NCBI RefSeq assembly: GCF_035917975.1
Contig: NZ_CP109130.1
Coordinates: 3,782,001 to 3,846,000, forward strand
Reading direction: 5' to 3'
Origin: Streptosporangium sp. NBC_01756
GTDB lineage: Bacteria > Actinomycetota > Actinomycetes > Streptosporangiales > Streptosporangiaceae
DNA length: 64,000 bases
Shown: positions 1 through 64,000 of the stretch, one piece after another
How the letters are laid out: every line of letters begins with the position of its first letter
How positions within the stretch are numbered: position 1 is the stretch's first letter
The notes under the pieces: generated by a model
The model's input: the letters and a program-made list of their open reading frames with translations, nothing else
Told to the model about the DNA's origin: nothing
Database searches by the model: none
Made by a program: the position numbers and the translations under genes

Positions 1-472
1 CGACCCCTCTGCGGCCGCCGGTCAGCAGGAGACGGAGGTCGTCGGGGCCGGCGTTGAGGATCCACTCTCCGAGCGCGAAGGACAGCACCATCCCGGTGAT
101 GGCCGCGAACAGGCCCTCGGCCACCCGGAGGCCGTCGCGGTGGAGCACCCGCTCGATCGCGTAGGCGGCGGGAACGCCCAGCATGGCCGCCCCGCTCAAC
201 ACTCCGACCAGGCCGCTGAGCAGGAACGGAACCCGGTTCGTGCCGTCGATGACGTCGGCTTCGAGACCGTTGAGGGTCTTCTTCGCGACGAGCGCGAGCA
301 GCACCACGGCCGCCAGCATGAGCAGGGTGGCCAGGAAGCGCAGCAGGTCGGAGGGCCGCCGGATCCGCTGGGGGAGCAGGGGCTCGACGACGAGCACGGC
401 GGAACCGTCGCCCGTCGACGGTCCTGGGTCGTCGAAGGCCGCCACTTTGCCGCTTTCCTTGATTTTCGTCAC
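1..472 (-). CDS. Multi-pass membrane protein, N-terminal part, cut by window edge
   Basis: The frame reads leftwards off the window, so only about 157 N-terminal residues are present. An in-frame stop just upstream leaves two adjacent GTG codons (473-475 and 470-472) as possible starts; the second is used here. A polar N-terminal stretch is followed by a hydrophobic helix (around residues 48-66, after an RRPSDLLRF stretch), and then at least two more hydrophobic helices around 88-110 and 130-148. The layout resembles the N-terminus of actinobacterial flippase-like proteins (lysylphosphatidylglycerol synthase TM type), but that is only a resemblance because the diagnostic part is outside the window. 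Codon use is typical of neighbouring genes, so the frame is probably real. Confidence 0.5.
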   Translation of the reverse strand, partial: MTKIKESGKVAAFDDPGPSTGDGSAVLVVEPLLPQRIRRPSDLLRFLATLLMLAAVVLLALVAKKTLNGLEADVIDGTNRVPFLLSGLVGVLSGAAMLGVPAAYAIERVLHRDGLRVAEGLFAAITGMVLSFALGEWILNAGPDDLRLLLTGGRRGV

Positions 473-496
473 CACTAGCGATTCTGCATGTTCCGT

Positions 497-544
497 ATTA
501 CAGGTGCGTCACCGATCTTCATTACAGGTGCGTCACCGATCTTC
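497..544. repeat. Perfect 24-bp tandem duplication
   Basis: A 24-bp unit beginning ATTACAGGTGCG and ending ACCGATCTTC occurs twice head to tail at 497-520 and 521-544 without a mismatch. It lies 25 bp upstream of the leftward membrane-protein start, where a promoter would be expected, so it could duplicate an operator or be a recent slippage event. Confidence 0.9.
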
Positions 545-1031
545 TTCCGTGTCCGCAATCGGAGACATACGCATCTCGCCGCTCTCCGAGAGCGTCGACG
601 GTATGACCCCATCCTGATGCCCGAGGCCCGGAAAAGGGCGGCGTCCGGCGATCCGGCACGGCGTCGTGACCGACTCGACCATAGTCACCGCCGTCGGCCG
701 CCCGCTCTTGGGGTACGGCCCAGACACTCCGCCAAGGTTATGAGGTTTTCCGGAGATGGCATGAAATCCTGCGTACACGACGGGAAGCTCTCCCGGGCGG
801 TGCGGGGTGAGCGCGTGCAGCTCCGCACCCTCGGTGTCCCGTCGGAGGAGCGGCGGCACCCGTGCCTGCGTCACGACCCTCACGTAGAGCTGGGAACCCC
901 CCGAACGCTTTTGACTCTGCTCGATAACAAATGTCGAGTGGATCTTTAAAGATCGCGACTTCCTACCATCTTCCGACTTATCGCGATTACGGGGTTTTCA
1001 TCCCACTCGTGCCGGCGCTAAAGGAGTTTGC
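545..1031. other. Intergenic region without a convincing gene
   Basis: Short frames exist on both strands (for example 533-883 minus and 488-949 plus), but they lack a ribosome site, recognisable domains and a consistent codon bias. The last 130 bases before 1032 become AT-richer and probably hold the aminopeptidase promoter. A GGAG-type site (AAAGGAG, about 1020-1026) sits just before the ATG. Confidence 0.5.
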
Positions 1032-2582
1032 ATGCGCATACGTGCTTACCGGGGCCTGGTTGCGGCGGTCGCCGCCGCTTCCGCCGTGACTTTGCCGATG
1101 ATCTCCGTCATGCCCGCCGCCGCCGACCCGGATCCCGCGGCGTTCAGCGCGTCGATCAAGGTTCCGGCGGTCAGAGGGCACCTGGAGAAACTCCAGCAGA
1201 TCGCCGATGTCAGCGGCGGCATCCGCGCCTCGGGAAACCCGGGCCATGAGGCTTCGGTCACCTACGTGGCCGACCGGCTGCGGGCTGCGGGCTACCAGGT
1301 CACCCTGCAGGAGTTCGAGTTCCCGTACTTCCGCGAGCTCACCCCCTCCGTGCTCAACGGGGTCTCGCCCGGCGGCAGGACCTACACGCGCGACACGGAT
1401 TTCGCGGTCATGACCTACTCCGGTTCGGGGAACGTCACGGCCCCCGTGCAGGGCGTGGACCTGGTCCTGCCGCCGAGCCCGGTACCCAACTACTCCACCT
1501 CCGGCTGCGAGGCGAGCGACTTCGCCGGGTTCACCGCGGGCAACATCGCGCTGCTCCAGCGGGGAACCTGCGACTTCCAGGTCAAGGCCGGGCTCGCCCA
1601 GGCGGCCGGCGCCTCCGGTGTGATCATTTTCAACGAGGGCCAGCCGGGCGCGGGTCTCAACGACCGCCGGACCCTGCTGACCGGCACGCTCAACGCGCCC
1701 ACCATGACCATCCCCGTCGTGGGTGCCACCTTCGCCGTCGGCGCCGAGCTGGCGGCGACCGGGGCGGCGGTGACACTCACCACCGACACCGAGGGCGACC
1801 CCCACCGCAGGACACGCAACGTGCTGGCCGAGAGCCGCTGGGGCGACCCCGGCAAGGTCGTCATGCTCGGTGCGCACCTGGACAGCGTCACCAAGGGCCC
1901 GGGGATCAACGACAACGGCTCCGGCAGCGCGGCCGTCCTGGAGACGGCGCTGAAGGCCGGCGCCCTGCCGACGAGGAACAGGCTCAGGTTCGCCTTCTGG
2001 GGTGCCGAGGAGCTGGGTCTGCTCGGCTCCCGGCACTACGTGGCGACCCTCTCCCCGGAGGAGAAGGCGAAGATCAGGCTGTACCTGAACTTCGACATGA
2101 TCGCCTCGCCGAACTACACGCTCGGGATCTACGACGGGGACAACTCCGACGCGGCCGGCGCTCCGGCGGGGCCCGCGGGCTCGGACACGATCGAGAAGCT
2201 CTTCGAGTCGTACTACAGGTCCATCGGCCGGCCCTACACCAGCACCGACTTCACCGGCCGCTCGGACTACGGCCCCTTCATCGCGGTCGGCATCCCCGCG
2301 GGCGGCCTGTTCACCGGCGCCGAGGGCATCAAGACCGCCGAGGAGGCCGCGAGGTTCGGCGGTCAGGCCGGGGTCGCCTACGACAGGTGCTACCACCAGG
2401 CGTGCGACACCATCGCCAACGTCAACGACGAGGCACTGGCGATCAACGCCGGCGCGGTCGCGACGGCGGCGTTCGTCTACGCCTACAGCGACACCCTGCC
2501 GGGCGGCGGCACCCCCACCTCCACCTGGCAGGGGATCGGCGGCGGCGGCCTCCGGCACGACCACGACGGCGTCTCCAGGTAG
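1032..2582 (+). CDS. Secreted M28-family zinc aminopeptidase with PA domain
   Basis: Extracellular peptidase expected to remove N-terminal residues from peptides with two zinc ions. Residues 1-31 form a signal peptide ending Ala-Ala-Ala before Asp32. A protease-associated insert occupies roughly residues 140-250 and includes a Cys pair. The M28 metal site is complete: H282 and D294 (AHLDS and GINDNGSG), the E326-E327 pair (WGAEELG), D355 (NFDMIAS) and H455 (CYHQACDT). The length (516) fits PA-containing relatives of the Streptomyces griseus aminopeptidase, and the glycine-rich tail after residue 490 is extra. The ATG has AAAGGAG about 6 bases upstream. The gene is monocistronic, with a strong terminator immediately after it. 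Confidence 0.92.
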   Translation: MRIRAYRGLVAAVAAASAVTLPMISVMPAAADPDPAAFSASIKVPAVRGHLEKLQQIADVSGGIRASGNPGHEASVTYVADRLRAAGYQVTLQEFEFPYFRELTPSVLNGVSPGGRTYTRDTDFAVMTYSGSGNVTAPVQGVDLVLPPSPVPNYSTSGCEASDFAGFTAGNIALLQRGTCDFQVKAGLAQAAGASGVIIFNEGQPGAGLNDRRTLLTGTLNAPTMTIPVVGATFAVGAELAATGAAVTLTTDTEGDPHRRTRNVLAESRWGDPGKVVMLGAHLDSVTKGPGINDNGSGSAAVLETALKAGALPTRNRLRFAFWGAEELGLLGSRHYVATLSPEEKAKIRLYLNFDMIASPNYTLGIYDGDNSDAAGAPAGPAGSDTIEKLFESYYRSIGRPYTSTDFTGRSDYGPFIAVGIPAGGLFTGAEGIKTAEEAARFGGQAGVAYDRCYHQACDTIANVNDEALAINAGAVATAAFVYAYSDTLPGGGTPTSTWQGIGGGGLRHDHDGVSR

Positions 2583-2601
2583 CGGGCACGGCATCGACGA
2601 G

Positions 2602-2632
2602 GGGGTACGGCCGAGGCGGCCGTACCCCTTTT
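2602..2632 (+). terminator. Intrinsic terminator of the aminopeptidase gene
   Basis: The arm GGGGTACGGCC (2602-2612) pairs perfectly with GGCCGTACCCC (2618-2628) across a 5-base loop, and four T follow. This is the best intrinsic terminator in the left part of the window. It also argues against starting the next gene at the TTG at 2631. Confidence 0.9.
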
Positions 2633-2657
2633 GCCCGGCGCGGCTAAAGTCGGGGGC

Positions 2658-4679
2658 ATGTCTCAGGGTGAACTGCAGGTTCTGGGCGCGTGTCCGCTGG
2701 ACTGCCCGGACGCGTGCTCATGGGTGGTGACCGTCCGGGACGGCAAGGCCGTCAAGATGCGCGGCAACCCCGATCACCCCTACACCCGCGGCGCGCTCTG
2801 CGTAAAGGTCAACCGCTACCTGGAGCACACCCGGGCACCCGACCGCATCCTCCATCCGATGCGCCGGGTCGGCCCCAAGGGGTCCGGCCGGTTCGAGCGG
2901 ATCAGCTGGGAGGAGGCCCTGGAGGAGATCTCCGTACGGCTGCGCGGGATCGTCGACGAGCACGGCGGCGAGGCGATCTGGCCGTACCTGGGCACCGGCA
3001 CGCTGGGCTACATCCAGGGTTCCGAAGGGGCGGCGGGGCGGCGATTCTGGAACGTGCTCGGCGCCTCCAAGCACTTCCTGAACATCTGCTCAACGGCCGG
3101 CAACGTCGGACTGACCCGGACCAACGGCACGGCCGGCGGCATGGACCCCGAGACGTTCGCCCTCTCCAGGCTGATCCTGCTGTGGGGCACCAACACCCTG
3201 ACCAGCGGGCATCACCTGTGGAAGTTCATCCAGGATGCCCGTGCGGCCGGGGCGCACGTGGTGGCGATCGACCCGATCCGGACCCGGACCGCCGAGCAGG
3301 CCGACGAGCATCTGCCGATCCGGCCCGGCACCGACGCGGCCCTGGCACTCGGGCTGATGAACGTGGTCCTGTCCGAGGGGGCGGAGGACCGCGACTACCT
3401 GGAGAACCACACGAGCGGCTGGGCGGGTTTCCGGGAGGAGATCCTGCGGCACCCCCCGGAGCGCGTGGCGGAGATCACCGGTCTGGCCGAGGCCGACATC
3501 CGCGCCCTGGGCCTGCGGCTGGCGCACACCCGGCCCACCGGCATCCGGGCGACGATGGGCGTCCAGCGGCATGCCGGCGGCGGCACCGCGATGCGCACGA
3601 TCGCCGCCATCCCCGGAGTGACCGGCGACTGGCGCCATCCCGGCGGCGGGGTCGCCTACTCCACCACCGCCTACATCCACCTGAACATCGACACCCGTGA
3701 GGACCTGCTCGCCGAACCGGTCCGGCAGCTCACGATGACCCGGCTGGCCGAAGGGCTGGACGAGTCGGTGAAGTGCCTGTGGGTGTACGCGGCCAACCCG
3801 ATGGGCTCCACCTCCGACCAGAACCGCATCCGCGAGAAGCTGCTGCGCGAGGACCTGTTCACCGTCGTCATGGAGCAGTTCCCGACCGATACCGTGGACT
3901 ACGCCGACATCGTGCTGCCCGCGACCATGCAGACCGAGCACACCGACCTGCACGCGGGCTACGGACACATGTATCTGATGTGGAACGAGCCGGCCGTCGA
4001 GCCACCGGGCGAGTGCCTGTCCACCATGGAGACCTTCCGGCGCCTGGCCCGGCACATGGGCCTGACCGAACCGTCGCTCTACGACTCCGACCTGGAGCTG
4101 GCCGAGCAGCTGCTCTCCTCGGGGCACCCGTCGCTGGAGGGCATAACGGTGGACCGGCTGCGCAAGGAGGGCTGGGTCCGGCTCAGCGTGCCGCAGCCGT
4201 TCGTGCCCTTCGCCGACGGTTTCCCGACGCCCTCGGGGAGGCTGGAGTTCGGCTCCGGACCCGCCTACGTCCCCTCGCACACCGCCTCCGCCGAGCGCGG
4301 GGCCTACCCCCTGGCGCTGATCACCCCGGCCGCCCACACGTTCCTCAACACCATCTTCGGCAACAACGCCGAGCTGCTGCGTCGTTCGAAGGGGCCGCGG
4401 ATCCTGGTCAACCCGGTGGACGCCGCGCAGCGGGGGCTGGCCGACGGGCAGCGGGTCCGGGTGTTCAACGCGGGCGGTGGGTTCGAGGCCGTGGCGGAGA
4501 TCAGCGACCGGGTGCAGCCGGGCGTGGTGGCCTCCACCAAGGGGCACTGGCGGAAGCTGAGTCCGGGTGGGGCGACGGTGAACGCCGTGGTCGAAGAGCG
4601 CGACGCCGACATGGGCCGGGGCGCCGTCTACCACGACAACCTGGTCGAGCTCAGCCCGTGCCCCGCCGAATCCGGCTGA
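2658..4679 (+). CDS. Molybdopterin-dependent oxidoreductase with N-terminal 4Fe-4S site
   Basis: Member of the DMSO-reductase/formate-dehydrogenase superfamily of bis-MGD enzymes; the substrate cannot be told from sequence. The N-terminus carries C12, C16, C20 and C48 (CPLDCPDAC and GALCVK), a cluster-binding pattern of this family. The MopB core follows, with the stretches LWGTN and DPIRTRTAEQ, and a C-terminal molydopterin-binding beta domain starts near residue 550 (FLNTIFGNN). The length of 673 residues is normal. ATG 2658 is preferred over TTG 2631, which lies inside the preceding terminator. No Tat signal, electron-transfer subunit or chaperone gene is adjacent, so it is probably a soluble single-subunit cytoplasmic enzyme. 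It is convergent with the next gene. Confidence 0.88.
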   Translation: MSQGELQVLGACPLDCPDACSWVVTVRDGKAVKMRGNPDHPYTRGALCVKVNRYLEHTRAPDRILHPMRRVGPKGSGRFERISWEEALEEISVRLRGIVDEHGGEAIWPYLGTGTLGYIQGSEGAAGRRFWNVLGASKHFLNICSTAGNVGLTRTNGTAGGMDPETFALSRLILLWGTNTLTSGHHLWKFIQDARAAGAHVVAIDPIRTRTAEQADEHLPIRPGTDAALALGLMNVVLSEGAEDRDYLENHTSGWAGFREEILRHPPERVAEITGLAEADIRALGLRLAHTRPTGIRATMGVQRHAGGGTAMRTIAAIPGVTGDWRHPGGGVAYSTTAYIHLNIDTREDLLAEPVRQLTMTRLAEGLDESVKCLWVYAANPMGSTSDQNRIREKLLREDLFTVVMEQFPTDTVDYADIVLPATMQTEHTDLHAGYGHMYLMWNEPAVEPPGECLSTMETFRRLARHMGLTEPSLYDSDLELAEQLLSSGHPSLEGITVDRLRKEGWVRLSVPQPFVPFADGFPTPSGRLEFGSGPAYVPSHTASAERGAYPLALITPAAHTFLNTIFGNNAELLRRSKGPRILVNPVDAAQRGLADGQRVRVFNAGGGFEAVAEISDRVQPGVVASTKGHWRKLSPGGATVNAVVEERDADMGRGAVYHDNLVELSPCPAESG

Positions 4680-4706
4680 GCCCGGTCTCCGCGTCCGCCG
4701 GCGAGC

Positions 4707-5522
4707 TCAGTCTCTGTGCTTGTCGAGGAAGGTCAGGACGGCGCGGAACACCTTCGGTGCCTGGTCTCCGGTGAAGAGCGCGCTGGCGTGTTCCCTGCTG
4801 GGGAGCATGACCAGCTGACGGTCGGCCGACTCGGTGGCCGCGTCGTAGACGGCCTGCACCAGGTCGGCCGGGGCGATGTCGTCCTGGTCCCCGTCCACCT
4901 GGAGGAAGGGCGCCTTGAGCGTGGCGGCGTCCCCGGGCTCGGCCACCCCGGAGATGCTGATGACCCCGGCCACCGGGAACGGCAGTTCGCCGGCCGCGAG
5001 CACGGAGGCCTGCCCGCCCACCGAGCCGCCGACCAGGAACACCTTCGCGACACCCGCCTTGCGTAGCCGGGTGGCCATCGCGACGGTGTCCTCCTCGGGT
5101 TCCGCACTGTTGTTCCGGTCGGCCAGCAGGACCCGATATCCCGCGTCGACCATCCGGTCGGCCAGCGGGAGCCAGTCGCACACGCTGCCCCGGCGCTCGT
5201 AGGAGACGACCACCCCCACGGACCCCTTCCCCATGATCACGCCCTGGGTGGTGGTGCCGCCGCGCTTGTACGTGAAGAACGTCCCGTTCTTCTCCGTGAC
5301 GCAGCCGTCGATGTTCACCCCGGTGGGGCGGGGAGCGGGGGTCGTGGCCGGGGTCGTGGCGGGGGTGGCGACGGCGCTCGACGTGACCGTGGGGACGGTG
5401 CTCGACGTGGGCGCCGGAACGGCCGGGGAGGCCGCGAGCTCTCCGGACCCGCTGCCGGCCGTACCTCCGCAGGCCGTCAGCAGCATCGCCAGAACTCCCA
5501 GCCCGAGCGCGTGTCTTCCCAT
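4707..5522 (-). CDS. Lipoprotein with alpha/beta-hydrolase fold
   Basis: Residues 1-18 are a lipoprotein signal with the lipobox LTAC (Cys18), followed by a Ser/Thr/Pro-rich tether to about residue 70. The rest is an alpha/beta-hydrolase: nucleophile elbow GGSVGG, an acid in VDGDQDD and a final His in SREHAS, the usual Ser-Asp-His order. Such proteins are dienelactone-hydrolase-like esterases, but the substrate is unknown. The ATG has GGGGGAG 2-3 bases upstream. The gene stands alone, convergent with the molybdopterin enzyme and 115 bp downstream of the acetyltransferase gene. Confidence 0.82.
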   Translation of the reverse strand: MGRHALGLGVLAMLLTACGGTAGSGSGELAASPAVPAPTSSTVPTVTSSAVATPATTPATTPAPRPTGVNIDGCVTEKNGTFFTYKRGGTTTQGVIMGKGSVGVVVSYERRGSVCDWLPLADRMVDAGYRVLLADRNNSAEPEEDTVAMATRLRKAGVAKVFLVGGSVGGQASVLAAGELPFPVAGVISISGVAEPGDAATLKAPFLQVDGDQDDIAPADLVQAVYDAATESADRQLVMLPSREHASALFTGDQAPKVFRAVLTFLDKHRD

Positions 5523-5637
5523 GACTCCCCCATCGACTCTGTCCGGATCAACATCGTTGAGGATGCCGTACCGGAGATCAAGTTCGGGTGGGTTCCCGGC
5601 CGTCGGCGGGTTTCTCCGCGACCTGAGTACGGGCCGG

Positions 5638-6087
5638 TCAGCTCAGCGCGAGCTTGTATCCCTCGTGGGACGCGACGAAACCGAGAGAGTCGTAGAAGCG
5701 GTGGGCGTCCTTGCGCGTCTTGTCGGTGGTGAGCTGGACCAGTGCGCAGCCGCGGGCCCGGCCGCGCTCGACCGCCCACTCCATCATCTGCCGCCCCAGC
5801 CCCCGGCCGCGCAGGGCCGAGGTGATCCGGACGGCCTCGATCTGCATCCGGAGCGCTCCACGGCGGGAGATGCCCGGGATGTAGGTGAGCTGCATGGTGC
5901 CCACGACCTCGCCGTCCAGCTCCGCCACGATCAGCTCGTTGTTGGGGTCGGCGTCGATGGCCTCGAAGGCGGCACGGTGCTCGTCGCCGAAGTCCCCGGT
6001 GCGGGCGGCGGAGACGGCGTCATCGGCGATCATGGCTACGAGCAGCGGGACGTCCTCGGCACGGGCGATCCGGAAAGTCACTGGCAT
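5638..6087 (-). CDS. GNAT-family N-acetyltransferase
   Basis: Acetyl-CoA-dependent acetyltransferase of 149 residues. The acetyl-CoA pyrophosphate loop is visible as LRGRGLGRQMM, preceded by beta4 (IEAVRI) and followed by the conserved motif B region ending FYDSLGF. ATG 6087 is chosen rather than the TTG three codons upstream; it has AGGTTGG at a suitable distance. The acceptor is unknown; the nearest well-known relatives act on small amines or protein N-termini. The start region is divergent from the small membrane protein that begins at 6179. Confidence 0.85.
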   Translation of the reverse strand: MPVTFRIARAEDVPLLVAMIADDAVSAARTGDFGDEHRAAFEAIDADPNNELIVAELDGEVVGTMQLTYIPGISRRGALRMQIEAVRITSALRGRGLGRQMMEWAVERGRARGCALVQLTTDKTRKDAHRFYDSLGFVASHEGYKLALS

Positions 6088-6178
6088 GACGGCCAACCTA
6101 TCGATCGCCGCGGCTCAGGGATGGGTCAGGGTCTTCCCCCGATGTGACCAGGGGGGCCGGAAGGGCAGTCTTGGTGTC

Positions 6179-6646
6179 ATGAACGACGAACTGACTCGAC
6201 GTGACGAGATGTCCCTCGCCGGCGCGGCCCTGCGGGGTGCGCCGTGGAAGGCCGCAGCGGTGACCGGCGGCGCGGTCGCGGCCGCCAGTTTCGGCATGGG
6301 CGTGATCCTGCCGGGGAACGCCGACCTGACCTGGGCCCTGACGCTCGGCATCGGCCTGTTCGCGCTGATCGCGGCGGTCGGCTCGATCAGCAGGCCCGGC
6401 AAGGGAGACCGGGTGACCCGGCAGGCCCGCCTCTGGGCCCTGCGCCGCCCCTGGCGGTTCTCCCTCTATCCGGCGCTCGGCGCCGCCGCACTGATGTATC
6501 CCGTCCAGCTCGTCGTCGACGACGAGGGGGTGTTCGGCGCGGCGCTGGACGCGCTGCAGGGCGGTGTCGCGGTGTATCTGATCACCGCTGTCCTGGCCCT
6601 GACCCTCAGGGGACGCGGCCAGTCGTCCCTGCCGCACGGCCACTGA
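6179..6646 (+). CDS. Small membrane protein of unknown function
   Basis: A protein of 155 residues with four hydrophobic segments: a pair near residues 23-65 separated by a short loop, and two more around 95-115 and 125-145, with a basic RRPWRF loop between the pairs. No known domain is recognised. The ATG at 6179 has the purine-rich stretch GGAAGGG about 12 bases upstream. The last codons and stop (His-Gly-His-stop) form the beginning of the first copy of the repeat array that follows. Confidence 0.7.
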   Translation: MNDELTRRDEMSLAGAALRGAPWKAAAVTGGAVAAASFGMGVILPGNADLTWALTLGIGLFALIAAVGSISRPGKGDRVTRQARLWALRRPWRFSLYPALGAAALMYPVQLVVDDEGVFGAALDALQGGVAVYLITAVLALTLRGRGQSSLPHGH

Positions 6647-6840
6647 CCGGGCCTCCATCGACGTGCCCGCTCAGGTCCCTGGCTCACGGCCACTGACCGG
6701 GCCTCCACCGTTGTGCCCGCGCAGATCCGGGTCCCTGACCCATGGCCACCGACCCGACCCCACCGACATGCCCGCTCAGATCCGGTCCCTGGTCCACGGC
6801 CACCGACCCGACCCTCACCGGCATGCCGCTCAGATCCGCT
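6635..6840. repeat. Four degenerate tandem copies of a 46-56 bp unit joining two gene ends
   Basis: Copies at 6635-6684, 6685-6740, 6741-6794 and 6795-6840 each start CAYGGCCACYGACC, contain TGCCCGCTCAG or a close variant, and end near CCGGTCCCTG. Copy 1 begins inside the last codons of the rightward membrane-protein gene, and copy 4 ends inside the last codons of the leftward SRPBCC gene. The 'intergenic' DNA is therefore entirely repeat, seemingly made by serial duplication of the junction between two convergent genes. Confidence 0.85.
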
Positions 6841-7297
6841 CCGCCACCCGCTTGATGCCTTCCAGGGTCCGCCGCATGTTGGCCTCGTTGTGGGCGGCCC
6901 GGTCCCGGACCCCGGTGACCAGCCCGCCGACGACCCGCATGAAGGGGCCGCGGGTGTCCCAGGTGCCCTGTTCCAGATGGCAGCCCGTCTTGGTGGGGGT
7001 GATGCCGAAACGCCAGAGGGCCACGTCCAGCAGGCCGGCGGCGCGGACGTGGTAGGCGAAGACCCGGCCGGGATCGGCGGCGGTCACCGTGCAGATCGTG
7101 GACCAGCGCCGCCGCCCGCGGCTGTTGTGCCCCCGGAACCGGGCGCCGGGCCGCGCCTCCCGGACCTGTCCCACCCATTCGGCCCTCAGACACTCGACGT
7201 TCCAGGCGCCCATGCCGGTGATATCGGTGACCAGCGCGTAGACCACTGCGGGCGGCGCCGAGACGTGGATGCTCACAGACGCGCTCGGGGGGCTCAT
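6830..7297 (-). CDS. SRPBCC (START-like) family protein
   Basis: A polyketide-cyclase/dehydrase-type helix-grip protein of 155 residues. It opens with a beta strand and the typical VSAPPAVVYALVTDI segment, then GMGAWNVEC, the long central strands with PGARFRGHN, and a C-terminal amphipathic helix. Such proteins bind hydrophobic ligands in a central cavity; many remain without known ligand. The stop lies within the repeat array at 6830-6832. The start ATG (7295-7297) is 25 bp from the end of the VOC gene, with both on the same strand, so they may be cotranscribed. Confidence 0.78.
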   Translation of the reverse strand: MSPPSASVSIHVSAPPAVVYALVTDITGMGAWNVECLRAEWVGQVREARPGARFRGHNSRGRRRWSTICTVTAADPGRVFAYHVRAAGLLDVALWRFGITPTKTGCHLEQGTWDTRGPFMRVVGGLVTGVRDRAAHNEANMRRTLEGIKRVAERI

Positions 7298-7321
7298 GAC
7301 GGCAGCATCCCCGACAGAACA

Positions 7322-7708
7322 TCACTCCGGCAAGTGCTGCCGGGCCCTCTCGTACTCGGCGCGGCAGACGCAGAACTCGTTGCCCTCCGGGTCCAGCATG
7401 GTCACCCAGCCGACGCCGGTGGGTTCGCGCCTGTCGTCGTGGATCGTGGCGCCGAGCCCGAGCAGGCGTTCGACCTCCTGGTCGCGGGTGGTGCCGTCCG
7501 TACCGGTGACGTCCAGGTGAATGCGGTTCTTGACCGACTTGCCGTCCGGAACCCGGATGAACAGCAGATCGAACGCGCCCTGGAGGAGGACCTCGTCGTC
7601 CTCCTTCCCGTCGCCCGGGTGGATCTCCCAGCCGGTGGCGCTGCTCCAGAAGGTCGCCAGCTCGTACGGCTGGGCACAGTCGATGGTCACATTGTGAACG
7701 TCAATCAT
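7322..7708 (-). CDS. VOC-superfamily (glyoxalase/bleomycin-resistance-like) protein
   Basis: A single-module vicinal oxygen chelate protein of 128 residues. It starts with the typical NVTIDCAQPYELATFW segment, has a second half with IHLDVTG, and ends with the DPEGNEFCV motif found in actinobacterial glyoxalase-like proteins. It is probably a homodimer. Metal ligands and substrate cannot be assigned with confidence. ATG 7708 is chosen over the TTG four codons upstream. It sits upstream of the SRPBCC gene in the same direction. Confidence 0.83.
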   Translation of the reverse strand: MIDVHNVTIDCAQPYELATFWSSATGWEIHPGDGKEDDEVLLQGAFDLLFIRVPDGKSVKNRIHLDVTGTDGTTRDQEVERLLGLGATIHDDRREPTGVGWVTMLDPEGNEFCVCRAEYERARQHLPE

Positions 7709-7770
7709 GTCCACACCCAACCCGACACCGGCTAAACCGTCAAGCCGGTTTCTCGACGGTCCGCGGACGC

Positions 7771-8094
7771 TCAGTGCCCGCCGCCGGCGAGGTTGAGCCC
7801 GACGACTCCGGCGAGGATGAGGGCGATCGAGGCGACCTTGAGAAACGACACGTCGTCGCCGAGGAACAGCATGCCCAGGGACGCGGTGCCGACGGCGCCG
7901 ATGCCCGTCCAGACGGCATAGGCCGTACCGACTTCAAGGCTCCTGAGGCCCACCGCGAGCAGGCCGAAACTGAGGACGGCGAAGAGGACGAACCCGACGC
8001 TCGGCAGCGGCACGGAGAACCCGTGGCTCATCTTGAGCGAGTAGGCCATGGCGACCTCGAACAGACCGGCGACGACGATGACGACCCAGGCCAT
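7771..8094 (-). CDS. sugE: SugE/Gdx-type small multidrug-resistance (guanidinium) exporter
   Basis: A four-helix SMR protein of 107 residues. Glu13 in helix 1 (AGLFEVAMAYSLK) is the essential proton and substrate-binding carboxylate of the family, and the AYSLKMSHGF segment matches the SugE/Gdx branch rather than EmrE. SugE/Gdx proteins export guanidinium in exchange for protons as antiparallel dimers. The assignment is strongly supported by the guanidine-III riboswitch directly upstream, whose 3' part overlaps the ribosome site AAGGAG at 8100-8105. The gene is probably a single-gene transcript started from the short gap before the methyltransferase gene. Confidence 0.93.
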   Translation of the reverse strand: MAWVVIVVAGLFEVAMAYSLKMSHGFSVPLPSVGFVLFAVLSFGLLAVGLRSLEVGTAYAVWTGIGAVGTASLGMLFLGDDVSFLKVASIALILAGVVGLNLAGGGH

Positions 8095-8099
8095 GACGG

Positions 8100-8154
8100 C
8101 TCCTTCCCTAAGGAGCGTCGTCTTTTCAGACCGGGTACGGCGCGTCTCGTCCGG
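8100..8154 (-). promoter_or_regulatory. Guanidine-III (ykkC-III) riboswitch controlling sugE
   Basis: Read on the minus strand from 8154, the leader has CCGGACGAG, then GCGCCGTACCCGGTC, an A-rich link and GACGACGC. This order and spacing match the guanidine-III aptamer consensus as I remember it from the Thermobifida fusca example: CCGG pairs with CCGG, and GCGCCGU forms a pseudoknot with the 3' ACGNCGC. One pseudoknot position looks like a C-A mismatch. Immediately 3' of the aptamer, the anti-Shine-Dalgarno CTCCTT (8110-8115) can pair with the AAGGAG ribosome site (8100-8105), giving a translational on/off platform. Known guanidine-III switches turn on guanidinium exporters when guanidine is bound. 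Confidence 0.88.
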
Positions 8155-8196
8155 GAGCCACCCTCATGGGGGCTCTTCTCTAGAAAATAGCAAACG

Positions 8197-8982
8197 TCAT
8201 CGTGGCTCCCACCAGAGCGTGAACCACCGATCGCGCGGGACCGGCCACATGTCCAGCTCGGCCGCCGCCGCGACGACCTCGTCGATCCGGTCCCGGCCGA
8301 GACAGAGCCGCCGGCACGCGCTCTCCCCCAGGTCCTCCAGCGTGGCGAACCGGGTCAGCGGAGCGAGACGCCACTCGTGGTGGACCTCGTGGCCGAGCGC
8401 CTCGGCGACGGCGATCACGTCGCCGACCGTGGGCTTATCCGGGCGGACGAGACCGTGGAAGTGCTCCCAGAGGGGGTTGAGCCAGCTCATCGGATGGCGC
8501 TCGGTGAGCTCCAGGACCACCCGGCGGCGGGCGTGCCCGGACAGTTCGGCGAGGAAGGCCGCCAGGTCGGGCACGTTGTAGACGACGTGGGCGGCGACCG
8601 CCACGTCGGCGGCCGGGGTCTGGGCCGCGACGTCGGGCCACCGGCCCCGGATGATCCGGGTGGGAACGCCCGACCTCTCCGCCCGGGACGCCAGTTCGGC
8701 CAGCATCTCGGCGGAGGAGTCCACCGCGATCAGCTCCCCCATGCTCCCGGCCAGCGGCAGCGAGGCCGCGCCGGTGCCGGCGCCGACGTCCAGCACACTC
8801 CCTCCCGCCGGAAGGGCTTCGACGACCCGGGCCAGGGTCGGCCCCTCCGGGTCCGCCAGCGCGCGGTCGGTCCGTTCGGCGAACCGGGCCGGCGAGTGCC
8901 CCCAGGGGTCCTCCGGGGCCCGCGCCGCGATCTCGTCGGGGATGCCCCACCGCGCGAGGTCCGCTCGCCACTGTTCGTCCAT
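8197..8982 (-). CDS. Class I SAM-dependent methyltransferase
   Basis: A Rossmann-fold methyltransferase of 261 residues. Motif I is SVLDVGAGTGAASLPLA near residues 61-76, the acidic motif II is IAVDSSAEML, and the post-I region continues to VAVAAHVVYNV. The N-terminus starts DEQWRADLARWGIP, followed by an extra helix region typical of actinobacterial small-molecule methyltransferases. The substrate is unknown. The ATG at 8982 has GGGAG-type purines (CTCCCAT on the plus strand) just upstream. It is divergent from the acyl-CoA dehydrogenase gene, separated by 227 bp. Confidence 0.83.
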   Translation of the reverse strand: MDEQWRADLARWGIPDEIAARAPEDPWGHSPARFAERTDRALADPEGPTLARVVEALPAGGSVLDVGAGTGAASLPLAGSMGELIAVDSSAEMLAELASRAERSGVPTRIIRGRWPDVAAQTPAADVAVAAHVVYNVPDLAAFLAELSGHARRRVVLELTERHPMSWLNPLWEHFHGLVRPDKPTVGDVIAVAEALGHEVHHEWRLAPLTRFATLEDLGESACRRLCLGRDRIDEVVAAAAELDMWPVPRDRWFTLWWEPR

Positions 8983-9126
8983 GGGAGGAGCTTAGAAAAG
9001 CTCACCGGACCGGTCGACCGAAGTGCGGGCCGGGCGCGTCTTCGCAGCAGACCGGCAGGTGGCACGGAACGGATTCCTTCCTTGGACGCCTGTGACAAAC
9101 GTCCCATCGGTACGGTTTTTTTATGG

Positions 9127-9167
9127 TTACCGGCGGGTAGCATTGTCGGTAAGGTTACTGGTCAGTA
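9127..9167. promoter_or_regulatory. Two tandem palindromic operator candidates before the acyl-CoA dehydrogenase gene
   Basis: Two similar 13-bp near-palindromes, TTACCGGCGGGTA (9127-9139) and TTACTGGTCAGTA (9155-9167), are spaced 28 bp start to start (consensus TTACYGGYSRGTA). They lie 43-83 bases before the FadE start, where a repressor would act. The symmetry and size suit a TetR-type fatty-acid regulator, but no such regulator is adjacent. Confidence 0.55.
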
Positions 9168-9209
9168 CGTAACGAGTCCCGGTTCCCCCGGTTTCAAGGA
9201 GCAGACCCC

Positions 9210-11060
9210 ATGGGCCACTACAAGAGCAACATCCGTGACCTGGAGTTCAATCTCTTCGAGGTGTTCGGGCGCCGGGAGATCCTGGGCACGGGCCCCTACG
9301 CCGATCTCGACGAGGAGACCGTGCGGACCATCCTCGACGAGGTCAACCGCCTGGCGACGGGCGTGCTGGCCGACTCCTTCGAGGAGGGCGACCGTACGCC
9401 TCCGGTTTTCGACCCCGCCACCGGCACGGTGACGATGCCGGAGGGCTTCAAGAAGTCCTTCGCCGCCTACCGTGACGCCGGCTGGACCAACCTCGGCCTG
9501 CCCGCCGAACTGAACGGCCCCGGCCTGCCCAACAGCGTGAACTGGTCGCTGGCCGAGCTGATCCTCGGCTCCAACCCGGCGATCTGGATGTACGCCAGCG
9601 GCCCGGCCTTCGCCCACGTGATGCACGTGATCGGCACCGAGGACCAGCGGCGCTACGCCGAGCTGGCCATCGAGAACCAGTGGGGCGCCACCATGGTGCT
9701 CACCGAGCCCGACGCCGGCTCCGACGTGGGAGCCGGGCGCGCGAAGGCCGTCCGGCAGCCCGACGGCACCTGGCACATCGAGGGCGTCAAGCGCTTCATC
9801 ACCAGCGCCGAGCACGACATGGCCGACAACATCTTCCACCTGGTCCTGGCCCGTCCCGAAGGACACGGGGTGGGCACCAAGGGCCTGTCGATGTTCCTGG
9901 TCTCGAAGTACCACGTCGACCTTGCGACCGGCGAGCTCGGCGAGCGCAACGGCGTCTACGTCACCAACGTCGAGAAGAAGATGGGCCTGAAGGTCTCCAC
10001 GACCTGCGAGCTCACCTTCGGCGAGAAGCACCCGGCGGTGGGCACGCTGATCGGCGACGTGCACGAGGGCATCAAGCAGATGTTCATGATCATCGAGCAC
10101 GCCCGGATGATGGTGGGCACCAAGGCGATCGCCACGCTCTCCACCGGTTACCTCAACGCGCTGGAGTACGCCAAGTCCCGCAAGCAGGGCGCCGACCTCA
10201 CCCAGATGGCCGACAAGTCGGCTCCGCGCGTGACCATCACCCACCACCCGGACGTGCGCCGCGAGCTCATGCTCCAGAAGTCCTACGCCGAGGGCATGCG
10301 GGCGCTGGTCCTGCTCACCGCCACCTACCAGGACGCGGTGCAGATCGCCGGCTTCGAGGGCCGCCGGGACGAGCACGCCGAGACGATGAACGACCTGCTG
10401 CTCCCCCTGGTCAAGGGGGTCGGCTCCGAGCGCTCCTACGAGTTGCTGGCCCGCTCTCTGCAGACCCTGGGCGGCTCGGGCTACCTGCAGGACTACCCGA
10501 TCGAGCAGTACATCCGGGACGCCAAGATCGACTCTCTCTACGAGGGCACGACGGCGATCCAGGGACAGGACCTGTTCTTCCGCAAGGTCCTGCGCAACCA
10601 GGGCGTCGCCCTGGGCTCGCTGTACGGAGACGTCAAGGCCTTCGCCTCCTCCGAGGCGGGCAACGGCCGCCTCAAGGAGGAGCGCAAGCTCCTCGGTGAG
10701 GCCGCCGACGAGGTCAAGGCCATGGCCGACACCCTGGCCGGCTGGGCGATCGGCTCGCTGGAGGCACCGGAGGAGGTCTACAAGGTCGGCCTCAACACCA
10801 CCCGGTTCCTGCTCGCCCTGGGCGACGTGGTCATCGGCTGGCTGCTCCTGCGCCAGGCCGAGGTGGCACTGGCCGCGCTGGGCTCCTCGGACATCGCGCC
10901 GGATTCGGGCGCGGCCAAGGGCGACCGGGCCTTCTACACCGGCAAGGTCGCGGCGGCCTCGTTCTTCGCCCAGACCGTCCTGCCCCGCATCGCCGCCGAG
11001 CGCCGCGTGCTGGACGCCACCAACCAGGATCTGATGGAGCTCCCGGAAGAGTCCTTCTGA
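9210..11060 (+). CDS. Acyl-CoA dehydrogenase, large FadE5-like form
   Basis: FAD enzyme of beta-oxidation that oxidises acyl-CoA to 2-enoyl-CoA. At 616 residues it belongs to the long form with a C-terminal extension, like mycobacterial FadE5 (about 611). Visible features are the N-terminal helical domain from residue 40, the FAD/substrate segment [13 protein letters not shown] followed by [12 protein letters not shown], and the C-terminal segment [14 protein letters not shown]. The last includes the expected catalytic Glu (YEGTT). The ATG has AAGGAG 8 bases upstream. It is monocistronic, with a hairpin following the stop and paired operator candidates in front, so it is probably regulated by fatty acyl-CoA through a repressor encoded elsewhere. 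Confidence 0.92.
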
Positions 11061-11094
11061 GCTGAGACCACCTGCTCCCGCGGCAGGCGACACC

Positions 11095-11129
11095 GAGGGG
11101 CGGTCCTTCTTCCCGGAGGGCCGCCCCTC
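11095..11129 (+). terminator. Terminator hairpin after the acyl-CoA dehydrogenase gene
   Basis: GAGGGGCGG (11095-11103) pairs perfectly with CCGCCCCTC (11121-11129), and the inner bases can extend the stem. No T run follows, which is common for terminators in high-GC actinomycetes. Confidence 0.7.
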
Positions 11130-11145
11130 ACCCATGAAGATCGTT

Positions 11146-11195
11146 TGTTGGGAAGTGCACCATCAGGCGACCTCGCGGACGTGCACTTCCCAACA
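11146..11195. repeat. Perfect 15-bp inverted repeat with a 20-bp loop
   Basis: TGTTGGGAAGTGCAC (11146-11160) is repeated as its exact reverse complement at 11181-11195. Unlike terminators in this window, the arms are only moderately GC-rich and the loop is long. It stands 116 bp before the promoter of the NUDIX regulator gene and could be a bidirectional regulator site, an RNA hairpin or a remnant of a mobile element end. Confidence 0.85.
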
Positions 11196-11310
11196 GATGA
11201 TCCGACGCGGCGCGCTGCCGTCCCGCACTCCGGCCGTGCGGTGGGCGGATGTTTCCGGCGGCGCCATCCGAGCGACGAGATCATGGACAGGATGTCGACA
11301 TGCGCGCTAA

Positions 11311-11337
11311 GTTATTCTCATAATGAGATTGTCTCAA
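11311..11337 (+). promoter_or_regulatory. Shared promoter/operator element, copy 1 (before the NUDIX regulator gene)
   Basis: GTTATTCTCATAA is followed by TGAGATTGTCTCAA. The core is the palindrome TCTCA-TAA-TGAGA plus a third half-site TCTCA. A nearly identical element is at 14862-14888. CATAAT within the element can serve as -10 with TCGACA 18 bp upstream as -35, so a bound repressor would block RNA polymerase. The NrtR-like protein encoded directly downstream is the obvious candidate binder; that is inference. Confidence 0.75.
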
Positions 11338-11354
11338 GGTTAGAAGGTCATCTG

Positions 11355-12089
11355 GTGGATGAGTCCGAGTTCCTGGCGGGGTACGACCCCCGGGCGTTCC
11401 CCGCGGTCGCGGTGACGGTCGACGTGGTGGCGTTGACCATCCGCGAGGGCGCGCTGCACGTGCTGCTGGTCCGGCGGGGCGAGCAGCCCCATGCGGGGCG
11501 GTGGGCGCTGCCGGGCGGGTTCATCCGGCCGGACGAGGACCTCGCGGAGGCCGCGGTGCGGGAGCTGGCCGAGGAGACCGGGCTCACCCCCCGGGTGCAC
11601 ATCGAACAGCTGGCCAGTTACGGCACACCCGGCCGGGATCCCCGGATGCGGATCGTGTCGGTCTCCTACCTGGCCTTCGCCCCCGACCTGCCGGATCCCC
11701 GTGCGGGTTCGGACGCGGCCGACGCCGCCTGGCACCGGACCGACCGGCTGCCGGAACTGGCGTTCGACCACGGCCGCATCCTCGGCGAGGGACTGGAGCG
11801 GGCGCGGGACAAGCTGGAGTACACCCCGCTGGCCACCACGTTCGTGGGCGAGACGTTCACGATCTCCGAACTGCGCGGCGTCTACGAGACGGTCTGGGGG
11901 GTGCCGCTGCACGCGGGCAACTTCCACCGCAAGATCCTGTCGGTGCCCGGGTTCGTGGAGAGCACCGGGGAGACCACCGAGAGCGGCGGAGCCAGAGGCG
12001 GTCCCCGGGCCAGGATCTACCGGGCCGGAGACGCCCGGCTCCTGCACCCCGCGCTGCTGCGGCCCGCACGCGAGGAGGAGGTGCGATGA
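11355..12089 (+). CDS. NrtR-like regulator: NUDIX domain plus winged helix
   Basis: A protein of 244 residues with an N-terminal NUDIX domain and a C-terminal winged-helix of the NrtR type (TPLATTFVGETFTISELRGVYETVW in pieces, then NFHRKIL). NrtR proteins are repressors that sense ADP-ribose-like nucleotides; family knowledge only. Here the Nudix box is complete (G55, E61, R69-E70, E73-E74, G76), so hydrolase activity may be kept. The GTG start at 11355 is chosen because AGAAGG is 7 bases upstream and the promoter/operator lies just before it; longer frames from 11145 or 11283 would swallow that promoter. It is followed after 45 bp by the J-domain/kinase gene, and a tiny 11-codon frame (12086-12121) overlaps its stop as ATGA. 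Confidence 0.85.
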   Translation: MDESEFLAGYDPRAFPAVAVTVDVVALTIREGALHVLLVRRGEQPHAGRWALPGGFIRPDEDLAEAAVRELAEETGLTPRVHIEQLASYGTPGRDPRMRIVSVSYLAFAPDLPDPRAGSDAADAAWHRTDRLPELAFDHGRILGEGLERARDKLEYTPLATTFVGETFTISELRGVYETVWGVPLHAGNFHRKILSVPGFVESTGETTESGGARGGPRARIYRAGDARLLHPALLRPAREEEVR

Positions 12090-12134
12090 CACCGCACGAA
12101 CCCATGCGGTCCCCGCAGTAAGGAGCGTGGCCCA

Positions 12135-13091
12135 GTGACCACAACGACCGAGGCGATCGCCCTGGTGTCGGCCGCCCGCACACCGGAGGACCTGTTCGGC
12201 GGGGACTCCCCGCACCGGGCCTACCGGCGGCTGGCACGGCTGCTCCACCCCGACCTCGCTCCCGGGCCCGAGGCCGCCGAGGCCTTCGCCAGGCTCGCGG
12301 GGCTGTGGGCGGCGCGGGACCGGAGCATCGAGACGGTGATCACCACCAGGCTGGGGACCTACCGGATCGGAAGGGTGTTCCGGCGGGGCGCCACGGCCGT
12401 GCTGTACGGCAGCGGCGACGACGCGCTGCTCAAGCTCCCGCGCAGCCACCTGGACAACGACCTGATGCGACGCGAGGCGGAGTCGCTCAGGAAGATCGCA
12501 CGGGACGGCGACCCGCTGCTCCTGCCGTACGTGCCCCGGCTGGTGGAGTCGTTCCGGCACCGTTCGGGCGGGGTCGAGCGGCAGGCGAACGTGATCAGCC
12601 GGGCGCCGGACGGATTCGTGAGCCTGGCGGAGATCACGCGGCTGCGACCGGTGCTCGATCCGAGGGACGCGGCGTGGATCTGGCGGCGACTGCTGGTGGC
12701 GATAGGGATGGCCCATCGGGCGGGGGTGGTGCACGGCGCGGTGTTCGGGCAGCACGTGCTGGTCCACCCGGTCGACCACGGCCTGCTGCTCGTCGACTGG
12801 AGCCAGTCGGTCCCGCTCGGGACCCCGCTGACCGCCCTGGTCGCCCGGCATCGGGCCGACTACCCGCCCGAGGTTCTCGCCAGGAGGCCGGCGACCGAAG
12901 CCACCGACATCCAGCTCGCCACCCGCTGCGTGGCCGCTCTCATGGGCGACCGCGCCCCCGTCCCGATCCGCCGTTTCGTCCGGGGAAGTCTGACGCATCC
13001 GCCGCGTGACGCCTGGTGCCTCCTCGGCGAGCTCGACGATCTGCTCGACGACCTGTACGGCCCGCGGAAATACCGGCCCCTGCACCTGTGA
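12135..13091 (+). CDS. J-domain fused to a protein-kinase-like domain (probable pseudokinase)
   Basis: A protein of 318 residues. Residues 15-65 look like a J domain with H38-P39-D40 in RRLARLLHPD, the motif that stimulates Hsp70. From residue 74 a kinase fold follows: a degenerate glycine loop (RRGATA), K100 as the ATP lysine, and E114 or E116 in helix C. In the catalytic loop, HRD-K-N is replaced by HGAVFGQH (200-207), so the catalytic Asp and the Asn are missing; D221 (VDW) remains in place of DFG. It is therefore probably a nucleotide-binding scaffold rather than an active kinase. GTG 12135 has AAGGAG upstream. It is likely cotranscribed with the NUDIX regulator. Its pairing with a vWA protein and PurA-like enzyme suggests a stress-response module. 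Confidence 0.75.
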   Translation: MTTTTEAIALVSAARTPEDLFGGDSPHRAYRRLARLLHPDLAPGPEAAEAFARLAGLWAARDRSIETVITTRLGTYRIGRVFRRGATAVLYGSGDDALLKLPRSHLDNDLMRREAESLRKIARDGDPLLLPYVPRLVESFRHRSGGVERQANVISRAPDGFVSLAEITRLRPVLDPRDAAWIWRRLLVAIGMAHRAGVVHGAVFGQHVLVHPVDHGLLLVDWSQSVPLGTPLTALVARHRADYPPEVLARRPATEATDIQLATRCVAALMGDRAPVPIRRFVRGSLTHPPRDAWCLLGELDDLLDDLYGPRKYRPLHL

Positions 13092-13104
13092 GCCGTACCG
13101 GGCC

Positions 13105-14013
13105 CTATGCCTCGTCGCGCAGGGAGGCGACGAGGTCGAGGGTCCGTGCCTGTTCCGCATCGGTGCCGACCGGGCTGACCAGCAGCTCCGTCGTTCCGGC
13201 TCCGGCATACCGCCGGATCGCCCGTGCCACGACGGCCTCGTCTCCCGCGATGACCGTCTCGTGCACCCCGGACAGGCCCTGACGGTCCAGCATGGTCTGG
13301 TAGCTGGAGAACTGGGAGGCGAATCCCAGCTGTCCGGCCACCTGCTCTCTGACGGCGTCAGGGTCGGCGGTGACGCTCACCATGGCCGTCGCCACGATCC
13401 GGGGAGCGGGCCGTCCCGCCTGCGAGGCGGCGCGGGTGATCGTCGGTTCGATGTGGTCGGCGATGGCCTCCGGGCCCGTCCACACGGTCACCGTGCCGTC
13501 GGCGAGCTCACCGGCGACGCGCAGCATGACCGGTCCGAGGGCGGAGACCAGCACGGAGGGTGCCTCGGTGCCGGGTGCGTCGACCTGGCCCGTGACGGCG
13601 AGGGTCTCCCCCCGGTACTCGACGTGCTCACCGCGGAGCAGGGGTCGCAGCGCCGACAGATACTCCCGGATGTGCCGGGCCGGCCGGTCGTAGGAGAGGC
13701 CGAACTGTCCCTCGATGATCTGCTGATGGCTCGGCCCGACGCCCAGGGTGAGCCGGTTGCCGCTCGCCGCCTGGGCGGTGAGCGCCTGCCCGGCCAGCGC
13801 GAGCGGGTGCCGGGGGTAGGTCTGCACGATCGCCGTCCCCAGCTCGATGCCGGGCACCTGCTGCGCGCTGAGCGCCACCACGGTGAGCGCGTCCCATGAG
13901 GTGAGCTGGGAGAAGAAGGCGCTGTCGAGTCCGGCCTCCGCCGCCGTGCGCACCCGCCCCACCAAGGCGTCCAGGCCGGGCCCGGCGGCGTGGATGTACA
14001 GACCTGTCTTCAC
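13105..14013 (-). CDS. LLM-class F420-dependent oxidoreductase
   Basis: A luciferase-like monooxygenase-fold (TIM barrel) protein of 302 residues. The N-terminus MKTGLYI, the AQAASGNRLTLGVGPSHQ segment and the RHIREYLSAL region match the actinobacterial F420-dependent LLM group, in which cofactor F420 is used for hydride transfer. The substrate is unknown. The gene ends 13 bp from the convergent J-domain/kinase gene. It is divergent from a TetR gene, which is the expected local regulator; two direct repeats in the shared gap could be its sites. Confidence 0.87.
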   Translation of the reverse strand: MKTGLYIHAAGPGLDALVGRVRTAAEAGLDSAFFSQLTSWDALTVVALSAQQVPGIELGTAIVQTYPRHPLALAGQALTAQAASGNRLTLGVGPSHQQIIEGQFGLSYDRPARHIREYLSALRPLLRGEHVEYRGETLAVTGQVDAPGTEAPSVLVSALGPVMLRVAGELADGTVTVWTGPEAIADHIEPTITRAASQAGRPAPRIVATAMVSVTADPDAVREQVAGQLGFASQFSSYQTMLDRQGLSGVHETVIAGDEAVVARAIRRYAGAGTTELLVSPVGTDAEQARTLDLVASLRDEA

Positions 14014-14026
14014 TGGCCCTCCAAAG

Positions 14027-14088
14027 TGAATCGGATCCTCCGCTTCCGCTATGCCACGTTACACTAATCTGAATCTGTGGTTCCGCTT
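14027..14088. promoter_or_regulatory. Direct-repeat operator candidates in the LLM/TetR gap
   Basis: TGAATC-6 bp-TCCGCTT occurs at 14027-14045 and again at 14070-14088 in the 103-bp gap between the divergent oxidoreductase and TetR genes. Spacing start to start is 43 bp. Direct rather than inverted symmetry is unusual for TetR, so they may be two weak sites or chance. Confidence 0.45.
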
Positions 14089-14116
14089 GCTGGCATCCAT
14101 TCGGAGAGAGGTCACC

Positions 14117-14638
14117 GTGCGCGCCGACGCGCGACGTAACCGCGAACTCATCGTCACCACGGCGATCGGCCTGTTCACCGAGGCCGGACCGGGCGTGTCG
14201 ATGGAGGAGATCGCCCGTGCGGCCGACCTCGGCGTCGGCACGCTTTATCGCCACTTTCCCGATCGGCAGGCGTTGCTGGAGGCCATCGCCCTCGAAGCGC
14301 TGGATCGGCTCCGGACGCTCATCCGGGCGGCCGTCGCACAGGACGTACCGCGATGGCAGGCTCTCGGCAGGGTCGTCGAACACTGCGTCGAACAGCCCCT
14401 GGCGTTGATCAAGTCACTGTCGCCCGCCACACCGGCCGACCCCCGGCGCGGGGACCTGGAACGTGAGGTCAACGACCTGATCGAACAGCTTCTGGAACAG
14501 GCCCGCGAAGAGGGGACGCTGCGCCCCGACATCCCACCGCGCGAGGTCCTCGGCCTGCTCAACGTGGCCATCTGCCGTCCGGGAGCGCGTGCCGACGACC
14601 ATCTGATCACGGTGATACTCGACGGCCTCAGGCGCTGA
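14117..14638 (+). CDS. TetR-family transcriptional regulator
   Basis: A protein of 173 residues. The helix-turn-helix is RADARRNRELIVTTAI, then VSMEEIARAADLGVGTLYRHF (in two stretches), which is canonical for TetR. The ligand-binding part after residue 60 is short (about 110 residues). GTG 14117 is preferred because GGAGAGAG precedes it and the longer frame would run into the shared promoter. It probably controls the divergent F420-dependent oxidoreductase gene and itself. The gene is followed by a 30-bp minisatellite. Confidence 0.87.
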   Translation: MRADARRNRELIVTTAIGLFTEAGPGVSMEEIARAADLGVGTLYRHFPDRQALLEAIALEALDRLRTLIRAAVAQDVPRWQALGRVVEHCVEQPLALIKSLSPATPADPRRGDLEREVNDLIEQLLEQAREEGTLRPDIPPREVLGLLNVAICRPGARADDHLITVILDGLRR

Positions 14639-14671
14639 GCCCGCGAGGTTCCGACGACCGCCGCGCCCGCC

Positions 14672-14830
14672 CTCGCGGACGCGAGCACCCCACCTCCGAC
14701 TCTCAGGGGCGCGAGCTGCTCCGCCCCTCACCCTCACGGGCGCGAGCACTCCACTCGCCGCTCTCATAGGTGTGAGCACCTCACCCCCGTCCTCGCAGAC
14801 GCGCACACTCCACCCCAGCCCTCATAAGCG
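14672..14830. repeat. Degenerate minisatellite of about 30-bp units, 5 to 6 copies
   Basis: Units beginning CTCRYRGRCGCGAGCAC and ending with C-rich CCACCCC stretches recur about every 30 bp from 14672 to 14830, with 20-30% divergence. The array begins about 30 bp after the TetR stop and ends just before the promoter of the vWA gene. No frame through it looks coding. Confidence 0.75.
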
Positions 14831-14861
14831 GAAATGTCTTAGTGGGTTGACGCGGGCCGTT

Positions 14862-14888
14862 GTTATTCTCATACTGAGAACATCTCAA
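14862..14888 (+). promoter_or_regulatory. Shared promoter/operator element, copy 2 (before the vWA gene)
   Basis: GTTATTCTCATAC followed by TGAGAACATCTCAA, identical to copy 1 (11311-11337) except for four bases at the centre and in the spacer. A good -35 TTGACG (14848-14853) lies 17 bp before CATACT as -10, which is inside the element. The same three half-sites (TCTCA, TGAGA, TCTCA) are kept. Confidence 0.75.
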
Positions 14889-14954
14889 CCTAAGAACAAC
14901 TTGTGGTGAACGGGTCCGGCCCGCCGGGTCCCGCCACCGATGTCAGGAGACCCC

Positions 14955-15911
14955 ATGGGAAGCGGAAACTGGTCCACCGACGTCTACGCGGCCGCCGCGA
15001 GCTACCGCGCGGCGAAGGGCACCAGCGCCTTCGCCTACAGCGACAGCGGCGCGCGCACCGTGCACGACGATCTCAACCCGTACGGCGTGCCGGCCCGGGA
15101 GAGCCGCGACTCGGCCGAGCACCCCGCCACCGTGGCCGTCGCCGTCCTGTTCGACGTGACCGGCTCGATGCGCGGGGTGCCCCGCACGCTCCAGGCGAAG
15201 CTGCCCGACCTGCTCGGCCTGCTGCTCCGCAAGGGCTACGCGACCGACCCGCAGGTCCTCTTCGGCGCGATCGGCGACGCCACCTGCGACCGGGCTCCAC
15301 TGCAGATCGGGCAGTTCGAGTCTGACAACCGGATGGACGAGGATCTCGGCAGAGTCCTGCTGGAAGGCGGGGGCGGCGGCCAGAAGAGCGAGTCGTACGA
15401 GCTGGCGATGTACTTCATGGCCCGGCACACCACGCTCGACTGCTTCGAGAAGCGGGGACGCCGGGGCTACCTGTTCATCATCGGCGACGAACTGCCTTAC
15501 CCGAAGGTCAAGCGCCGCGAGGTCGGCAAGGTCATCGGCGACAGACTGGGGCGGGACATCGCGATCAAGGACATCGTCGCCGAGCTGACCAGGAAGTACG
15601 ACGTCTACTACATCCTCCCCGCCGGAGCGAGCTATGCCGGAGATCGCCAGGTGCTGGATGCCTGGCGCGACCTGCTCGGCCAGAACGTGCTGGAACTGGA
15701 CGACCTGAACGCCGTCTGCGAGACGATCGCACTCACCGTCGGCCTCGGCGAGGACGCCATCAGCCTGGACGAGGGGCTGAGCGACCTCGACGAGCTCGGC
15801 TCGTCCGCCGGGACCACCGTGGGCAAGGCCCTGGCCAGGCTGGACCGGGACACGTTGGTGGTGGCCGAGGGGCTCGACCTCGGCGGCGACAGCGGCGTGG
15901 TCCGGCTGTGA
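14955..15911 (+). CDS. vWA-domain protein
   Basis: A protein of 318 residues with a von Willebrand A fold. Residues 61-75 (AVAVLFDVTGSMRG) carry a MIDAS-like D67-x-T69-G-S71 instead of DxSxS; later strands include VLFGAIGDATCD and GYLFIIGDELP. The C-terminal quarter is Gly/Asp/Leu-rich without a known domain. Such cytoplasmic vWA proteins often occur in tellurite-type stress gene clusters and metal-dependent scaffold systems; the role here is unknown. ATG 14955 is chosen because AGGAG is 6-7 bases upstream, rather than ATG 14940. It is followed after 90 bp by the PurA-like gene and is driven by operator copy 2. Confidence 0.8.
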   Translation: MGSGNWSTDVYAAAASYRAAKGTSAFAYSDSGARTVHDDLNPYGVPARESRDSAEHPATVAVAVLFDVTGSMRGVPRTLQAKLPDLLGLLLRKGYATDPQVLFGAIGDATCDRAPLQIGQFESDNRMDEDLGRVLLEGGGGGQKSESYELAMYFMARHTTLDCFEKRGRRGYLFIIGDELPYPKVKRREVGKVIGDRLGRDIAIKDIVAELTRKYDVYYILPAGASYAGDRQVLDAWRDLLGQNVLELDDLNAVCETIALTVGLGEDAISLDEGLSDLDELGSSAGTTVGKALARLDRDTLVVAEGLDLGGDSGVVRL

Positions 15912-16001
15912 ATCGCACGGCCACCGGCAGAGGGGCGACGCCCCGGGGGCGCTCCTCGCACCCGCGCGTCCCACAGACCCGCACCGGAGACGGGGCCTCG
16001 C

Positions 16002-17216
16002 ATGGGTGAGCACGTGATCGTGACCGACCTCGGGTACGGCGACGCAGGCAAGGGCACGGTCGTGGACTGGCTCTGTGCCCAGGGGCCCGTCCAGGCGGTC
16101 GTCAGGTTCAACGGGGGCGCTCAGGCGGCGCACAACGTCGTCCTGCCCGACGGGCGGCACCACACGTTCGCCCAGTTCGGGTCCGGGACGCTTCGGGGCG
16201 TCCCGACGCACCTGTCCCGGTTCATGGTGGTGGACCCGCTCGCTCTCGCCTCGGAGGCCGCGCACCTGACCGCGCTGGGGGTCCCCGACCCGTTCGGGCT
16301 GCTCACCGTGGACCGGGACGCGCTTCTCGCCACGCCTTACCACGTCGCGGCAGGACGGGCGCGGGAGTTGGCGCGGGGTGCGGGCCGGCACGGGTCGTGC
16401 GGGATGGGTGTTGGCGAGACCATGTCCTACGCCCTGGAGCATCCGGGTCTCGGGCCGACCGCCGGCGACTGCGAGAACCCGGCGCTGCTCACCCGGAAAC
16501 TGCACGCGCTCCGGGAGGCGCTGGGGGTGGCCGGACCGCCGGTGGAGGACTGTGTCGCGACCTTTCGGGCGTTCGCGGAGCGGGTGATCCTGGTGGACTC
16601 CTCGTTCACGAAGGCTCTGCTGCGGGGGCACCCGGTGGTCTTCGAGGGGGCACAGGGAGTGCTGCTCGACGAGTGGCACGGCTTCCACCCCTACACGACG
16701 TGGAGCACGACGACCTTCGCCAACGCGCTGGCCCTGCTCGACGGGGTGCCGGCCGTACGGCTGGGCGTGCTGCGCACCTTCACCCCCCGGCACGGGCCCG
16801 GCCCGCTGGTCACCGAGGATGCGGCGCTGGGAACGGCCGAGGCCCACAATATGGCCGGTCCGTGGCAGGGCCCCTTCCGCGCCGGCCACTTCGACGCGGT
16901 GGCCCACCGCTACGCGCTGGCGGTCGCGGGCGGGGCCGACGCGCTCGCGCTCACCCATCTGGACGCGCCGGTGTCGCGGATGTGCGTCTCCTACGACACC
17001 GGCGAACTCCCGGTGGGCACGGCGGGCGACCTCGACGGGCAGACCCGGCTGACCCGACGGGTGCTCCGGGCCCGTCCCCGCTACGCCGACGGCGTCGACG
17101 ACTGGCCCGCCGCCGTCGCCGACGCCCTCAACGTCCCGGTATGGCTGGGCTCGGCCGGCCCCACCGCCATGGACAAGATCCGACTGAGTGACGCGATCGC
17201 CCTTGAGAGGGTGTGA
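16002..17216 (+). CDS. Divergent adenylosuccinate-synthetase (PurA) homologue
   Basis: A GTP-dependent ligase fold of 404 residues, shorter than housekeeping PurA (about 427-430). The GTP loop GYGDAGKG keeps the catalytic Asp14, and GGAQAAHNVV keeps His44, so phosphoryl transfer chemistry should work. Several IMP/aspartate loops differ from canonical PurA: HGSCGMGVGETMSYA in place of the GTTKKGIGPAY-like region, FEGAQGVLLDEWHGFHPYTT instead of the LDIDHGTYPFVTSS type, and WQGPFRAGHFD instead of TGRPRRxGWFD. The protein is thus likely to act on another nucleotide or acceptor than IMP plus Asp. It lies with the vWA gene and not with the purine genes of this window. Confidence 0.8.
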   Translation: MGEHVIVTDLGYGDAGKGTVVDWLCAQGPVQAVVRFNGGAQAAHNVVLPDGRHHTFAQFGSGTLRGVPTHLSRFMVVDPLALASEAAHLTALGVPDPFGLLTVDRDALLATPYHVAAGRARELARGAGRHGSCGMGVGETMSYALEHPGLGPTAGDCENPALLTRKLHALREALGVAGPPVEDCVATFRAFAERVILVDSSFTKALLRGHPVVFEGAQGVLLDEWHGFHPYTTWSTTTFANALALLDGVPAVRLGVLRTFTPRHGPGPLVTEDAALGTAEAHNMAGPWQGPFRAGHFDAVAHRYALAVAGGADALALTHLDAPVSRMCVSYDTGELPVGTAGDLDGQTRLTRRVLRARPRYADGVDDWPAAVADALNVPVWLGSAGPTAMDKIRLSDAIALERV

Positions 17217-17268
17217 CCGGCAACGTACGCTCCATTTACCTGGTCATTACTTGCGTCCGGAGGTCTTG

Positions 17269-17493
17269 ATGGGTGTCGGGGTCAGCATCTTCTTTCTCAC
17301 GCTCGGCGCCATCCTCCGCTTCGCCATCGAACCCGACGTTCTCGGCAGGGATGTGCACATCGACATCATCGGGGTGATCTTCATGATCGTCGGAGCGATC
17401 GGGGTCGTGCTCAGCGTCGTACTGGCGCCCAAGCGCGGGCTGACGTCGGAGGACCGCCTGATGCACCGCGAGAACCATCCGCCGGAGGTCTAG
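17269..17493 (+). CDS. DUF6458-like small membrane protein
   Basis: A protein of 74 residues with two hydrophobic helices (about 4-20 and 33-52) separated by a short polar loop with VHIDIIG, and a charged tail. The pattern GVSIFFLTLGAILRFAI then GVIFMIVGAIGVV is that of the small actinobacterial DUF6458 family, whose function is unknown. ATG 17269 is preceded by GGAGG at a good distance. Its TAG stop shares the palindrome CTAG with the stop of the convergent Dabb gene. Confidence 0.85.
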   Translation: MGVGVSIFFLTLGAILRFAIEPDVLGRDVHIDIIGVIFMIVGAIGVVLSVVLAPKRGLTSEDRLMHRENHPPEV

Positions 17494-17783
17494 CAGACGT
17501 ACTGCACGGCCGCGCGTGAGGCCAGGATCGGCTTGATGTGTTCGGCGATCACAGCCTGGTGGGTCGGGTGGTCGCGGTAGACCACATAGTCGTCGACGCT
17601 GTCGAAATCGGCGACGACCGCGAAGTCGTGGTTTCCGGGATTCACTCCCGCGTCGGCCCCGACGACGTAGGCGCGGATTTCGGTGATGACCTCAGGCAGC
17701 TTGCGGAGCTCGGTCGCGACCGTGGCTTTCTGTTCGGCGGTGGCCCCTTCGGCCCAGGTGAAAAGCACGACATGCCGGAACAT
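17490..17783 (-). CDS. Dabb (stress-responsive A/B barrel) family protein
   Basis: A protein of 97 residues starting MFRHVVLFTW and ending HIKPILASRAAVQYVC, the classic dimeric alpha-beta barrel layout. The DFAVVADFDSVDDYVVYRDHPTHQ region (read in parts) is the family signature. Members are called stress-responsive but their reaction is mostly unknown. AAGGGAAG precedes the ATG at 17783. The gene reads towards, and overlaps by four bases, the DUF6458 gene. Confidence 0.9.
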   Translation of the reverse strand: MFRHVVLFTWAEGATAEQKATVATELRKLPEVITEIRAYVVGADAGVNPGNHDFAVVADFDSVDDYVVYRDHPTHQAVIAEHIKPILASRAAVQYVC

Positions 17784-17847
17784 GATCTTCCCTTCGTTCG
17801 AGTCCCCGTCAGCGTACGGCCACGCCCGCAACGGCGAAACAGCGGGG

Positions 17848-18009
17848 ACTAAATCCCATTTAGTATGGGTAGAACTATTTGTCCAGAAATGAGTTGATAT
17901 GCTCAATTTATTTCTTATTTATACAGCTATGTGGTGCTTTGCCAAAGCATAAGTGCTTTGCGGTGTCTTGATCGCTTCACCTCCGGCAGTCTGTGAATTG
18001 TCCAGAAAT
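17848..18009 (+). promoter_or_regulatory. AT-rich control region of the Cys-rich peptide gene
   Basis: Within high-GC surroundings this stretch is strongly AT-rich. It contains overlapping palindromes ACTAAA-TCCCA-TTTAGT (17848-17864) and CCCAT-TTAGT-ATGGG (17855-17869), the palindrome GCTTTG-C-CAAAGC (17936-17948), a repeat of GTGCTTTGC (17934-17942 and 17953-17961), and a perfect 12-bp direct repeat TTGTCCAGAAAT (17879-17890 and 17998-18009). It must include the promoter of the rightward peptide gene and probably that of the leftward Dabb gene. Binding factors are unknown. Confidence 0.6.
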
Positions 18010-18052
18010 CCATGAGGACGGATCCGTCTTCGCGTGAAAACCGGAGGACCGC

Positions 18053-18319
18053 ATGAAAACCAAGACTGCTGCCTCGTTCATCGCGAGCATGATGAGCGCG
18101 GGGCTGCTCGCCGGAGCACTCGCCGCAGGTCCCGCACAGGCATCGGTCACCGTGGCCTCACCCCCCGCCGTCCAGACCGCCACCACGGCCACGGGGTTCC
18201 TCACCGGCTGCGGCGGCTGCTGGAGACGGCGCTGCTGCTGTCGCTGTCATCGCTGCTGCGGATGCGGCGGCGGATGCGGCGGCGGGGGTTGGGGCGGCTG
18301 GGGTGGTGACTGGTGGTGA
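18053..18319 (+). CDS. Small secreted Cys/Gly/Trp-rich protein
   Basis: A protein of 88 residues. Residues 1-30 are a clear Sec signal peptide ending AQA before Ser31. After a short Thr/Ala/Pro linker, the last 38 residues hold ten Cys (53, 56, 61-63, 65, 68, 69, 71, 75), a basic stretch around 58-67 and five Trp (57, 80, 83, 87, 88) in a Gly-rich end finishing DWW. GGAGG lies 6 bases before the ATG. No known family is recognised. It could be a disulfide-rich or metal-binding surface peptide or an antimicrobial. Its tail resembles the 32-residue peptide encoded at 20574-20672, including Gly-Cys pairs, an Arg run and a Trp-Trp end. The gene is alone, with a GC-rich hairpin behind it. Confidence 0.8.
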   Translation: MKTKTAASFIASMMSAGLLAGALAAGPAQASVTVASPPAVQTATTATGFLTGCGGCWRRRCCCRCHRCCGCGGGCGGGGWGGWGGDWW

Positions 18320-18386
18320 TCCGTGGCCGGGTAGGCCGCCCGTCCTAAGCACGCAACACCGGGACAGAGGTGCCTTCCTCACCCGG

Positions 18387-18414
18387 CCGGCCCGGGGAAA
18401 CAGCCCCGGGCCGG
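18387..18414 (+). terminator. Terminator hairpin of the Cys-rich peptide gene
   Basis: CCGGCCCGGGG (18387-18397) pairs perfectly with CCCCGGGCCGG (18404-18414) around AAACAG. AAATTC follows rather than a T run. Confidence 0.7.
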
Positions 18415-18482
18415 AAATTCGGCGGCGTTTTCCGCAGGCCGTACTCAGCGGTCGAGCCGGACGGATTCATTCGCCTTCATGA

Positions 18483-18512
18483 TGAGCCCGCTCCTTTTCG
18501 GGAGCGGGCTCA
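18483..18512 (-). terminator. Hairpin behind the ABC exporter gene
   Basis: TGAGCCCGCTCC (18483-18494) pairs perfectly with GGAGCGGGCTCA (18501-18512). It lies 200 bp beyond the exporter stop, after a repeat region, and has the same stem sequence as the hairpin at 21053-21081. It is probably the leftward transcript end. Confidence 0.65.
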
Positions 18513-18550
18513 CCGTATTTCCCACCGTCCGGCACGTGACGCGTATCGCG

Positions 18551-18670
18551 GCTCCCGGATGCCCGACGCATATCGGAGCCCGACTCGGACGCCCGGAGCA
18601 TACCGAAGCCTGCCCGCCCCGTACGGCGCCTATCGGAGCGCTCCCGGATGCCCGGCGCATATCGGAACCC
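18551..18670. repeat. Degenerate repeats between the ABC exporter gene and its terminator
   Basis: GCTCCCGGATGCCCG plus CGCATATCGGA recurs at 18551-18581 and 18640-18670 (29 of 31 bases equal). Partial copies (GCATACCGAAGCC, GCGCCTATCGGAGC) fill the space between. No gene is seen in 18415-18711. Confidence 0.7.
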
Positions 18671-18711
18671 GGCCGCCGTGGCCCCCTGGGACCGTGTGCC
18701 GGGGACCGCTC

Positions 18712-20460
18712 TCAGACCGGGCGCGCTGTCGTGCCACGGCGTTCGGAGAGCCTGATCCTCGTCCGGATGGGGTTCCGGACGGGTTCGAGGACGACGATGC
18801 GGGCCGTCTCGGGGATGAGGCGGAGATCATGGGTGATCAGGATGGTCGTACGGCCGGACATGAGCCGCCCGAGAGGTTCCATGATCCGGGCCGCGGTGGG
18901 CGAGTCCAGTCCGGTCATCGGCTCGTCGAGGACGAGGACCGGGGCGTCGCGCAGAATCGCCCGGGCGATGGCGATCCGCTGGCGCTGTCCTCCGGACACG
19001 AGCCGGCCGCGTTGCCCGAGAGGCGTGTCGTATCCCTGGGGAAGCGTCCCGATGAAGTCGTGCACGTCCGCCATGACGGCGGCCCGGACGATGTCGTCCA
19101 TGGCGGCGTCCGGACGGCCGTAGGCGATGTTGTCGCACACGGTCCCGGAGAAGAGCAGGTTCTCCTGCTGGAGGATGGTGATGTTGTCGCGGAGCGACCG
19201 GCGTTCCAGGTCGCGGATGTCGGCTCCGTCGAGCAGGATGCGCCCGGCGGTGGGGTCGTAGAACCGCAGCAGGAGCTTGGTGAGGGTGGACTTGCCCGCA
19301 CCGCTGGGTCCGGTGCACACGATCAGCTCGCCCGGGCCGGCGCTGAAGGACAGGTTGCGCAACGTGGGGTCGGTCCTGTCCGGATAGGTGAAGCCGACGT
19401 CCTCGAAGTCGATCTGACCGCGGATCCGCCCGGCCAGGGGAGTCGCCGCGTCGCGGTCGGTGAGAGTGGGCCGGGTCCGCAGGATCTCGATGACACGGTC
19501 GGAGCCGGCCGCCGCCTCGGAGACGGTGAGCGCGAGCTGCCCGAGGCTCTGCACCGCCGGATAGAGATAGGCGAGATAGGCGGCGAAGGCGAGCAGCCCG
19601 CCGATGGTGAGGCGTCCGGCCGCGATCTCCCATGCGCCGAACCCGATGATGACGAGCATGCAGACGGTCTCGATGACCTGGACGACCGGTCCGTACAGGC
19701 CGGACAGCCCGGCCTGGCGGAGATTGGCCCGTAGCCAGGTGCGGCCCTCACCGTGCAGGCGCCGGGCCTCGGCCTCCTGACGGTTGTAGGCCTGCACGAG
19801 GGACTGGTTGGCCAGGCTCTCCTCGATGACGCTGCTCATGGTGCCGTTGCTGAGCCGCTCGCGCGCGGCGGCGTCTCTGAACCTCGACGCGAACACCTTG
19901 GAGACGATCAGGAAGGCCGGGACCATCGCAAAAGTGATCAGTGCCAGGTCCCACCGGATGTAGAAGGCCGCTCCGGCGAAGAAGACCACGCTGGCCGCCG
20001 TCGTGAAGAGCCGCACCAGACCGGAGCCGACCAGTTCCTCGATGGCTTCGACGTCGTTGGTGAGCCTGGCCATCAGGTCACCCAGTCGGCGCTTGTCGAA
20101 GAAGTCCGGGGTGAGCGTCTGGATGTGGGAGAACACTCTGTCCCGCAGCCGTAGCAGGAAGCGTTCGCCGCCCAGGGCCGTGGCGTAGGAACCGGTGAAG
20201 GAGGCCAGGCCCGCGACGACCGCCAGACCGAGCCACGCGGACGCGGGCCCCCAGAACGCCCCGAGGTTCCCGCGGCTGAGGACCTCGTCCGTGATGAGCC
20301 CGAACAGCCCGATCGCGGCGACCTCGCAGAGGGCCGCCACGATCGCCAGCACGACGCCGGCCGCGAACAGCCTGCGGATGCCGTGGGTGAAGGGCCAGAA
20401 CCTCCGGAAGGCCTCCCGGAGGGCGACCGACGGCGCGACAGCGGGCGGGGCGTCCACCAC
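18712..20460 (-). CDS. ABC exporter, fused membrane and ATPase domains
   Basis: A half-transporter of about 582 residues with six membrane helices (roughly residues 25-320) followed by the nucleotide-binding domain. Walker A is CTGPSGAGKST, the Q-loop region NITILQQENLLF, signature LVSGGQRQRIA, Walker B VLVLDEP and the H-loop LITHD. No C39 peptidase domain is present, so cargo would not be cut by the transporter itself. The frame is open to 20625, but GTG 20460 is preferred: GGAG is 8 bases upstream, the length then fits the family, and the longer form would read backwards through a terminator and a Ser-repeat tract. It lies directly behind the 32-residue peptide gene, with a hairpin in between, suggesting peptide export. 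Confidence 0.85.
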   Translation of the reverse strand: MVDAPPAVAPSVALREAFRRFWPFTHGIRRLFAAGVVLAIVAALCEVAAIGLFGLITDEVLSRGNLGAFWGPASAWLGLAVVAGLASFTGSYATALGGERFLLRLRDRVFSHIQTLTPDFFDKRRLGDLMARLTNDVEAIEELVGSGLVRLFTTAASVVFFAGAAFYIRWDLALITFAMVPAFLIVSKVFASRFRDAAARERLSNGTMSSVIEESLANQSLVQAYNRQEAEARRLHGEGRTWLRANLRQAGLSGLYGPVVQVIETVCMLVIIGFGAWEIAAGRLTIGGLLAFAAYLAYLYPAVQSLGQLALTVSEAAAGSDRVIEILRTRPTLTDRDAATPLAGRIRGQIDFEDVGFTYPDRTDPTLRNLSFSAGPGELIVCTGPSGAGKSTLTKLLLRFYDPTAGRILLDGADIRDLERRSLRDNITILQQENLLFSGTVCDNIAYGRPDAAMDDIVRAAVMADVHDFIGTLPQGYDTPLGQRGRLVSGGQRQRIAIARAILRDAPVLVLDEPMTGLDSPTAARIMEPLGRLMSGRTTILITHDLRLIPETARIVVLEPVRNPIRTRIRLSERRGTTARPV

Positions 20461-20530
20461 CGATCCGGCTCCGTCGGACGAGGACAAGGACGAAGGCGAG
20501 GACGAGGACGAGGACGAAGGCGGCGGTGAA

Positions 20531-20565
20531 AACGAGAACCGGCGGAGTGACCGCCGGTTCTCGTT
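20531..20565 (-). terminator. Terminator/attenuator between peptide gene and ABC exporter gene
   Basis: On the minus strand a perfect 15-bp stem (arms 20551-20565 and 20531-20545, AACGAGAACCGGCGG type) with a 5-base loop is followed by a short T stretch (GTTTTC). Its place 9 bases after the peptide stop and about 70 bases before the exporter start is typical of operons in which the small precursor is made in excess of the transporter. Confidence 0.85.
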
Positions 20566-20573
20566 CGATTCTT

Positions 20574-20672
20574 CTACCACCAGTAGCTTCGCCGCCACCG
20601 CCGCCGCCTGCATCCGCATCCGCATCCGGCAAGGGGCGCGCGGCTCGTCGGGAAGATCATGTTCAGTCTCAT
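20574..20672 (-). CDS. 32-residue cationic Cys/Trp-rich peptide
   Basis: A gene too short for normal callers. ATG 20672 is preceded by AAAGGAG and seven bases of spacer, the best ribosome site in the neighbourhood, and the frame ends at TAG 20574-20576 just before a terminator. The peptide starts MRLNMIFPTSRAPLAG and ends GCGCGCRRRRWRRSYWW. It has three Cys spaced by Gly, seven Arg and three Trp, with no obvious membrane signal. The end resembles the tail of the 88-residue secreted protein at 18053. The next gene in the same direction is an ABC exporter. It may be a leaderless antimicrobial, a signalling or metal-binding peptide, or a ribosomal peptide precursor; no modifying enzyme is adjacent. 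Confidence 0.7.
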   Translation of the reverse strand: MRLNMIFPTSRAPLAGCGCGCRRRRWRRSYWW

Positions 20673-21050
20673 GGAATATCTCCTTTGGGCTGACCTTTCA
20701 TCCGGTTGCCAATATCGACCATATCATCCATAACGGCACAAATCGCCAAATTCGACATCCATTGAAGACGCTTTAATCGATCATTCCGATAGCCCGCGGA
20801 ATCAGAATCGGTGCGTTTCACCCGGAATTTCCATAGAATCACATAACGAGCTTGACCTGCAGAGACGCTCTCAAAAGCGCACCCCATAGCAATCCCACAG
20901 GAAGGTCGGAACGGTCGACGAGATGGCAATCGGCGCGTGCGAAGCACGTCTCCCGGGGAGAGCGCATAAGTTTTCCATAAAAACCATGGAGGCGGCGGAC
21001 CGGCAAACGCCGAGTAAATCAGGTTGACCTGTCTGGGCATGCGGAAACAC
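20673..21050. other. AT-rich leader upstream of the peptide gene
   Basis: About 380 bases of lower GC content than the surroundings. A leftward frame of 123 codons (20669-21040) ends with TGA overlapping the peptide ATG (ATGA), but its third codon positions are only about half G/C, so I treat it as probably non-coding or foreign. The segment should carry the promoter of the peptide-exporter operon. Confidence 0.5.
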
Positions 21051-21052
21051 CG

Positions 21053-21081
21053 TGAGCCCGCTCCCCAGGGGAGCGGGCTCA
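21053..21081 (-). terminator. Terminator of the 2-oxoacid dehydrogenase operon
   Basis: TGAGCCCGCTCCC (21053-21065) pairs perfectly with GGGAGCGGGCTCA (21069-21081). It is 14 bp past the E2 stop. The stem matches the hairpin at 18483-18512 over 12 bp. Confidence 0.8.
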
Positions 21082-21094
21082 GGTCACCTCGCCG

Positions 21095-22519
21095 TCAGTT
21101 CCAGGCGAGCATGCGCAGCGGGTCTTCCAGCATGGCGCCGACGTCGCGCAGGAAGAGCGAGCCGAGCTCCCCGTCCACGACCCGGTGATCGAAGGAGAGC
21201 GCCAGCGTGCACACCTTACGGGGCACGATCTGCCCGTCCACCACCCATGGCAGGTCCCTGATCTGGCCGAAGGCCAGGATCGCCGATTCACCCTGGTTGA
21301 GGATCGGCGTGCCCGCGTCCACCCCGAACACGCCCACATTCGTGATCGTGATCGTGCCCCCGGCCATCTCGGCGGGCTGGGTACGGCCGGCTCTGGCGGT
21401 CTCAGCGAGGGCGCCGAGGGCCCTGGCCAGGTCCGGGAGGGAGAGGGCGTGGGCGTCCTTGACGTTGGGGACGAGCAGGCCGCGCGGGGTCGCCGCCGCG
21501 ATGCCCAGGTTCACGTAGTGCTTGACCACGATCTCCTGCGCGGACTCGTCCCACATCGAGTTGATCATCGGATGGCGCCGGGCCGCGACGAGCACCGCCT
21601 TCGCCACCAGGAGCAGCGGCGACACCTTGACCTCGGCGAAGTCGGGGAGCAGCCGTAGCCGGACGACCGCGTCCATGGTCGCGGTCACGTCCACCTGGAG
21701 GAACTCGGTGACGTGCGGCGCGGTGAACGCGGAGGCCACCATCGCCTGCGCGGTCGCCTTCCGCACGCCCTTGACCGGGATCCGCTCCTCACCCGCCGGT
21801 ACGGCCCGCGACACGGCCGGGGAGGCCGCTCCGACCGCCGAGTGGACGTCGTCCCGGGTGATCGAGCCCTGCGGGCCGCTTCCGGTGAGCTCCGTCAGGT
21901 CCACCCCGAGGTCTCTGGCCAGTTTCCGCACGGGGGGCTTGGCCAGCGCCGCGCCCCGCCCCGGGCGCGAGGCGGTGTCCGGCTCGCGCCACGACGGGGA
22001 CGCTGGAACGGCCTCCCCGACGAGGCCGGGGGAACCGGCGAGCGCCGTGTCCTCCCGGACGGGCGCCGTGTCCTCCCGGACGGGCGCCGTGTCCTCCCGG
22101 ACGGGCGGCCGGGTGACGGGCGGGGTGGACGTCGCCTTGCGGGCCCGGCGTTTGGCGGTGCCCATCTTCACGCCGTAGCCCACCAGGACCGGCTGGCGCT
22201 CCTCCTTGGGGACCGCGGGGACCATGTCGTCGGCCAGCGCCTCCACGCGCTCGGGAACGGGCGCGGCGGCGGGGACCGGAGCGCTGCCGTCGTCGACGGA
22301 GATGATCGGCCTGCCGACGTCGACGGTCTCCCCCTCATCGGCCATCAGGGCCGCCACCACGCCGTCGAACGGGCAGGGCAGCTCGACGACGGCCTTGGCC
22401 GTCTCGATCTCCACGATGATCTGGTTGACCTTGACCGGGTCACCGGCCTTCACGTGCCAGCGGACGATCTCGGCCTCGGTCAGGCCCTCACCCACATCGG
22501 GGAGCTTGAACTCCTTCAT
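21095..22519 (-). CDS. 2-oxoacid dehydrogenase E2 (dihydrolipoyl acyltransferase)
   Basis: Core acyltransferase of a pyruvate or branched-chain 2-oxoacid dehydrogenase complex, 474 residues. The lipoyl domain is residues 1-80 with lipoyl Lys in VEIETAKAVVE (about 43). A flexible linker contains three tandem copies of VREDTAP-type heptads (DNA repeats of 21 bp around 22040-22100). The E3/E1-binding domain is around 195-235 (KPPVRKLARDLGVDL), and the catalytic domain ends with SFDHRVVDGELG, carrying the active His and Asp. ATG 22519 has GGAGG upstream. It is 14 bp behind the E1beta stop, in one operon. No E3 gene is present here. Confidence 0.92.
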   Translation of the reverse strand: MKEFKLPDVGEGLTEAEIVRWHVKAGDPVKVNQIIVEIETAKAVVELPCPFDGVVAALMADEGETVDVGRPIISVDDGSAPVPAAAPVPERVEALADDMVPAVPKEERQPVLVGYGVKMGTAKRRARKATSTPPVTRPPVREDTAPVREDTAPVREDTALAGSPGLVGEAVPASPSWREPDTASRPGRGAALAKPPVRKLARDLGVDLTELTGSGPQGSITRDDVHSAVGAASPAVSRAVPAGEERIPVKGVRKATAQAMVASAFTAPHVTEFLQVDVTATMDAVVRLRLLPDFAEVKVSPLLLVAKAVLVAARRHPMINSMWDESAQEIVVKHYVNLGIAAATPRGLLVPNVKDAHALSLPDLARALGALAETARAGRTQPAEMAGGTITITNVGVFGVDAGTPILNQGESAILAFGQIRDLPWVVDGQIVPRKVCTLALSFDHRVVDGELGSLFLRDVGAMLEDPLRMLAWN

Positions 22520-22533
22520 CGTTCCTCCCCTCC

Positions 22534-23517
22534 TCAGAACGCGAACGCGCGGTCGACGGCGTCGAGGACCCGGTCCAGGTCGGGCAGGTAGTGATCCTCC
22601 AGTCTGGAGGGCGGGTAGGGCGTGGACGGCCCGCCGACGCGCAACACCGGCGCCTCCAGGTTGTAGAAGCACTTCTCGGTGACCCGGGCGGCCACCTCGG
22701 CACCGAAGCCGTTGTAGACCGGCGCCTCGTGCACCACGACGCAGCGCCCGGTCCTGCGGACCGACTCGGTGACCCGGGCGACGTCCAGCGGGTTGAGCGA
22801 GCGCAGGTCCAGGACCTCCAGGGACCGGCCGTCCTCCTCGGCCGCCGCCGCGGCCTCCAGGCAGGTCTTCACCATCGGCCCGTAGGCGATCAGGGTGAGG
22901 TCCGTGCCGGGCCGTACGATCCGGGCCTGGTCGAAGGGCGTCCAGCCGGCGGGATCGGCGGAGGTGTCCACCTCGATCTTCTCCCAGTAGCGGCGCTTGG
23001 GCTCGAAGAAGACAACGGGGTCGTCACAGCGGATCGCCTGCTGGATCATCGTGTAGGCGTCGGCGGGGTTGGAGCACGCCACGACCCGGAGGCCGGCGGT
23101 GTGGGTGAAGTACGCCTCGGGCGACTCGCTGTGGTGCTCCACGGCGCCGATGCCGCCGCCGCACGGGATCCGCACCACGACCGGCAGCTTCAGCTTTCCC
23201 AGCGACCGCAGCGGCATCTTGGCCAGCTGGGTGATGATCTGGTCGGCGGCGGGGAAGACGAACCCGTCGAACTGGATCTCACAGACCGGGCGGTATCCCC
23301 GGAGTGCGAGACCGATCGCCGTTCCGATGATGCCCGACTCGGCCAGCGGGGTGTCGATGACCCGCTGCTCGCCGAAGTCCTTCTGCAGTCCGTCGGTGAC
23401 GCGGAACACGCCACCGAGCTTGCCCACGTCCTCGCCCATGATGAGGACCTTGGGGTCGTCCTCCATGGCCTTGCGCATGCCCTCGTTGAGCGCCTTCGCC
23501 AGTGTGAGAGTCGTCAT
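22534..23517 (-). CDS. 2-oxoacid dehydrogenase E1 beta subunit
   Basis: A protein of 327 residues with the transketolase-like pyrimidine-binding domain at the N-terminus (MGEDVGKLGGVFRVT, FGEQRVIDTPLAESGIIGTAIG) and a C-terminal transketolase domain. It completes the thiamin-diphosphate site with E1alpha. Its ATG overlaps the E1alpha stop as ATGA, so translation is coupled. The sequence is of the heterotetrameric type used by branched-chain and Gram-positive pyruvate complexes. In view of a valine dehydrogenase gene in the window a branched-chain role is attractive, but not proven. Confidence 0.92.
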   Translation of the reverse strand: MTTLTLAKALNEGMRKAMEDDPKVLIMGEDVGKLGGVFRVTDGLQKDFGEQRVIDTPLAESGIIGTAIGLALRGYRPVCEIQFDGFVFPAADQIITQLAKMPLRSLGKLKLPVVVRIPCGGGIGAVEHHSESPEAYFTHTAGLRVVACSNPADAYTMIQQAIRCDDPVVFFEPKRRYWEKIEVDTSADPAGWTPFDQARIVRPGTDLTLIAYGPMVKTCLEAAAAAEEDGRSLEVLDLRSLNPLDVARVTESVRRTGRCVVVHEAPVYNGFGAEVAARVTEKCFYNLEAPVLRVGGPSTPYPPSRLEDHYLPDLDRVLDAVDRAFAF

Positions 23518-24605
23518 CCCTCGAAACCCTCCAGGTAGGTGGCGAACTCGGCGCGCTCTGAGTCCATCAGCCCGTGCGGTTCCGCGTAGACGTGATCGAA
23601 GATGGCCAGCGGCTCGGGGTCGGGCAGTGCGAGACAGCGCTTGCGCACGTCTCTGCCGAGTTCGTCGGCCTCGGCGTCGATCGCGTCGAAGAAATCCTGG
23701 TCAGCGATCTGGTTCTTGAACATGTAGGCGCGGACCCGCTCGATCGGGTCCTTGAGCTTCCACGCCTCCAGCTCACCCGCCACCCGGTAGCGGGTCGGGT
23801 CGTCGGAGGTCGTGTGCGCGCCCATCCGGTAGGTGAAGGCCTCGATCAGCATCGGGCCCTGCCCGGACCTGGCGTCGGCCAGCGCCTTGCGAGTGACCGC
23901 GAGGCAGGCGAAGACGTCGTTGCCGTCGACCCGGACGCCCGGGAAGCCGAAGCCGCTCGCCCGGCGGTACAGCGGGATGCGGGACTGCTTCTCCAGCGGC
24001 TCGGAGATGGCCCACTGGTTGTTCTGGCAGAAGAACACCACGGGCGCGTTGAACACCGACGCCCAGATGAACGACTCGTTCACGTCTCCCTGGGAGGTGG
24101 CGCCGTCGCCGAAGTAGACGATGGTGGCGGCCTCGGCGCTGTCGCGCTGGATGCCCATGGCGTAGCCGACCGCGTGCAGGGTCTGGCTGCCGATCACGAT
24201 CGTGTACAGGTGGAAGTTGTGCTCGGCCGGGTCCCAGCCTCCGTGGTTGACGCCGCGGAACAGGCCGAGCAGGTTCACCGGGTCCACGCCCCGGCACCAG
24301 GCCACACCGTGCTCGCGGTAGGTCGGGAAGGCCATGTCGGCCTCGGTCAGTGCCCGGCCCGAGCCGATCTGGGCGGCCTCCTGGCCGAGCAGGGAGGCCC
24401 AGATGCCCAGCTCGCCCTGGCGTTGCAGGGCCACGGCCTCCAGGTCGACGCGGCGGACCAGCACGAGGTCCCGGTAGAGCCCGCGGATCTCTTCGTGCGT
24501 CAGATCGATGTCGTAGTCGGGATGCTCGACCCGTTCCCCTTCGGGGGTCAGCAACTGGACGAGCTCCGGAGGTGCTTCCGCACCACGAGGGGCCTCGGCT
24601 GTCAC
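23514..24605 (-). CDS. 2-oxoacid dehydrogenase E1 alpha subunit
   Basis: A thiamin-diphosphate-dependent decarboxylase subunit of 363 residues. The cofactor motif runs from GDGATSQGDVNE to FFCQNNQWA (GDG-x(n)-NN). The N-terminal YRDLVLVRRVDLEAVALQRQGELG and the phosphorylation-loop-like YRMGAHTTSDDPTRYR are typical of branched-chain/pyruvate E1alpha. GTG 24605 is chosen, with AGGAG 6 bases upstream; a longer frame to 24734 would enter the promoter region shared with purS. First gene of the E1alpha-E1beta-E2 operon. Confidence 0.91.
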   Translation of the reverse strand: MTAEAPRGAEAPPELVQLLTPEGERVEHPDYDIDLTHEEIRGLYRDLVLVRRVDLEAVALQRQGELGIWASLLGQEAAQIGSGRALTEADMAFPTYREHGVAWCRGVDPVNLLGLFRGVNHGGWDPAEHNFHLYTIVIGSQTLHAVGYAMGIQRDSAEAATIVYFGDGATSQGDVNESFIWASVFNAPVVFFCQNNQWAISEPLEKQSRIPLYRRASGFGFPGVRVDGNDVFACLAVTRKALADARSGQGPMLIEAFTYRMGAHTTSDDPTRYRVAGELEAWKLKDPIERVRAYMFKNQIADQDFFDAIDAEADELGRDVRKRCLALPDPEPLAIFDHVYAEPHGLMDSERAEFATYLEGFEG

Positions 24606-24892
24606 GTGCCGCTCCTGTGTGCTCGGGGCCGTCCGGATGGGTTCGCCATCCGTGTCCGGCCGATCCGCAGCGCATACGATCCGTTTGGTGGTGGTTCGTA
24701 CGCGTTTGAGGACATCGTGGCAGAGGTCACGCACCTGTGCGCAAGACCTGAGCCGGCATCCATACGCTCCCCGTTCCCGCTGAACCCCGCTTTACCCTTG
24801 CACGCGGGGCACCCGGACCCGGCGACGAACTGCCGGAGAAGCCCGTTACGCTTAAGGCGCCGAACGTCCCCGCTGCAACCAGGAGGAACACC
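24606..24892. promoter_or_regulatory. Divergent promoter region of the dehydrogenase operon and purS
   Basis: 287 bp between the leftward E1alpha start and rightward purS. No gene is seen. An imperfect palindrome around 24675-24705 (CATACGATC ... GGTTCGTACGCG) is a possible operator for the leftward operon, and AGGAGG at 24881-24886 is the purS ribosome site. Individual promoter boxes are not certain. Confidence 0.45.
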
Positions 24893-25138
24893 GTGGCGCG
24901 CGTCATCGTCGACGTCATGCTGAAGCCCGAGATTCTCGACGCGCAGGGCCAGGCGATCGCCCGGGCGCTCCCTCGGCTCGGCTTCTCCGGTGTCTCAGCG
25001 GTACGGCAGGGCAAGCGGTTCGAGGTGGAGATCGAAGGCCCCGCCGACGAGACCGCCCTTTCGGATGTCCGGAAGATGGCCGAAACCCTGCTGGCCAACA
25101 CCGTGATCGAGGACTACACGGTGACTGTGGAGTCGTAG
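24893..25138 (+). CDS. purS: PurS, FGAM synthase small subunit
   Basis: A protein of 81 residues, the usual PurS length. It begins MARVIVDVMLKPEILDAQGQAIARAL and has the conserved GKRFEVEIEG segment. PurS dimers bridge PurQ (ammonia source) and PurL (synthetase) in conversion of FGAR to FGAM in purine synthesis. GTG 24893 is preceded by AGGAGG. purQ and purL follow about 840 bp downstream after an unrelated regulator gene. Confidence 0.96.
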   Translation: MARVIVDVMLKPEILDAQGQAIARALPRLGFSGVSAVRQGKRFEVEIEGPADETALSDVRKMAETLLANTVIEDYTVTVES

Positions 25139-25308
25139 ACCATCACATATCACGCAGGAAATTTCCTTACGTCAGGCTAAATCCCACTCCGGATGTGCCG
25201 GAATCCCACAGCTTGACCAACACTAAATAACATCAAGGTTATTTTGCGGTTAGCCCGGATTCTGCGGGGAAACCTTGACAGGGTGACGTCTGGCCCGGGA
25301 GGGATCCG
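25139..25308. promoter_or_regulatory. AT-rich gap with a 12-bp perfect palindrome
   Basis: AGGAAATTTCCT at 25156-25167 is a perfect palindrome 18 bp after the purS stop. TTGACA occurs at 25274-25279, close to the next start. The region likely holds a promoter for the HATPase regulator gene. Confidence 0.4.
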
Positions 25309-25749
25309 GTGGATATCGAGTTCGCGTTGGCTCTGCCGAGGGAGGCCATCGGCATTCCGATGGTCCGCAGAGCGTTGGGCGACTCTTTACGGTCGCTCGG
25401 CGTCACCGAGGACTGCGTGTCCGACATCCTGCTCGCGGTCACCGAGGCATGCGCCAACGCGGTGCGCCACGGCGGCCCGGCCAACCGCTACGGGGTCGAG
25501 GCCGCGATCGGCCACGGCCGCTGCGACGTCCGCATCATCGACCACGGCCACGGCCTTCTGAGAGTGCCCGAGCAGTACCCCCCGGCGGACAACGAGAACG
25601 GCCGGGGCATCCTCATCATGCAGGCCGTGGTGGACGAGATCAGCTTCGACATCGCACCCGGCCGGGGCACCACCGTGCATCTGCGCAAGCACCTCGACTG
25701 GGACGACGACGCCGCCTTCCTCCGCCACCCGGTGCTCGCCGCCGTGTGA
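25309..25749 (+). CDS. Anti-sigma-factor-like ATP-binding regulator (HATPase_c_2)
   Basis: A single-domain GHKL ATPase of 146 residues resembling SpoIIAB/RsbW-type serine kinases. The N-box is AVTEACANAVRHGG, G1 is IIDHGHGL and G2 is NENGRGILIM. Such proteins bind and inhibit sigma factors or phosphorylate antagonist STAS proteins; many actinobacteria have dozens of them. No sigma factor or STAS gene is adjacent. GTG 25309 has a GGGAGGG site upstream. It is inserted between purS and purQ, a position that may be conserved in relatives. Confidence 0.87.
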   Translation: MDIEFALALPREAIGIPMVRRALGDSLRSLGVTEDCVSDILLAVTEACANAVRHGGPANRYGVEAAIGHGRCDVRIIDHGHGLLRVPEQYPPADNENGRGILIMQAVVDEISFDIAPGRGTTVHLRKHLDWDDDAAFLRHPVLAAV

Positions 25750-25974
25750 CCGCCCCGCATACCGGCCCCGTTCCATCCGGCGGGGCTCTGCGGCCTGGCC
25801 GGCACCGGCCGATCCCCCGACTCGCGGCCGATTCCGCCGGGGTGAGCTGTGCGATCGGACGACTCCGCGTGTCACCTCCGCTCCAGGAGCGGATAGCCTG
25901 GGCACACCGCCGCAGACCGTCGTCCGATGTGTGAGACGTCGGCGCGGTGCTCGTTTGTGGAGGGGAACGCTGTC
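25750..25974. other. Gap upstream of purQ
   Basis: 225 bp without a convincing gene. The last 20 bases carry GTGGAGGGG as the ribosome site of purQ. Nothing else is recognised. Confidence 0.5.
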
Positions 25975-26654
25975 ATGAGTGCTGCCCGCGTGGGCGTCGT
26001 CACTTTTCCCGGAACTCTTGACGATCAGGACGCGGCCCGCGCCGTGCGGCACGCGGGCGGCGAAGCCGTCCCGCTGTGGCACGCGGATCCCGATCTCAAG
26101 GGCGTGGACGCGGTCTTCCTGCCAGGCGGGTTCTCCTACGGGGACTACCTGCGGTGCGGGGCGATCTCCAGGTTCGCGCCGCTGATGGAGGAGCTGATCC
26201 CCGCCGCCAGGGCCGGGCTCCCCGTCCTCGGCACCTGCAACGGCTTCCAGATCCTCTGTGAGGCCCACCTGCTGCCCGGTGCGCTGATGCGCAACGCCGG
26301 GCTGCACTATGTCTGCCGCGACCAGGGCATCCGGGTGGAGAACACCGCCACCCCGTGGACGTCCGACTTCACCGAGGGCCAGGAGATCGTCCTGCCGGTC
26401 AAGCACGGCGAGGGCCGCTATGTCGCCGACGAGGCGACCCTGGGCGCGCTGGAGGCGGGTGGCCAGGTCGTCTTCCGCTACACCGGGGGCAACCCCAACG
26501 GCTCCCTGAACGACATCGCGGGCATCCGCAACGAGGCCGGGAACATCGTCGGCCTCATGCCGCACCCCGAGCACGCGGTCGAGGACCTCACCGGCGCTCC
26601 GAGCACGGACGGTCGCGGATTCTTCTCCTCCATCCTGAAGAAGCTGGTGAACCT

Positions 26655-26658
<4 letters not shown>
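25975..26658 (+). CDS. purQ: PurQ, FGAM synthase glutaminase subunit
   Basis: A class I glutamine amidotransferase of 227 residues that supplies ammonia to PurL. It starts [23 protein letters not shown]. The nucleophile Cys is in [11 protein letters not shown], and the His/Glu pair of the triad in MPHPEHAVE. The oxyanion region [13 protein letters not shown] is typical. ATG 25975 has GGAGGGG upstream. The stop overlaps purL as GTGA, so the two are translationally coupled. Confidence 0.96.
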
Positions 26659-28937
<2,279 letters not shown>

Positions 28938-28968
28938 CCGTCACCCGCACGAGGTTCCGGATACGGGA

Positions 28969-29009
28969 CAGTGGGCCCCTCCCGGCACGTCGCCGGGAGG
29001 GGCCCACTG
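28969..29009 (+). terminator. Strong terminator of the purQL transcript
   Basis: The 18-bp stem from CAGTGGGCCCCTCCCGGC (28969-28986) pairs perfectly with 28992-29009 across ACGTC. Only a short pyrimidine stretch (ACTTTC) follows. Confidence 0.9.
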
Positions 29010-29047
29010 ACTTTCACAGGTGAGTCACGTCGTCAACGCCGGTGGTT

Positions 29048-29110
29048 GACCTCCCCCTCCCGGAAAGGAGAGGGTTCCCACGGTTACCCGTGAGGTTTCT
29101 TGCTTCACCG
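29048..29110. other. Double-hairpin element resembling an IS605-type right end
   Basis: A stem CCCCCTCC/GGAGAGGG with one mismatch (29053-29074) is followed by CACGG-TTAC-CCGTG (29079-29092) and the tail AGGTTTCTTGCTTCACC. This order resembles right ends and guide-RNA scaffolds of IS200/IS605 elements. No tnpA or tnpB is in the window, so at most a relic; the similarity is from memory. Confidence 0.3.
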
Positions 29111-29199
29111 CCGGTCGCCCGCCCGGAAGGATGTCCGTTGAGCAGTGGAAACCCTCGGGCTCCGTCGCTCATCCGGCCGTCTCCGTTCCTTCGGACAAG

Positions 29200-30171
29200 T
29201 CAGGCGGCGGCGCAGATCACATAGACGGTGCCGGTGATCCTGGAACCGCTCTGGCCGCCGGTGGTGAGTTGGTTGTTCGCGTTCGGGGTGGCGCTGGGCG
29301 AGGAGGTCGGTGCGGAGTTGGCCGCGACGCCGTTTCCGGAGTTGGAATTCACGTCGATGGAGACGGTCCAGCCGCTCGGCTTCTTTCCGGAGAAGGTGGG
29401 TGCGGAAGCCGTGACGAGAACGTTGCCCTTGACCTGGGACAGGCTGTAGCCACCACCGGTGGCGACCTCGCCGCTGCCGCAGGAGACCTGCTTGGTGCCG
29501 TCGCCCGAGAAGCTGAAGGACTCCGAATCGGAGCCGATCTTCACGCTGCCGCCGGTACCCGGCTCGCCCTTCGGACCGGCGGGTCCTGCAGGCCCCTGCG
29601 CGCCGGTCGCACCCTTGGCGCCGTCCTGACCGGGAGCGCCGCGCAGACCCTGCTCACCCCTCGGTCCGGCGGCACCGTCTTTACCGTCCTGACCGGGAGC
29701 GCCACGCAGGCCCTGCTCACCCTTCGGACCGGCGGGTCCGGCAGGACCCTGCGCGCCGGCCTCACCCTTGGCGCCGTCCTGACCGGGAGCGCCACGCAGA
29801 CCCGGCTCACCCTTCGGACCGGCGGCACCGTCCCTGCCGTTCCGGCCGGGAGCGCCCCGGAAACCCTGCTCGCCCTTCGGACCGGCAGGCCCCTGGGCGC
29901 CCGTCCTGCCCGCGGGGCCCTGCGGTCCGGCGGTGTTGACGCCCCGGGGCTGGGAGTTGCCGTCCCCCCAGGTCACCCGGATCTCGGTCGTCCTGCACAC
30001 GGTCGTCGGGTTGACGATCCGCGCATAGCGCGTCTTCTTGTTGACGCACGCGTGAACGTCCGCGCCGGCCGACGACGCGACGGCGCTGCCGCCTGTCGTG
30101 AACAGGGTTCCAGCCAATACTCCGACGGCCACGACGGCGATCGTGCGTCCACCCGGCAACGTGAAAGCCAC
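29200..30171 (-). CDS. Secreted collagen-like protein
   Basis: A protein of 323 residues from GTG 30171 (AAAGGAAG upstream); a GTG seven codons earlier has no such site. A signal peptide of about 33 residues precedes a small N-terminal domain with two Cys (VHACVNKKTRYARIV, TTVCRTTEIRVTWG). About 45 Gly-X-Y triplets follow (roughly residues 82-215), in DNA repeats with GPKGEQG, LRGAPGQDG and AQGPAGPAG blocks, and then a C-terminal beta-rich domain of about 110 residues with one Cys pair. Bacterial collagen-like proteins form trimers and often decorate spores or hyphae. There is no wall-anchor motif, so it is probably released or held by its C-terminal domain. Confidence 0.88.
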   Translation of the reverse strand: MAFTLPGGRTIAVVAVGVLAGTLFTTGGSAVASSAGADVHACVNKKTRYARIVNPTTVCRTTEIRVTWGDGNSQPRGVNTAGPQGPAGRTGAQGPAGPKGEQGFRGAPGRNGRDGAAGPKGEPGLRGAPGQDGAKGEAGAQGPAGPAGPKGEQGLRGAPGQDGKDGAAGPRGEQGLRGAPGQDGAKGATGAQGPAGPAGPKGEPGTGGSVKIGSDSESFSFSGDGTKQVSCGSGEVATGGGYSLSQVKGNVLVTASAPTFSGKKPSGWTVSIDVNSNSGNGVAANSAPTSSPSATPNANNQLTTGGQSGSRITGTVYVICAAA

Positions 30172-30221
30172 GGGGCTTCCTTTCTGCGACACCAGGAATC
30201 TGGCGTGTTCTGTGAGTCGGG

Positions 30222-30263
30222 TGTTTCACGTTTGGACCGTTCTAATGGTTGCCACGTGAAACA
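30222..30263. promoter_or_regulatory. Split parS-like inverted repeat between the collagen and cyclase genes
   Basis: TGTTTCACGT (30222-30231) and its exact reverse complement ACGTGAAACA (30254-30263) are 22 bp apart. Joined at ACGT, the halves would give the ParB site TGTTTCACGTGAAACA. As it stands, it is an inverted repeat in the gap of two divergent genes and could equally be an operator. Confidence 0.55.
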
Positions 30264-30402
30264 TCACAGTTTGAGTTCGGACGATGTCCTGGCCAGGTCG
30301 GCGAGGTGGGCGATAATCGGACCGTTCGAGGGTCTCGCCCGGTGGGCGTGAGCGGACACAGCAGGGGGCCCGTCGCGGGTTCCCATCACACGGAGGCCAC
30401 CC

Positions 30403-32457
30403 GTGCCGGTGAACGACCTCGTGAGCGCACCAATCCAGGGAGAGCCCCGGACCGGTCCCTACCTGCCTCCGGCGACCCAGCCGGTGCGCACGGTGGTCTG
30501 GGTGATCCATCTCGCCCTGCCGATGCTGGGACTCTGGCTGCTGCTGGCCAACCACGACGACCTGAACATCGAGTGGCACGACAACTTCGGCCATTTCCTG
30601 CTGATCATCGCCGTGGCGGGGATCAACGTGGTGCTGGGCGCCATGATCGGTCAGGCGTCCGCGCGCCGGGCCGACGCCCGGCTGCTCCTGGTCTCGCTGG
30701 TCTTCCTCAGCAGCGCGGGGTTCTTCCTGCTGCACGGGCTGGCCACGCCGCAGATCATCCTTCCGAAGGGAAGCTACGGGTTCGACCTCTCCCAGCCGAT
30801 CGGCCTGCTCATCGCCTCGGTCTTCGCGGCCGTCTCGGCCCTGCCGCTGAACGAGCGGGCGGCCCGGGCCGTACTGAGATCGCAGATCTGGCTGCGCGGC
30901 GGGCTCGTCCTGGTGCTCGTCGGCTGGGGGCTCGCCTCGCTGGTGCCGGGCTTCACCGCGCTGAGCGACCCGTCTCCCCCGCTGGGCGCCGGTCTCGGCG
31001 GGTTCGAGCCGGTCGGGGTCGTCCTGTACGCGGCGGCGACCGCGATGATGTTCCGGCTCCACCGCAGCCGGCCGGCGGCCATGCTGATCAGCCTGGTCAC
31101 CGCGTACGCACTGCTCGCCGAGGCGATGATCGCCGGAATGTACCGCCACAACTGGCACCTGTCGTGGTGGTTGTGGCACCTGCTGCTGACCCTGGCCTTC
31201 GTGTTCGTCGCCTACAGCGCCCACCTGCAGTTCCGGCGGGAGGGCAGCAGCGCGGGGCTGTTCGACTCGGTCGCGCTGTCGGCGACCGTCCGGAAGATCA
31301 GAGCCGAGTACGAGGAGGCGCTGGAGGAGCTCGTCGGCCACCTCCGGAGCCGGGCCGAGTCCAGGGTCCCGGTCGCGACCAGGCTGGCCGGCAAGTTCGG
31401 GCTCACCGAGGGGCAGGCGGCGGTGCTCGACCGGGCCGGTGCGGCACTGGCCGGCGAACGGGAGCTGTCCGAACGGCTCGCCGCGCTGGTGGACACGGGC
31501 AACCAGACCCGCGTCGGGCTGCCCGAGCGCGAACTGCTGACCCTGGCCCTGGACCGGGTACGGCAGGCGTACGGAGACGTGCGCATCACGCTGGTGGCGG
31601 ACGGGCGTGTCGCCATGGGTGCCAGGGAGTACGGTCCCCGGGACTTTCCGGGCAACCAGCCCGTCCGCCTGGAGAGCACGGTCGTCCACCCGCTGACCGT
31701 GAAAGGCCGGCTCGCCGGCGCGCTGGAGGTGCCGGTGGGCAGGACCGCGCAGGACGCGGCGCTCGCCGCCACGCTGGCGAGCCAGCTGTCCATCTCCCTG
31801 GAGAACGCCCGGCTCTACCAGGAGCTGTCGACCCTGTTCCGGCAGTACATGTCTCCGGACGTGGCCAACTCCCTGCTGGCCGACCCGCGGACGGCGGCGC
31901 TCGGCGGCGAACTGGTCGAGCTGACCGCGCTCTTCGCCGACCTGAAGGGCTTCACGAGCTTCTCCGAACGGGCCGCTCCCGGGGAGATCGTGGAGATGCT
32001 GAACCGCTACCACACGGCGGCCGTGCCCATCATCCTCAGCAACGGCGGCACGATCGTGCAGTTCGTCGGAGACGCGCTCCTGGCGCTGTTCAACGCCCCC
32101 GCCCGGCAGGCCGACCACGCCGCCGCCGCGGCACGGGCGGCCCTGGCCATGCAGGAGGCGGCCGAGGAGATCGCGGCCGGGACGGCGGGCTACCCCCGGT
32201 TCAGGATCGGGATCAACACCGGGCTCGCGCTGGTCGGCAACATCGGCAGTCCCGAGCTGCGCGGCTTCAACGCGATGGGCGACTGCGTGAACGTGGCCGC
32301 CCGGCTGGAGGGCGTCGCCGAACCCGGTACCGTCGTGATCGGCCAGAGCACCTTCGACCAGATCATCCCCCCTCCCACGGTCCGCCCCCTGGGCGACCTC
32401 GCGCTCAAGGGCAAGGAAGAGCCTGTCCGCGCATATGTGCTGTCCGGCCTTCCGTAG
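30403..32457 (+). CDS. Membrane-bound class III nucleotidyl cyclase with GAF-like region
   Basis: A protein of 684 residues. About seven hydrophobic helices lie in residues 30-285, then helical linkers, a degenerate GAF-like segment (about 380-480) and the class III cyclase domain from about 495. Metal ligands D513 (FADLKGFTSF) and D557 (VGDALLALF), and transition-state N630 and R634 (GDCVNVAARLEG), are all present. The adenine-recognising Lys is Gln553 (GTIVQFVGD) and the matching Asp/Thr is Asn623 (FNAMGD), so cAMP production is not certain. GTG 30403 has GGAGG. A Crp-family gene follows after 93 bp, suggesting a cyclic-nucleotide pathway. Confidence 0.88.
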   Translation: MPVNDLVSAPIQGEPRTGPYLPPATQPVRTVVWVIHLALPMLGLWLLLANHDDLNIEWHDNFGHFLLIIAVAGINVVLGAMIGQASARRADARLLLVSLVFLSSAGFFLLHGLATPQIILPKGSYGFDLSQPIGLLIASVFAAVSALPLNERAARAVLRSQIWLRGGLVLVLVGWGLASLVPGFTALSDPSPPLGAGLGGFEPVGVVLYAAATAMMFRLHRSRPAAMLISLVTAYALLAEAMIAGMYRHNWHLSWWLWHLLLTLAFVFVAYSAHLQFRREGSSAGLFDSVALSATVRKIRAEYEEALEELVGHLRSRAESRVPVATRLAGKFGLTEGQAAVLDRAGAALAGERELSERLAALVDTGNQTRVGLPERELLTLALDRVRQAYGDVRITLVADGRVAMGAREYGPRDFPGNQPVRLESTVVHPLTVKGRLAGALEVPVGRTAQDAALAATLASQLSISLENARLYQELSTLFRQYMSPDVANSLLADPRTAALGGELVELTALFADLKGFTSFSERAAPGEIVEMLNRYHTAAVPIILSNGGTIVQFVGDALLALFNAPARQADHAAAAARAALAMQEAAEEIAAGTAGYPRFRIGINTGLALVGNIGSPELRGFNAMGDCVNVAARLEGVAEPGTVVIGQSTFDQIIPPPTVRPLGDLALKGKEEPVRAYVLSGLP

Positions 32458-32508
32458 AAGATCCATCCCCCGCTGTGCCGCCCGGCCTTCCACAGAAGAT
32501 CCATCCCC
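32444..32508. repeat. Duplication of the cyclase 3' end
   Basis: CCGGCCTTCC-NN-AGAAGATCCATCCCC occurs at 32444-32470 and 32482-32508 (25 of 27 equal). The first copy contains the cyclase stop codon TAG; in the second copy that codon reads CAG. Confidence 0.85.
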
Positions 32509-32550
32509 GCCGGAACCCCGTAGGCACCCCCGACGTCGCCAGGAGGCACC

Positions 32551-33219
32551 GTGAGTCCCACCCCCGAACCGGGCGAGTTCGTCACCTTGCTCAACGCCGA
32601 TGAGGTCGCCGCGCTGCACGCGGCGGGGCGCCCCCGGCGCTGGGATCGCGGCGCGGCGGTGTGCACCGAGGGCGACACCGCCGAGTGGGTGCTCCTGCTG
32701 ACATCCGGTCGTGTCAAGGTCTCCTCGCACACCGCCGCCGGGATCGAGGTGGTCCTCGCGGTGCGCGGACCGGGCGCGCTGCTCGGCGAGTTCGCCGTGC
32801 TCGACGGCCTGCCGAGGTCTGCCACGGTCACCGCGCTGGAGCCGGTCGAGGGCATCACGATCCGCGACTTCCCCGGCTACCTGCGGGAGAACGGCCGGGT
32901 CGCGGTGCTGCTCATGCAGATGTTGATCGGCAAGATGCGCGACTCCGACCGCAAGCGGATCGAGTACGGAGCGTTCGACACCACGGGCCGGGTGGCGACC
33001 CGGCTGGTCGAGCTGGCCGAGCGGTACGGCGAGCCGGTCAACGGCGGGGTACGGGTGGCGCTCCCCCTCTCCCAGGACGAACTGGCCGGCTGGACCGGTG
33101 CCTCACGCGAGGCGGTCAGCAAGGCGCTGCGTTCGCTCCGGGACCGCGGACTGATCGAGACGGGGCGTCGCCGCGTGATCGTCCACGACATGGAGGGCCT
33201 CCGCAGCCGGGCCCGCTGA
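32551..33219 (+). CDS. Crp/Fnr-family transcriptional regulator
   Basis: A protein of 222 residues with an N-terminal cyclic-nucleotide-binding beta roll: GALLGEFAVLDGLPRSATVTAL is the phosphate-binding cassette (Gly-Glu and Arg-Ser present). The dimer helix and the C-terminal winged helix LPLSQDELAGWTGASREAVSKALRSLRDRGLIE follow (quoted here in its family pattern; the recognition helix is around SREAVSKAL). GTG 32551 has GGAGG upstream. The gene directly follows the nucleotidyl cyclase gene, so its likely effector is the cyclase product. Confidence 0.92.
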   Translation: MSPTPEPGEFVTLLNADEVAALHAAGRPRRWDRGAAVCTEGDTAEWVLLLTSGRVKVSSHTAAGIEVVLAVRGPGALLGEFAVLDGLPRSATVTALEPVEGITIRDFPGYLRENGRVAVLLMQMLIGKMRDSDRKRIEYGAFDTTGRVATRLVELAERYGEPVNGGVRVALPLSQDELAGWTGASREAVSKALRSLRDRGLIETGRRRVIVHDMEGLRSRAR

Positions 33220-33276
33220 CACTGCGCGGACGATCTCCCCGCAGGCACAAGTACGGCGTACGTCAGACTGGGACGC

Positions 33277-34857
33277 ATGGTCTCCATCCCCCAGGACCTG
33301 CCCGGCTCCCCCGAGTACCTGTCGAAACTCCGCTACGCGTGGCGGGTCTGCTCCGTCACCAGTCTCGGCCTGGTGCTGATCGGCATCTCGGGAAGCACGC
33401 TGAACGTGGCGCTTCCCTCGGTCGTCAGGCACTTTGGCGCGGACGCGTTCGCCGCCGGCTGGATCCTGCTGGCCTTCCTGCTCGTCAACACCGCGACCCT
33501 GGTGTTCTTCGGCCGGGTGGCCGACCTGCTCGGTCGCAGGGAGGTCTACCTGGCGGGATTCGCCCTCTTCACGATGGGGTCGCTGCTGGCGGGGCTGTCG
33601 CCAGGGGTCTGGTCCCTGATCGCGATGCGGGCGGTGCAGGCCGTCGGAGCCGCGATGATCCTGGCCAACGGGACAGTGATCATCGCCGACGCCTTCCCTC
33701 CGGACCGCCTCAGCCAGGGCATGGGCGTCTACATCGGCACCCTGTCGGTCGCCCAGCTCGCCGGCCCCACCCTGGGCGGCCTCATCGCAGAGACCGCCGG
33801 CTGGCAGTGGATCTTCTGGATGAACGTGCCCGCCGGCCTGGTCGCCCTCCTCTGGGGAGCGTTCACCCTCCGCCGCGTCACCCGCAGGCCGCGCGAGCCG
33901 GTGGACGCGCTCGGCAACCTGCTCGTCTTCGCCGTGCTGTCGGCCGCGCTCATCACGCTGTCCGAGGCGGGGTCGCGGGGCGTGTCCAGCCCCGTCGTGA
34001 TCGTCGGCGCCTCCGTCTGCGCGGTCCTGATCCCGGTTCTGGCCGTCGTGGAGCGGCGGGCGTCGCATCCCGTACTCAACGTGCGGCTCTTCGGAGAGCG
34101 CATGCTCGCCTTCGCCAACCTCGCCTCGTTCTGCAACGCGCTGGCCCGCGCGGCGCTGATCCTGCTCGTCGCCCTCTACTTCCAGGCGGCCCGGGGCGTC
34201 GACGCCGTCACGGCCGCCCTGAGCGTGCTGCCGGTCCCGGTCGGCATGGCCCTGGCCTCGCCGGTCGCGGGCTCGCTCGGCCGCCGGGTCTCCCCTTACA
34301 CGCTGTCCGTCGGAGGCTCACTGCTGAGTACGGCGGGGCTCGGCGTCCTGATGCTGAACACCGATCCCGCGACACCGTACGGGGTCGTCGGGGTGGGCCT
34401 GTTCCTGTGCGGCTGTGGCAGCGGTACCTTCCTCACCGGCAACACCACCCAGGTCATGGCCGCCCTGCCCGCCGGGAGTCTCGGCGTGGTGAACGGCTTC
34501 CGGCTCATGATCATGAATGTCGGGATCGTGCTCAGCGTCGCCCTCACCCTGAGCGTCGTCACCGGCTCGGTCGGCGCCGGACTACGCGACCAGGTATACG
34601 CGGGCACCCTCTCCCGCCTGTCTCCCGTCGCCGTGGACCAGCTCATGAATGGTTTCCGCACCACTTATGCCGTCCTGTGCGCCATCGCCCTCTGCGGCGC
34701 CGTTTCCGCGCTGCTGGCCCGCCCGCGCCGTAACCTGCGGGCGGGCGATTTCTCGGCGGCCACCACGCATGAGTCCTTCCTCCCATCAGAACACCCCAAG
34801 AGCCTTGGACCAGCGCACATGCTCGCGGACCATGGCCTGGAGGACGGCAAGCAATAA
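33277..34857 (+). CDS. MFS multidrug exporter, DHA2 (14-helix) type
   Basis: A protein of 526 residues with 14 predicted membrane helices. Motif A is GRVADLLGRREVY between helices 2 and 3; motif C-like glycine/proline helix 5 is AQLAGPTLGGLIAE. It is probably a proton-driven drug exporter in the EmrB/QacA group; its substrate is unknown. It follows the Crp-type gene by 57 bp in the same direction. A local DNA stretch just before (GTACGGCGTACG) could be part of an operator. Confidence 0.86.
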   Translation: MVSIPQDLPGSPEYLSKLRYAWRVCSVTSLGLVLIGISGSTLNVALPSVVRHFGADAFAAGWILLAFLLVNTATLVFFGRVADLLGRREVYLAGFALFTMGSLLAGLSPGVWSLIAMRAVQAVGAAMILANGTVIIADAFPPDRLSQGMGVYIGTLSVAQLAGPTLGGLIAETAGWQWIFWMNVPAGLVALLWGAFTLRRVTRRPREPVDALGNLLVFAVLSAALITLSEAGSRGVSSPVVIVGASVCAVLIPVLAVVERRASHPVLNVRLFGERMLAFANLASFCNALARAALILLVALYFQAARGVDAVTAALSVLPVPVGMALASPVAGSLGRRVSPYTLSVGGSLLSTAGLGVLMLNTDPATPYGVVGVGLFLCGCGSGTFLTGNTTQVMAALPAGSLGVVNGFRLMIMNVGIVLSVALTLSVVTGSVGAGLRDQVYAGTLSRLSPVAVDQLMNGFRTTYAVLCAIALCGAVSALLARPRRNLRAGDFSAATTHESFLPSEHPKSLGPAHMLADHGLEDGKQ

Positions 34858-34961
34858 ATTGGAATTAGGAAGATATTGATCGCCGAATAGGCGTAAATGG
34901 CAGCGTGGCGGAGAATTAATGAAACCACCTGCCAAACAAAGGCTTTTCCGGGGGACTTGTC
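34858..34961. promoter_or_regulatory. AT-rich promoter region before the LPXTG protein gene
   Basis: About 100 bases rich in AATTA and TTAAT, unlike the flanks. The -10-like TAATGA is near 34916. GGGGGA precedes ATG 34962. Confidence 0.4.
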
Positions 34962-35567
34962 ATGCAAAGTCGGCGAATACCGATTTTAATTACTTTCTGG
35001 ATGATTATGCCCGTTATAGCCATCTCGTTCGGTGCTGGGGCGCGCGCTGACAGCGGTTCCTCGGTCATCTGGGCTCGGCCCATCGGCAATGGCGCGGGCA
35101 GCGCGGCGGACGACTCCTCGTCCACCGAGGCGTCGTTCCGTGTGGTCCCCGGACCGACTCCGACCAAATCCCCGCCGCCCGGTCCCGGCCCCGGCCCCGG
35201 TCCCGGCTTCGAGGACGACGGCGACTTCGAAGACGATCTCCTCGATGACATCGAGGCCAGGGTCGAGGACGGCATCAAGGACATCGAGGACGGCGTCGGC
35301 GACGCCGAACCCGATTCCGGGAAGCACGGACCCAAGCACTTCCGCCCGGGGCACGCCGACTTCGACGACTCCGACCCCGTGGACTTCGGGAACATCGGCC
35401 CCGGCCCCGTAGGTCCCGCACCGACCGGGGATCCCAGCCTGCCGTTCACCGGGATCGACGGCCGTCGTCTGGCGGTCCAGGCGCTGGCGGGAGCGGGGGC
35501 CGTGCTGGTCGGCGCCTGCCTGATCCTGCTGTCCACCTCGCGCCGTCGCCATCGAAAGAAGGGCTGA
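34962..35567 (+). CDS. Sortase-anchored (LPXTG) cell-wall protein
   Basis: A protein of 201 residues. A signal peptide occupies residues 1-29 (ARA before Asp30). The exposed part is low complexity: a Pro-Gly run (about 71-82) and a very acidic segment (83-145) with repeated IEDG/VEDG. The C-terminus has the sorting signal LPFTG (160-164), a hydrophobic helix (170-190) and the basic tail RRRHRKKG. A sortase would cut between T163 and G164 and attach the protein to peptidoglycan. No sortase gene is in the window. The gene sits alone in an AT-rich spot. Confidence 0.85.
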   Translation: MQSRRIPILITFWMIMPVIAISFGAGARADSGSSVIWARPIGNGAGSAADDSSSTEASFRVVPGPTPTKSPPPGPGPGPGPGFEDDGDFEDDLLDDIEARVEDGIKDIEDGVGDAEPDSGKHGPKHFRPGHADFDDSDPVDFGNIGPGPVGPAPTGDPSLPFTGIDGRRLAVQALAGAGAVLVGACLILLSTSRRRHRKKG

Positions 35568-35723
35568 CCGCCTCCCCGACGATCCTGGGCGAGACCCCTC
35601 CCCGAACCCGTCCCGGTGGGGGTCCGGCCCCCGAGACAAGCCACCGGGACCAGGTGGACACCGCCGGACGCGCCGGGTCGCGGATGCCCGGCACCCGTTC
35701 GCGCACGGCCGTTCCGGCGGAGG

Positions 35724-36389
35724 TCAGTCCACGCGGAGGCGGGCCGCCATGGTCTCGATGCCGGTCATCAGGATGTCGATGCCGAAGGTGTCGTAGAGCT
35801 CGGTCGTGCCGCCGTCGACGAGAGGGCCCGCCATCTCCACGATGTGCGGGTAGACGTCCGGCGGCAGCGACTGGAGGGTGGCGCGCTTGACGCGCAGGCA
35901 TGCGGCCCCCTCCTCGCTCGTCGCACTCGGACGGCGGTTCATCGGGCCGGCGGCGGCCAGGGCGATCGCCCCCCGAAGCAGGTAATTGGAGATCAGGCAG
36001 TTCTCCTCGTAGGAGAACCCCGCCTGCTTGGCCAGGCCGAGCGCGGTGTCCCACACCCGCAGGAAGTTCGGCACGGTCATCTGGTCCACCTCCTCCAGCA
36101 CGGCCGCCGCGCACGGGTAGTGGCGCAGCACCCTGACCAGGCCGGTGACGAGCTCACGGAGCTGCTCCTGCCACGGTCTGGCGTGGTCATCGGCGATCAC
36201 GAACCCCTCGATCAGGTGGTCCGCCATACCGACGAGCAGTTGCTCCTTGTTCTTGAAGTGCCAGTACAGCGCCATCGGGGTGACCCCCAGCTCCTGGGCG
36301 AGCCGCCGGATGGTCACCGCCTGGAGTCCCTCGGCCGAGCCGATCTCCAGCGCCTGCTCGACGACGGCCTCACGCGTCAGTTTTCCCAT
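35724..36389 (-). CDS. TetR-family repressor of the adjacent MFS gene
   Basis: A protein of 221 residues starting GKLTREAVVEQALEI, with the HTH VTIRRLAQELGVTPMALYWHF. The C-terminal domain resembles TetR class C-terminal regions (TetR_C type). ATG 36389 is used; a TTG four codons upstream is possible. It is divergent from an MFS exporter, and a 17-bp perfect inverted repeat in the gap is its probable operator. Confidence 0.9.
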   Translation of the reverse strand: MGKLTREAVVEQALEIGSAEGLQAVTIRRLAQELGVTPMALYWHFKNKEQLLVGMADHLIEGFVIADDHARPWQEQLRELVTGLVRVLRHYPCAAAVLEEVDQMTVPNFLRVWDTALGLAKQAGFSYEENCLISNYLLRGAIALAAAGPMNRRPSATSEEGAACLRVKRATLQSLPPDVYPHIVEMAGPLVDGGTTELYDTFGIDILMTGIETMAARLRVD

Positions 36390-36424
36390 CACGCTTGACA
36401 ACTATACGCCGTACACGTTCAATT

Positions 36425-36461
36425 CTACGTCGTACATGTACGCCGTACATGTACGACGTAG
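36425..36461. promoter_or_regulatory. TetR operator: 17-bp perfect inverted repeat
   Basis: CTACGTCGTACATGTAC (36425-36441) is exactly mirrored at 36445-36461, with GCC between. It touches the ribosome site (GAGGAGGAG) of the rightward MFS gene. A further half-like GCCGTACA lies at 36408-36415. The arms themselves contain the palindrome GTACATGTAC, so two repressor dimers could bind. Confidence 0.85.
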
Positions 36462-36471
36462 AGGAGGAGCT

Positions 36472-37917
36472 GTGACGGACAACCGCAGATGGTGGGCATT
36501 GGGAGCGATCTCACTGGCCACCTTCATGACGTACCTGGACAACAACGTGGTCAACGTCGCGCTGCCGACGATCCAGCGGGACCTCGGGTTGGGCATCTCG
36601 GGCCTGGAATGGATCGTGAGCGGTTACATCCTGGTCTTCGCCGGGCTGATGCTGACCGGCGGACGCCTGGCGGACGTCTTCGGACGACGGCGGATCTTCA
36701 TGATCGGACTCGGGGTGTTCACCGCGGCGTCGTTCGCCGCCGGGCTGGCCACGGACGGCACGGCCCTGATCGCCGCTCGGGCGCTCCAGGGCGTCGGCGC
36801 GGCGTTTCTCGCGCCCACCGCGCTCGCCCTGCTCACCTCGATCTTCCCCGACCCCCGGGAGCGGGCGACGGCGGTCGGACTGTGGAGCGCGGTCGGCGCG
36901 CTGGCCCTGGCCCTCGGCCCGCTGACCGGCGGACTCATCAGCGAGCGGTGGCACTGGGGGTGGATCTACCTGATCAACGTGCCGATCGGGGTCGTGACCC
37001 TCGGGCTCGGCCTGTGGGCGATCCGGGTGACCCCGCAGGACCGCGTACGGCACAGCCTGGACGTTCCCGGCCTGGTGACGTCGGGCCTGGCGCTGTCCGC
37101 GCTGACCTACGCGCTCATCGAGGGCGACGGGGCCGGGTGGACCTCACCGGAGATCCTGGTCTCGTTCGGCCTGGCTGCGGCGTTCGCTGCGGCGTTCGCG
37201 GTGATCGAGACCAGGAGTCACGAGCCGATGATCGACCTGTCGCTGTTCCGGTCCCGGGTGTTCAGCGGAGGTCTGCTGTCGATGGGGCTGTGGTCGTTCG
37301 GGGTCTTCGGGATCTACTTCTTCACCGCGCTGTACCTGCAGAACGCGCTGGGCTTCTCACCGACGGAGGCCGGGCTCTCGTTCGTGCCGATGGCGCTGGT
37401 GATGGCTGTGACCGCGGCCGTCGCCCAGCGGATCAGCCGGGCTCTGGGAACCGCGCGGACCGTGGCCGCCGGGCTCCTGCTGATGGCCGTGGCGGTGTTC
37501 GGGATCTCCTTCATCGGGCAGGACGGCTCGTTCGGTGACCTGCTGCCGTGGTTCCTGGCCTACGGGCTGGGCGGCGGGATGCTCGTGCCCCTCACCACGG
37601 CCATCCTCGGCACGCTCCCCACCGGCCGCACCGGGGTGGCCTCGGGCGTGCTGAACATCTCACGGGAGATCTTCGGCCTGCTCGGGGTCACCGTCCTCGG
37701 GGCGATCCTCAGCGGCAGGCAGAGCTCGATCCTCCAGGACGGCGCCAGGCCGCTGACGGCCTTCCTGGAGGCCTACCAGTTCACCCTGGTCATCGCCGCG
37801 GTCATCGTGCTGGTGGGCGTACCGGTCAGCCTCTTCTCCCTGCGTTCCCCCGCAGCCGCGCAGGACCCCGGCAGCGCGGAGACCGCCGACGAACGCCTCG
37901 CCGTACCGGCGGCCTGA
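36472..37917 (+). CDS. MFS exporter, DHA2 (14-helix) type
   Basis: A protein of 481 residues beginning with a [19 protein letters not shown] helix 1, typical of DHA2 exporters (conserved Leu-Asp-Asn-Val). Motif A is [14 protein letters not shown] and motif C-like [20 protein letters not shown] 36472 is right behind GGAGGAG and the operator; the longer frame that begins at 36145 lies in the TetR gene. It is presumably induced by a drug that releases the TetR protein. Confidence 0.9.
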
Positions 37918-37978
37918 AAGGGTGGGAGACGTCGGCCGCACCCGTCGCGGCAAGGCCTGCGCCGCCCGCCCCCGCCGA

Positions 37979-38030
37979 TGTTCCGGAGGGCGGGCACCCG
38001 CCCGTGTTCCGGAGGGCCGGCACCCGCCCG
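37979..38030. repeat. 26-bp tandem repeat, two copies
   Basis: TGTTCCGGAGGG-C/C-GGCACCCGCCCG occurs head to tail at 37979-38004 and 38005-38030 (25 of 26 equal), then a third copy begins (TGTACCG). It lies 60 bp past the MFS stop. Confidence 0.85.
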
Positions 38031-38080
38031 TGTACCGTCCGCCGCGGCCGGGGGAGGCCCCGAAGGGGCATGATGAAGGC

Positions 38081-38527
38081 GTGCCGCCTCACAAGCCTGA
38101 TCCCGCCAAGGTCCGCGCCGCCCTGGACGCCCAGCTGACCGCCCTCGACGAACCGCCCTACGACGGCCCCGGAGACCTTCCGGCGCTGCTGGCGGCGTGC
38201 GTGCCGGTGGTGTTGCGGGCCTATGAGCGGCAGGTCCGGCCGGAGCGGGAGATCGCGCGTTTCGCCGTACGACACCTGCTGGACCGGCTGGCGACGGCGG
38301 CTCCCGGACGGACCGTCGAGGTGCGGGTCCCTCCGTATGCGGCGGTGCAGTGCGTGGAAGGCCCCCGGCACACGCGGGGCACCCCGCCGAACGTGGTGGA
38401 GACCGACGGCCGGACCTGGCTGGAGCTGGCCACCGGACGGCTGACATGGGCCGAGGCGGTGGCGGCGGGAAAGGTCACCGCGAGCGGGGCCCGGGCCGAC
38501 CTGTCCGACCACCTGCCGGTCCCGTAG
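38081..38527 (+). CDS. Sterol-carrier-family (SCP2-like) protein
   Basis: A protein of 148 residues: an N-terminal helical part ([12 protein letters not shown], then [19 protein letters not shown]) and a C-terminal SCP2-like half with [41 protein letters not shown] and [13 protein letters not shown]. Actinobacterial homologues (for example mycobacterial Rv0807) lie near purF, as here. The function is unknown; a lipid-type ligand is inferred from the fold. GTG 38081 is used; the ribosome site (AAGGGG) is somewhat distant. Confidence 0.85.
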
Positions 38528-38620
38528 ACCCGGTGTCCGCCGGGCCGTGGAGACCCGCTACCGGGCGTCCGCGACCCGACGGCCGGTGATCGGCGGTCAC
38601 GACCGGCCGGGCCACCCGAC

Positions 38621-38765
38621 AATCCGGAGCCCGACGCCCGGAGCCCGGAGCCCGGACTCGACGTCCGGAGCCTGGGGTCTGGAGCTTGACGTCCGGAACT
38701 CGAAGCTCGACGCCCGAAGCTCGGGGCTCGACGTCCGGAGCCCGGAGCTTGACTCCCGATGTCCG
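38621..38765. repeat. Degenerate short repeats behind the SCP2-like gene
   Basis: CTCGACGTCCGGAGCC, GAGCTTGACGTCCGGA, GCTCGACGCCCGAAGCTC and similar blocks recur every 12-30 bp over about 145 bases. No gene is found in 38528-38803. Confidence 0.75.
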
Positions 38766-38803
38766 GGCACGGGTCTGATGACCACGGGCTTCTTCCCGTG
38801 GCG

Positions 38804-40381
38804 TCAGGGGTTGGTCCGGACCTGTACGCCCAGCCTCTCCTCGATGCAGCGCTGCTGGAGTTCGGTCGGCAGGTTGGCGCAGTCGCCGATCCTGCTGTAA
38901 AGCCAGCTCAGCAATACCACGGCGATGATCAGAGTCAGGGCGCTCAGCACGATGCCCACCCAGGCGCGGCCACGGTTGGAGTTCTTGGCGACCGCGATGA
39001 TGCCGATGATCAGTCCTACTACGGCCGTCAGCACGCCGATACCGCACACGACGAGCAGGAAGAGGCTCACGATGCCGAGCACGAGCGCGGTGGTGCCGAG
39101 ACCTCCCCCCTGCTTGCGTGACCAGTCGCCCGTCGGAGGCGCCGGGTACGGCGTGCCGCCCGGGTAACCCGGATAGGGCGGAGGCTGCCCCTGGTACGGC
39201 TGGCCTGACGGGTAGGCGGGGCCACCCTGCGGCGGGTAGGGCGTGCCGCCTGACGGGTAGGCCGGGCCGCCCTGCGGCGGGTAGGGCGGTGGCTGCTGGG
39301 AGGGCTCGTCCGATCGGCCCTCGGGTACATCGCCGCCGTGGGAAGCCCCGTAAAGCGGTGGCTGCTGGGATGACCCGATCGGTCGGCCCTCGGGCACACC
39401 GCCGCCGTGGGAAGCCCCGTAGGAACCCGTGCCGGAAGAGGTCTCGGTGGAGAGGTCGTCGCCGGAGGGGCCCCGGTGGGCACCCGGGGCGGGGCCGCCG
39501 TACGGGCCACCCGGCGCGGTCGGCTGGACGCCTTCGGACTGCCCGGAGGTCTGGTGCCGTGCCTCGGGCGAGGCCGGCGACTCATAGGACGGCGGCTGAG
39601 CACCGGACGGACTCGGCGGCTCGTACGACGGCGGTTGAGCACCGGAGGAGACTGGCGGCTCGTAGCGCGAAGGCTGGGTGGCAGCGGGGGGCACACCGGT
39701 GACGTCCTCGTCGTCGTCCTTCGAGGACGGCGTTTCGGAGGCACTTTCCCAGCCCGGGTAGGCGGGCGGCGGGGCGCCGGGAACCGGATAGGAGGACTGA
39801 GATCCGGCATCCTGGGCGCCCGGGGACGCGTCAGTGCCGTCACGGTCTACGCCGTCGCGGGCCGTACCCTCACGGGCCGTACCGTCGCGGGCCGTACCCT
39901 CACGGGCCGTACCCTCGCGATCTGCGCCGTCGCGGGCTGCTCCGCCTGAGCCCGCATCATCCGGACCTGCGTCGCCCGGGTCCGCCTGGACCGGCTGGGG
40001 AACCTCCGGCGCGGAGGGCACATCCGGGTGCGCCGGAACCTGCGGTTCGCGCGGCGTGGAGATCGGCGGCCATTCCGGGGGCTCACCGGGCCGGTCGGGG
40101 TCGGGAAGGCGCGGAGCCGTTCTCTCCGGCTCCTCGGGCTCCACCGGCGGCTGCGTGGACGACGGCTCTCCGGGCGTGGGCTCCGACGGAGGACGTGCGG
40201 GAGCGGGGTCGGGGGCCGACCAGGTGGAGGGGTCCTCGGGACGGAAAACGGCCGGCTCGTCCGGAACGGAGGTCTCTTCCGGACCGTCAGAGGGCTGCTG
40301 GTCCGGCCCCTCCGGCTCGGATCGCCGGTCTCGCGAATCCCGCCGCGGATCGGGCTGATTGGGGTCCTCAGGTGTTGTCAC
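38804..40381 (-). CDS. Pro-rich membrane protein with C-terminal DUF4190
   Basis: A protein of 525 residues. Residues 1-405 are disordered and rich in Pro, Ser, Gly and Glu, with several internal repeats: DGTAREGTAR-type pentads (about 155-180), SGAQPPSYE (about 235-265) and PPQGGPAYPSG (about 350-390). The last 110 residues have a DUF4190-like pair of membrane helices (TTALVLGIVSLFLLVV ... VGLIIGIIAVAKN) plus a third helix, and end in a short domain with two Cys (DCANLPTELQQRC). GTG 40381 has GGGAGAG upstream. It is probably a cell-envelope protein with a cytoplasmic or surface-exposed flexible arm. It is divergent from purF. Confidence 0.85.
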   Translation of the reverse strand: MTTPEDPNQPDPRRDSRDRRSEPEGPDQQPSDGPEETSVPDEPAVFRPEDPSTWSAPDPAPARPPSEPTPGEPSSTQPPVEPEEPERTAPRLPDPDRPGEPPEWPPISTPREPQVPAHPDVPSAPEVPQPVQADPGDAGPDDAGSGGAARDGADREGTAREGTARDGTAREGTARDGVDRDGTDASPGAQDAGSQSSYPVPGAPPPAYPGWESASETPSSKDDDEDVTGVPPAATQPSRYEPPVSSGAQPPSYEPPSPSGAQPPSYESPASPEARHQTSGQSEGVQPTAPGGPYGGPAPGAHRGPSGDDLSTETSSGTGSYGASHGGGVPEGRPIGSSQQPPLYGASHGGDVPEGRSDEPSQQPPPYPPQGGPAYPSGGTPYPPQGGPAYPSGQPYQGQPPPYPGYPGGTPYPAPPTGDWSRKQGGGLGTTALVLGIVSLFLLVVCGIGVLTAVVGLIIGIIAVAKNSNRGRAWVGIVLSALTLIIAVVLLSWLYSRIGDCANLPTELQQRCIEERLGVQVRTNP

Positions 40382-40553
40382 GTCCACTCTCCCGACGCGT
40401 AGGCATGCCGGATACCTCAGGTTCCCCCGCTCCTTTGCGATAAAACAGGCCGACACGGCAAAAGACCAACGATTGTTCGGCAACAGGGAACACAGCCCTC
40501 AGACCCGCCCCCCGAGGTACGAGCAATGAGGAAGCCGACCTAGACTGAGGCAT

Positions 40554-41990
40554 GTGCTGAAGGGCGACGGCCATCTGAGCCATGACCTTGACCCCCATGA
40601 CCAGCCCCCGAAGGACGCATGTGGCGTCTTCGGCGTCTGGGCACCGGGGGAGGAAGTCTCCAAACTCACCTACTACGGGCTGTACGCGTTACAACACCGC
40701 GGTCAGGAATCCGCGGGTATCGCGGTCAGTGAAGGCAGCCGGATTCTCGTCTACAAGGACATGGGCCTCGTCGCCCAGGTCTTCGACGAGTCGGTGCTCG
40801 GTACTCTCCGCGGCCACCTGGCCATCGGTCACTGCCGCTACTCGACCACCGGATCGAGTGTCTGGGAGAACGCCCAGCCGACGTTGAGCTCGACCGAGGA
40901 CGGCGGGCTCGCGCTCGCCCACAACGGAAACCTGATCAACACTCCGGAGCTGGCCCAGCGGCTGGCCCCGGGCGCGACCAGGGCGACCACCGACACCGAG
41001 GTGTTGACGTCGCTGCTGGCCCAGGACCGCAGCCAGTCCATCGACGACGCCGCCGCGGAGCTGCTGCCCCAGGTCAAGGGCGCCTACTCGCTGGTCTTCA
41101 TGGACGAGAAGACGCTGTACGCGGCCCGTGACCCGCAGGGCATCCGCCCGCTGGTCCTCGGGCGGCTGGAGCGCGGCTGGGCGGTCGCATCCGAGACCGC
41201 CGCCCTCGACATCGTGGGCGCCACGTTCGTCCGCGAGATCGAGCCCGGCGAGCTGATCACCATCGACGAGCGGGGCGTGCAGTCCCGCCGGTTCGCACTG
41301 GCCGAGCCCAAGGGCTGCCTGTTCGAATACGTCTACCTGGCCCGGCCCGACACCACGATCGCCGGGCGCGGCGTGCAGACCACCCGCGTCGAGGTCGGCC
41401 GGGTCCTGGCCCGCGAACACCCGGTCGAGGCCGACCTGGTCATCCCGACGCCCGAGTCGGGCACCCCCGCCGCCGTCGGTTACGCCGAGGAGAGCGGGAT
41501 CCCGTACGGCCAGGGCCTGGTCAAGAACTCCTATGTCGGCCGCACCTTCATCCAGCCGTCCCAGACGATCCGCCAGCTCGGCATCCGGCTCAAGCTCAAC
41601 CCGCTGAAGGAAGTCGTCGCGGGCAAGCGCCTGGTCGTGGTGGACGACTCGATCGTGCGCGGCAACACCCAGCGGGCGATCGTCAAGATGCTGCGCGAGG
41701 CCGGCGCACGCGAGGTCCATGTCCGGATCTCCTCTCCGCCGGTCTCCTGGCCGTGCTTCTACGGCATCGACTTCGCCACCCGTGCCGAGCTGATCGCCGG
41801 TTCGCTCAGTGTGGAGGAGATCCGTGCCTCCCTCGGCGCCGACTCCCTCGGGTACATCTCGCTGGAGGGCCTGACCGAGGCCACCACCATCCCGGCCGAA
41901 CGGCTCTGCCGCGCCTGCTTCGACGGCGTTTATCCCATCGCCATCGACCGCGACAACGTCGGCAAATACGTCCTGGAGGGCAAGCTGTGA
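40554..41990 (+). CDS. purF: PurF, amidophosphoribosyltransferase
   Basis: First committed step of purine synthesis: PRPP plus glutamine gives phosphoribosylamine. 478 residues. A short propeptide is followed by Cys23 (DACGVFGVW), the N-terminal nucleophile of the glutaminase domain. The PRPP loop is VVDDSIVRGNT, and C-terminal Cys residues (PVSWPCFYG, CRACFDG) suggest an oxygen-sensitive 4Fe-4S cluster as in Bacillus PurF. GTG 40554 is used since the overlapping ATG leads to a stop after two codons. purM follows after 76 bp. Confidence 0.96.
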   Translation: MLKGDGHLSHDLDPHDQPPKDACGVFGVWAPGEEVSKLTYYGLYALQHRGQESAGIAVSEGSRILVYKDMGLVAQVFDESVLGTLRGHLAIGHCRYSTTGSSVWENAQPTLSSTEDGGLALAHNGNLINTPELAQRLAPGATRATTDTEVLTSLLAQDRSQSIDDAAAELLPQVKGAYSLVFMDEKTLYAARDPQGIRPLVLGRLERGWAVASETAALDIVGATFVREIEPGELITIDERGVQSRRFALAEPKGCLFEYVYLARPDTTIAGRGVQTTRVEVGRVLAREHPVEADLVIPTPESGTPAAVGYAEESGIPYGQGLVKNSYVGRTFIQPSQTIRQLGIRLKLNPLKEVVAGKRLVVVDDSIVRGNTQRAIVKMLREAGAREVHVRISSPPVSWPCFYGIDFATRAELIAGSLSVEEIRASLGADSLGYISLEGLTEATTIPAERLCRACFDGVYPIAIDRDNVGKYVLEGKL

Positions 41991-42013
41991 ACCGGGACGG
42001 CAGGCAGGACGGC

Positions 42014-42037
42014 GGAGCCGCGACCAAGCGCGGCTCC
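42014..42037 (+). terminator. Small hairpin between purF and purM
   Basis: GGAGCCGCG (42014-42022) pairs with CGCGGCTCC (42029-42037) with a 6-base loop and no T run. It may be a partial terminator or an RNA-stability hairpin that adjusts purM expression. Confidence 0.55.
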
Positions 42038-42066
42038 TCGGTCGTGCGACCTGAGAGGGAGGACGC

Positions 42067-43092
42067 ATGACGAGCTACGCCGCCGCCGGCGTTGACATCG
42101 ACGCCGGTGAGCGCGCCGTCGAGCTGATGAAGTCGAAGGTCGCGCGGTCCCGGCGGCCTGAGGTGGTCGACGACGCCAGCGGCTTCGCCGGCCTCTTCGA
42201 CGCCTCGGCCCTGCTGGGCTACCGGCGACCGCTGCTGACGACCTCGACCGACGGGGTCGGCACCAAGGTCATGCTGGCGCAGGCACTCGGCAAGCACGAC
42301 ACGATCGGCGTCGACCTGGTCGGCATGGTCGTGGACGACCTGGTGGTCTGCGGCGCAGAACCGCTGTTCATGACCGACTACATCGCCTGCGGGAAGGTCG
42401 TCCCGGAGCGGATCGCCGAGATCGTGGGCGGTGTCGCCGAGGGCTGCCGCCTGGCGGGCTGTGCCCTGATCGGCGGCGAGACGGCCGAGCACCCCGGAGC
42501 CATGGGCGCCGACGAGTACGACCTCGCGGGCGCCGCCACCGGTGTGGTGGAGGCCGACACGATGCTCGGCCGGGACCGGGTCCGTGCGGGCGACGTGGTG
42601 CTGGCGCTGGCCTCCTCCGGCGTGCACTCCAACGGCTACTCGCTGGTCCGGCACATCATCAAGCTCGCCGGGCTCTCCCTGGAGACCGAGTTCGCCGAGC
42701 TCAGCCGGTCGCTGGGCGAGGAGTTGCTGGAGCCGACCCGGATCTACTCCCTGGACTGCCTGGAGCTGGCCCGCTCGGTCGACGTCCACGCGTACGCGCA
42801 CATCACCGGCGGAGGTCTCGCGGGCAACCTGTCCCGCTCGCTGCCGCCGACGCTGGACGCGCTGCTGGACCGTTCGTCCTGGACCCCGCCCGCCGTCTTC
42901 GAACTGCTGGCGGGACACGGCAAGGTGGCACAGGCCGACATGGACCGCACCTTCAACCTGGGTGTGGGCATGGCGGCGATCGTCGCGGCGGACGCCGTCG
43001 ACGGGGCGCTGGCCCTGCTCAAGGAGCGTGGCCTTCCGGCCTGGGTGCTCGGCGAGGTCGTCCCCGGCACCGGTGAGGCGCGTTACCGCTGA
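42067..43092 (+). CDS. purM: PurM, AIR synthetase
   Basis: ATP-dependent cyclisation of FGAM to AIR, 341 residues. The conserved start TSYAAAGVDIDAGERAVELMK, the TSTDGVGTKVMLAQ segment, ALIGGETAEHPG and HITGGGLAGNLSR are diagnostic. ATG 42067 has GAGGGAGG upstream. It is cotranscribed with purF. Confidence 0.96.
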   Translation: MTSYAAAGVDIDAGERAVELMKSKVARSRRPEVVDDASGFAGLFDASALLGYRRPLLTTSTDGVGTKVMLAQALGKHDTIGVDLVGMVVDDLVVCGAEPLFMTDYIACGKVVPERIAEIVGGVAEGCRLAGCALIGGETAEHPGAMGADEYDLAGAATGVVEADTMLGRDRVRAGDVVLALASSGVHSNGYSLVRHIIKLAGLSLETEFAELSRSLGEELLEPTRIYSLDCLELARSVDVHAYAHITGGGLAGNLSRSLPPTLDALLDRSSWTPPAVFELLAGHGKVAQADMDRTFNLGVGMAAIVAADAVDGALALLKERGLPAWVLGEVVPGTGEARYR

Positions 43093-43243
43093 GTCGTGGG
43101 GGCGCCGGCCACCGTCGGCGCCCCGCCGTATACCGGCAATCACGGGTCCGGGACGAGCCGTACACCGGGAATCATGAGTACGGGACGACGAAAAGCGCCC
43201 CGGACCACCGGAGCGCTGAGCTGAATCGACACATACGGAGAAA

Positions 43244-43272
43244 ACACCCGGTGGTCGTTGACCACCGGGTGT
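43244..43272 (-). terminator. Terminator of the DUF3073 gene
   Basis: A perfect 13-bp stem (ACACCCGGTGGTC with GACCACCGGGTGT, loop of three). On the minus strand it is followed by TTTCTCC, so it ends leftward transcripts. It may also stop the purFM message. Confidence 0.85.
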
Positions 43273-43299
43273 CCCGCTCACACTCAACCTGAAGCTCGC

Positions 43300-43533
43300 C
43301 TAACGGCGGCCGGACGCACCTTCGTCCGGTTTGTCACCAGAACCGAAGTCATCGGCGTAATCGGCATACCGATCCGCCAGCTCATCGTAGGCGTCGTTGG
43401 CGTCGTCATCGTGGTTGGAGTCATCTCTGACTCCGAGCTCGTCGCGAAGACGCTCAAGATCAGTGCCACCGCTGTTGTACTTCAGCTGGCGAGCAACCTT
43501 GACCTGCTTGGCCTTTGCTCGGCCGCGCCCCAT
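43300..43533 (-). CDS. DUF3073 protein
   Basis: A small basic-then-acidic protein of 77 residues starting MGRGRAKAKQVKVARQLKYNS, followed by TDLERLRDELG and an Asp-rich tail (YADYADDFGSGDKPDEG). This is the actinobacterial DUF3073 family, which has no known function; the basic start suggests nucleic-acid binding. GAGGGGG precedes the ATG at 43533. Its place between purM and valine dehydrogenase is commonly seen in actinomycetes. Confidence 0.92.
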   Translation of the reverse strand: MGRGRAKAKQVKVARQLKYNSGGTDLERLRDELGVRDDSNHDDDANDAYDELADRYADYADDFGSGDKPDEGASGRR

Positions 43534-43682
43534 TGGCTCGACCCCCTCGTGTGGGGTCGTGCCCGACCCCTCGTCGCTAACGCACCACCCACTGACGCCA
43601 CCTGACTTAGGCATCAGCTCTCGTTCGACTACAACCGTACCTGTTTTACGCCCGGCTCGGTACGCCGTATGGGCGTGAGGGG

Positions 43683-44786
43683 CTAGGCGCCTAGCCAAAT
43701 GCCCCTAATTCGCCCGACTTCCGACATTCTGCGCTCAGCTAGCCTATCGGCTGCGACAGCCGGGGGGACGCCATCCTCCGCCGCCGTGGCAAAAATCTTG
43801 AGAGTCGTGTCGTAGATCTGGGTCGCCTTTGCCTTGGCCCGCTCCATGTTGAACCCGCCGATCTCGTCCGCGACCTGGATGACGCCGCCGGAGTTGACCA
43901 CGTAGTCGGGCGCGTAGAGGATCCCGCGGTCGGCGAGCTCCTTCTCCACCCCCGGGTGGGCCAGCTGGTTGTTCGCCCCGCCGCAGACGATCGCGGCGCG
44001 CAGCCGGGCGACCGTGTCGTCGTCCAGCGCCCCGCCGAGCGCGCACGGCGCGTAGACGTCGATGTCGGCCGCAGTCAGCTCCCGCTGGTCGGCGACGACC
44101 TCGACGCCGGGGTGACGCCGCCGGACCCGCTCGACCGCCTGCTCGCTGACGTCGCAGATCACCACCTCGGCACCGTCCTCGACGAGATGGTCGACCAGCC
44201 GGTGACCCACCTTGCCCACACCCTCGACCCCGACCCGCCGACCACGCAGCACCGGTGCGCCATAGGCGTGCTCGGCCGCGGCCCGCATGCCCTGGAACAC
44301 GCCGTAGGCGGTCAGGATCGACGAGTCGCCCGCGCCGCCGTGGGCCACCGTGCGGCCGGTCACGTACGAGCTCTCACGGGCCACGATGTCCATGTCCTCG
44401 CTGTAGGTGCCCACGTCGCACGCGGTGAAGTAGCGGCCCCCCAGCGACTGCACGAACCGGCCGTAGGCGCGCAGCAGCGCCTCGCTCTTGTCCGTCGCCG
44501 GGTCGCCGATGATGACGGCCTTGCCACCGCCGAGGTCGAGCCCGGCCAGGGCGTTCTTGTAGGCCATCGCCCGGGAGAGGTTGAGCACGTCGGCCAGCGC
44601 CGCCTGCTCGCTCTCGTAGGGGTAGAACCTGGTGCCCCCGAGGCCTGGGCCGAGGGCGGTGTTGTAGATCGCGATGATCGCGTGGAGGCCGCTGCGCTCA
44701 TCGGAGCAGAAGACGACCTGCTCGTGTTTCGTCTGGCCGCTTGCGGGGCTGATGTCCTTGTGGGACAGCCCGAAGACGTCGGTCAC
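43683..44786 (-). CDS. vdh: Valine (branched-chain amino acid) dehydrogenase
   Basis: NAD-dependent oxidative deamination of valine/leucine-type amino acids, 367 residues (Streptomyces Vdh is about 364). The Glu/Leu/Phe/Val dehydrogenase signature is complete: [29 protein letters not shown] with the catalytic Lys, and the Rossmann dinucleotide loop GVEGVGKVG. The start GTG 44786 has GGGAG 8 bases upstream; the 31-codon longer frame lacks support. The ketoacids it forms feed branched-chain 2-oxoacid dehydrogenase, perhaps the E1-E2 operon at 21-24.6 kb. Confidence 0.93.
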
Positions 44787-44984
44787 TGTGGTGACTCCCG
44801 GTCGTCCGGTCCGCCGCTCCGTCGCGGCGGAGATCACTATCAGCGTAACCACAACTTTGAGTGGATTGACGGAGGTCATGGCTGGTTCTCCGGTCTCGTG
44901 ACGCTCGGGACACGGCAGGCGTCACACCGGCCGTCACGTGGTCGATACCGGACAGCGACGGGTTCTTCGTGACACGATGCGGAC

Positions 44985-45842
44985 GTGCTGCCCTATGCCG
45001 CGTACCTCCGCGTCTATGAACCACTGACCGCGTTCACCCCGCCGGAACGCGTCTCGTGGGCCGCCTACGCCGAGACTGTCGACCGGCCCCGCCGCGCGAG
45101 CGCGCTCCACGCCGAGCACGGCGAGGCCGTCCGCCGCCTCCTGGGGGTTCCTCCCACCCCCGCACCCGCCCAGGAGAGCCCCAACGCCTATCTCAGGCGC
45201 GTGGAGGGCGTCCTCTACGTCTGCCCCTGGCAGAGCAGGCTGAGATCGTGGCTGGCCTTCTCGCGCTTCCGCGGGGCGACTCCGCAACGGCTGATGGAGC
45301 GGTTCGTGCCGACCTCCGTCGCCGAGCAGACGGCCGACGACTTCGACAGGTTCAAACGCCGTGGCGGCTCGGCCGCCCTGCGCACCCATATCCGGACCTC
45401 GACATGGCACGTTCCGACCTCGTGGTTCATCCCCTTCGACGGCAACGAGCGCTGGCTGGTCCTCGACGGGGCGGACACCCCGGAGGACGCGACCACCACG
45501 CGTAACCTGATCTACGTCACGTCCATGGCCCACGCCCGGCGCCGCAGCGCCCGCGCCCTGCAGATCGTCCGCAGGCACGTGGGCGCGGTCGCGGTGACCA
45601 CCGAGGTCGAGGACGTGGCGCGCTGGCTGGAGGAGTTTCATCCGCATTCGCTGGTGGAGCTCGACTACGGCGGCATCGTCCACCTCATGAACGACGAGAA
45701 GCTCCAGAGCGACCAGTCGGTGGCGGAGCTCGCGGCGGCTCTGACGGGTCTGGAAACCGGCGAGGAAGAGTTGGCCTTCGCCCTTTATAGGCGAGTTATC
45801 CTCCGCTGGCGCTCAATACAACTTCTCGAATCAGCAAACTGA
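44985..45842 (+). CDS. Conserved hypothetical protein upstream of bldC
   Basis: A protein of 285 residues starting MLPYAAYLRVYEPLTAF, without a known domain or membrane helix. Conserved-looking stretches are ARSWLAFSRFRG-like LRSWLAFSRFRG, RTSTWHVPTSWFIPFDGNERWL and EFHPHSLVELDYGGIVHL. It ends with a less GC-rich 60 bases. In Streptomyces a similar gene sits between vdh and bldC, as I recall, so it is probably conserved across actinomycetes. Function unknown. The GTG start lacks a strong ribosome site. Confidence 0.8.
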   Translation: MLPYAAYLRVYEPLTAFTPPERVSWAAYAETVDRPRRASALHAEHGEAVRRLLGVPPTPAPAQESPNAYLRRVEGVLYVCPWQSRLRSWLAFSRFRGATPQRLMERFVPTSVAEQTADDFDRFKRRGGSAALRTHIRTSTWHVPTSWFIPFDGNERWLVLDGADTPEDATTTRNLIYVTSMAHARRRSARALQIVRRHVGAVAVTTEVEDVARWLEEFHPHSLVELDYGGIVHLMNDEKLQSDQSVAELAAALTGLETGEEELAFALYRRVILRWRSIQLLESAN

Positions 45843-46161
45843 GTCGCAAATCATCCCTCTGACCTGCATAAGTAGTTCGGTCGATGACCGACGACACGTC
45901 TACGAACTGAGTAGTTTGCCGTTTTCGCTGCGATACCACGAAACGTGTCGCTAGAATCACCGAGCGTGACAACAACAGGTACACATGAGAGATGAGCCAC
46001 TCAAAGGCTCGCCAATCGCTCTACGTGGCTGTATGGTCACATCGGGTGATGCCGCATATGGCCCGAACAGCCGCACGCAAGGGGCCATAAGGGGACATCC
46101 GTGACAAGCGTCAAGTCGCAGGATCGCTGTCGCCGGTCCACATGGAGGAGAGGCCGCACAA
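45843..46161 (+). promoter_or_regulatory. Long AT-richer leader of bldC
   Basis: 319 bp with no gene. An inverted repeat ATGGCCC/GGGGCCAT spans about 46056-46089. GGAGGAGAGG lies 9 bases before the bldC start. Long leaders are typical of developmental regulators; promoter boxes are not assigned. Confidence 0.5.
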
Positions 46162-46365
46162 ATGTCAGCTCGTACACCCGAGGCAGAGCCGCTGCTCACC
46201 CCGGCGGAGGTCGCAACCATGTTCCGCGTCGATCCCAAGACCGTTACGCGGTGGGCGAAGGCCGGCAAGTTGACGTCCATCCGCACTCTGGGTGGGCACC
46301 GCCGCTACCGGGAGACCGAGGTTCGCGCGCTGCTCGCGGGGATTCCGCAACAGCGCTCTGAGTAA
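46162..46365 (+). CDS. bldC: BldC, small MerR-type developmental regulator
   Basis: A protein of 67 residues that is almost only a MerR-like winged helix: LLTPAEVATMFRVDPKTVTRWAKAGKL, SIRTLGGHRRY and RETEVRALLAG. In Streptomyces, BldC (68 residues) binds direct repeats cooperatively and holds back sporulation during vegetative growth. The near-identical length, the RTLGGHRRY wing and the neighbourhood (vdh upstream) make orthology very likely. A strong ribosome site and a hairpin terminator define a single-gene transcript. Confidence 0.95.
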   Translation: MSARTPEAEPLLTPAEVATMFRVDPKTVTRWAKAGKLTSIRTLGGHRRYRETEVRALLAGIPQQRSE

Positions 46366-46393
46366 GACGGGGACCTTCTAGGGGGAAACAAGC

Positions 46394-46416
46394 GCGCGCT
46401 CACCACGTGAGCGCGC
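46394..46416 (+). terminator. Terminator hairpin of bldC
   Basis: GCGCGCTCAC (46394-46403) pairs perfectly with GTGAGCGCGC (46407-46416) around three bases. No T run follows. Confidence 0.75.
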
Positions 46417-46514
46417 AAGCCATACGCGTTGTCTGTGGGGAGCGGCGTCGCCCGCCCGGCGCCGCCCCGGCACCGTTTCCGCATGGCCTCCGCCGTTCTT
46501 TCGGGCGCCCGGTC

Positions 46515-47213
46515 CTACGGCGTGTTCTCGTCGGTCAGGTCACCGAGGAGCTGCCCGGCCTGCGGATCGCGGTCCGCGGCCACCCGGAGCAGGGCCATCA
46601 TCTGGCCGACCAGCATGCCCTCGAGTTCCGCCCGATCGATGTCCCGGTGTTCCAGCCAGTCGAGGCCGGCCGTCTCGACCGACGCGATCCACGAACGCAG
46701 GGTGATGCGGAGCACGGGCCCGGGTTCATGGACCCTCATCTGCCTCATGACGAGGCGGAACAGGCGGTGCCGGACACTGTCGACGATCTCCCCGATCTCG
46801 CCGCTGCGGTTGGTGGGACCGCCCCTGAGCAGTGCGGCGAAGCCCGCCGCGCGCTCCTCGACGAAGTCGAAGTAACGTCCCAGCCCGGTGGCGAGCTCGT
46901 CGATCGGGCGGCCGCCCTCAAGAGGCCGGAGCCGCGCCTCCAGTTGTGCCGCGGCGCTCCTCAGTGCGGCGACGTAGAGTTCCTGCTTGCCACCGAAGTA
47001 GTGGTAGACCAGGGCCCGCGACGCTCCGGCGGCCGAGGCCACGTCGTCGATCGAGACACCCTCGGCATCCTGCTTGCTGAACAGCTCCAGAGCCGCCGCC
47101 ATGAGCTCCTCACGACGCTGGTCCACGCTGAGTCTGCGCCGCACCGGCCGCGTGCCCTCCGTAACGGGGTCGTCCTGTTTGGCCGCTCCGGATGTCGAAC
47201 CCACACTCCGCAC
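46515..47213 (-). CDS. TetR-family transcriptional regulator
   Basis: About 232 residues from GTG 47213. The HTH is VSIDDVASAAGASRALVYHYF, preceded by the basic RPVRRRLSVDQRREEL arm. The C-terminal part resembles the TetR_C_33-like group (FVEERAAGFAALLRGG). The frame is open to ATG 47318, but those 35 codons have non-coding third-base use and would reach the LacI ribosome site, so a later start (47213 or 47204) is preferred. It is divergent from the LacI gene. Target unknown. Confidence 0.82.
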   Translation of the reverse strand: MRSVGSTSGAAKQDDPVTEGTRPVRRRLSVDQRREELMAAALELFSKQDAEGVSIDDVASAAGASRALVYHYFGGKQELYVAALRSAAAQLEARLRPLEGGRPIDELATGLGRYFDFVEERAAGFAALLRGGPTNRSGEIGEIVDSVRHRLFRLVMRQMRVHEPGPVLRITLRSWIASVETAGLDWLEHRDIDRAELEGMLVGQMMALLRVAADRDPQAGQLLGDLTDENTP

Positions 47214-47339
47214 ACTATCGGAGTCGATCGCGGCGGCGATGTCGTCAAGATCGGAGTTCCCTTGGGCGGAAGCCGTACCCCATTCGGAACTCGATCGTTT
47301 TGAGTGACAGGTGCCCATCCACCATCCCGGGGGAGAGCC

Positions 47340-48425
47340 ATGTCAGGACCGCCGGTCAACACCACCGTCACCCGAAGCCGCCGATTCGCCGAGCCCGTCT
47401 CGCCGAACGATCCCGGCCCACGTCCGCGGCCCACGATCCGCAACGTGGCCGAGCGAGCCGGTGTCTCCAAATCACTGGTCTCGCTCGTGCTGCGCGGTTC
47501 ACCGCATGTGAGCGAGCACCGCCGGCAGGCCGTGCTCCAGGCGGCCAGAGAGCTCGGCTACCGGCCCAACGCCGTCGCACGCAGCCTGGTCGAAGGCCGC
47601 ACACATCTGGTCGGGGCGCTCGTCGCCGACCTGCACAACCCTTTCTACGCCGAATTCCTGGACGGCCTGCAGGAGAGCCTGCACGGCGACGGCCTCCGGC
47701 TTCTCATCGGCAACAGCCAGTGGGATCCGGCCTTCGAGGTGGAGGCGGTCGAAGCCTTCCTGGAACTACGGGTGGACGGTCTCGTCCTGCTCGGCATAGC
47801 GCCCACCAGCGAGACACTCATCGAGGCCACGGGCTACACGCCGACGGTCGTGGTGGGCGAGCGCGACATCGATCTCGGCGGGGTGGACATCGTCGCGGAC
47901 GACGACCAGCTGGGTGCCCGGCTGGCCATCGACCACCTCGTCTCCCTCGGCCACCGCAGGATCGCCCACATCGAGGGCACTCGCTCCTCATCCGGGCGGT
48001 TCCGCTGCGAGGGCTACCTGGTCGAGATGCGCAGGCACGCGCTGGCGCCGTACATCATGGTCGAGCAGGGCGACTGCACCGAGGAGAGCGGCGCGGCGGC
48101 GGCGCGGAGCCTGCTCACCCGTTTCCCCCGGCCCAGCGCGATCTTCGCCTCCAACGACGCGGTCGCCATGGGCGTGCTCTCCGCGGCGGCCGAGCTGGAC
48201 CTGCGGGTGCCCGAGGACCTCTCGGTGATCGGATACGACAACACGCACCTCTCGGGGGCCTCGGCGATCTCGCTGACCACCGTCGACCAGCCCCGCCGTG
48301 CCATGGGCCGCTCGGCCGCGGCCCTGCTCAGCGACCGGATCGGCGACCCCGGCAAGGCCTCGCGCCTGCGCCAGGTCGTCCCCGAACTCGTCGTACGGCG
48401 CAGCACGGGCCCCGCCAAGGACTGA
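47340..48425 (+). CDS. LacI-family transcriptional regulator
   Basis: A protein of 361 residues. After a 40-residue disordered start, the HTH TIRNVAERAGVSKSLVSLVLRG and hinge GYRPNAVARSLVEGRT are followed by a periplasmic-binding-protein-like ligand domain (LVGALVADLHNPFYAEFLDGL, VIGYDNTHLSG, TTVDQPRRAMG). The recognition helix has SKSLVSLV. It probably responds to a sugar or nucleoside. No transporter gene is adjacent. ATG 47340 has GGGGGAGAG upstream. Confidence 0.9.
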   Translation: MSGPPVNTTVTRSRRFAEPVSPNDPGPRPRPTIRNVAERAGVSKSLVSLVLRGSPHVSEHRRQAVLQAARELGYRPNAVARSLVEGRTHLVGALVADLHNPFYAEFLDGLQESLHGDGLRLLIGNSQWDPAFEVEAVEAFLELRVDGLVLLGIAPTSETLIEATGYTPTVVVGERDIDLGGVDIVADDDQLGARLAIDHLVSLGHRRIAHIEGTRSSSGRFRCEGYLVEMRRHALAPYIMVEQGDCTEESGAAAARSLLTRFPRPSAIFASNDAVAMGVLSAAAELDLRVPEDLSVIGYDNTHLSGASAISLTTVDQPRRAMGRSAAALLSDRIGDPGKASRLRQVVPELVVRRSTGPAKD

Positions 48426-48546
48426 GGGACCCGCCTGGAGCGTTGCACAATGCCCAGGCGGCCCCTAAGTCCTCGTCAAAACCAGGTCAACCATCGACGT
48501 GGCGGCAGAGTCCCGGTGTTGACTCCGGTCTGACGAGGGGGTAACG

Positions 48547-48795
48547 ATGCGTGATCCAGAACTGGTGTCATGCGCCCAGCGCGCGGCCGCCGAGCTTGAG
48601 CGGGCGTGGGCGCACTGGCGGGCCGCCCGGGGCCGGAACGGGGATGCCGGCGCCGAGTCCGTGGCGAGCTATGTGGCCCATTCGATCGACCACCCCTGGG
48701 GGCGTCCACGGGTGGTGCTGGGGCTGGACGCCGAGGACGCCAGGGAGCTCGCCTCCCTCCTGCAGAAGCTGGAGGCGGGGGAGCACGTCTGGTGA
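48547..48795 (+). CDS. Small hypothetical protein
   Basis: A soluble protein of 82 residues, Ala/Glu/Arg-rich, with two likely helices (ELVSCAQRAAAELERAWAHW and AEDARELASLLQKLEAGE) and a middle strand (PRVVLGLD). Codon use is typical. No family is recognised. It starts 121 bp after the LacI gene and 57 bp before the amidase gene. Confidence 0.65.
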   Translation: MRDPELVSCAQRAAAELERAWAHWRAARGRNGDAGAESVASYVAHSIDHPWGRPRVVLGLDAEDARELASLLQKLEAGEHVW

Positions 48796-48851
48796 CGACG
48801 GCCGGGTCACGTAGGTTGGTTGGTTGACGGACTCCTTCGAGGGGGATCAGC

Positions 48852-49727
48852 GTGACCAGCAAAGCATTCGTGGCGGCCCTTGCCCTGTGCGGCCTGAGCG
48901 TCGCGGCCTGCGGCGGCGCCGTGAACGGCACCACGGCGGACCCGGCACGGCACGGCGAGCCCGCCTCGCCTGCCGCCTCACCGGTCGCCTCACCGGCCGC
49001 TTCTCAGGCGACCCGGGTGGCCGCGACCGCCACGCCCGCCCCATCGGCCGGCCGGAGTGTGCCGGCCGGACCGCTGCGCGGCAAGGTCGTGGTCATCGAC
49101 CCGGGCCACAACGGGCTCAACTACAGATACCCCTCGAAGATCAACAAACTGGTCGACGTCCTGACCCAGCGCAAGGCCTGCGACACCACCGGCACCGCCA
49201 CCGACAGCGGTTACAGCGAGGCGGCCTTCACCTGGGACGTCTCCCAGCGCCTGGCCAAGATCCTCAAAGCGCGGGGAGCCACAGTGAAGCTGACCAGGAC
49301 CGACAACTCCGGCGTGGGTCCGTGCATCACCCAGCGCGCGGCGATCGGCAACAAGGCCAAGGCGGACGCGGCGATCTCGATCCACGCCGACGGTGCGCCC
49401 GCGGCCGGCCACGGCTTCCATGTGATCATGCCGAAGAAGATCGGCGGACCGGTGGACCCGGTGGTCGGGCAATCCAGGGAGCTCGGCATCGACGTCCGCA
49501 ACTCCGTCAGATCCGTCGCCGGCCTGCCGTACTCCACCTACATCGGCAACAAGGCCCTGGACTTCCGCGACGACCTCGGCGGGCTGAACCTCTCCACGGT
49601 TCCCAAGGTCTTCATCGAGTCCGGCAACATGCGCAACCCGGGTGACGCGGCCAAGTTCCGGTCGCCGGCGTTCCGCCAGAAGCTGGCGCTCGGCATCGCC
49701 GACGGGATGCAGACCTACCTGAAGTGA
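48852..49727 (+). CDS. N-acetylmuramoyl-L-alanine amidase lipoprotein (Amidase_3)
   Basis: Cell-wall hydrolase of 291 residues that cuts the bond between MurNAc and the stem peptide. Lipobox VAAC with Cys20, then an Ala/Pro/Thr linker to about residue 72. The catalytic domain has the zinc ligands in VVIDPGHNG (His), YSEAAF (Glu) and ISIHADG (His), and the catalytic Glu in FIESGNMRN. It is anchored outside the membrane by lipid. GTG 48852 is preceded by GGGGGA. The next gene, GH20, could act on released amino sugars. Confidence 0.92.
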   Translation: MTSKAFVAALALCGLSVAACGGAVNGTTADPARHGEPASPAASPVASPAASQATRVAATATPAPSAGRSVPAGPLRGKVVVIDPGHNGLNYRYPSKINKLVDVLTQRKACDTTGTATDSGYSEAAFTWDVSQRLAKILKARGATVKLTRTDNSGVGPCITQRAAIGNKAKADAAISIHADGAPAAGHGFHVIMPKKIGGPVDPVVGQSRELGIDVRNSVRSVAGLPYSTYIGNKALDFRDDLGGLNLSTVPKVFIESGNMRNPGDAAKFRSPAFRQKLALGIADGMQTYLK

Positions 49728-49762
49728 TGCGTGGTCTGACCCGACTTGGCATGATCTGAGGC

Positions 49763-51403
49763 ATGACTGACCTGCTGCCGTATCCTGCCGTCGTCGAGTC
49801 TGCCCATGGTTCCTTCACGCTCTCCCCCGGCGCCTCCGTCTCCGGTCCCGCCGACCTGGTGGACGGGGTACGGCCGGCCCTGGCCGTCCTCGACCTGCGG
49901 CCCGTGGAGACGGGGGCGGGGGCGGTCGTGGTGGAGCGGGACGCGTCACTGGGTGCGGAGGCCTACACGCTGGAGGTGACCGCCGAGGGCGTGCGGATCA
50001 CCGCCGGGGACCGTGCCGGGGCGTTCTACGCGGGTCAGACCCTGCGGCAGCTCCTGCCCGACGGGGCGTTCCGGACCGTCGGGAGAGCCGGCTGGACCGT
50101 CCCGTGCGGCCGGGTGGAGGACGCTCCGCGCTTCTCCTGGCGCGGCGTGCACCTGGACGTGGCACGGCACTTCATGCCCAAGCGCGAGGTGCTCCGGATG
50201 ATCGACATCATGGCCGTGCACAAGCTGAACCGGCTCCACCTGCACCTGGTCGACGACCAGGGATGGCGGGTCGAGAGCCGGGTCGCCCCCAGGCTGCACC
50301 AGGTGGCCTCCCACCGGCCGCGTACGATCACCAGCCCCCGTGGGGCGGACCCGGTCTACGACGAGGTGCCGCACGGCGGCTACTACACGCTGGACGACCT
50401 CGCCGAGATCGCCGCCTACGCCCGCATCCGGGCGGTGACTGTCGTGCCCGAGATCGACGTACCGGGACACGCCTCGGCGATCCTGGCGGCCTACCCCGCT
50501 CTCGACGCGCGGGCCACCGGCGGCCGGGAACCCGAGCCGTTCGGCGTGCTGGACCGCTGGGGCATCTCCCCCGCGATCCTGTCCCCGCTCCCTCCGACGA
50601 TCGACTTCCTGACCGCGGTGCTCGACGAGCTGCTCGGCGCGCTGGGTGAGACGCCGTACGTGCACATCGGCGGGGACGAGTGCGTGCTCGACGACTGGGC
50701 CGCCGCACCGGAGATCGTCGCGTTCCAGGAGGAGCTCGGGCTGGCGGGCCCGAGCGACCTGCACGCCTGGTTCCTGCGCCGGCTGGCGGACGTGCTCGCC
50801 GAGCGGGGCAGCCGGGCGGTCGTCTGGGACGAGGCCTTCGTCAGCGGCATGCTGCGGCCCGACACCGTCGTGATGCCGTGGCGCGGGACGGGGGTGGCCC
50901 TGCGTGCGGCCGAGGCCGGACACGACGTCGTGCAGACCCCGGTCTTCCCGCTCTACTTCGACTACGCCGAGGCCGCCTCGGCGCAGGAGCCGCGCGCCAT
51001 CGGCGACGCGACCACCGTGCCGGACGTCGCCGCCTTCGACCCGGCGCCGGAGTCCTGGACCGCCGAACAGCGTGCGCGCGTGCTGGGGGCGCAGTTCCAG
51101 CTCTGGAGCGAGTATCTGCCCGACGGCCGGGCGGTGGACTACCGGGCCTGGCCCCGGGGCTGCGCGCTGGCCGAGGTCGCCTGGTCGGGCTCGGCCCGCC
51201 CCGGATTCGCCGCCCGACTCGAAGGGCACCTGGGCCGCCTGGACGCGCTGGGGGTGGAGTATCGCCCCACCACCGGGCCGCACCCCTGGCAGCGGGGCGG
51301 CGGCAGGCGCGGCCACCGCCCCGGTGCCGTCGATGTGCAGGCGGTCATGGAGCGCCTGGAGAAGCTGACCCGGCTCGCGGACTCGACCCGGCCGAGCCTG
51401 TGA
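49763..51403 (+). CDS. Beta-N-acetylhexosaminidase (GH20)
   Basis: A family 20 glycosidase of 546 residues that removes terminal GlcNAc/GalNAc with substrate-assisted catalysis. N-terminal alpha/beta domain (residues 1-120), then the TIM barrel from RFSWRGVHLDVARHFM. The catalytic Asp-Glu pair is in YVHIGGDECVLDDW, and the histidine loop VPEIDVPGHASAILAAYP is typical. No signal peptide is seen, so it is cytoplasmic or leaves by another route; a role in recycling of wall or chitin fragments is plausible. Confidence 0.92.
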   Translation: MTDLLPYPAVVESAHGSFTLSPGASVSGPADLVDGVRPALAVLDLRPVETGAGAVVVERDASLGAEAYTLEVTAEGVRITAGDRAGAFYAGQTLRQLLPDGAFRTVGRAGWTVPCGRVEDAPRFSWRGVHLDVARHFMPKREVLRMIDIMAVHKLNRLHLHLVDDQGWRVESRVAPRLHQVASHRPRTITSPRGADPVYDEVPHGGYYTLDDLAEIAAYARIRAVTVVPEIDVPGHASAILAAYPALDARATGGREPEPFGVLDRWGISPAILSPLPPTIDFLTAVLDELLGALGETPYVHIGGDECVLDDWAAAPEIVAFQEELGLAGPSDLHAWFLRRLADVLAERGSRAVVWDEAFVSGMLRPDTVVMPWRGTGVALRAAEAGHDVVQTPVFPLYFDYAEAASAQEPRAIGDATTVPDVAAFDPAPESWTAEQRARVLGAQFQLWSEYLPDGRAVDYRAWPRGCALAEVAWSGSARPGFAARLEGHLGRLDALGVEYRPTTGPHPWQRGGGRRGHRPGAVDVQAVMERLEKLTRLADSTRPSL

Positions 51404-51452
51404 CGCTCCGTCCGGCGTGGCGGTGGTGAATCACCGGCGCACGCGAAACGTG

Positions 51453-51481
51453 GGGTGACGGCAGGCGGCGGCCCGTCACCC
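51453..51481. terminator. Hairpin between the convergent GH20 and pyrD genes
   Basis: GGGTGACGG (51453-51461) pairs with CCGTCACCC (51473-51481). It can serve both strands. Confidence 0.65.
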
Positions 51482-51495
51482 GCACGGGGTGGCAC

Positions 51496-52563
51496 TCAGG
51501 TCGCGGTGCGGCCGATGATCTCGCGCAGCTCGGTGGCGCCGTGGCGGCGGAGCCGCCGCGACAGCCCGCGATGGATGCGGTGGGCCCACAGGGGGCCCTC
51601 GTAGATCAGCGCGCTGTAGCCCTGGACCAGGGTGGCGCCGGCGAGCAGGCGCTCCCAGACGTCGTCCACGTTCTCGACGCCGCCGACGGAGACGAGCACC
51701 AGGCGGTCGCCCACCCGGGCGCGCAGCCTGCGCAGCACCTGCAGCGAGCGGGCCTTCAGCGGGCGTCCCGACAGACCGCCGGCCTCGGTGCTGGAGACGC
51801 TCTCACGGCTGATCGTGGTGTTGGTCGCGATGATGCCGTCGAGCCCGAGCTCCAGGGCCAGGTCGGCGACCGCGTCCACGTCGTCGTCGGCCAGGTCGGG
51901 TGCGATCTTGACCAGTAGCGGGGTCCGCCTGGGGGTGCCGTCGGCGACCTCCTTGACCGCTTCGAGCAGGGGGCGCAGGAGATCGACCGCCTGGAGGGCG
52001 CGCAGGCCGGGAGTGTTCGGCGAGCTGACGTTGACGACCAGGTAGTCGGCCAGCGGCGCCAGCTCCCTGGCACTGGCCACATAGTCCTGGACGGCCTCCG
52101 ACTCGGGCACGACCTTGGTCTTGCCGATGTTGACGCCGACCACCGCCGGAACGCCGCGGGGCCTGGCCAGCGCCCGGGCCGCGGCGCTCGCCCCGGCGTT
52201 GTTGAAGCCCATCCGGTTGATGATCGCCCGGTCCCCGACGAGGCGGAACAGCCGGGGTCTGGCATTGCCGGGCTGGGCGTGCGCGGTGACCGTGCCGACC
52301 TCGACGTGGCTGAAGCCGAGTGCGGACATGGCCTCCACACAGCCGGCGTCCTTGTCGAAGCCCGCCGCCAGCCCGAACGGGCCGGGGAAGTGCACGCCGA
52401 AGGCCTGCACGCGCAGCGCGGGGTCGCGCGGCGCGAGGCGGCGGTGGACGAGCCGCTTGACCACGGGCGTCACCGAGAGGAGGCGGAGCGCGCCGAGCGT
52501 CAGATGGTGCACATCCTCCGCGTCGAAGCGGCTGAGAACCTGCGTGAACACGAATCGATACAT
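51496..52563 (-). CDS. pyrD: Dihydroorotate dehydrogenase, class 2
   Basis: FMN enzyme of pyrimidine synthesis (dihydroorotate to orotate, electrons to quinone), 355 residues. The N-terminal amphipathic helix [21 protein letters not shown] is the membrane/quinone arm of class 2. [14 protein letters not shown] and NRMGFNN bind FMN and substrate. The catalytic Ser is in [25 protein letters not shown] and [15 protein letters not shown] are phosphate-binding pieces. ATG 52563 is used. It stands alone, not in a pyr operon. Confidence 0.95.
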
Positions 52564-52627
52564 CACCGATCAGGTTAGTCCCCCGGCGGAGCGGGGCTCG
52601 CGCCGGCCGTCCGCGGCGGGAGCGCGC

Positions 52628-53335
52628 TCACCGTAGTTCGCCGGCCCCCTCACCGAGCACCTCGGCCGCGAGGTCGGCCACCCGGCGACGGCTGTCCCTG
52701 GCCTGCTTGCGCAGACCGGTGAAGGCCTGAGCCGCGGTGAGGTCGTGTTTGCCCATCAGGTAGCCGACGGCCCGCTCGATGACCACCCGGTAGTCGAGGG
52801 CGTACTGGAGCTGCTCGGCCAGCGCGCTCTTCTCCTCGGCGGCCATCGCCGCGGTGAGAAGCTGTTCGATCACGTCGGCGTAGGACCTGAGCGCCTGGAT
52901 GTCCGACTGATCCCACTCATAGGGTTCGGACTGGTAGACGTTCAACGTGCCCACCGGGTCTCCGCCGAGCCGTACCGGTACCCCGGCGACCGCCCGCACC
53001 TCGGGGTGGAGGCGGTCGGCGAGCTTCGGCCAGCGCGGGTCCACCTGCACGTCGGAGGAGGTCACCGGGGCGTTCTCCTCGTAGGCGGACACACATGGCC
53101 CCTGGCCCAGGTGGAGTTGGGCGTCCTCCAGGCTGCGCCCCCGATCATCGGTGGCGACCAGGTAGCGCAGGTCCTTGCCCTCCTCGGCGAACATCAGGCC
53201 CGCACCCGCATAACCGAACAGCGTGTCCACGACGTCCACAGTCCGCTCAAGCTGATGGACTATGCCTGTTGCGGCAGCTGTCGTCTGGAGCCGTCTCAGG
53301 CTTGCGACCAGCGCTTCCGGGTCGATGTGCGTCAT
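52628..53335 (-). CDS. GAF-ANTAR RNA-binding regulator
   Basis: A protein of 235 residues with an N-terminal GAF sensor (residues 15-165, including EVRAVAGVPVRLGGDPVGTLNVY) and a C-terminal ANTAR domain (YALDYRVVIERAVGYLMGKHDLTAAQAFTGLRK in family order). ANTAR proteins bind paired hexaloop hairpins in mRNA leaders and prevent termination. Targets here are unknown. GTG/ATG choice: ATG 53335. A decayed relative of the GAF part lies directly upstream. Confidence 0.9.
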   Translation of the reverse strand: MTHIDPEALVASLRRLQTTAAATGIVHQLERTVDVVDTLFGYAGAGLMFAEEGKDLRYLVATDDRGRSLEDAQLHLGQGPCVSAYEENAPVTSSDVQVDPRWPKLADRLHPEVRAVAGVPVRLGGDPVGTLNVYQSEPYEWDQSDIQALRSYADVIEQLLTAAMAAEEKSALAEQLQYALDYRVVIERAVGYLMGKHDLTAAQAFTGLRKQARDSRRRVADLAAEVLGEGAGELR

Positions 53336-53438
53336 ATGTGTGGCGCCTTTCAGCGTCGGCCGGGTTACTTGACATGCTGACTACGACTGCCCAGGAATAG
53401 GAGACTTATGAACGGGATTCCGTAGAACCGTCACCATG

Positions 53439-53468
53439 AGCCCGCTGCGGGGTTCTCCGCTGCGGGCT
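53439..53468 (+). terminator. Hairpin near the GAF pseudogene
   Basis: AGCCCGCTGCGG (53439-53450) pairs with 53457-53468 with one mismatch, and TTT follows on the plus strand. No rightward gene ends here, so its use is unclear. Confidence 0.4.
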
Positions 53469-53469
53469 T

Positions 53470-53600
53470 TCACAGGCTGCCGTTCGCGGCCGGCGCGGTC
53501 GTAGAAATTCAGGGTGCCGATCAGCCGGTCTCCAGCGCGCACCGGCGACGGCACGGACTTCGGAGACCTGTACGGCGAGGCGGGACAGACCGGGGGGCGT
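53470..53600 (-). pseudogene. Remnant of a GAF-domain gene
   Basis: One leftward frame reads RLAVQVSEVRAVAGA and another continues VRAGDRLIGTLNFYDRAG. Together they align with EVRAVAGVPVRLGGDPVGTLNVY of the neighbouring GAF-ANTAR protein, but a frameshift (small deletion near 53545) separates them. The region has no intact gene, so it is probably the decayed remains of a duplicated GAF regulator. Confidence 0.6.
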
Positions 53601-53875
53601 GCGGCGTGGAGCCCGTCGGCCAGGACGCTCAGGACGCTCAGGGCGCTCAGGACGCGATCGACCGGTCGGGAGCGTCCGATGCCTTGGGCCATGGGGAGGC
53701 TTCCTCCGCGTTGAGGTAGCTCCGCGGACGCAAGGCGGAATGATCAGCAATGGGAAAGGATAGTGCTGCGCGGCCACTACGGCCAAGCGGTTCCTCGTAC
53801 CGCCCGTCAGAGCGTTTGCAACGCTGTCAATAGATCGGCAAGTGATCGGCAAGTCGGGGACGGCAGGGTGGAGAC

Positions 53876-54259
53876 ATGAGCAACTTGTCACGTTCCGCCA
53901 TCGCCCGCCGACGTCGCACGATGGTGCACGTCGTACTCCGCGATATGGCGGAGACCGGTAACACGACCGTACCGTCCTGGTGGGACTCCGAAATCCAGCG
54001 AGAATTCGCCGGCCTGGGCGGATTCCTGGCCGAACTGAGCCGCCAGTGGTGGACGGCCTACTCCGCGCACCTGGACACGCTGATCGAACTCGGCGCGGGT
54101 GATCCCGTCCAGGCGTGGACCGACGTCACCGAGCAGATGCCGTACCTGCGGGCCGTACTCGACGCCTACGCGGACGAGTCCGCCCTCGCCGAGGCCGAGC
54201 GGCGCCACTGCGACGTGTTGCGCTGGACCGCCCGGCGCGAGAACCGCCGCGCCGCCTGA
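53876..54259 (+). CDS. Hypothetical protein
   Basis: A protein of 127 residues, mostly helical, with a basic start (SAIARRRRTMVHVVLRD) and a Trp-rich middle (VPSWWDSEIQREF, SRQWWTAYSAHL). It ends in a charged helix. No family is recognised and no membrane segment is present. ATG 53876 has GGTGGAG upstream. Codon use is typical. Confidence 0.65.
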   Translation: MSNLSRSAIARRRRTMVHVVLRDMAETGNTTVPSWWDSEIQREFAGLGGFLAELSRQWWTAYSAHLDTLIELGAGDPVQAWTDVTEQMPYLRAVLDAYADESALAEAERRHCDVLRWTARRENRRAA

Positions 54260-54310
54260 ACTCCGCTCCCGGGCTATGCATATCCACCCGTCATCGGGTA
54301 GCGATGAACG

Positions 54311-55054
54311 ATGGTCAGGCTACTCAGTCAACGTCAGCGGAATCGCCAGGATTCGGACCGCCGCCTGGGTGCGCGGCTCACGTTCGCGGTGGCGGCCGTG
54401 GTGGTGTTCTCGGTGCCGTTCATCCTGCTGCTGGTGTTCGTGGTGTCCTCGTTCGGGCCGCTGAACGACTTCGACAGGAGCGTGGCCCGGCAGCTCCATG
54501 CCCAGGCCCTGGCCGAGCCCGGGTACGCGCACTTCCTCAACGTGGCCACGGACGTGCTCGGGCCGACGACCTGGCGTGTCCTGGTGGTGGCGGTGGCGAT
54601 CTCGCTCTGGGTGCGGGGGTCGCGGCGCGTGGCGGTCTGGGCGGTCGTCACGATCACCGTCAGCGGCCTGCTGAACCTCGCGATCAAGGACATCGTCAAC
54701 CGGGCGCGGCCCGTGCTACCCGATCCGGTGTCGTGGGCGCCGGGCGCCTCGTTCCCCTCCGGGCACGCGATGGGCGTGGCGACGTGCACCTGTGTCCTCG
54801 CCCTCGTCCTGCTGCCCTACCTGAAGGGCTGGGGCCTCCGATTCGCCGTCTGGGCCGCCGCGACGGCCTTCACGGTCTTCGTCGCCTACAGCCGGGTCGC
54901 GCTCGGCGTCCACTGGTTCAGCGACGTGGTCGCGGGGACGACGCTGGGCGTCGCGGTGGTCGCGGGGACCGCCGCGGGATTCGAAAGCTGGCGCCGGGGC
55001 GAGGGACGCCGGCCTGCCGAGCCGTACAAGGAAGGGGTCCAGCCCGAGGAGTGA
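54311..55054 (+). CDS. PAP2-family membrane phosphatase
   Basis: A six-helix phosphatidate-phosphatase-type protein of 247 residues. The three phosphatase motifs are present: KDIVNRARP, PSGHAMG and SRVALGVHWFSDVVAG. Such enzymes dephosphorylate undecaprenyl pyrophosphate or lipid phosphates on the outer membrane face. It is followed 60 bp later by a second PAP2 gene, which may be in the same operon. Confidence 0.88.
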   Translation: MVRLLSQRQRNRQDSDRRLGARLTFAVAAVVVFSVPFILLLVFVVSSFGPLNDFDRSVARQLHAQALAEPGYAHFLNVATDVLGPTTWRVLVVAVAISLWVRGSRRVAVWAVVTITVSGLLNLAIKDIVNRARPVLPDPVSWAPGASFPSGHAMGVATCTCVLALVLLPYLKGWGLRFAVWAAATAFTVFVAYSRVALGVHWFSDVVAGTTLGVAVVAGTAAGFESWRRGEGRRPAEPYKEGVQPEE

Positions 55055-55114
55055 GTCGCGTACGACGGTGGCCGGCGGAGTTCTGAAGGTAAAATTCAGG
55101 GTAGCTCGGGCGCC

Positions 55115-55819
55115 ATGTCTAAAACGTCGGTCGACTTCAAGGGCGTGGCCCGCCTCATCCTGCTGCCGTTGGCCCTCATGGCCGCTCTGACGGTCGGCGT
55201 CGGGCTACTGATCACCAAGGTTCTGCAGACGACCACCCTCATCGCGAACGACGAGGGGGTGAACGAGCAGCTGGCCCATGGCCGCACGGCGTTCTTGAAC
55301 GACATCACGGACAAGATGACCAAGCTGTCGGACATGCCGACGATCATCATCGCCACCGCGGTGCTCATCATCGTCTTCCGGCTGGCGTTCAAGCGCTGGA
55401 ACGAGTCGCTCTTCCTGCTGCTGTCCGTGTTCTCCCAGTCGGCCATCTTCCTGCTGGCCACCGTCTTCGCCGAGCGCAAACGGCCCACGGTGCAGCACCT
55501 CGACCCCGCGCCGCCCACCTCCAGCTTCCCGTCGGGGCACACCAGTGCCGCCGTGGGCTTCTACTGCGCCCTGGCGCTGGTGCTGACCCTGCACACCCAC
55601 CGCTACAAGATCCTCAATGTGCTGTGGTGGGCCGTCGGCCTGGCGATCCCGCTGGGCATCGGCTACTCCCGGATGTATCGCGGCATGCACCACCTGAGCG
55701 ACGTGAGCTGGGGCCTCCTGCTCGGCGCCGTCTGCATCGCGGTGGCCGCCAACGCGCTGCTGCGGCGACGCCCCGTGGCGGGAGACCGTTCCGTGGTGCG
55801 GGAGAAGGCCACGGCATAG
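55115..55819 (+). CDS. PAP2-family membrane phosphatase
   Basis: A second, shorter-looped PAP2 protein of 234 residues. Motifs: AERKRPTVQ (K-x-x-x-RP variant), FPSGHTSAA and YSRMYRGMHHLSDVSWG. It is not closely similar to the preceding copy outside the motifs, so they are not recent duplicates. The last codons (VVREKATA) are part of a sequence that is echoed in the following repeat-rich stretch. Confidence 0.88.
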   Translation: MSKTSVDFKGVARLILLPLALMAALTVGVGLLITKVLQTTTLIANDEGVNEQLAHGRTAFLNDITDKMTKLSDMPTIIIATAVLIIVFRLAFKRWNESLFLLLSVFSQSAIFLLATVFAERKRPTVQHLDPAPPTSSFPSGHTSAAVGFYCALALVLTLHTHRYKILNVLWWAVGLAIPLGIGYSRMYRGMHHLSDVSWGLLLGAVCIAVAANALLRRRPVAGDRSVVREKATA

Positions 55820-55990
55820 CGGCCCGCGGTGCGGGAGAGGTTCCGGCAAGGTCCGGGGACGGCGGGGCGGAGCGAAGTTCCGGCGGGACCGTCCCCGGCG
55901 GTACGGAGCGAGGTTTCGGCAGGGCCGCCCCCAGCGGGGGACCGTCCCCAGCGGGATCCGGGACGGTGCCGGGGCGGGCGGCGGGACCCG
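55793..55990. repeat. Degenerate repeats starting at the PAP2 gene end
   Basis: GTGGTGCGGGAGAAGG in the last PAP2 codons is echoed by GCGGTGCGGGAGAGG just after the stop. Then GGAGCGAAGTTCCGGC, GGAGCGAGGTTTCGGC and several GGGACCGTCCCC-type blocks follow. No gene is seen in 55820-56247. Confidence 0.65.
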
Positions 55991-56247
55991 GGGCGGGGGC
56001 TCACAACGCGAGAGCTTTTTCTCCGCTTCCCATCGGGTTTCAGCTTGTGCGCACCACGGGGCGGGCTACATTCAGGACGGGCAAACCAGCGTTCGCCCGT
56101 CACTATCAGCAATTTGCTGACTACCGTGTGCTACCGAGTAAGATAAAGACCCCATGGGCAGATTGACGTCTTCCCATCGGGGCAGGAGCAGCCAGCCGGC
56201 CGGACCCACACGTGTTCGACGGCACCCCTCAGGAAGGAAGCCGTCCC

Positions 56248-56451
56248 GTGGATTCCCAGCCCATCGTGTGTCATACCTGCGCAGGTGTTCTACTCGCCAC
56301 CGATTCCCGCACGTACACAGCGCAGCGGGGGCGCATGATCGTGTCCAACGGATACTGCACGTGCCCGCCGGCCGCGGAGTCGGAGCCGTCGAGGCAGCAG
56401 GAGCAGGAGCAGGCCCCCGCCCCGGCCCCGACCGCGATGGTGAACGCCTGA
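56248..56451 (+). CDS. Small protein with CxxC and CxC motifs
   Basis: A protein of 67 residues from GTG 56248 (AGGAAG upstream). VCHTCAGVLL and YCTCPPA could form a small metal site; the C-terminal third is Glu/Gln/Pro/Ala-rich and probably disordered. No family is recognised. Confidence 0.55.
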   Translation: MDSQPIVCHTCAGVLLATDSRTYTAQRGRMIVSNGYCTCPPAAESEPSRQQEQEQAPAPAPTAMVNA

Positions 56452-56574
56452 GAGCTTTTTCGATCACCGGAAGGTTCGCCCCACGCGGCGTCCGGCCGTT
56501 TCCCCGCCGGTCCCCCGCCCGTGTCCGGCGCACCGCCCGCACGCGGAGCACCGCGGAGGACACCACCCCGGGTC

Positions 56575-56667
56575 TCAGCCGGACAACCCCCAGGACGCGA
56601 CCACCGCGAGGCCGCTCGTTCCGATCAGCCCGATGAGCACCATGACGGCGATGACGCGACGATTCAT
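56575..56667 (-). CDS. Possible 30-residue single-helix membrane peptide
   Basis: The frame MNRRVIAVMVLIGLIGTSG, continuing LAVVASWGLSG, has a basic start, one hydrophobic helix and a stop at 56575-56577. Typical GC-rich third bases support coding. AGGAGT is very close to the ATG (1-2 bases), which weakens the case. Confidence 0.4.
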   Translation of the reverse strand: MNRRVIAVMVLIGLIGTSGLAVVASWGLSG

Positions 56668-56902
56668 ACTCCTGAGCCTAACCAGAGGTGTCCGGTGAGG
56701 CGGCCCGCCGGCGAACGCTCACCCGAGCGGCCTCAATTTTTCCGACCAATCACCACATCCTCGTCGGCGCGGCGGCGGACTGAAGATCATCGGGATATCC
56801 GTCCACCTCAACCTCGGGTACCGCCGATGAGAATGATTTAGGCTCATCATCGTCGGCTAGTGAAGAACGGGCTACGGCGTACGCCGCCCCGCCGAGGACG
56901 AG

Positions 56903-57715
56903 GTGCACGTGGTCACGGAAGACGTCGAGCAATCGGCCAAGAGCGGCAAGAAGCAGAAGCGCTCGTTCTGGCTGGAGTTCCCCCTCCTGGTCGTGGTCTC
57001 CCTGCTGCTCGCACTGCTGATCAAAAGCTTCGTCGTCCAGGCGTTCTACATCCCGTCGGAGTCGATGGAGAACACGCTTCTCGTCAACGACCGGGTTCTG
57101 GTCAACAAGCTCGTCTACTACACCCGCGACATCGAGCGCGGTGACGTCGTGGTCTTCTCCGGAGTCGACTCCTGGAAGGGCGAGGTCGAGATCCCGGAGC
57201 CGTCCAACCCGGTCGCGGCGTTCCTCCAGTGGGCCGGCACCGTCTTCGGCGTGGTGCCCGGCGAGAAGGACTACATCAAACGGGTCATCGGCGTTCCCGG
57301 TGACGTCGTGGAGTGCTGCGACGTCAAGAAACGTGTCACGGTCAACGGGGTCCCGCTGGAGGAGAAGGACTACCTCTACCCGGGTGACGATCCGTCGGGC
57401 GATACTTTTAAGGTCACGGTGCCCGAGGGCCGGCTCTGGGTGATGGGCGACCACCGTTCGGTGTCGTACGACTCCCGCAAGCACCAGGGCGACCCGGGAG
57501 GCGGCACGATCCCGGCCGAGCAGGTGATCGGCCGTGCCTTCGTGATCGTGTGGCCGTTCTCCCGCGCGACCACGATCCCGATCCCCGAGACCTTCTCCCA
57601 GCCCGCGCTGAACGCGGCCGGGGCGATCGGCGCCCAGGCCCCGCTCCTGCTCGGGTTCACCGGCGCGGTGCCCCTGGTGCTCTGGCGTCGCCGCCGGATC
57701 CTGAAACGGCTCTGA
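56903..57715 (+). CDS. lepB: Signal peptidase I
   Basis: Membrane serine protease that removes Sec/Tat signal peptides, 270 residues. An N-terminal helix is followed by the catalytic Ser in YIPSESMENTL, the Lys in KDYIKRVIGVPGD and box E MGDHRSVSYDSR. A second hydrophobic segment is at the C-terminus (APLLLGFTGAVPLVLW) with a basic RRRRILKRL end, as in several actinobacterial paralogues. GTG 56903 has GAGGACGAG before it. Confidence 0.92.
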   Translation: MHVVTEDVEQSAKSGKKQKRSFWLEFPLLVVVSLLLALLIKSFVVQAFYIPSESMENTLLVNDRVLVNKLVYYTRDIERGDVVVFSGVDSWKGEVEIPEPSNPVAAFLQWAGTVFGVVPGEKDYIKRVIGVPGDVVECCDVKKRVTVNGVPLEEKDYLYPGDDPSGDTFKVTVPEGRLWVMGDHRSVSYDSRKHQGDPGGGTIPAEQVIGRAFVIVWPFSRATTIPIPETFSQPALNAAGAIGAQAPLLLGFTGAVPLVLWRRRRILKRL

Positions 57716-57943
57716 CCGCCGGGCAGCCCCTGCTCCCACGGCCCGTACGACCCGCGGTGAGGGCGTTTCCCTTGAGAGCCCCGGACGGGGGCGGTCAACA
57801 CGTCTTGCGGTGCCCGCGGGATCTCACTCGTGCCTGCCGTAGGTCAAAGGAAGTTCCGTGACCTGGCGTGCCCCTCGCCATAACCAGCGAAACAAGACAA
57901 GTATGGAGGTGAGGGGCACAGAGGGCACGGGGAAGTGGTGGCG

Positions 57944-58813
57944 ATGTACGCACACGACGGGCGGCCTGTGGTCGCCGGATACGACGGTTCGAAGGCAAGC
58001 AGGCAGGCCCTTCAGTGGGGCGTCAGCGAGGCCCGTACGCGGTTCGTCCCCCTGGTCGTCTGCCACGCCTGGCAATGGCTCTACCCCATGCCTCCCGTCT
58101 CCCCCGAAACGCTGGAGGCCGTACGGCGGATGGGCCAGCACGTGCTCAACGCCGGAGTGAGCCTGGCACGCAGCATGGCTCCCCGGCTGGAGGTGGTGGA
58201 GCGGCTGGAGATGGGGTCACCCGCGGTCGTCCTGGTGAGCGAGTCGTCGGCCGCGGAGCTGGTCACCGTGGGACCGCGCGGGACGGGCGGCTTCAAGGAG
58301 CTTCAGATCGGTTCGGTCGCGATGCAGCTCGCCGCGCACTCCTACTGCCCGGTGGCCGTCGTCAGGGAACCGGACCGGCCCGCCACGGGACGCGTGGTGG
58401 TCGCCGTGGAGGGGGCCGGTCCGGAGCGTTCGGGGATCGGGGTGGCATTCGAGGAGGCGCGGCTGCGGCAGGCGTCGCTGACCGCGATCTGCCTGTGCCC
58501 CGAGGACATGGACGACACGCGGCAGGCGGCCACCCGCTTCTACAACACCGTCTCGGTGTGGGAGGAGAAGTATCCCGGCGTGGCCGTGGACACCTCGGTC
58601 GAGACACGGCCCGCTACGGCGGTGCTGCACGGTGCCGCCGAACACGCGGACCTGGTGGTGGTCAACGGTCGCGGGGAGGACGACCCGATCGAGCTGCCTC
58701 TCGGCGTACTCTCCCAGTCGCTGCTGCGCGGGGCGTCGTGCACGGTCATAGTGATTCCGGATCGGATGTCCGCGGCCTCCTCCCGGGCAGCGACTCGCGT
58801 TCCGCCCGGATGA
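57944..58813 (+). CDS. Universal stress protein, tandem UspA domains
   Basis: A protein of 289 residues with two Usp domains (about 5-140 and 150-285). The first has the ATP-binding pattern G-2x-G-9x-G-S in GPRGTGGFKELQIGS; the second, NGRGEDDPIELPLGVLS, is changed. Start ATG 57944 is chosen with GGGGAAG upstream; two GTG codons just before are alternatives. The last 68 bp overlap the end of the convergent GH15 gene. Confidence 0.88.
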   Translation: MYAHDGRPVVAGYDGSKASRQALQWGVSEARTRFVPLVVCHAWQWLYPMPPVSPETLEAVRRMGQHVLNAGVSLARSMAPRLEVVERLEMGSPAVVLVSESSAAELVTVGPRGTGGFKELQIGSVAMQLAAHSYCPVAVVREPDRPATGRVVVAVEGAGPERSGIGVAFEEARLRQASLTAICLCPEDMDDTRQAATRFYNTVSVWEEKYPGVAVDTSVETRPATAVLHGAAEHADLVVVNGRGEDDPIELPLGVLSQSLLRGASCTVIVIPDRMSAASSRAATRVPPG

Positions 58814-60665
58814 TGTGGATGACCGCGTTGATGAGGGCCAGATGGGTGAAGGCCTGGGGGAAGTTGCCCAGGTGACGCCCGGTGACGGGGTCGATCTCCT
58901 CGGCGTAGAGGCCCAGGGGGCTGGCGAAGGAGAGGACCTTCTCACAGAGCCTGCGGGCGCGGGTCTGCTCCCCTATCTCGGTAAGCGCCGAGACGAGCCA
59001 GAACGAGCAGATCGTGAAGGTGCCCTCCTCGCCGGACAGGCCATCGTCGGTCTCCTTGCTCAGGTAGCGCATGACGAGATCGTCGACGGTCAGCTCGTCG
59101 GCGATGGCCAGGACGGTGTCACGGATCCTGGGGTCGTCGGCCGGCAGGAAGCGCACCAGAGGGAGGAGGAGAAGCGAGGCGTCGAGAGCGTCGGTCTCGT
59201 AGTGCTGCCTGAAAATTCCGTTATCCGTCACCCCGTGCGCGCAGACGTCGGCGTGGATCTCGTCGGCGGCCGCCTGCCAGCGCGTCGCCAGGTCGAAGTC
59301 GTGGCGGCACCGGGCGAGCCACGCGCCGCGGTCGGCCGCCACCCAGCACATGACCTTCGACGAGGTGAAGTGCTTGGGCTGGCCCCGCACCTCCCAGATG
59401 CCCCGGTCGGGCTCCCGCCAGTGCGCGATGGCCGCTTCGACCTGGCGTTTCAGGATGGGCCAGATCCGCTCGTCCAGTCGGTCCCGGGAACGGGTGTGAA
59501 GATAGAAGGAGTCGAGGACCGCTCCCCAGACGTCGTGCTGGCGGTGCTTGTAGGCGTTGTTGCCGATCCTGACGGGTTTGGCCCCCTGGTAGCCGTCCAG
59601 GTAACCGAGGATGTGCTCCTCCAGGTCGCGCTCGCCGTCGACGCCGTACATGATCTGGAGCTCGTCGTCCCGTTCGGCGACGTCGGCGATGAACCAGAAG
59701 AAATCGTCGGCCTCCCAGTCGAAACCGAGCGTGTACAGGCCCCAGAGGGCGAAGGTCGAGTCGCGGATCCAGGCATAGCGGTAGTCCCAGTTTCTCTCCC
59801 CGCCCGGCGTCTCGGGCAGCGAGGTGGTCGCCGCCGCGACCAGCGCCCCGGTCGGGGCGAAGGTCAGGCCTTTGAGGGTGAGGGCGCTGCGTTCCAGGTA
59901 ACCGCGCCAGGGATGGTCGGGGAAGTCACCTCTGGCAAGCCAGTGCTGCCAGTGGTGGGCCGTCCACACGAGCCGGTCGTACGCGTCCGCGAAGGTGTAG
60001 GGCGGTTCGTGAGCGGTCCAGGACAGCGCGCAGAAGCGCGTGTCCCCTTCTCGCAACAGGGTGCGCGCCGTCGCCCGTGACGCCTCGAACCCCAGTCGCA
60101 TGTCGGTGGTGAGCCTGAGCTCCAGGTTCACCCCGTCCCCCTGGGCGACGGCCTGGTGGTAGCCCCGGTCGGCGTAGGCCCAGTGGGCCGGCCTGCGGCC
60201 GTAGTCGAACACCGGCTCGCAGTCGAGGGTGATCTGTACCTCCCCGCTGACGCAGCGCACGGTGCGCAGCAGCACGTGACTGGCGTCGTAGTCGGTGGGC
60301 GCCCGGCGGTGGGTGTGGGAGAGCTCGTCGTGGTGGTGCCAGGGGCCGATGAGCAGCAGGTCGCGGACGATGATCCAGCCGGTCGGGGTACCCCAGCTCG
60401 TCTCCAGCACCATGGTGCCCGGCAGGTATCGGCGTGCGGCCGGCACCCTGAGGTCGGCGGGGCCGAGCCGGAACCCTCCGGCGTCCCGGTCCAGGATGGC
60501 CGCGAACACACTGGGAGAGTCCATCCGGGGCAGGCAGAGCCACTCGATGTTCCCGCTCGGAGCCACCAGAGCGGTCGCCTCGCAGTCGGACAGGAAGCCG
60601 TAGTCCGCGATCGGCGGGAAAGGGGAACGTTCGCAGAACACGTCCACCGGTGGATCGAGAGTCAT
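58746..60665 (-). CDS. Glycoside hydrolase family 15 (trehalase/glucoamylase-like)
   Basis: A protein of 639 residues: N-terminal beta-sandwich (residues 15-250, starting IADYGFLSDCEATALVAPSGNIEWLC), then the (alpha/alpha)6 barrel with RNWDYRYAWIRDSTFALWGLY-type sugar-binding segment, a catalytic Glu in DRGIWEVRG and a second acid in GLYAEEIDP. Many actinobacterial members act on trehalose, others on maltodextrins. No signal peptide is seen. The 3' end overlaps the convergent stress-protein gene by 68 bp. Confidence 0.93.
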   Translation of the reverse strand: MTLDPPVDVFCERSPFPPIADYGFLSDCEATALVAPSGNIEWLCLPRMDSPSVFAAILDRDAGGFRLGPADLRVPAARRYLPGTMVLETSWGTPTGWIIVRDLLLIGPWHHHDELSHTHRRAPTDYDASHVLLRTVRCVSGEVQITLDCEPVFDYGRRPAHWAYADRGYHQAVAQGDGVNLELRLTTDMRLGFEASRATARTLLREGDTRFCALSWTAHEPPYTFADAYDRLVWTAHHWQHWLARGDFPDHPWRGYLERSALTLKGLTFAPTGALVAAATTSLPETPGGERNWDYRYAWIRDSTFALWGLYTLGFDWEADDFFWFIADVAERDDELQIMYGVDGERDLEEHILGYLDGYQGAKPVRIGNNAYKHRQHDVWGAVLDSFYLHTRSRDRLDERIWPILKRQVEAAIAHWREPDRGIWEVRGQPKHFTSSKVMCWVAADRGAWLARCRHDFDLATRWQAAADEIHADVCAHGVTDNGIFRQHYETDALDASLLLLPLVRFLPADDPRIRDTVLAIADELTVDDLVMRYLSKETDDGLSGEEGTFTICSFWLVSALTEIGEQTRARRLCEKVLSFASPLGLYAEEIDPVTGRHLGNFPQAFTHLALINAVIHIIRAERESLPGRRPRTSDPESL

Positions 60666-60898
60666 ATGCTGACCTGCTTTCCCGCCGTTTTCACTCGGAC
60701 TTACCGGCGACCGGATCGCGCTCCGCGGCCTCGGTCACCCGGCACGGTCGCAGGCCGCGGCGCACGTCCGGCCGGGTGCCCCGCCACCGGCAGGACCGGT
60801 GGCGACCGTCATACCATCGACTGTAGGCACCGAAGTCCGCAGCTCAGCAGGCAGGGGCCGGTAGAGGCCGCCTTTTCGTGGCGTCGTCACGTCCGCGG

Positions 60899-61387
60899 TC
60901 ACTCCGGAGAAGACCGGCGCCGCCCGGCCGACCGGCGTACGAGAGCCGGTCGGCGTACGAGGGTGGTCAGCAGCAGCAGGAGCGCGGCCTGGGCGAGCGC
61001 GCCCGGCGCGAAGGGCGGCGCGGGGCCCACCGACTTGGTCAGGGCGTACCACAGGCGGGAGATGACGGGAAGGGTCGCCCAGACGCCGGCGTACCGCTGG
61101 TCGAGGAAGCCGGTGTCGTAGTTGGCGGCCACATGGGCGTAAACACCGAACAGCGCCACCAGTAGCACGACGGCCGAGAGCACCCTGACCACGACGACCT
61201 CCTTTGGCGACCCGCCGCGGATGAGGAGCGCCACCCCGAACGCGAGCAGGATCAGCGCTCCCCAAGGGAGTAGCTGCTCCCACCCCCTCCAGTGCCGCTC
61301 GGTGGCGAGTTCGACGGCGAGGCCCAGGATGCTCAGTACGGTCAGGCCGATGAGGCCGGGGCGCAGCGCCGCGGAGCCATTGTTCAA
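60899..61387 (-). CDS. Small four-helix membrane protein
   Basis: A protein of 162 residues with hydrophobic helices at about 10-28, 38-58, 68-86 and 128-145, and a basic C-terminal tail (RRPALVRRSAGRRR). Starts at TTG 61387, whose last bases overlap the stop of the preceding lipoprotein gene (TTGA), suggesting translational coupling. No known domain. Confidence 0.6.
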   Translation of the reverse strand: MNNGSAALRPGLIGLTVLSILGLAVELATERHWRGWEQLLPWGALILLAFGVALLIRGGSPKEVVVVRVLSAVVLLVALFGVYAHVAANYDTGFLDQRYAGVWATLPVISRLWYALTKSVGPAPPFAPGALAQAALLLLLTTLVRRPALVRRSAGRRRSSPE

Positions 61388-61728
61388 GGCGTCAGCACTG
61401 AGACGATCTTGTTGATCGTTTCCTCGCCCGGATTGTATTTGGCGAGGTTCTGTCGCAGTGAGGTGAGGTTGCTGTCATCGGCGGCATAGGGCCGATATTC
61501 GACGACCTCCTTGGCCCATCGTTCGGGGTTGGACACACCGGCGGCCTTGAGCGCGGCGGCGATCTCACTCTCGCTGGCGGTGTTCGCTGAGATCTTGCCC
61601 ACCCGGGTGGATCCGCCGGTGGCCGTGGTGGGGGCGGACGTCTGGTCGGATGACGGTCCGCCGCAGGCGGTGAGCGAGAGACAGGCGGCAAGTGCCGCCA
61701 GGGCCAATTTCGTTGTCGCTGATCCCAT
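61384..61728 (-). CDS. Small lipoprotein with helix-hairpin-helix-like region
   Basis: A protein of 114 residues. Lipobox LTAC (Cys22) after a hydrophobic signal. After a Ser/Thr linker, KISANTASESEIAAALKAAGV resembles the helix-hairpin-helix of ComEA-type proteins, but DNA binding is not proven. ATG 61728 is chosen since CGGAGCG precedes it and it gives a proper signal peptide. It is paired with the downstream membrane protein gene. Confidence 0.7.
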   Translation of the reverse strand: MGSATTKLALAALAACLSLTACGGPSSDQTSAPTTATGGSTRVGKISANTASESEIAAALKAAGVSNPERWAKEVVEYRPYAADDSNLTSLRQNLAKYNPGEETINKIVSVLTP

Positions 61729-62031
61729 GGCGCTCCGTCCGGCGTGATCCTTATCGGTCACTTACAAACTGGCCGATTCACCTCGGACGACTCTCCATGG
61801 AACGTGAAACCAGCGGAAAAATGACGCCGCCCTGGCTGACATATAGACAAGAAATACGAAAGACGCCAGGTACGTCCTTATATAGATCCATCTAATGGCT
61901 TTTTGTTATTTTGCTCCTCATGATGCCTCTCCATGGCGCCCCTCACCGTCGACGCCACGATCACCGTCCTGTCGCTCACCGCCATCCTCCGGAGCCGGGC
62001 CGCCCGCACACGGCACACCCACCGGTGACGC
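61729..62031. other. AT-rich intergenic region
   Basis: About 300 bp; the stretch 61800-61920 is AT-rich (TTATATAGATCC, TTTTTGTTATTTTG). It should hold the promoter of the leftward lipoprotein gene. A rightward frame of 31 codons near 61933 has no ribosome site. Confidence 0.5.
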
Positions 62032-62065
62032 GTGAGGCCGGCCTGGGATGGCAGGCCGGCCTCAC
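62032..62065 (-). terminator. Terminator of the aldo/keto reductase gene
   Basis: GTGAGGCCGGCCT (62032-62044) pairs perfectly with AGGCCGGCCTCAC (62053-62065). It lies about 40 bp past the stop of the leftward reductase gene. Confidence 0.8.
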
Positions 62066-62106
62066 GGCGATCGTTCCGGACGCGACGCGCTCGGTCAGGC
62101 GGGGGC

Positions 62107-62967
62107 TCAGGCCGCGTCGAGACGGGCCAGTTCCTCAGCGGAGAGCTTCAGATCGACCGCGGCTGCCGAGTCGCGGATGGTCTCGGGGCGTGAGGAGCCG
62201 GGAATCGGGATCACCACCGGCGATTTGGCGAGCATCCACGCCAGGCACACCTGCTGCGGGCTCACCCCGTGCTCCCGCGCCACGTCCGCGAACACGGCGA
62301 AGCGCGAGCCCAGCTCACCGGCGCGCAAGATCCCGCCCAGCGGGCTCCACGGCAGGAACGTGATGCCCAGTTCCGCGCAGAGCTCCAGCTCCGGCTCGCT
62401 GGAGCGGAACGACGGCGAGAACTGGTTCTGCACGCTCACCAGCCGCCCGTCGAGGATCTCGCGGGCCAGCCGGATCTGCTCCGGGTCGGCGTTCGAGATG
62501 CCCGCGAAACGGATCTTTCCCGCGTCCAGCAGGTCACGGATCGCCCCGACCGACTCCGCATAAGGGACCTTCGGGTCTGGCCGGTGAAACTGGTAGAGCC
62601 CGATGGCCTCGACGCCGAGTCGCTTGAGCGACGCGTCACAGGCCTGCTTCAAGTAGTCCGGCGAGCCGTTCAGGGTCCACGACCCGTCTCCGGGGCGCAG
62701 ATGACCGCCCTTCGTGGCGATCAGCACGTCGGACGTGTCGCCGCCGTAGCCGGCCACCGCGCGGGCGATCAGCGACTCGTTGTGACCTACCTCGGCCGCG
62801 TCCCTGTGGTAGGCGTCCGCGGTGTCGATCAGTGTCACGCCCTCCTCCAGAGCGGCGTGGACGGTGGCGATCGAACGCTGCTCGTCGGGGCGCCCCTCGA
62901 TCGACATCGGCATCCCGCCGAGACCGATCGCGCCGACCTGGACATCGCCGATACGGCGAGTTTGCAT
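62107..62967 (-). CDS. Aldo/keto reductase
   Basis: NADPH-dependent oxidoreductase with a TIM barrel, 286 residues. Start ATG 62967 has GAGGAGGA upstream; the longer frame to 63075 lacks support. The tetrad is visible: Asp in LIDTADAY with its Tyr, Lys in LIATKGG and His in LYQFHRPD. The C-terminal SSRPETIRDSA segment binds NADPH. Substrate unknown. A second reductase gene lies upstream on the same strand. Confidence 0.92.
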   Translation of the reverse strand: MQTRRIGDVQVGAIGLGGMPMSIEGRPDEQRSIATVHAALEEGVTLIDTADAYHRDAAEVGHNESLIARAVAGYGGDTSDVLIATKGGHLRPGDGSWTLNGSPDYLKQACDASLKRLGVEAIGLYQFHRPDPKVPYAESVGAIRDLLDAGKIRFAGISNADPEQIRLAREILDGRLVSVQNQFSPSFRSSEPELELCAELGITFLPWSPLGGILRAGELGSRFAVFADVAREHGVSPQQVCLAWMLAKSPVVIPIPGSSRPETIRDSAAAVDLKLSAEELARLDAA

Positions 62968-63132
62968 GGGAGTTCCTCCTCGGAGATCGGTTGGTACGTC
63001 CCCAGTCTCCCTTCCCACGATCAGGACATCCTCTCCAGGATGGGAGATCCGGGAAGCGTTCGACGACGTGCTCACCGCCGCGGTCGTCGAACGCCGCGGT
63101 CAGGAGGCGAGCGGCCACGGGCGGCACAGCGC

Positions 63133-64000
63133 TCAGTTCGGCCGTGGCGCGATCCGGTCGAGCTCGGCGAGCGCCTCCTCGTCAGGGTGCCAGGCGCCCG
63201 CGGCGGCGTTGGCCCTGACCTGCTCCGGTCTTGTCGCACCGGCGATCACCGAGGTCACCTCGGGCTGCGCGAGCAGACCGCCGATCGCGACATCGAGCAG
63301 ACCGACGCCCTGCCGCTCGGCGAACTCCGCGAGCCTCTCCACGACCTCGAAACGGGCATCGGTGAGATATTCGGGGCGGGCGGCCAGACGGCTGCCCTCC
63401 GGCGCCGCGGCGCCCCGCCGGTACTTACCCGTGAGCAGCCCGTTGGCCAGCGGGAAGTACGGCAGCAGCCCGATACCGTAGTGCCGCAGAGCGGGTGTCA
63501 GCTCCACCTCCACCCGCCGCTGCAGCAGGCTGTACTCGTTCTGCGCACTGACGAAGCGCTCATGGCCCTCGACGCGGGCGATCCAGTCCGCGTCGGCCAC
63601 CTGCCAGGCGGCGAAGTTGGACGACCCGATGTAGCGGACCTTGCCCTCGCGCACCAGATCGGACAGGGTCGCCAACGTCTCCTCGACCGGAGTCCCCGGA
63701 TCGGGGAAGTGCACCTGGTAAAGGTCGATCCAGTCCGTACGCAGGCGGCGCAGCGACCGTTCGACCGCCTTGCGGATGTATCTACGAGAGGTGCGGGCGC
63801 CCCAGTCGGGGCCGTTCGCCCCTCCGGTGTCCCCGCCGAACTTCGTGGCCAGGACCACGTCGTCACGCCGTCCCCGCAGCACGTCCCCCAGAAGCACCTC
63901 GGACTCGCCGTAGATGTCGGCCGTGTCGATCAGGGTGATCCCGGCGTCGAAGGCGGCGTCGACCACCGCCCGTGTCGCGTCGAGGTCGATCCGGCGGCCG
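63133..64000 (-). CDS. Aldo/keto reductase, 5' end beyond the window
   Basis: About 289 residues are present and the frame stays open to 64000; the N-terminal strand and first glycine-rich loop lie outside. Visible are Asp/Tyr (TLIDTADIYGES), Lys (VLATKFGG), His (LYQVHFPDPG) and the cofactor segment VIAGATRPEQVRANAAA. The group is that of YajO/YhdN-like reductases. It is about 165 bp from the other reductase gene; the two are only moderately alike. Confidence 0.9.
   Translation of the reverse strand, partial: GRRIDLDATRAVVDAAFDAGITLIDTADIYGESEVLLGDVLRGRRDDVVLATKFGGDTGGANGPDWGARTSRRYIRKAVERSLRRLRTDWIDLYQVHFPDPGTPVEETLATLSDLVREGKVRYIGSSNFAAWQVADADWIARVEGHERFVSAQNEYSLLQRRVEVELTPALRHYGIGLLPYFPLANGLLTGKYRRGAAAPEGSRLAARPEYLTDARFEVVERLAEFAERQGVGLLDVAIGGLLAQPEVTSVIAGATRPEQVRANAAAGAWHPDEEALAELDRIAPRPN

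Follow-up and report, generated by a model that had tools for sequence, protein, structure and literature searches.

Transcription repressors of the NrtR family, such as NrtR of M. smegmatis (PMC6800001) and AraR of Bacteroides (PDB 5bs6), combine a NUDIX sensor with an NrtR winged helix and have an operator at their own promoter, as does the locus analyzed here. Conflict operons in which a NUDIX or WYL repressor controls an ADP-ribosylglycohydrolase accompanied by a vWA chaperone have been predicted in section 3.8 of PMC9503650. The enzyme PurZ, as described in PMC8342488, has an aspartate loop whose tip is strictly conserved.

The locus belongs to the soil bacterium Streptosporangium sp. NBC_01756 (contig NZ_CP109130.1, assembly GCF_035917975.1), and all coordinates refer to the window, i.e., the whole stretch of 64,000 nt that was analyzed (Table 1). 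A first-pass annotation made from the sequence alone had proposed four proteins here: a NUDIX regulator, a J-domain pseudokinase, a vWA protein and a PurA-like ligase. These assignments agree with Pfam matches for the regulator (NUDIX and NrtR_WHD), the kinase and the ligase (Adenylsucc_synt) and with the predicted structure of the vWA protein. The genes are present as proposed, but two starts were revised: the regulator probably begins at the GTG codon at 11355, and comparison within the family makes 14955, with its conserved Met-Gly (M6-G7), the likely start of the vWA protein rather than 14940.

Table 1. Features of the module and its promoters (window coordinates).
Feature	Position	Strand	Length	Details
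Regulator-operon promoter	11295..11324	+		-35 TCGACA (11295-11300), 18 bp, -10 CATAAT (11319-11324); by-eye consensus match only
Operator 1	11315..11345	+		two tandem palindromes, fourth half-site degenerate; 21/22 positions matched
NUDIX/NrtR-like transcription regulator	11355..12089	+	244 aa	probable CDS; intact Nudix box; PF00293 7.7e-23, NrtR_WHD 3.5e-12
J-domain pseudokinase	12135..13091	+	318 aa	HPD at 38-40; phrog_3043 1.6e-39
Inserted pair	13105..14638			outside the module; luciferase-like monooxygenase 13105-14013 (-), TetR regulator 14051-14638 (+)
Second-half promoter	14847..14875	+		-35 TTGACG (14847-14852), 17 bp, -10 CATACT (14870-14875); by-eye consensus match only
Operator 2	14866..14896	+		same operator type, vWA-side promoter
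vWA protein	14955..15911	+		likely start; ORF opens at 14940; MIDAS residues; phrog_2971 5.4e-68; model pLDDT 87.7
PurA-like ligase	16002..17216	+	404 aa	aspartate loop lost; Adenylsucc_synt 1.2e-51; phrog_1211 8.3e-72

The operator consists of two 13-bp palindromes in tandem, TTCTCAnnnTGAGAnnnTCTCAnnnTGAGAA, and covers the -10 of both module promoters. This overlap had been recognized in the first-pass annotation, which counted three half-sites; in fact there are four, the last being degenerate at both sites (TTAGAA in operator 1 and TAAGAA in operator 2). The proposal that one operator type serves both promoters was confirmed by the search for the 26-base core TTATTCTCATANTGAGANNNTCTCAA, which matched the window without mismatches at 11312-11337 and 14863-14888, while 100 shuffled versions of the window gave an expectation of none. 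Even with up to three mismatches, these remained the only two sites in the entire genome of 9,002,924 bases. When a looser 22-mer, TTCTCANNNTGAGANNNTCTCA, was searched genome-wide with up to three mismatches, 17 matches were obtained, five of them being the two known sites or self-overlaps. The remaining 12 weak sites, the best of which has two mismatches (position 8281817), compare with seven for the backward control and thus leave room for a few additional targets.

The first-pass annotation had named loss of the element from relatives with the genes as a refuting result; such a loss was not observed. In 86 of the 91 loci that could be read, the element stands 5' of the regulator with no fewer than 17 of 22 positions matching, same-species loci being included in this count, and only five loci scored below 17. 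The laxer score of 15 was reached by 74 of 78 loci, compared with 12 of 7316 random windows. An extra copy is located ahead of the vWA gene in seven loci, the window counted, and ahead of the kinase gene in one; such copies coincide with stretched or broken operons. Among non-actinobacterial, plasmid and phage loci, in which the regulator or its context differs, sites with a score of 17 are isolated and none lies ahead of the operon (L087, L088, L159). The operator is a genuine element, and regulation of the module by it is well supported. For the hosts, it indicates when they want the module.

As a rule, the genes for the regulator, the pseudokinase, the vWA protein and the PurA-like ligase are consecutive and lie on one strand (76 of 80 actinobacterial loci); a kinase match is missing in the other four. 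The split regulon of the first-pass annotation is therefore real in the window, with its two promoters, but secondary: on comparison of gene orders, the genes normally form a single operon, from which the split has arisen locally. It is the inserted pair that splits the operon here, and this pair has no match in the closest relative. The vWA gene was revealed in 22 of 100 relatives and in 14 of 16 genomes within the genus, the former count including the source genome itself. A search across the phylum gave at least four positives in 396 genomes, again including the source genome; this is a lower bound because five candidates were scored per genome and genomes were sampled thinly. The triad of kinase, vWA protein and PurA-like ligase recurs in actinobacteria, proteobacteria, mycobacteriophages and many uncultured viral contigs.

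In the regulator, both the NUDIX domain and the NrtR winged helix exceed the Pfam cut-offs, and the best PDB structure matches are AraR and NrtR. The Pfam scan of the pseudokinase revealed a Kdo-type kinase domain together with a sub-threshold DnaJ match (19.4 against a cut-off of 27.8). Across 164 aligned rows, the residues of the HPD motif are retained in 152 (H), 154 (P) and 156 (D), while the catalytic Asp of the HRD loop is present in none. The kinase is apparently not always needed, since no match to it was obtained in 4 of 80 actinobacterial loci and none is found nearby in 9 of 72 deduplicated IMG/VR loci. No Pfam match was obtained for the vWA protein; its predicted structure resembles integrin-type vWA/I domains, and in 67 aligned rows the MIDAS residues D72, T74 and D183 are invariant and S76 is kept in at least 90%. 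The roles suggested below for these two proteins follow from fold and motif.

The model of the PurA-like protein (pLDDT 96.3) fits E. coli PurA, and its structural matches are PurA and PurZ. The catalytic residues D14, K17, H44, Q218, T233 and D321 are kept in all 73 aligned rows, and the GTP-site residues are retained across the family. The aspartate loop is not retained: the position corresponding to R303 of E. coli is Gly in 66 of 73 rows and Arg in three, by our own residue-by-residue reading of a loop that HMMER aligned with a one-residue gap. The nucleotide-phosphate residues of PurA are not retained either, and Q41 and H264 are specific to the family. A second, ordinary-looking PurA is encoded elsewhere in the same genome. 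From its residues, the PurA-like enzyme has probably changed its substrate, and the pattern they form poses a concrete substrate question.

Carriage of the kinase, vWA and PurA-like genes by phages had been missed in the first-pass annotation. They occur together, with no regulator, in mycobacteriophages (two genomes inspected) and in 67 of 80 IMG/VR loci, a set that also takes in cultured phages (e.g., L135). Neighbours were clustered from plus-strand ORFs no shorter than 80 aa and lying up to 6 kb from the vWA gene after eight near-duplicate loci had been dropped, and RNA-repair-like ones were found in only 11 to 15 of the 72 viral loci. It should be mentioned that the vWA protein of one IMG/VR locus (L177) is identical to that of a Variovorax plasmid (L089), so some of these 'viral' contigs may be non-viral. 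In a tree of 150 of the 182 vWA matches (eight near-duplicates and 24 actinobacterial loci omitted; phage L003 labelled 'act'), viral lineages lie around and within actinobacterial ones; built by a quick method with SH-aLRT support only, a midpoint root and long branches, it was not used to draw a direction of transfer. The inspected records annotate the triad gene by gene, partly as hypothetical proteins or as purine synthesis.

The reading that we favour, with confidence slightly above even, is that of a self-repressing NUDIX regulator controlling a PurA-like/vWA/pseudokinase triad that ligates an amine other than aspartate. As the position and conservation of the tandem palindromes over the -10 suggest, the regulator would repress both its own operon and the detached half. 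By analogy with its family, the repressor may be released when it binds a nucleotide, for which ADP-ribose or a relative is the likeliest candidate; the intact Nudix box could hydrolyse this ligand, resetting the switch. Derepression would turn on the fixed triad. Its PurA-like member, judging from the retained residues, could activate an oxo-purine-like group at the expense of GTP and join it to the amine. The vWA protein with its MIDAS and the pseudokinase with its J domain might act as adaptor and Hsp70 recruiter and present the ligase with its substrate, which is perhaps a protein or ribonucleoprotein. Since the triad occurs without the switch in many large phages, its role probably lies in phage-host conflict or in repairing or modifying nucleic-acid or translation machinery. 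More tentatively, one may envisage a hitherto unrecognized system of bacteria and large phages in which the PurA-derived enzyme attaches a free, protein-borne or RNA-borne non-aspartate amine to a GTP-activated purine, with vWA protein and pseudokinase as the delivering adaptor, and the nucleotide-sensing NUDIX switch is present in hosts and absent in phages.

Several other explanations were considered. The PurA fold and the PurA/PurZ structural matches, like the PHROGs label '2-aminooxy adenylosuccinate synthetase', would suit a nucleotide-metabolism operon, in which a variant PurA or PurZ makes succino-(2-amino)adenylate for altered phage DNA bases and for host salvage. We regard this as rather unlikely: although the broad Pfam family is matched, the protein scores 132 and 107.4 bits with the NCBIfam PurA models (cut-offs 402 and 395.55) and 26.4 bits with the PurZ model (cut-off 300), and the vWA protein and pseudokinase are left unexplained. 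The low PurZ score and the loss of the loop tip reported as conserved in PMC8342488 led us to reject PurZ itself; moreover, the family keeps Asp where PurZ of S-2L has Ser, an equivalence that is our reading of the same paper. A host operon countering viral ADP-ribosylation would share its class of regulator and its vWA chaperone with the predicted glycohydrolase operons (PMC9503650, section 3.8), yet none of the four proteins contains an ADP-ribosylglycohydrolase, a phosphatase or a Macro or NADAR domain, and the triad is present in phages too, which makes this unlikely.

In one Rhizobium phage that was inspected, the vWA and PurA-like genes are preceded by genes for a HAD hydrolase, PRTase_3 and NUDIX, reminiscent of Ter systems as presented in PMC7824862. 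A Ter-like stress system producing a nucleoside-like signal is nevertheless improbable, as these neighbours come from that single phage and neither the four proteins nor the inserted pair gave a TerB, TerC or TerD match; the tellurite-type genes brought up in the first-pass annotation thus have no counterpart there. Highly improbable, finally, is an ordinary NAD-homeostasis regulon, although a NUDIX domain with an NrtR winged helix would fit it. The regulator reaches 122.8 bits with the NCBIfam NtrR equivalog model (cut-off 400), and its Nudix box is intact, whereas that of M. smegmatis NrtR is lost according to PMC6800001. The NAD regulon was rejected because the operon contains no nad genes and the operator core is confined genome-wide to the two module promoters.

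In comparison with known systems, PADLOC gave only weak partial matches, of PDC-S07 to the NUDIX protein (6.7e-9) and of MkoA (1.4e-8) and PD-T4-6 (6.8e-5) to the kinase, and none to the vWA or PurA-like proteins. No description of the combination was recognized in full-text literature searches, though one may exist in work on Ter systems or RNA repair. The module differs from the NrtR-family systems in its intact Nudix box and in an operon free of NAD and sugar genes. Its tandem TCTCAnnnTGAGA operator also contrasts with the 23-bp palindrome GTTTTCGA-N7-TCGAAAAC given for mycobacterial NrtR in PMC6800001. With PurA and PurZ the ligase shares the fold, the GTP site and the catalytic Asp and His, but it lacks the aspartate loop and the nucleotide-phosphate residues and adjoins the vWA and pseudokinase genes. 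As in the glycohydrolase conflict operons outlined in section 3.8 of PMC9503650, a NUDIX repressor, a vWA chaperone and a nucleotide-related enzyme stand together; here a PurA-like ligase and a J-pseudokinase replace glycohydrolase and phosphatases, and phages also carry the triad. In the Bixzunavirus mycobacteriophages Mangeria, Tonenili and Pinkcreek, where the NUDIX regulator and the operator were not found and the genes are annotated singly as kinase, hypothetical and PurA-like, the same three families follow in the same order, and triad-type phages in the standard laboratory strain M. smegmatis mc2 155 make the module experimentally accessible.

The operon and the placement of its operator, a tandem-palindrome element before the gene of the NUDIX/NrtR-like regulator, are conserved. 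A scan of the MIDAS-type vWA protein against a species-genome collection confirmed 376 relatives, and the best 80, which were kept, were all actinobacterial as judged from their record titles. Matches to the regulator, vWA and the PurA-like ligase lie on the same strand in all 80 loci; the J-domain pseudokinase (the kinase) sits between regulator and vWA in 76 of them and was not found in four of the 80 (L027, L047, L062 and L065). In 74 of 78 loci the 200 bp in front of the regulator contain a site scoring at least 15 of 22 operator positions. Random windows taken from these loci reached that score in 12 of 7316 cases, and some of the 12 may themselves be true second operators. The set was enlarged to 93 loci by adding 12 loci of further relatives and the window, and the regulator upstream was readable in 91. 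Here the operator score was at least 17 in 86/91 and at least 15 in 89/91; scores below 17 were found in L004, L005, L026 (16), L060 (14) and L021 (13). The best promoter-like pair (89 loci) has its -10 start 7 bp 5' of the operator in 40 loci, 4 bp inside it in 21 and elsewhere nearby in the others.

In the window, a 26-base element is present in two copies without mismatches, and no third site with up to 3 mismatches was found in the whole 9.0-Mb genome. With its flank it reads TTCTCAnnnTGAGAnnnTCTCAnnnTGAGAA and is composed of two 13-bp palindromes, 16 bp apart centre to centre, with TTAGAA or TAAGAA as the last half-site; as read from the sequence, it overlaps the -10 of two sigma-70-like promoters. 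A looser operator search of the genome revealed 12 weak sites beyond the locus versus 7 in the control, and therefore the regulon probably, though not certainly, consists of these two promoters. One operator-like site away from the locus was also recorded in this search.

The second operator of the window precedes vWA, which is separated from the kinase by genes for a luciferase-like monooxygenase and a TetR protein. The closest relative, L092 (vWA 93% identical), has no match to this gene pair and nevertheless contains a second operator, within a 271-bp gap. Altogether, sites of at least 17/22 precede vWA in seven loci including the window, with kinase-vWA gaps of 164–1863 bp, versus at most 199 bp in the 78 loci without a vWA-proximal operator. 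In L021, regulator and kinase are separated and the best operator site precedes the kinase. Judged from these arrangements, the operator tracks the operon breakpoints, matching the prediction from selection for co-regulation. The luciferase-like/TetR pair adjoins the operon in two more loci and may move as a unit.

Coordinates of features in the window, its genome (G000) and other loci
Feature	Location	Observation
Operator before regulator	window 11312	26-base element, 0 mismatches
Operator before vWA	window 14863	26-base element, 0 mismatches
Operator-like site	G000:C1:8281817	2 mismatches
Luciferase-like/TetR pair	window 13105-14638	
Luciferase-like/TetR pair	L014 8403-9908	between kinase and vWA
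Luciferase-like/TetR pair	L008 7084-8159	upstream of regulator; luciferase-like match just 100 aa
Small Cys/Gly-rich protein	window 18053-18319	signal-like N-terminus; L092, L004 and L005 have similar ORFs
MoxR-like AAA ATPase, DUF5682, DUF4132 genes	L086 9325-14720	Agrobacterium vitis, following the triad
HAD hydrolase, PRTase_3, NUDIX genes	L087 890-3226	Rhizobium phage, few kb 5' of vWA/PurA-like

Across plasmids and phages, the triad of kinase, vWA and PurA-like persists; regulator and operator vary. On the plasmids of Rhodococcus and Tsukamurella a NUDIX gene comes after the triad, in Agrobacterium vitis, R. leguminosarum and Acetobacter a divergent NUDIX gene precedes it, and in Variovorax the triad lacks one. 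A 23- or 25-bp palindrome lies immediately 5' of the kinase in Rhodococcus and Tsukamurella; the three alphaproteobacterial loci yielded no convincing palindrome. In L084 and L085 the palindromes directly 5' of the kinase are GTTTTAGTC-N5-GACTAAAAC and ATTTCTAGT-N7-ACTAGAAAT, possibly operators of the other type of NUDIX regulator.

Phages also carry the triad. A tblastn search of 50,697 phage records matched vWA in 207 of them, 188 of which are named Mycobacterium phage; the corresponding figures are 191 (189) for the kinase and 223 (189) for PurA-like, whose weaker matches may be ordinary PurA. The regulator had 26 phage matches, none of them in Mycobacterium phages. Bixzunavirus mycobacteriophages beyond Pinkcreek presumably belong to cluster C. 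The two Bixzunavirus phages inspected have the order kinase, vWA, PurA-like, with a polynucleotide kinase gene upstream. Pinkcreek itself is described as a cluster C phage (PMC9476963). In Rhizobium and Vibrio phages (one of each inspected) vWA adjoins PurA-like, and the kinase had no match in the records of either group. Among 421 relatives from IMG/VR, 80 were kept: 67 have the complete triad, some misses being contig ends, and three (L119, L124, L141) have regulator matches. After removal of 8 near-duplicates, PurA-like was found near vWA in 69/72 loci and the kinase in 63/72. The next commonest real viral neighbours were DNA-ligase, R2K ATP-grasp and HAD_SAK domains (15, 15 and 11 of 72, labelled from one scanned representative per neighbour group), a weak hint of nucleic-acid or translation repair.

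The regulator combines NUDIX and NrtR winged-helix domains (Pfam). Of 99 aligned sequences, 71, that of the window among them, have an intact strict Nudix box; several of the others carry a loop insertion, and the box is lost in all five plasmid sequences. Both the box and hydrolase activity are lost in M. smegmatis NrtR (PMC6800001). Streptomycete loci L039, L059, L060 and L083 contain a second NUDIX match immediately 3' of PurA-like, which in L059 and L083 is a NUDIX domain without winged helix (Pfam). Among 164 aligned kinases, near-duplicates included, HPD is conserved in most, the HRD Asp in none, and the DFG Asp position is Asp in 111. The vWA protein has no Pfam match; its MIDAS residues are conserved, and its predicted model (pLDDT 87.7) has integrin-type domains as top PDB matches.

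The roles of E. coli PurA residues other than R303 are general background. Numbered by our own reading of the PurA alignment, PurA-like residues D14, K17, H44, Q218, T233 and D321 are kept in 73/73 sequences, and Q41, R258, R263, H264, N283 and R293 are likewise invariant. Another sequence takes the place of the aspartate loop, and R143 (E. coli numbering) is kept in 5/73. The role of R303 has been described (PMC8342488). The best structural fit of the model is E. coli PurA with hadacidin (E 5.4e-33), PurZ entries ranking lower (from 1.2e-18). The genome contains a second PurA-type gene 0.76 Mb from PurA-like and 35% identical to it; in two congeners without vWA the only match to PurA-like is of this second type.

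It can be hypothesized that the regulator represses the operon and responds to a nucleotide ligand, the switch being reset by hydrolysis, and that PurA-like performs GTP-dependent ligation to a non-aspartate amine, with adaptor and co-chaperone roles in the system and a function in conflict or repair. Full-text literature searches that covered part of the relevant work revealed no description of PurA-like, J-pseudokinase and vWA together. The closest wiring is that of the predicted conflict operons outlined in section 3.8 of PMC9503650, which combine NUDIX repression with a vWA chaperone.
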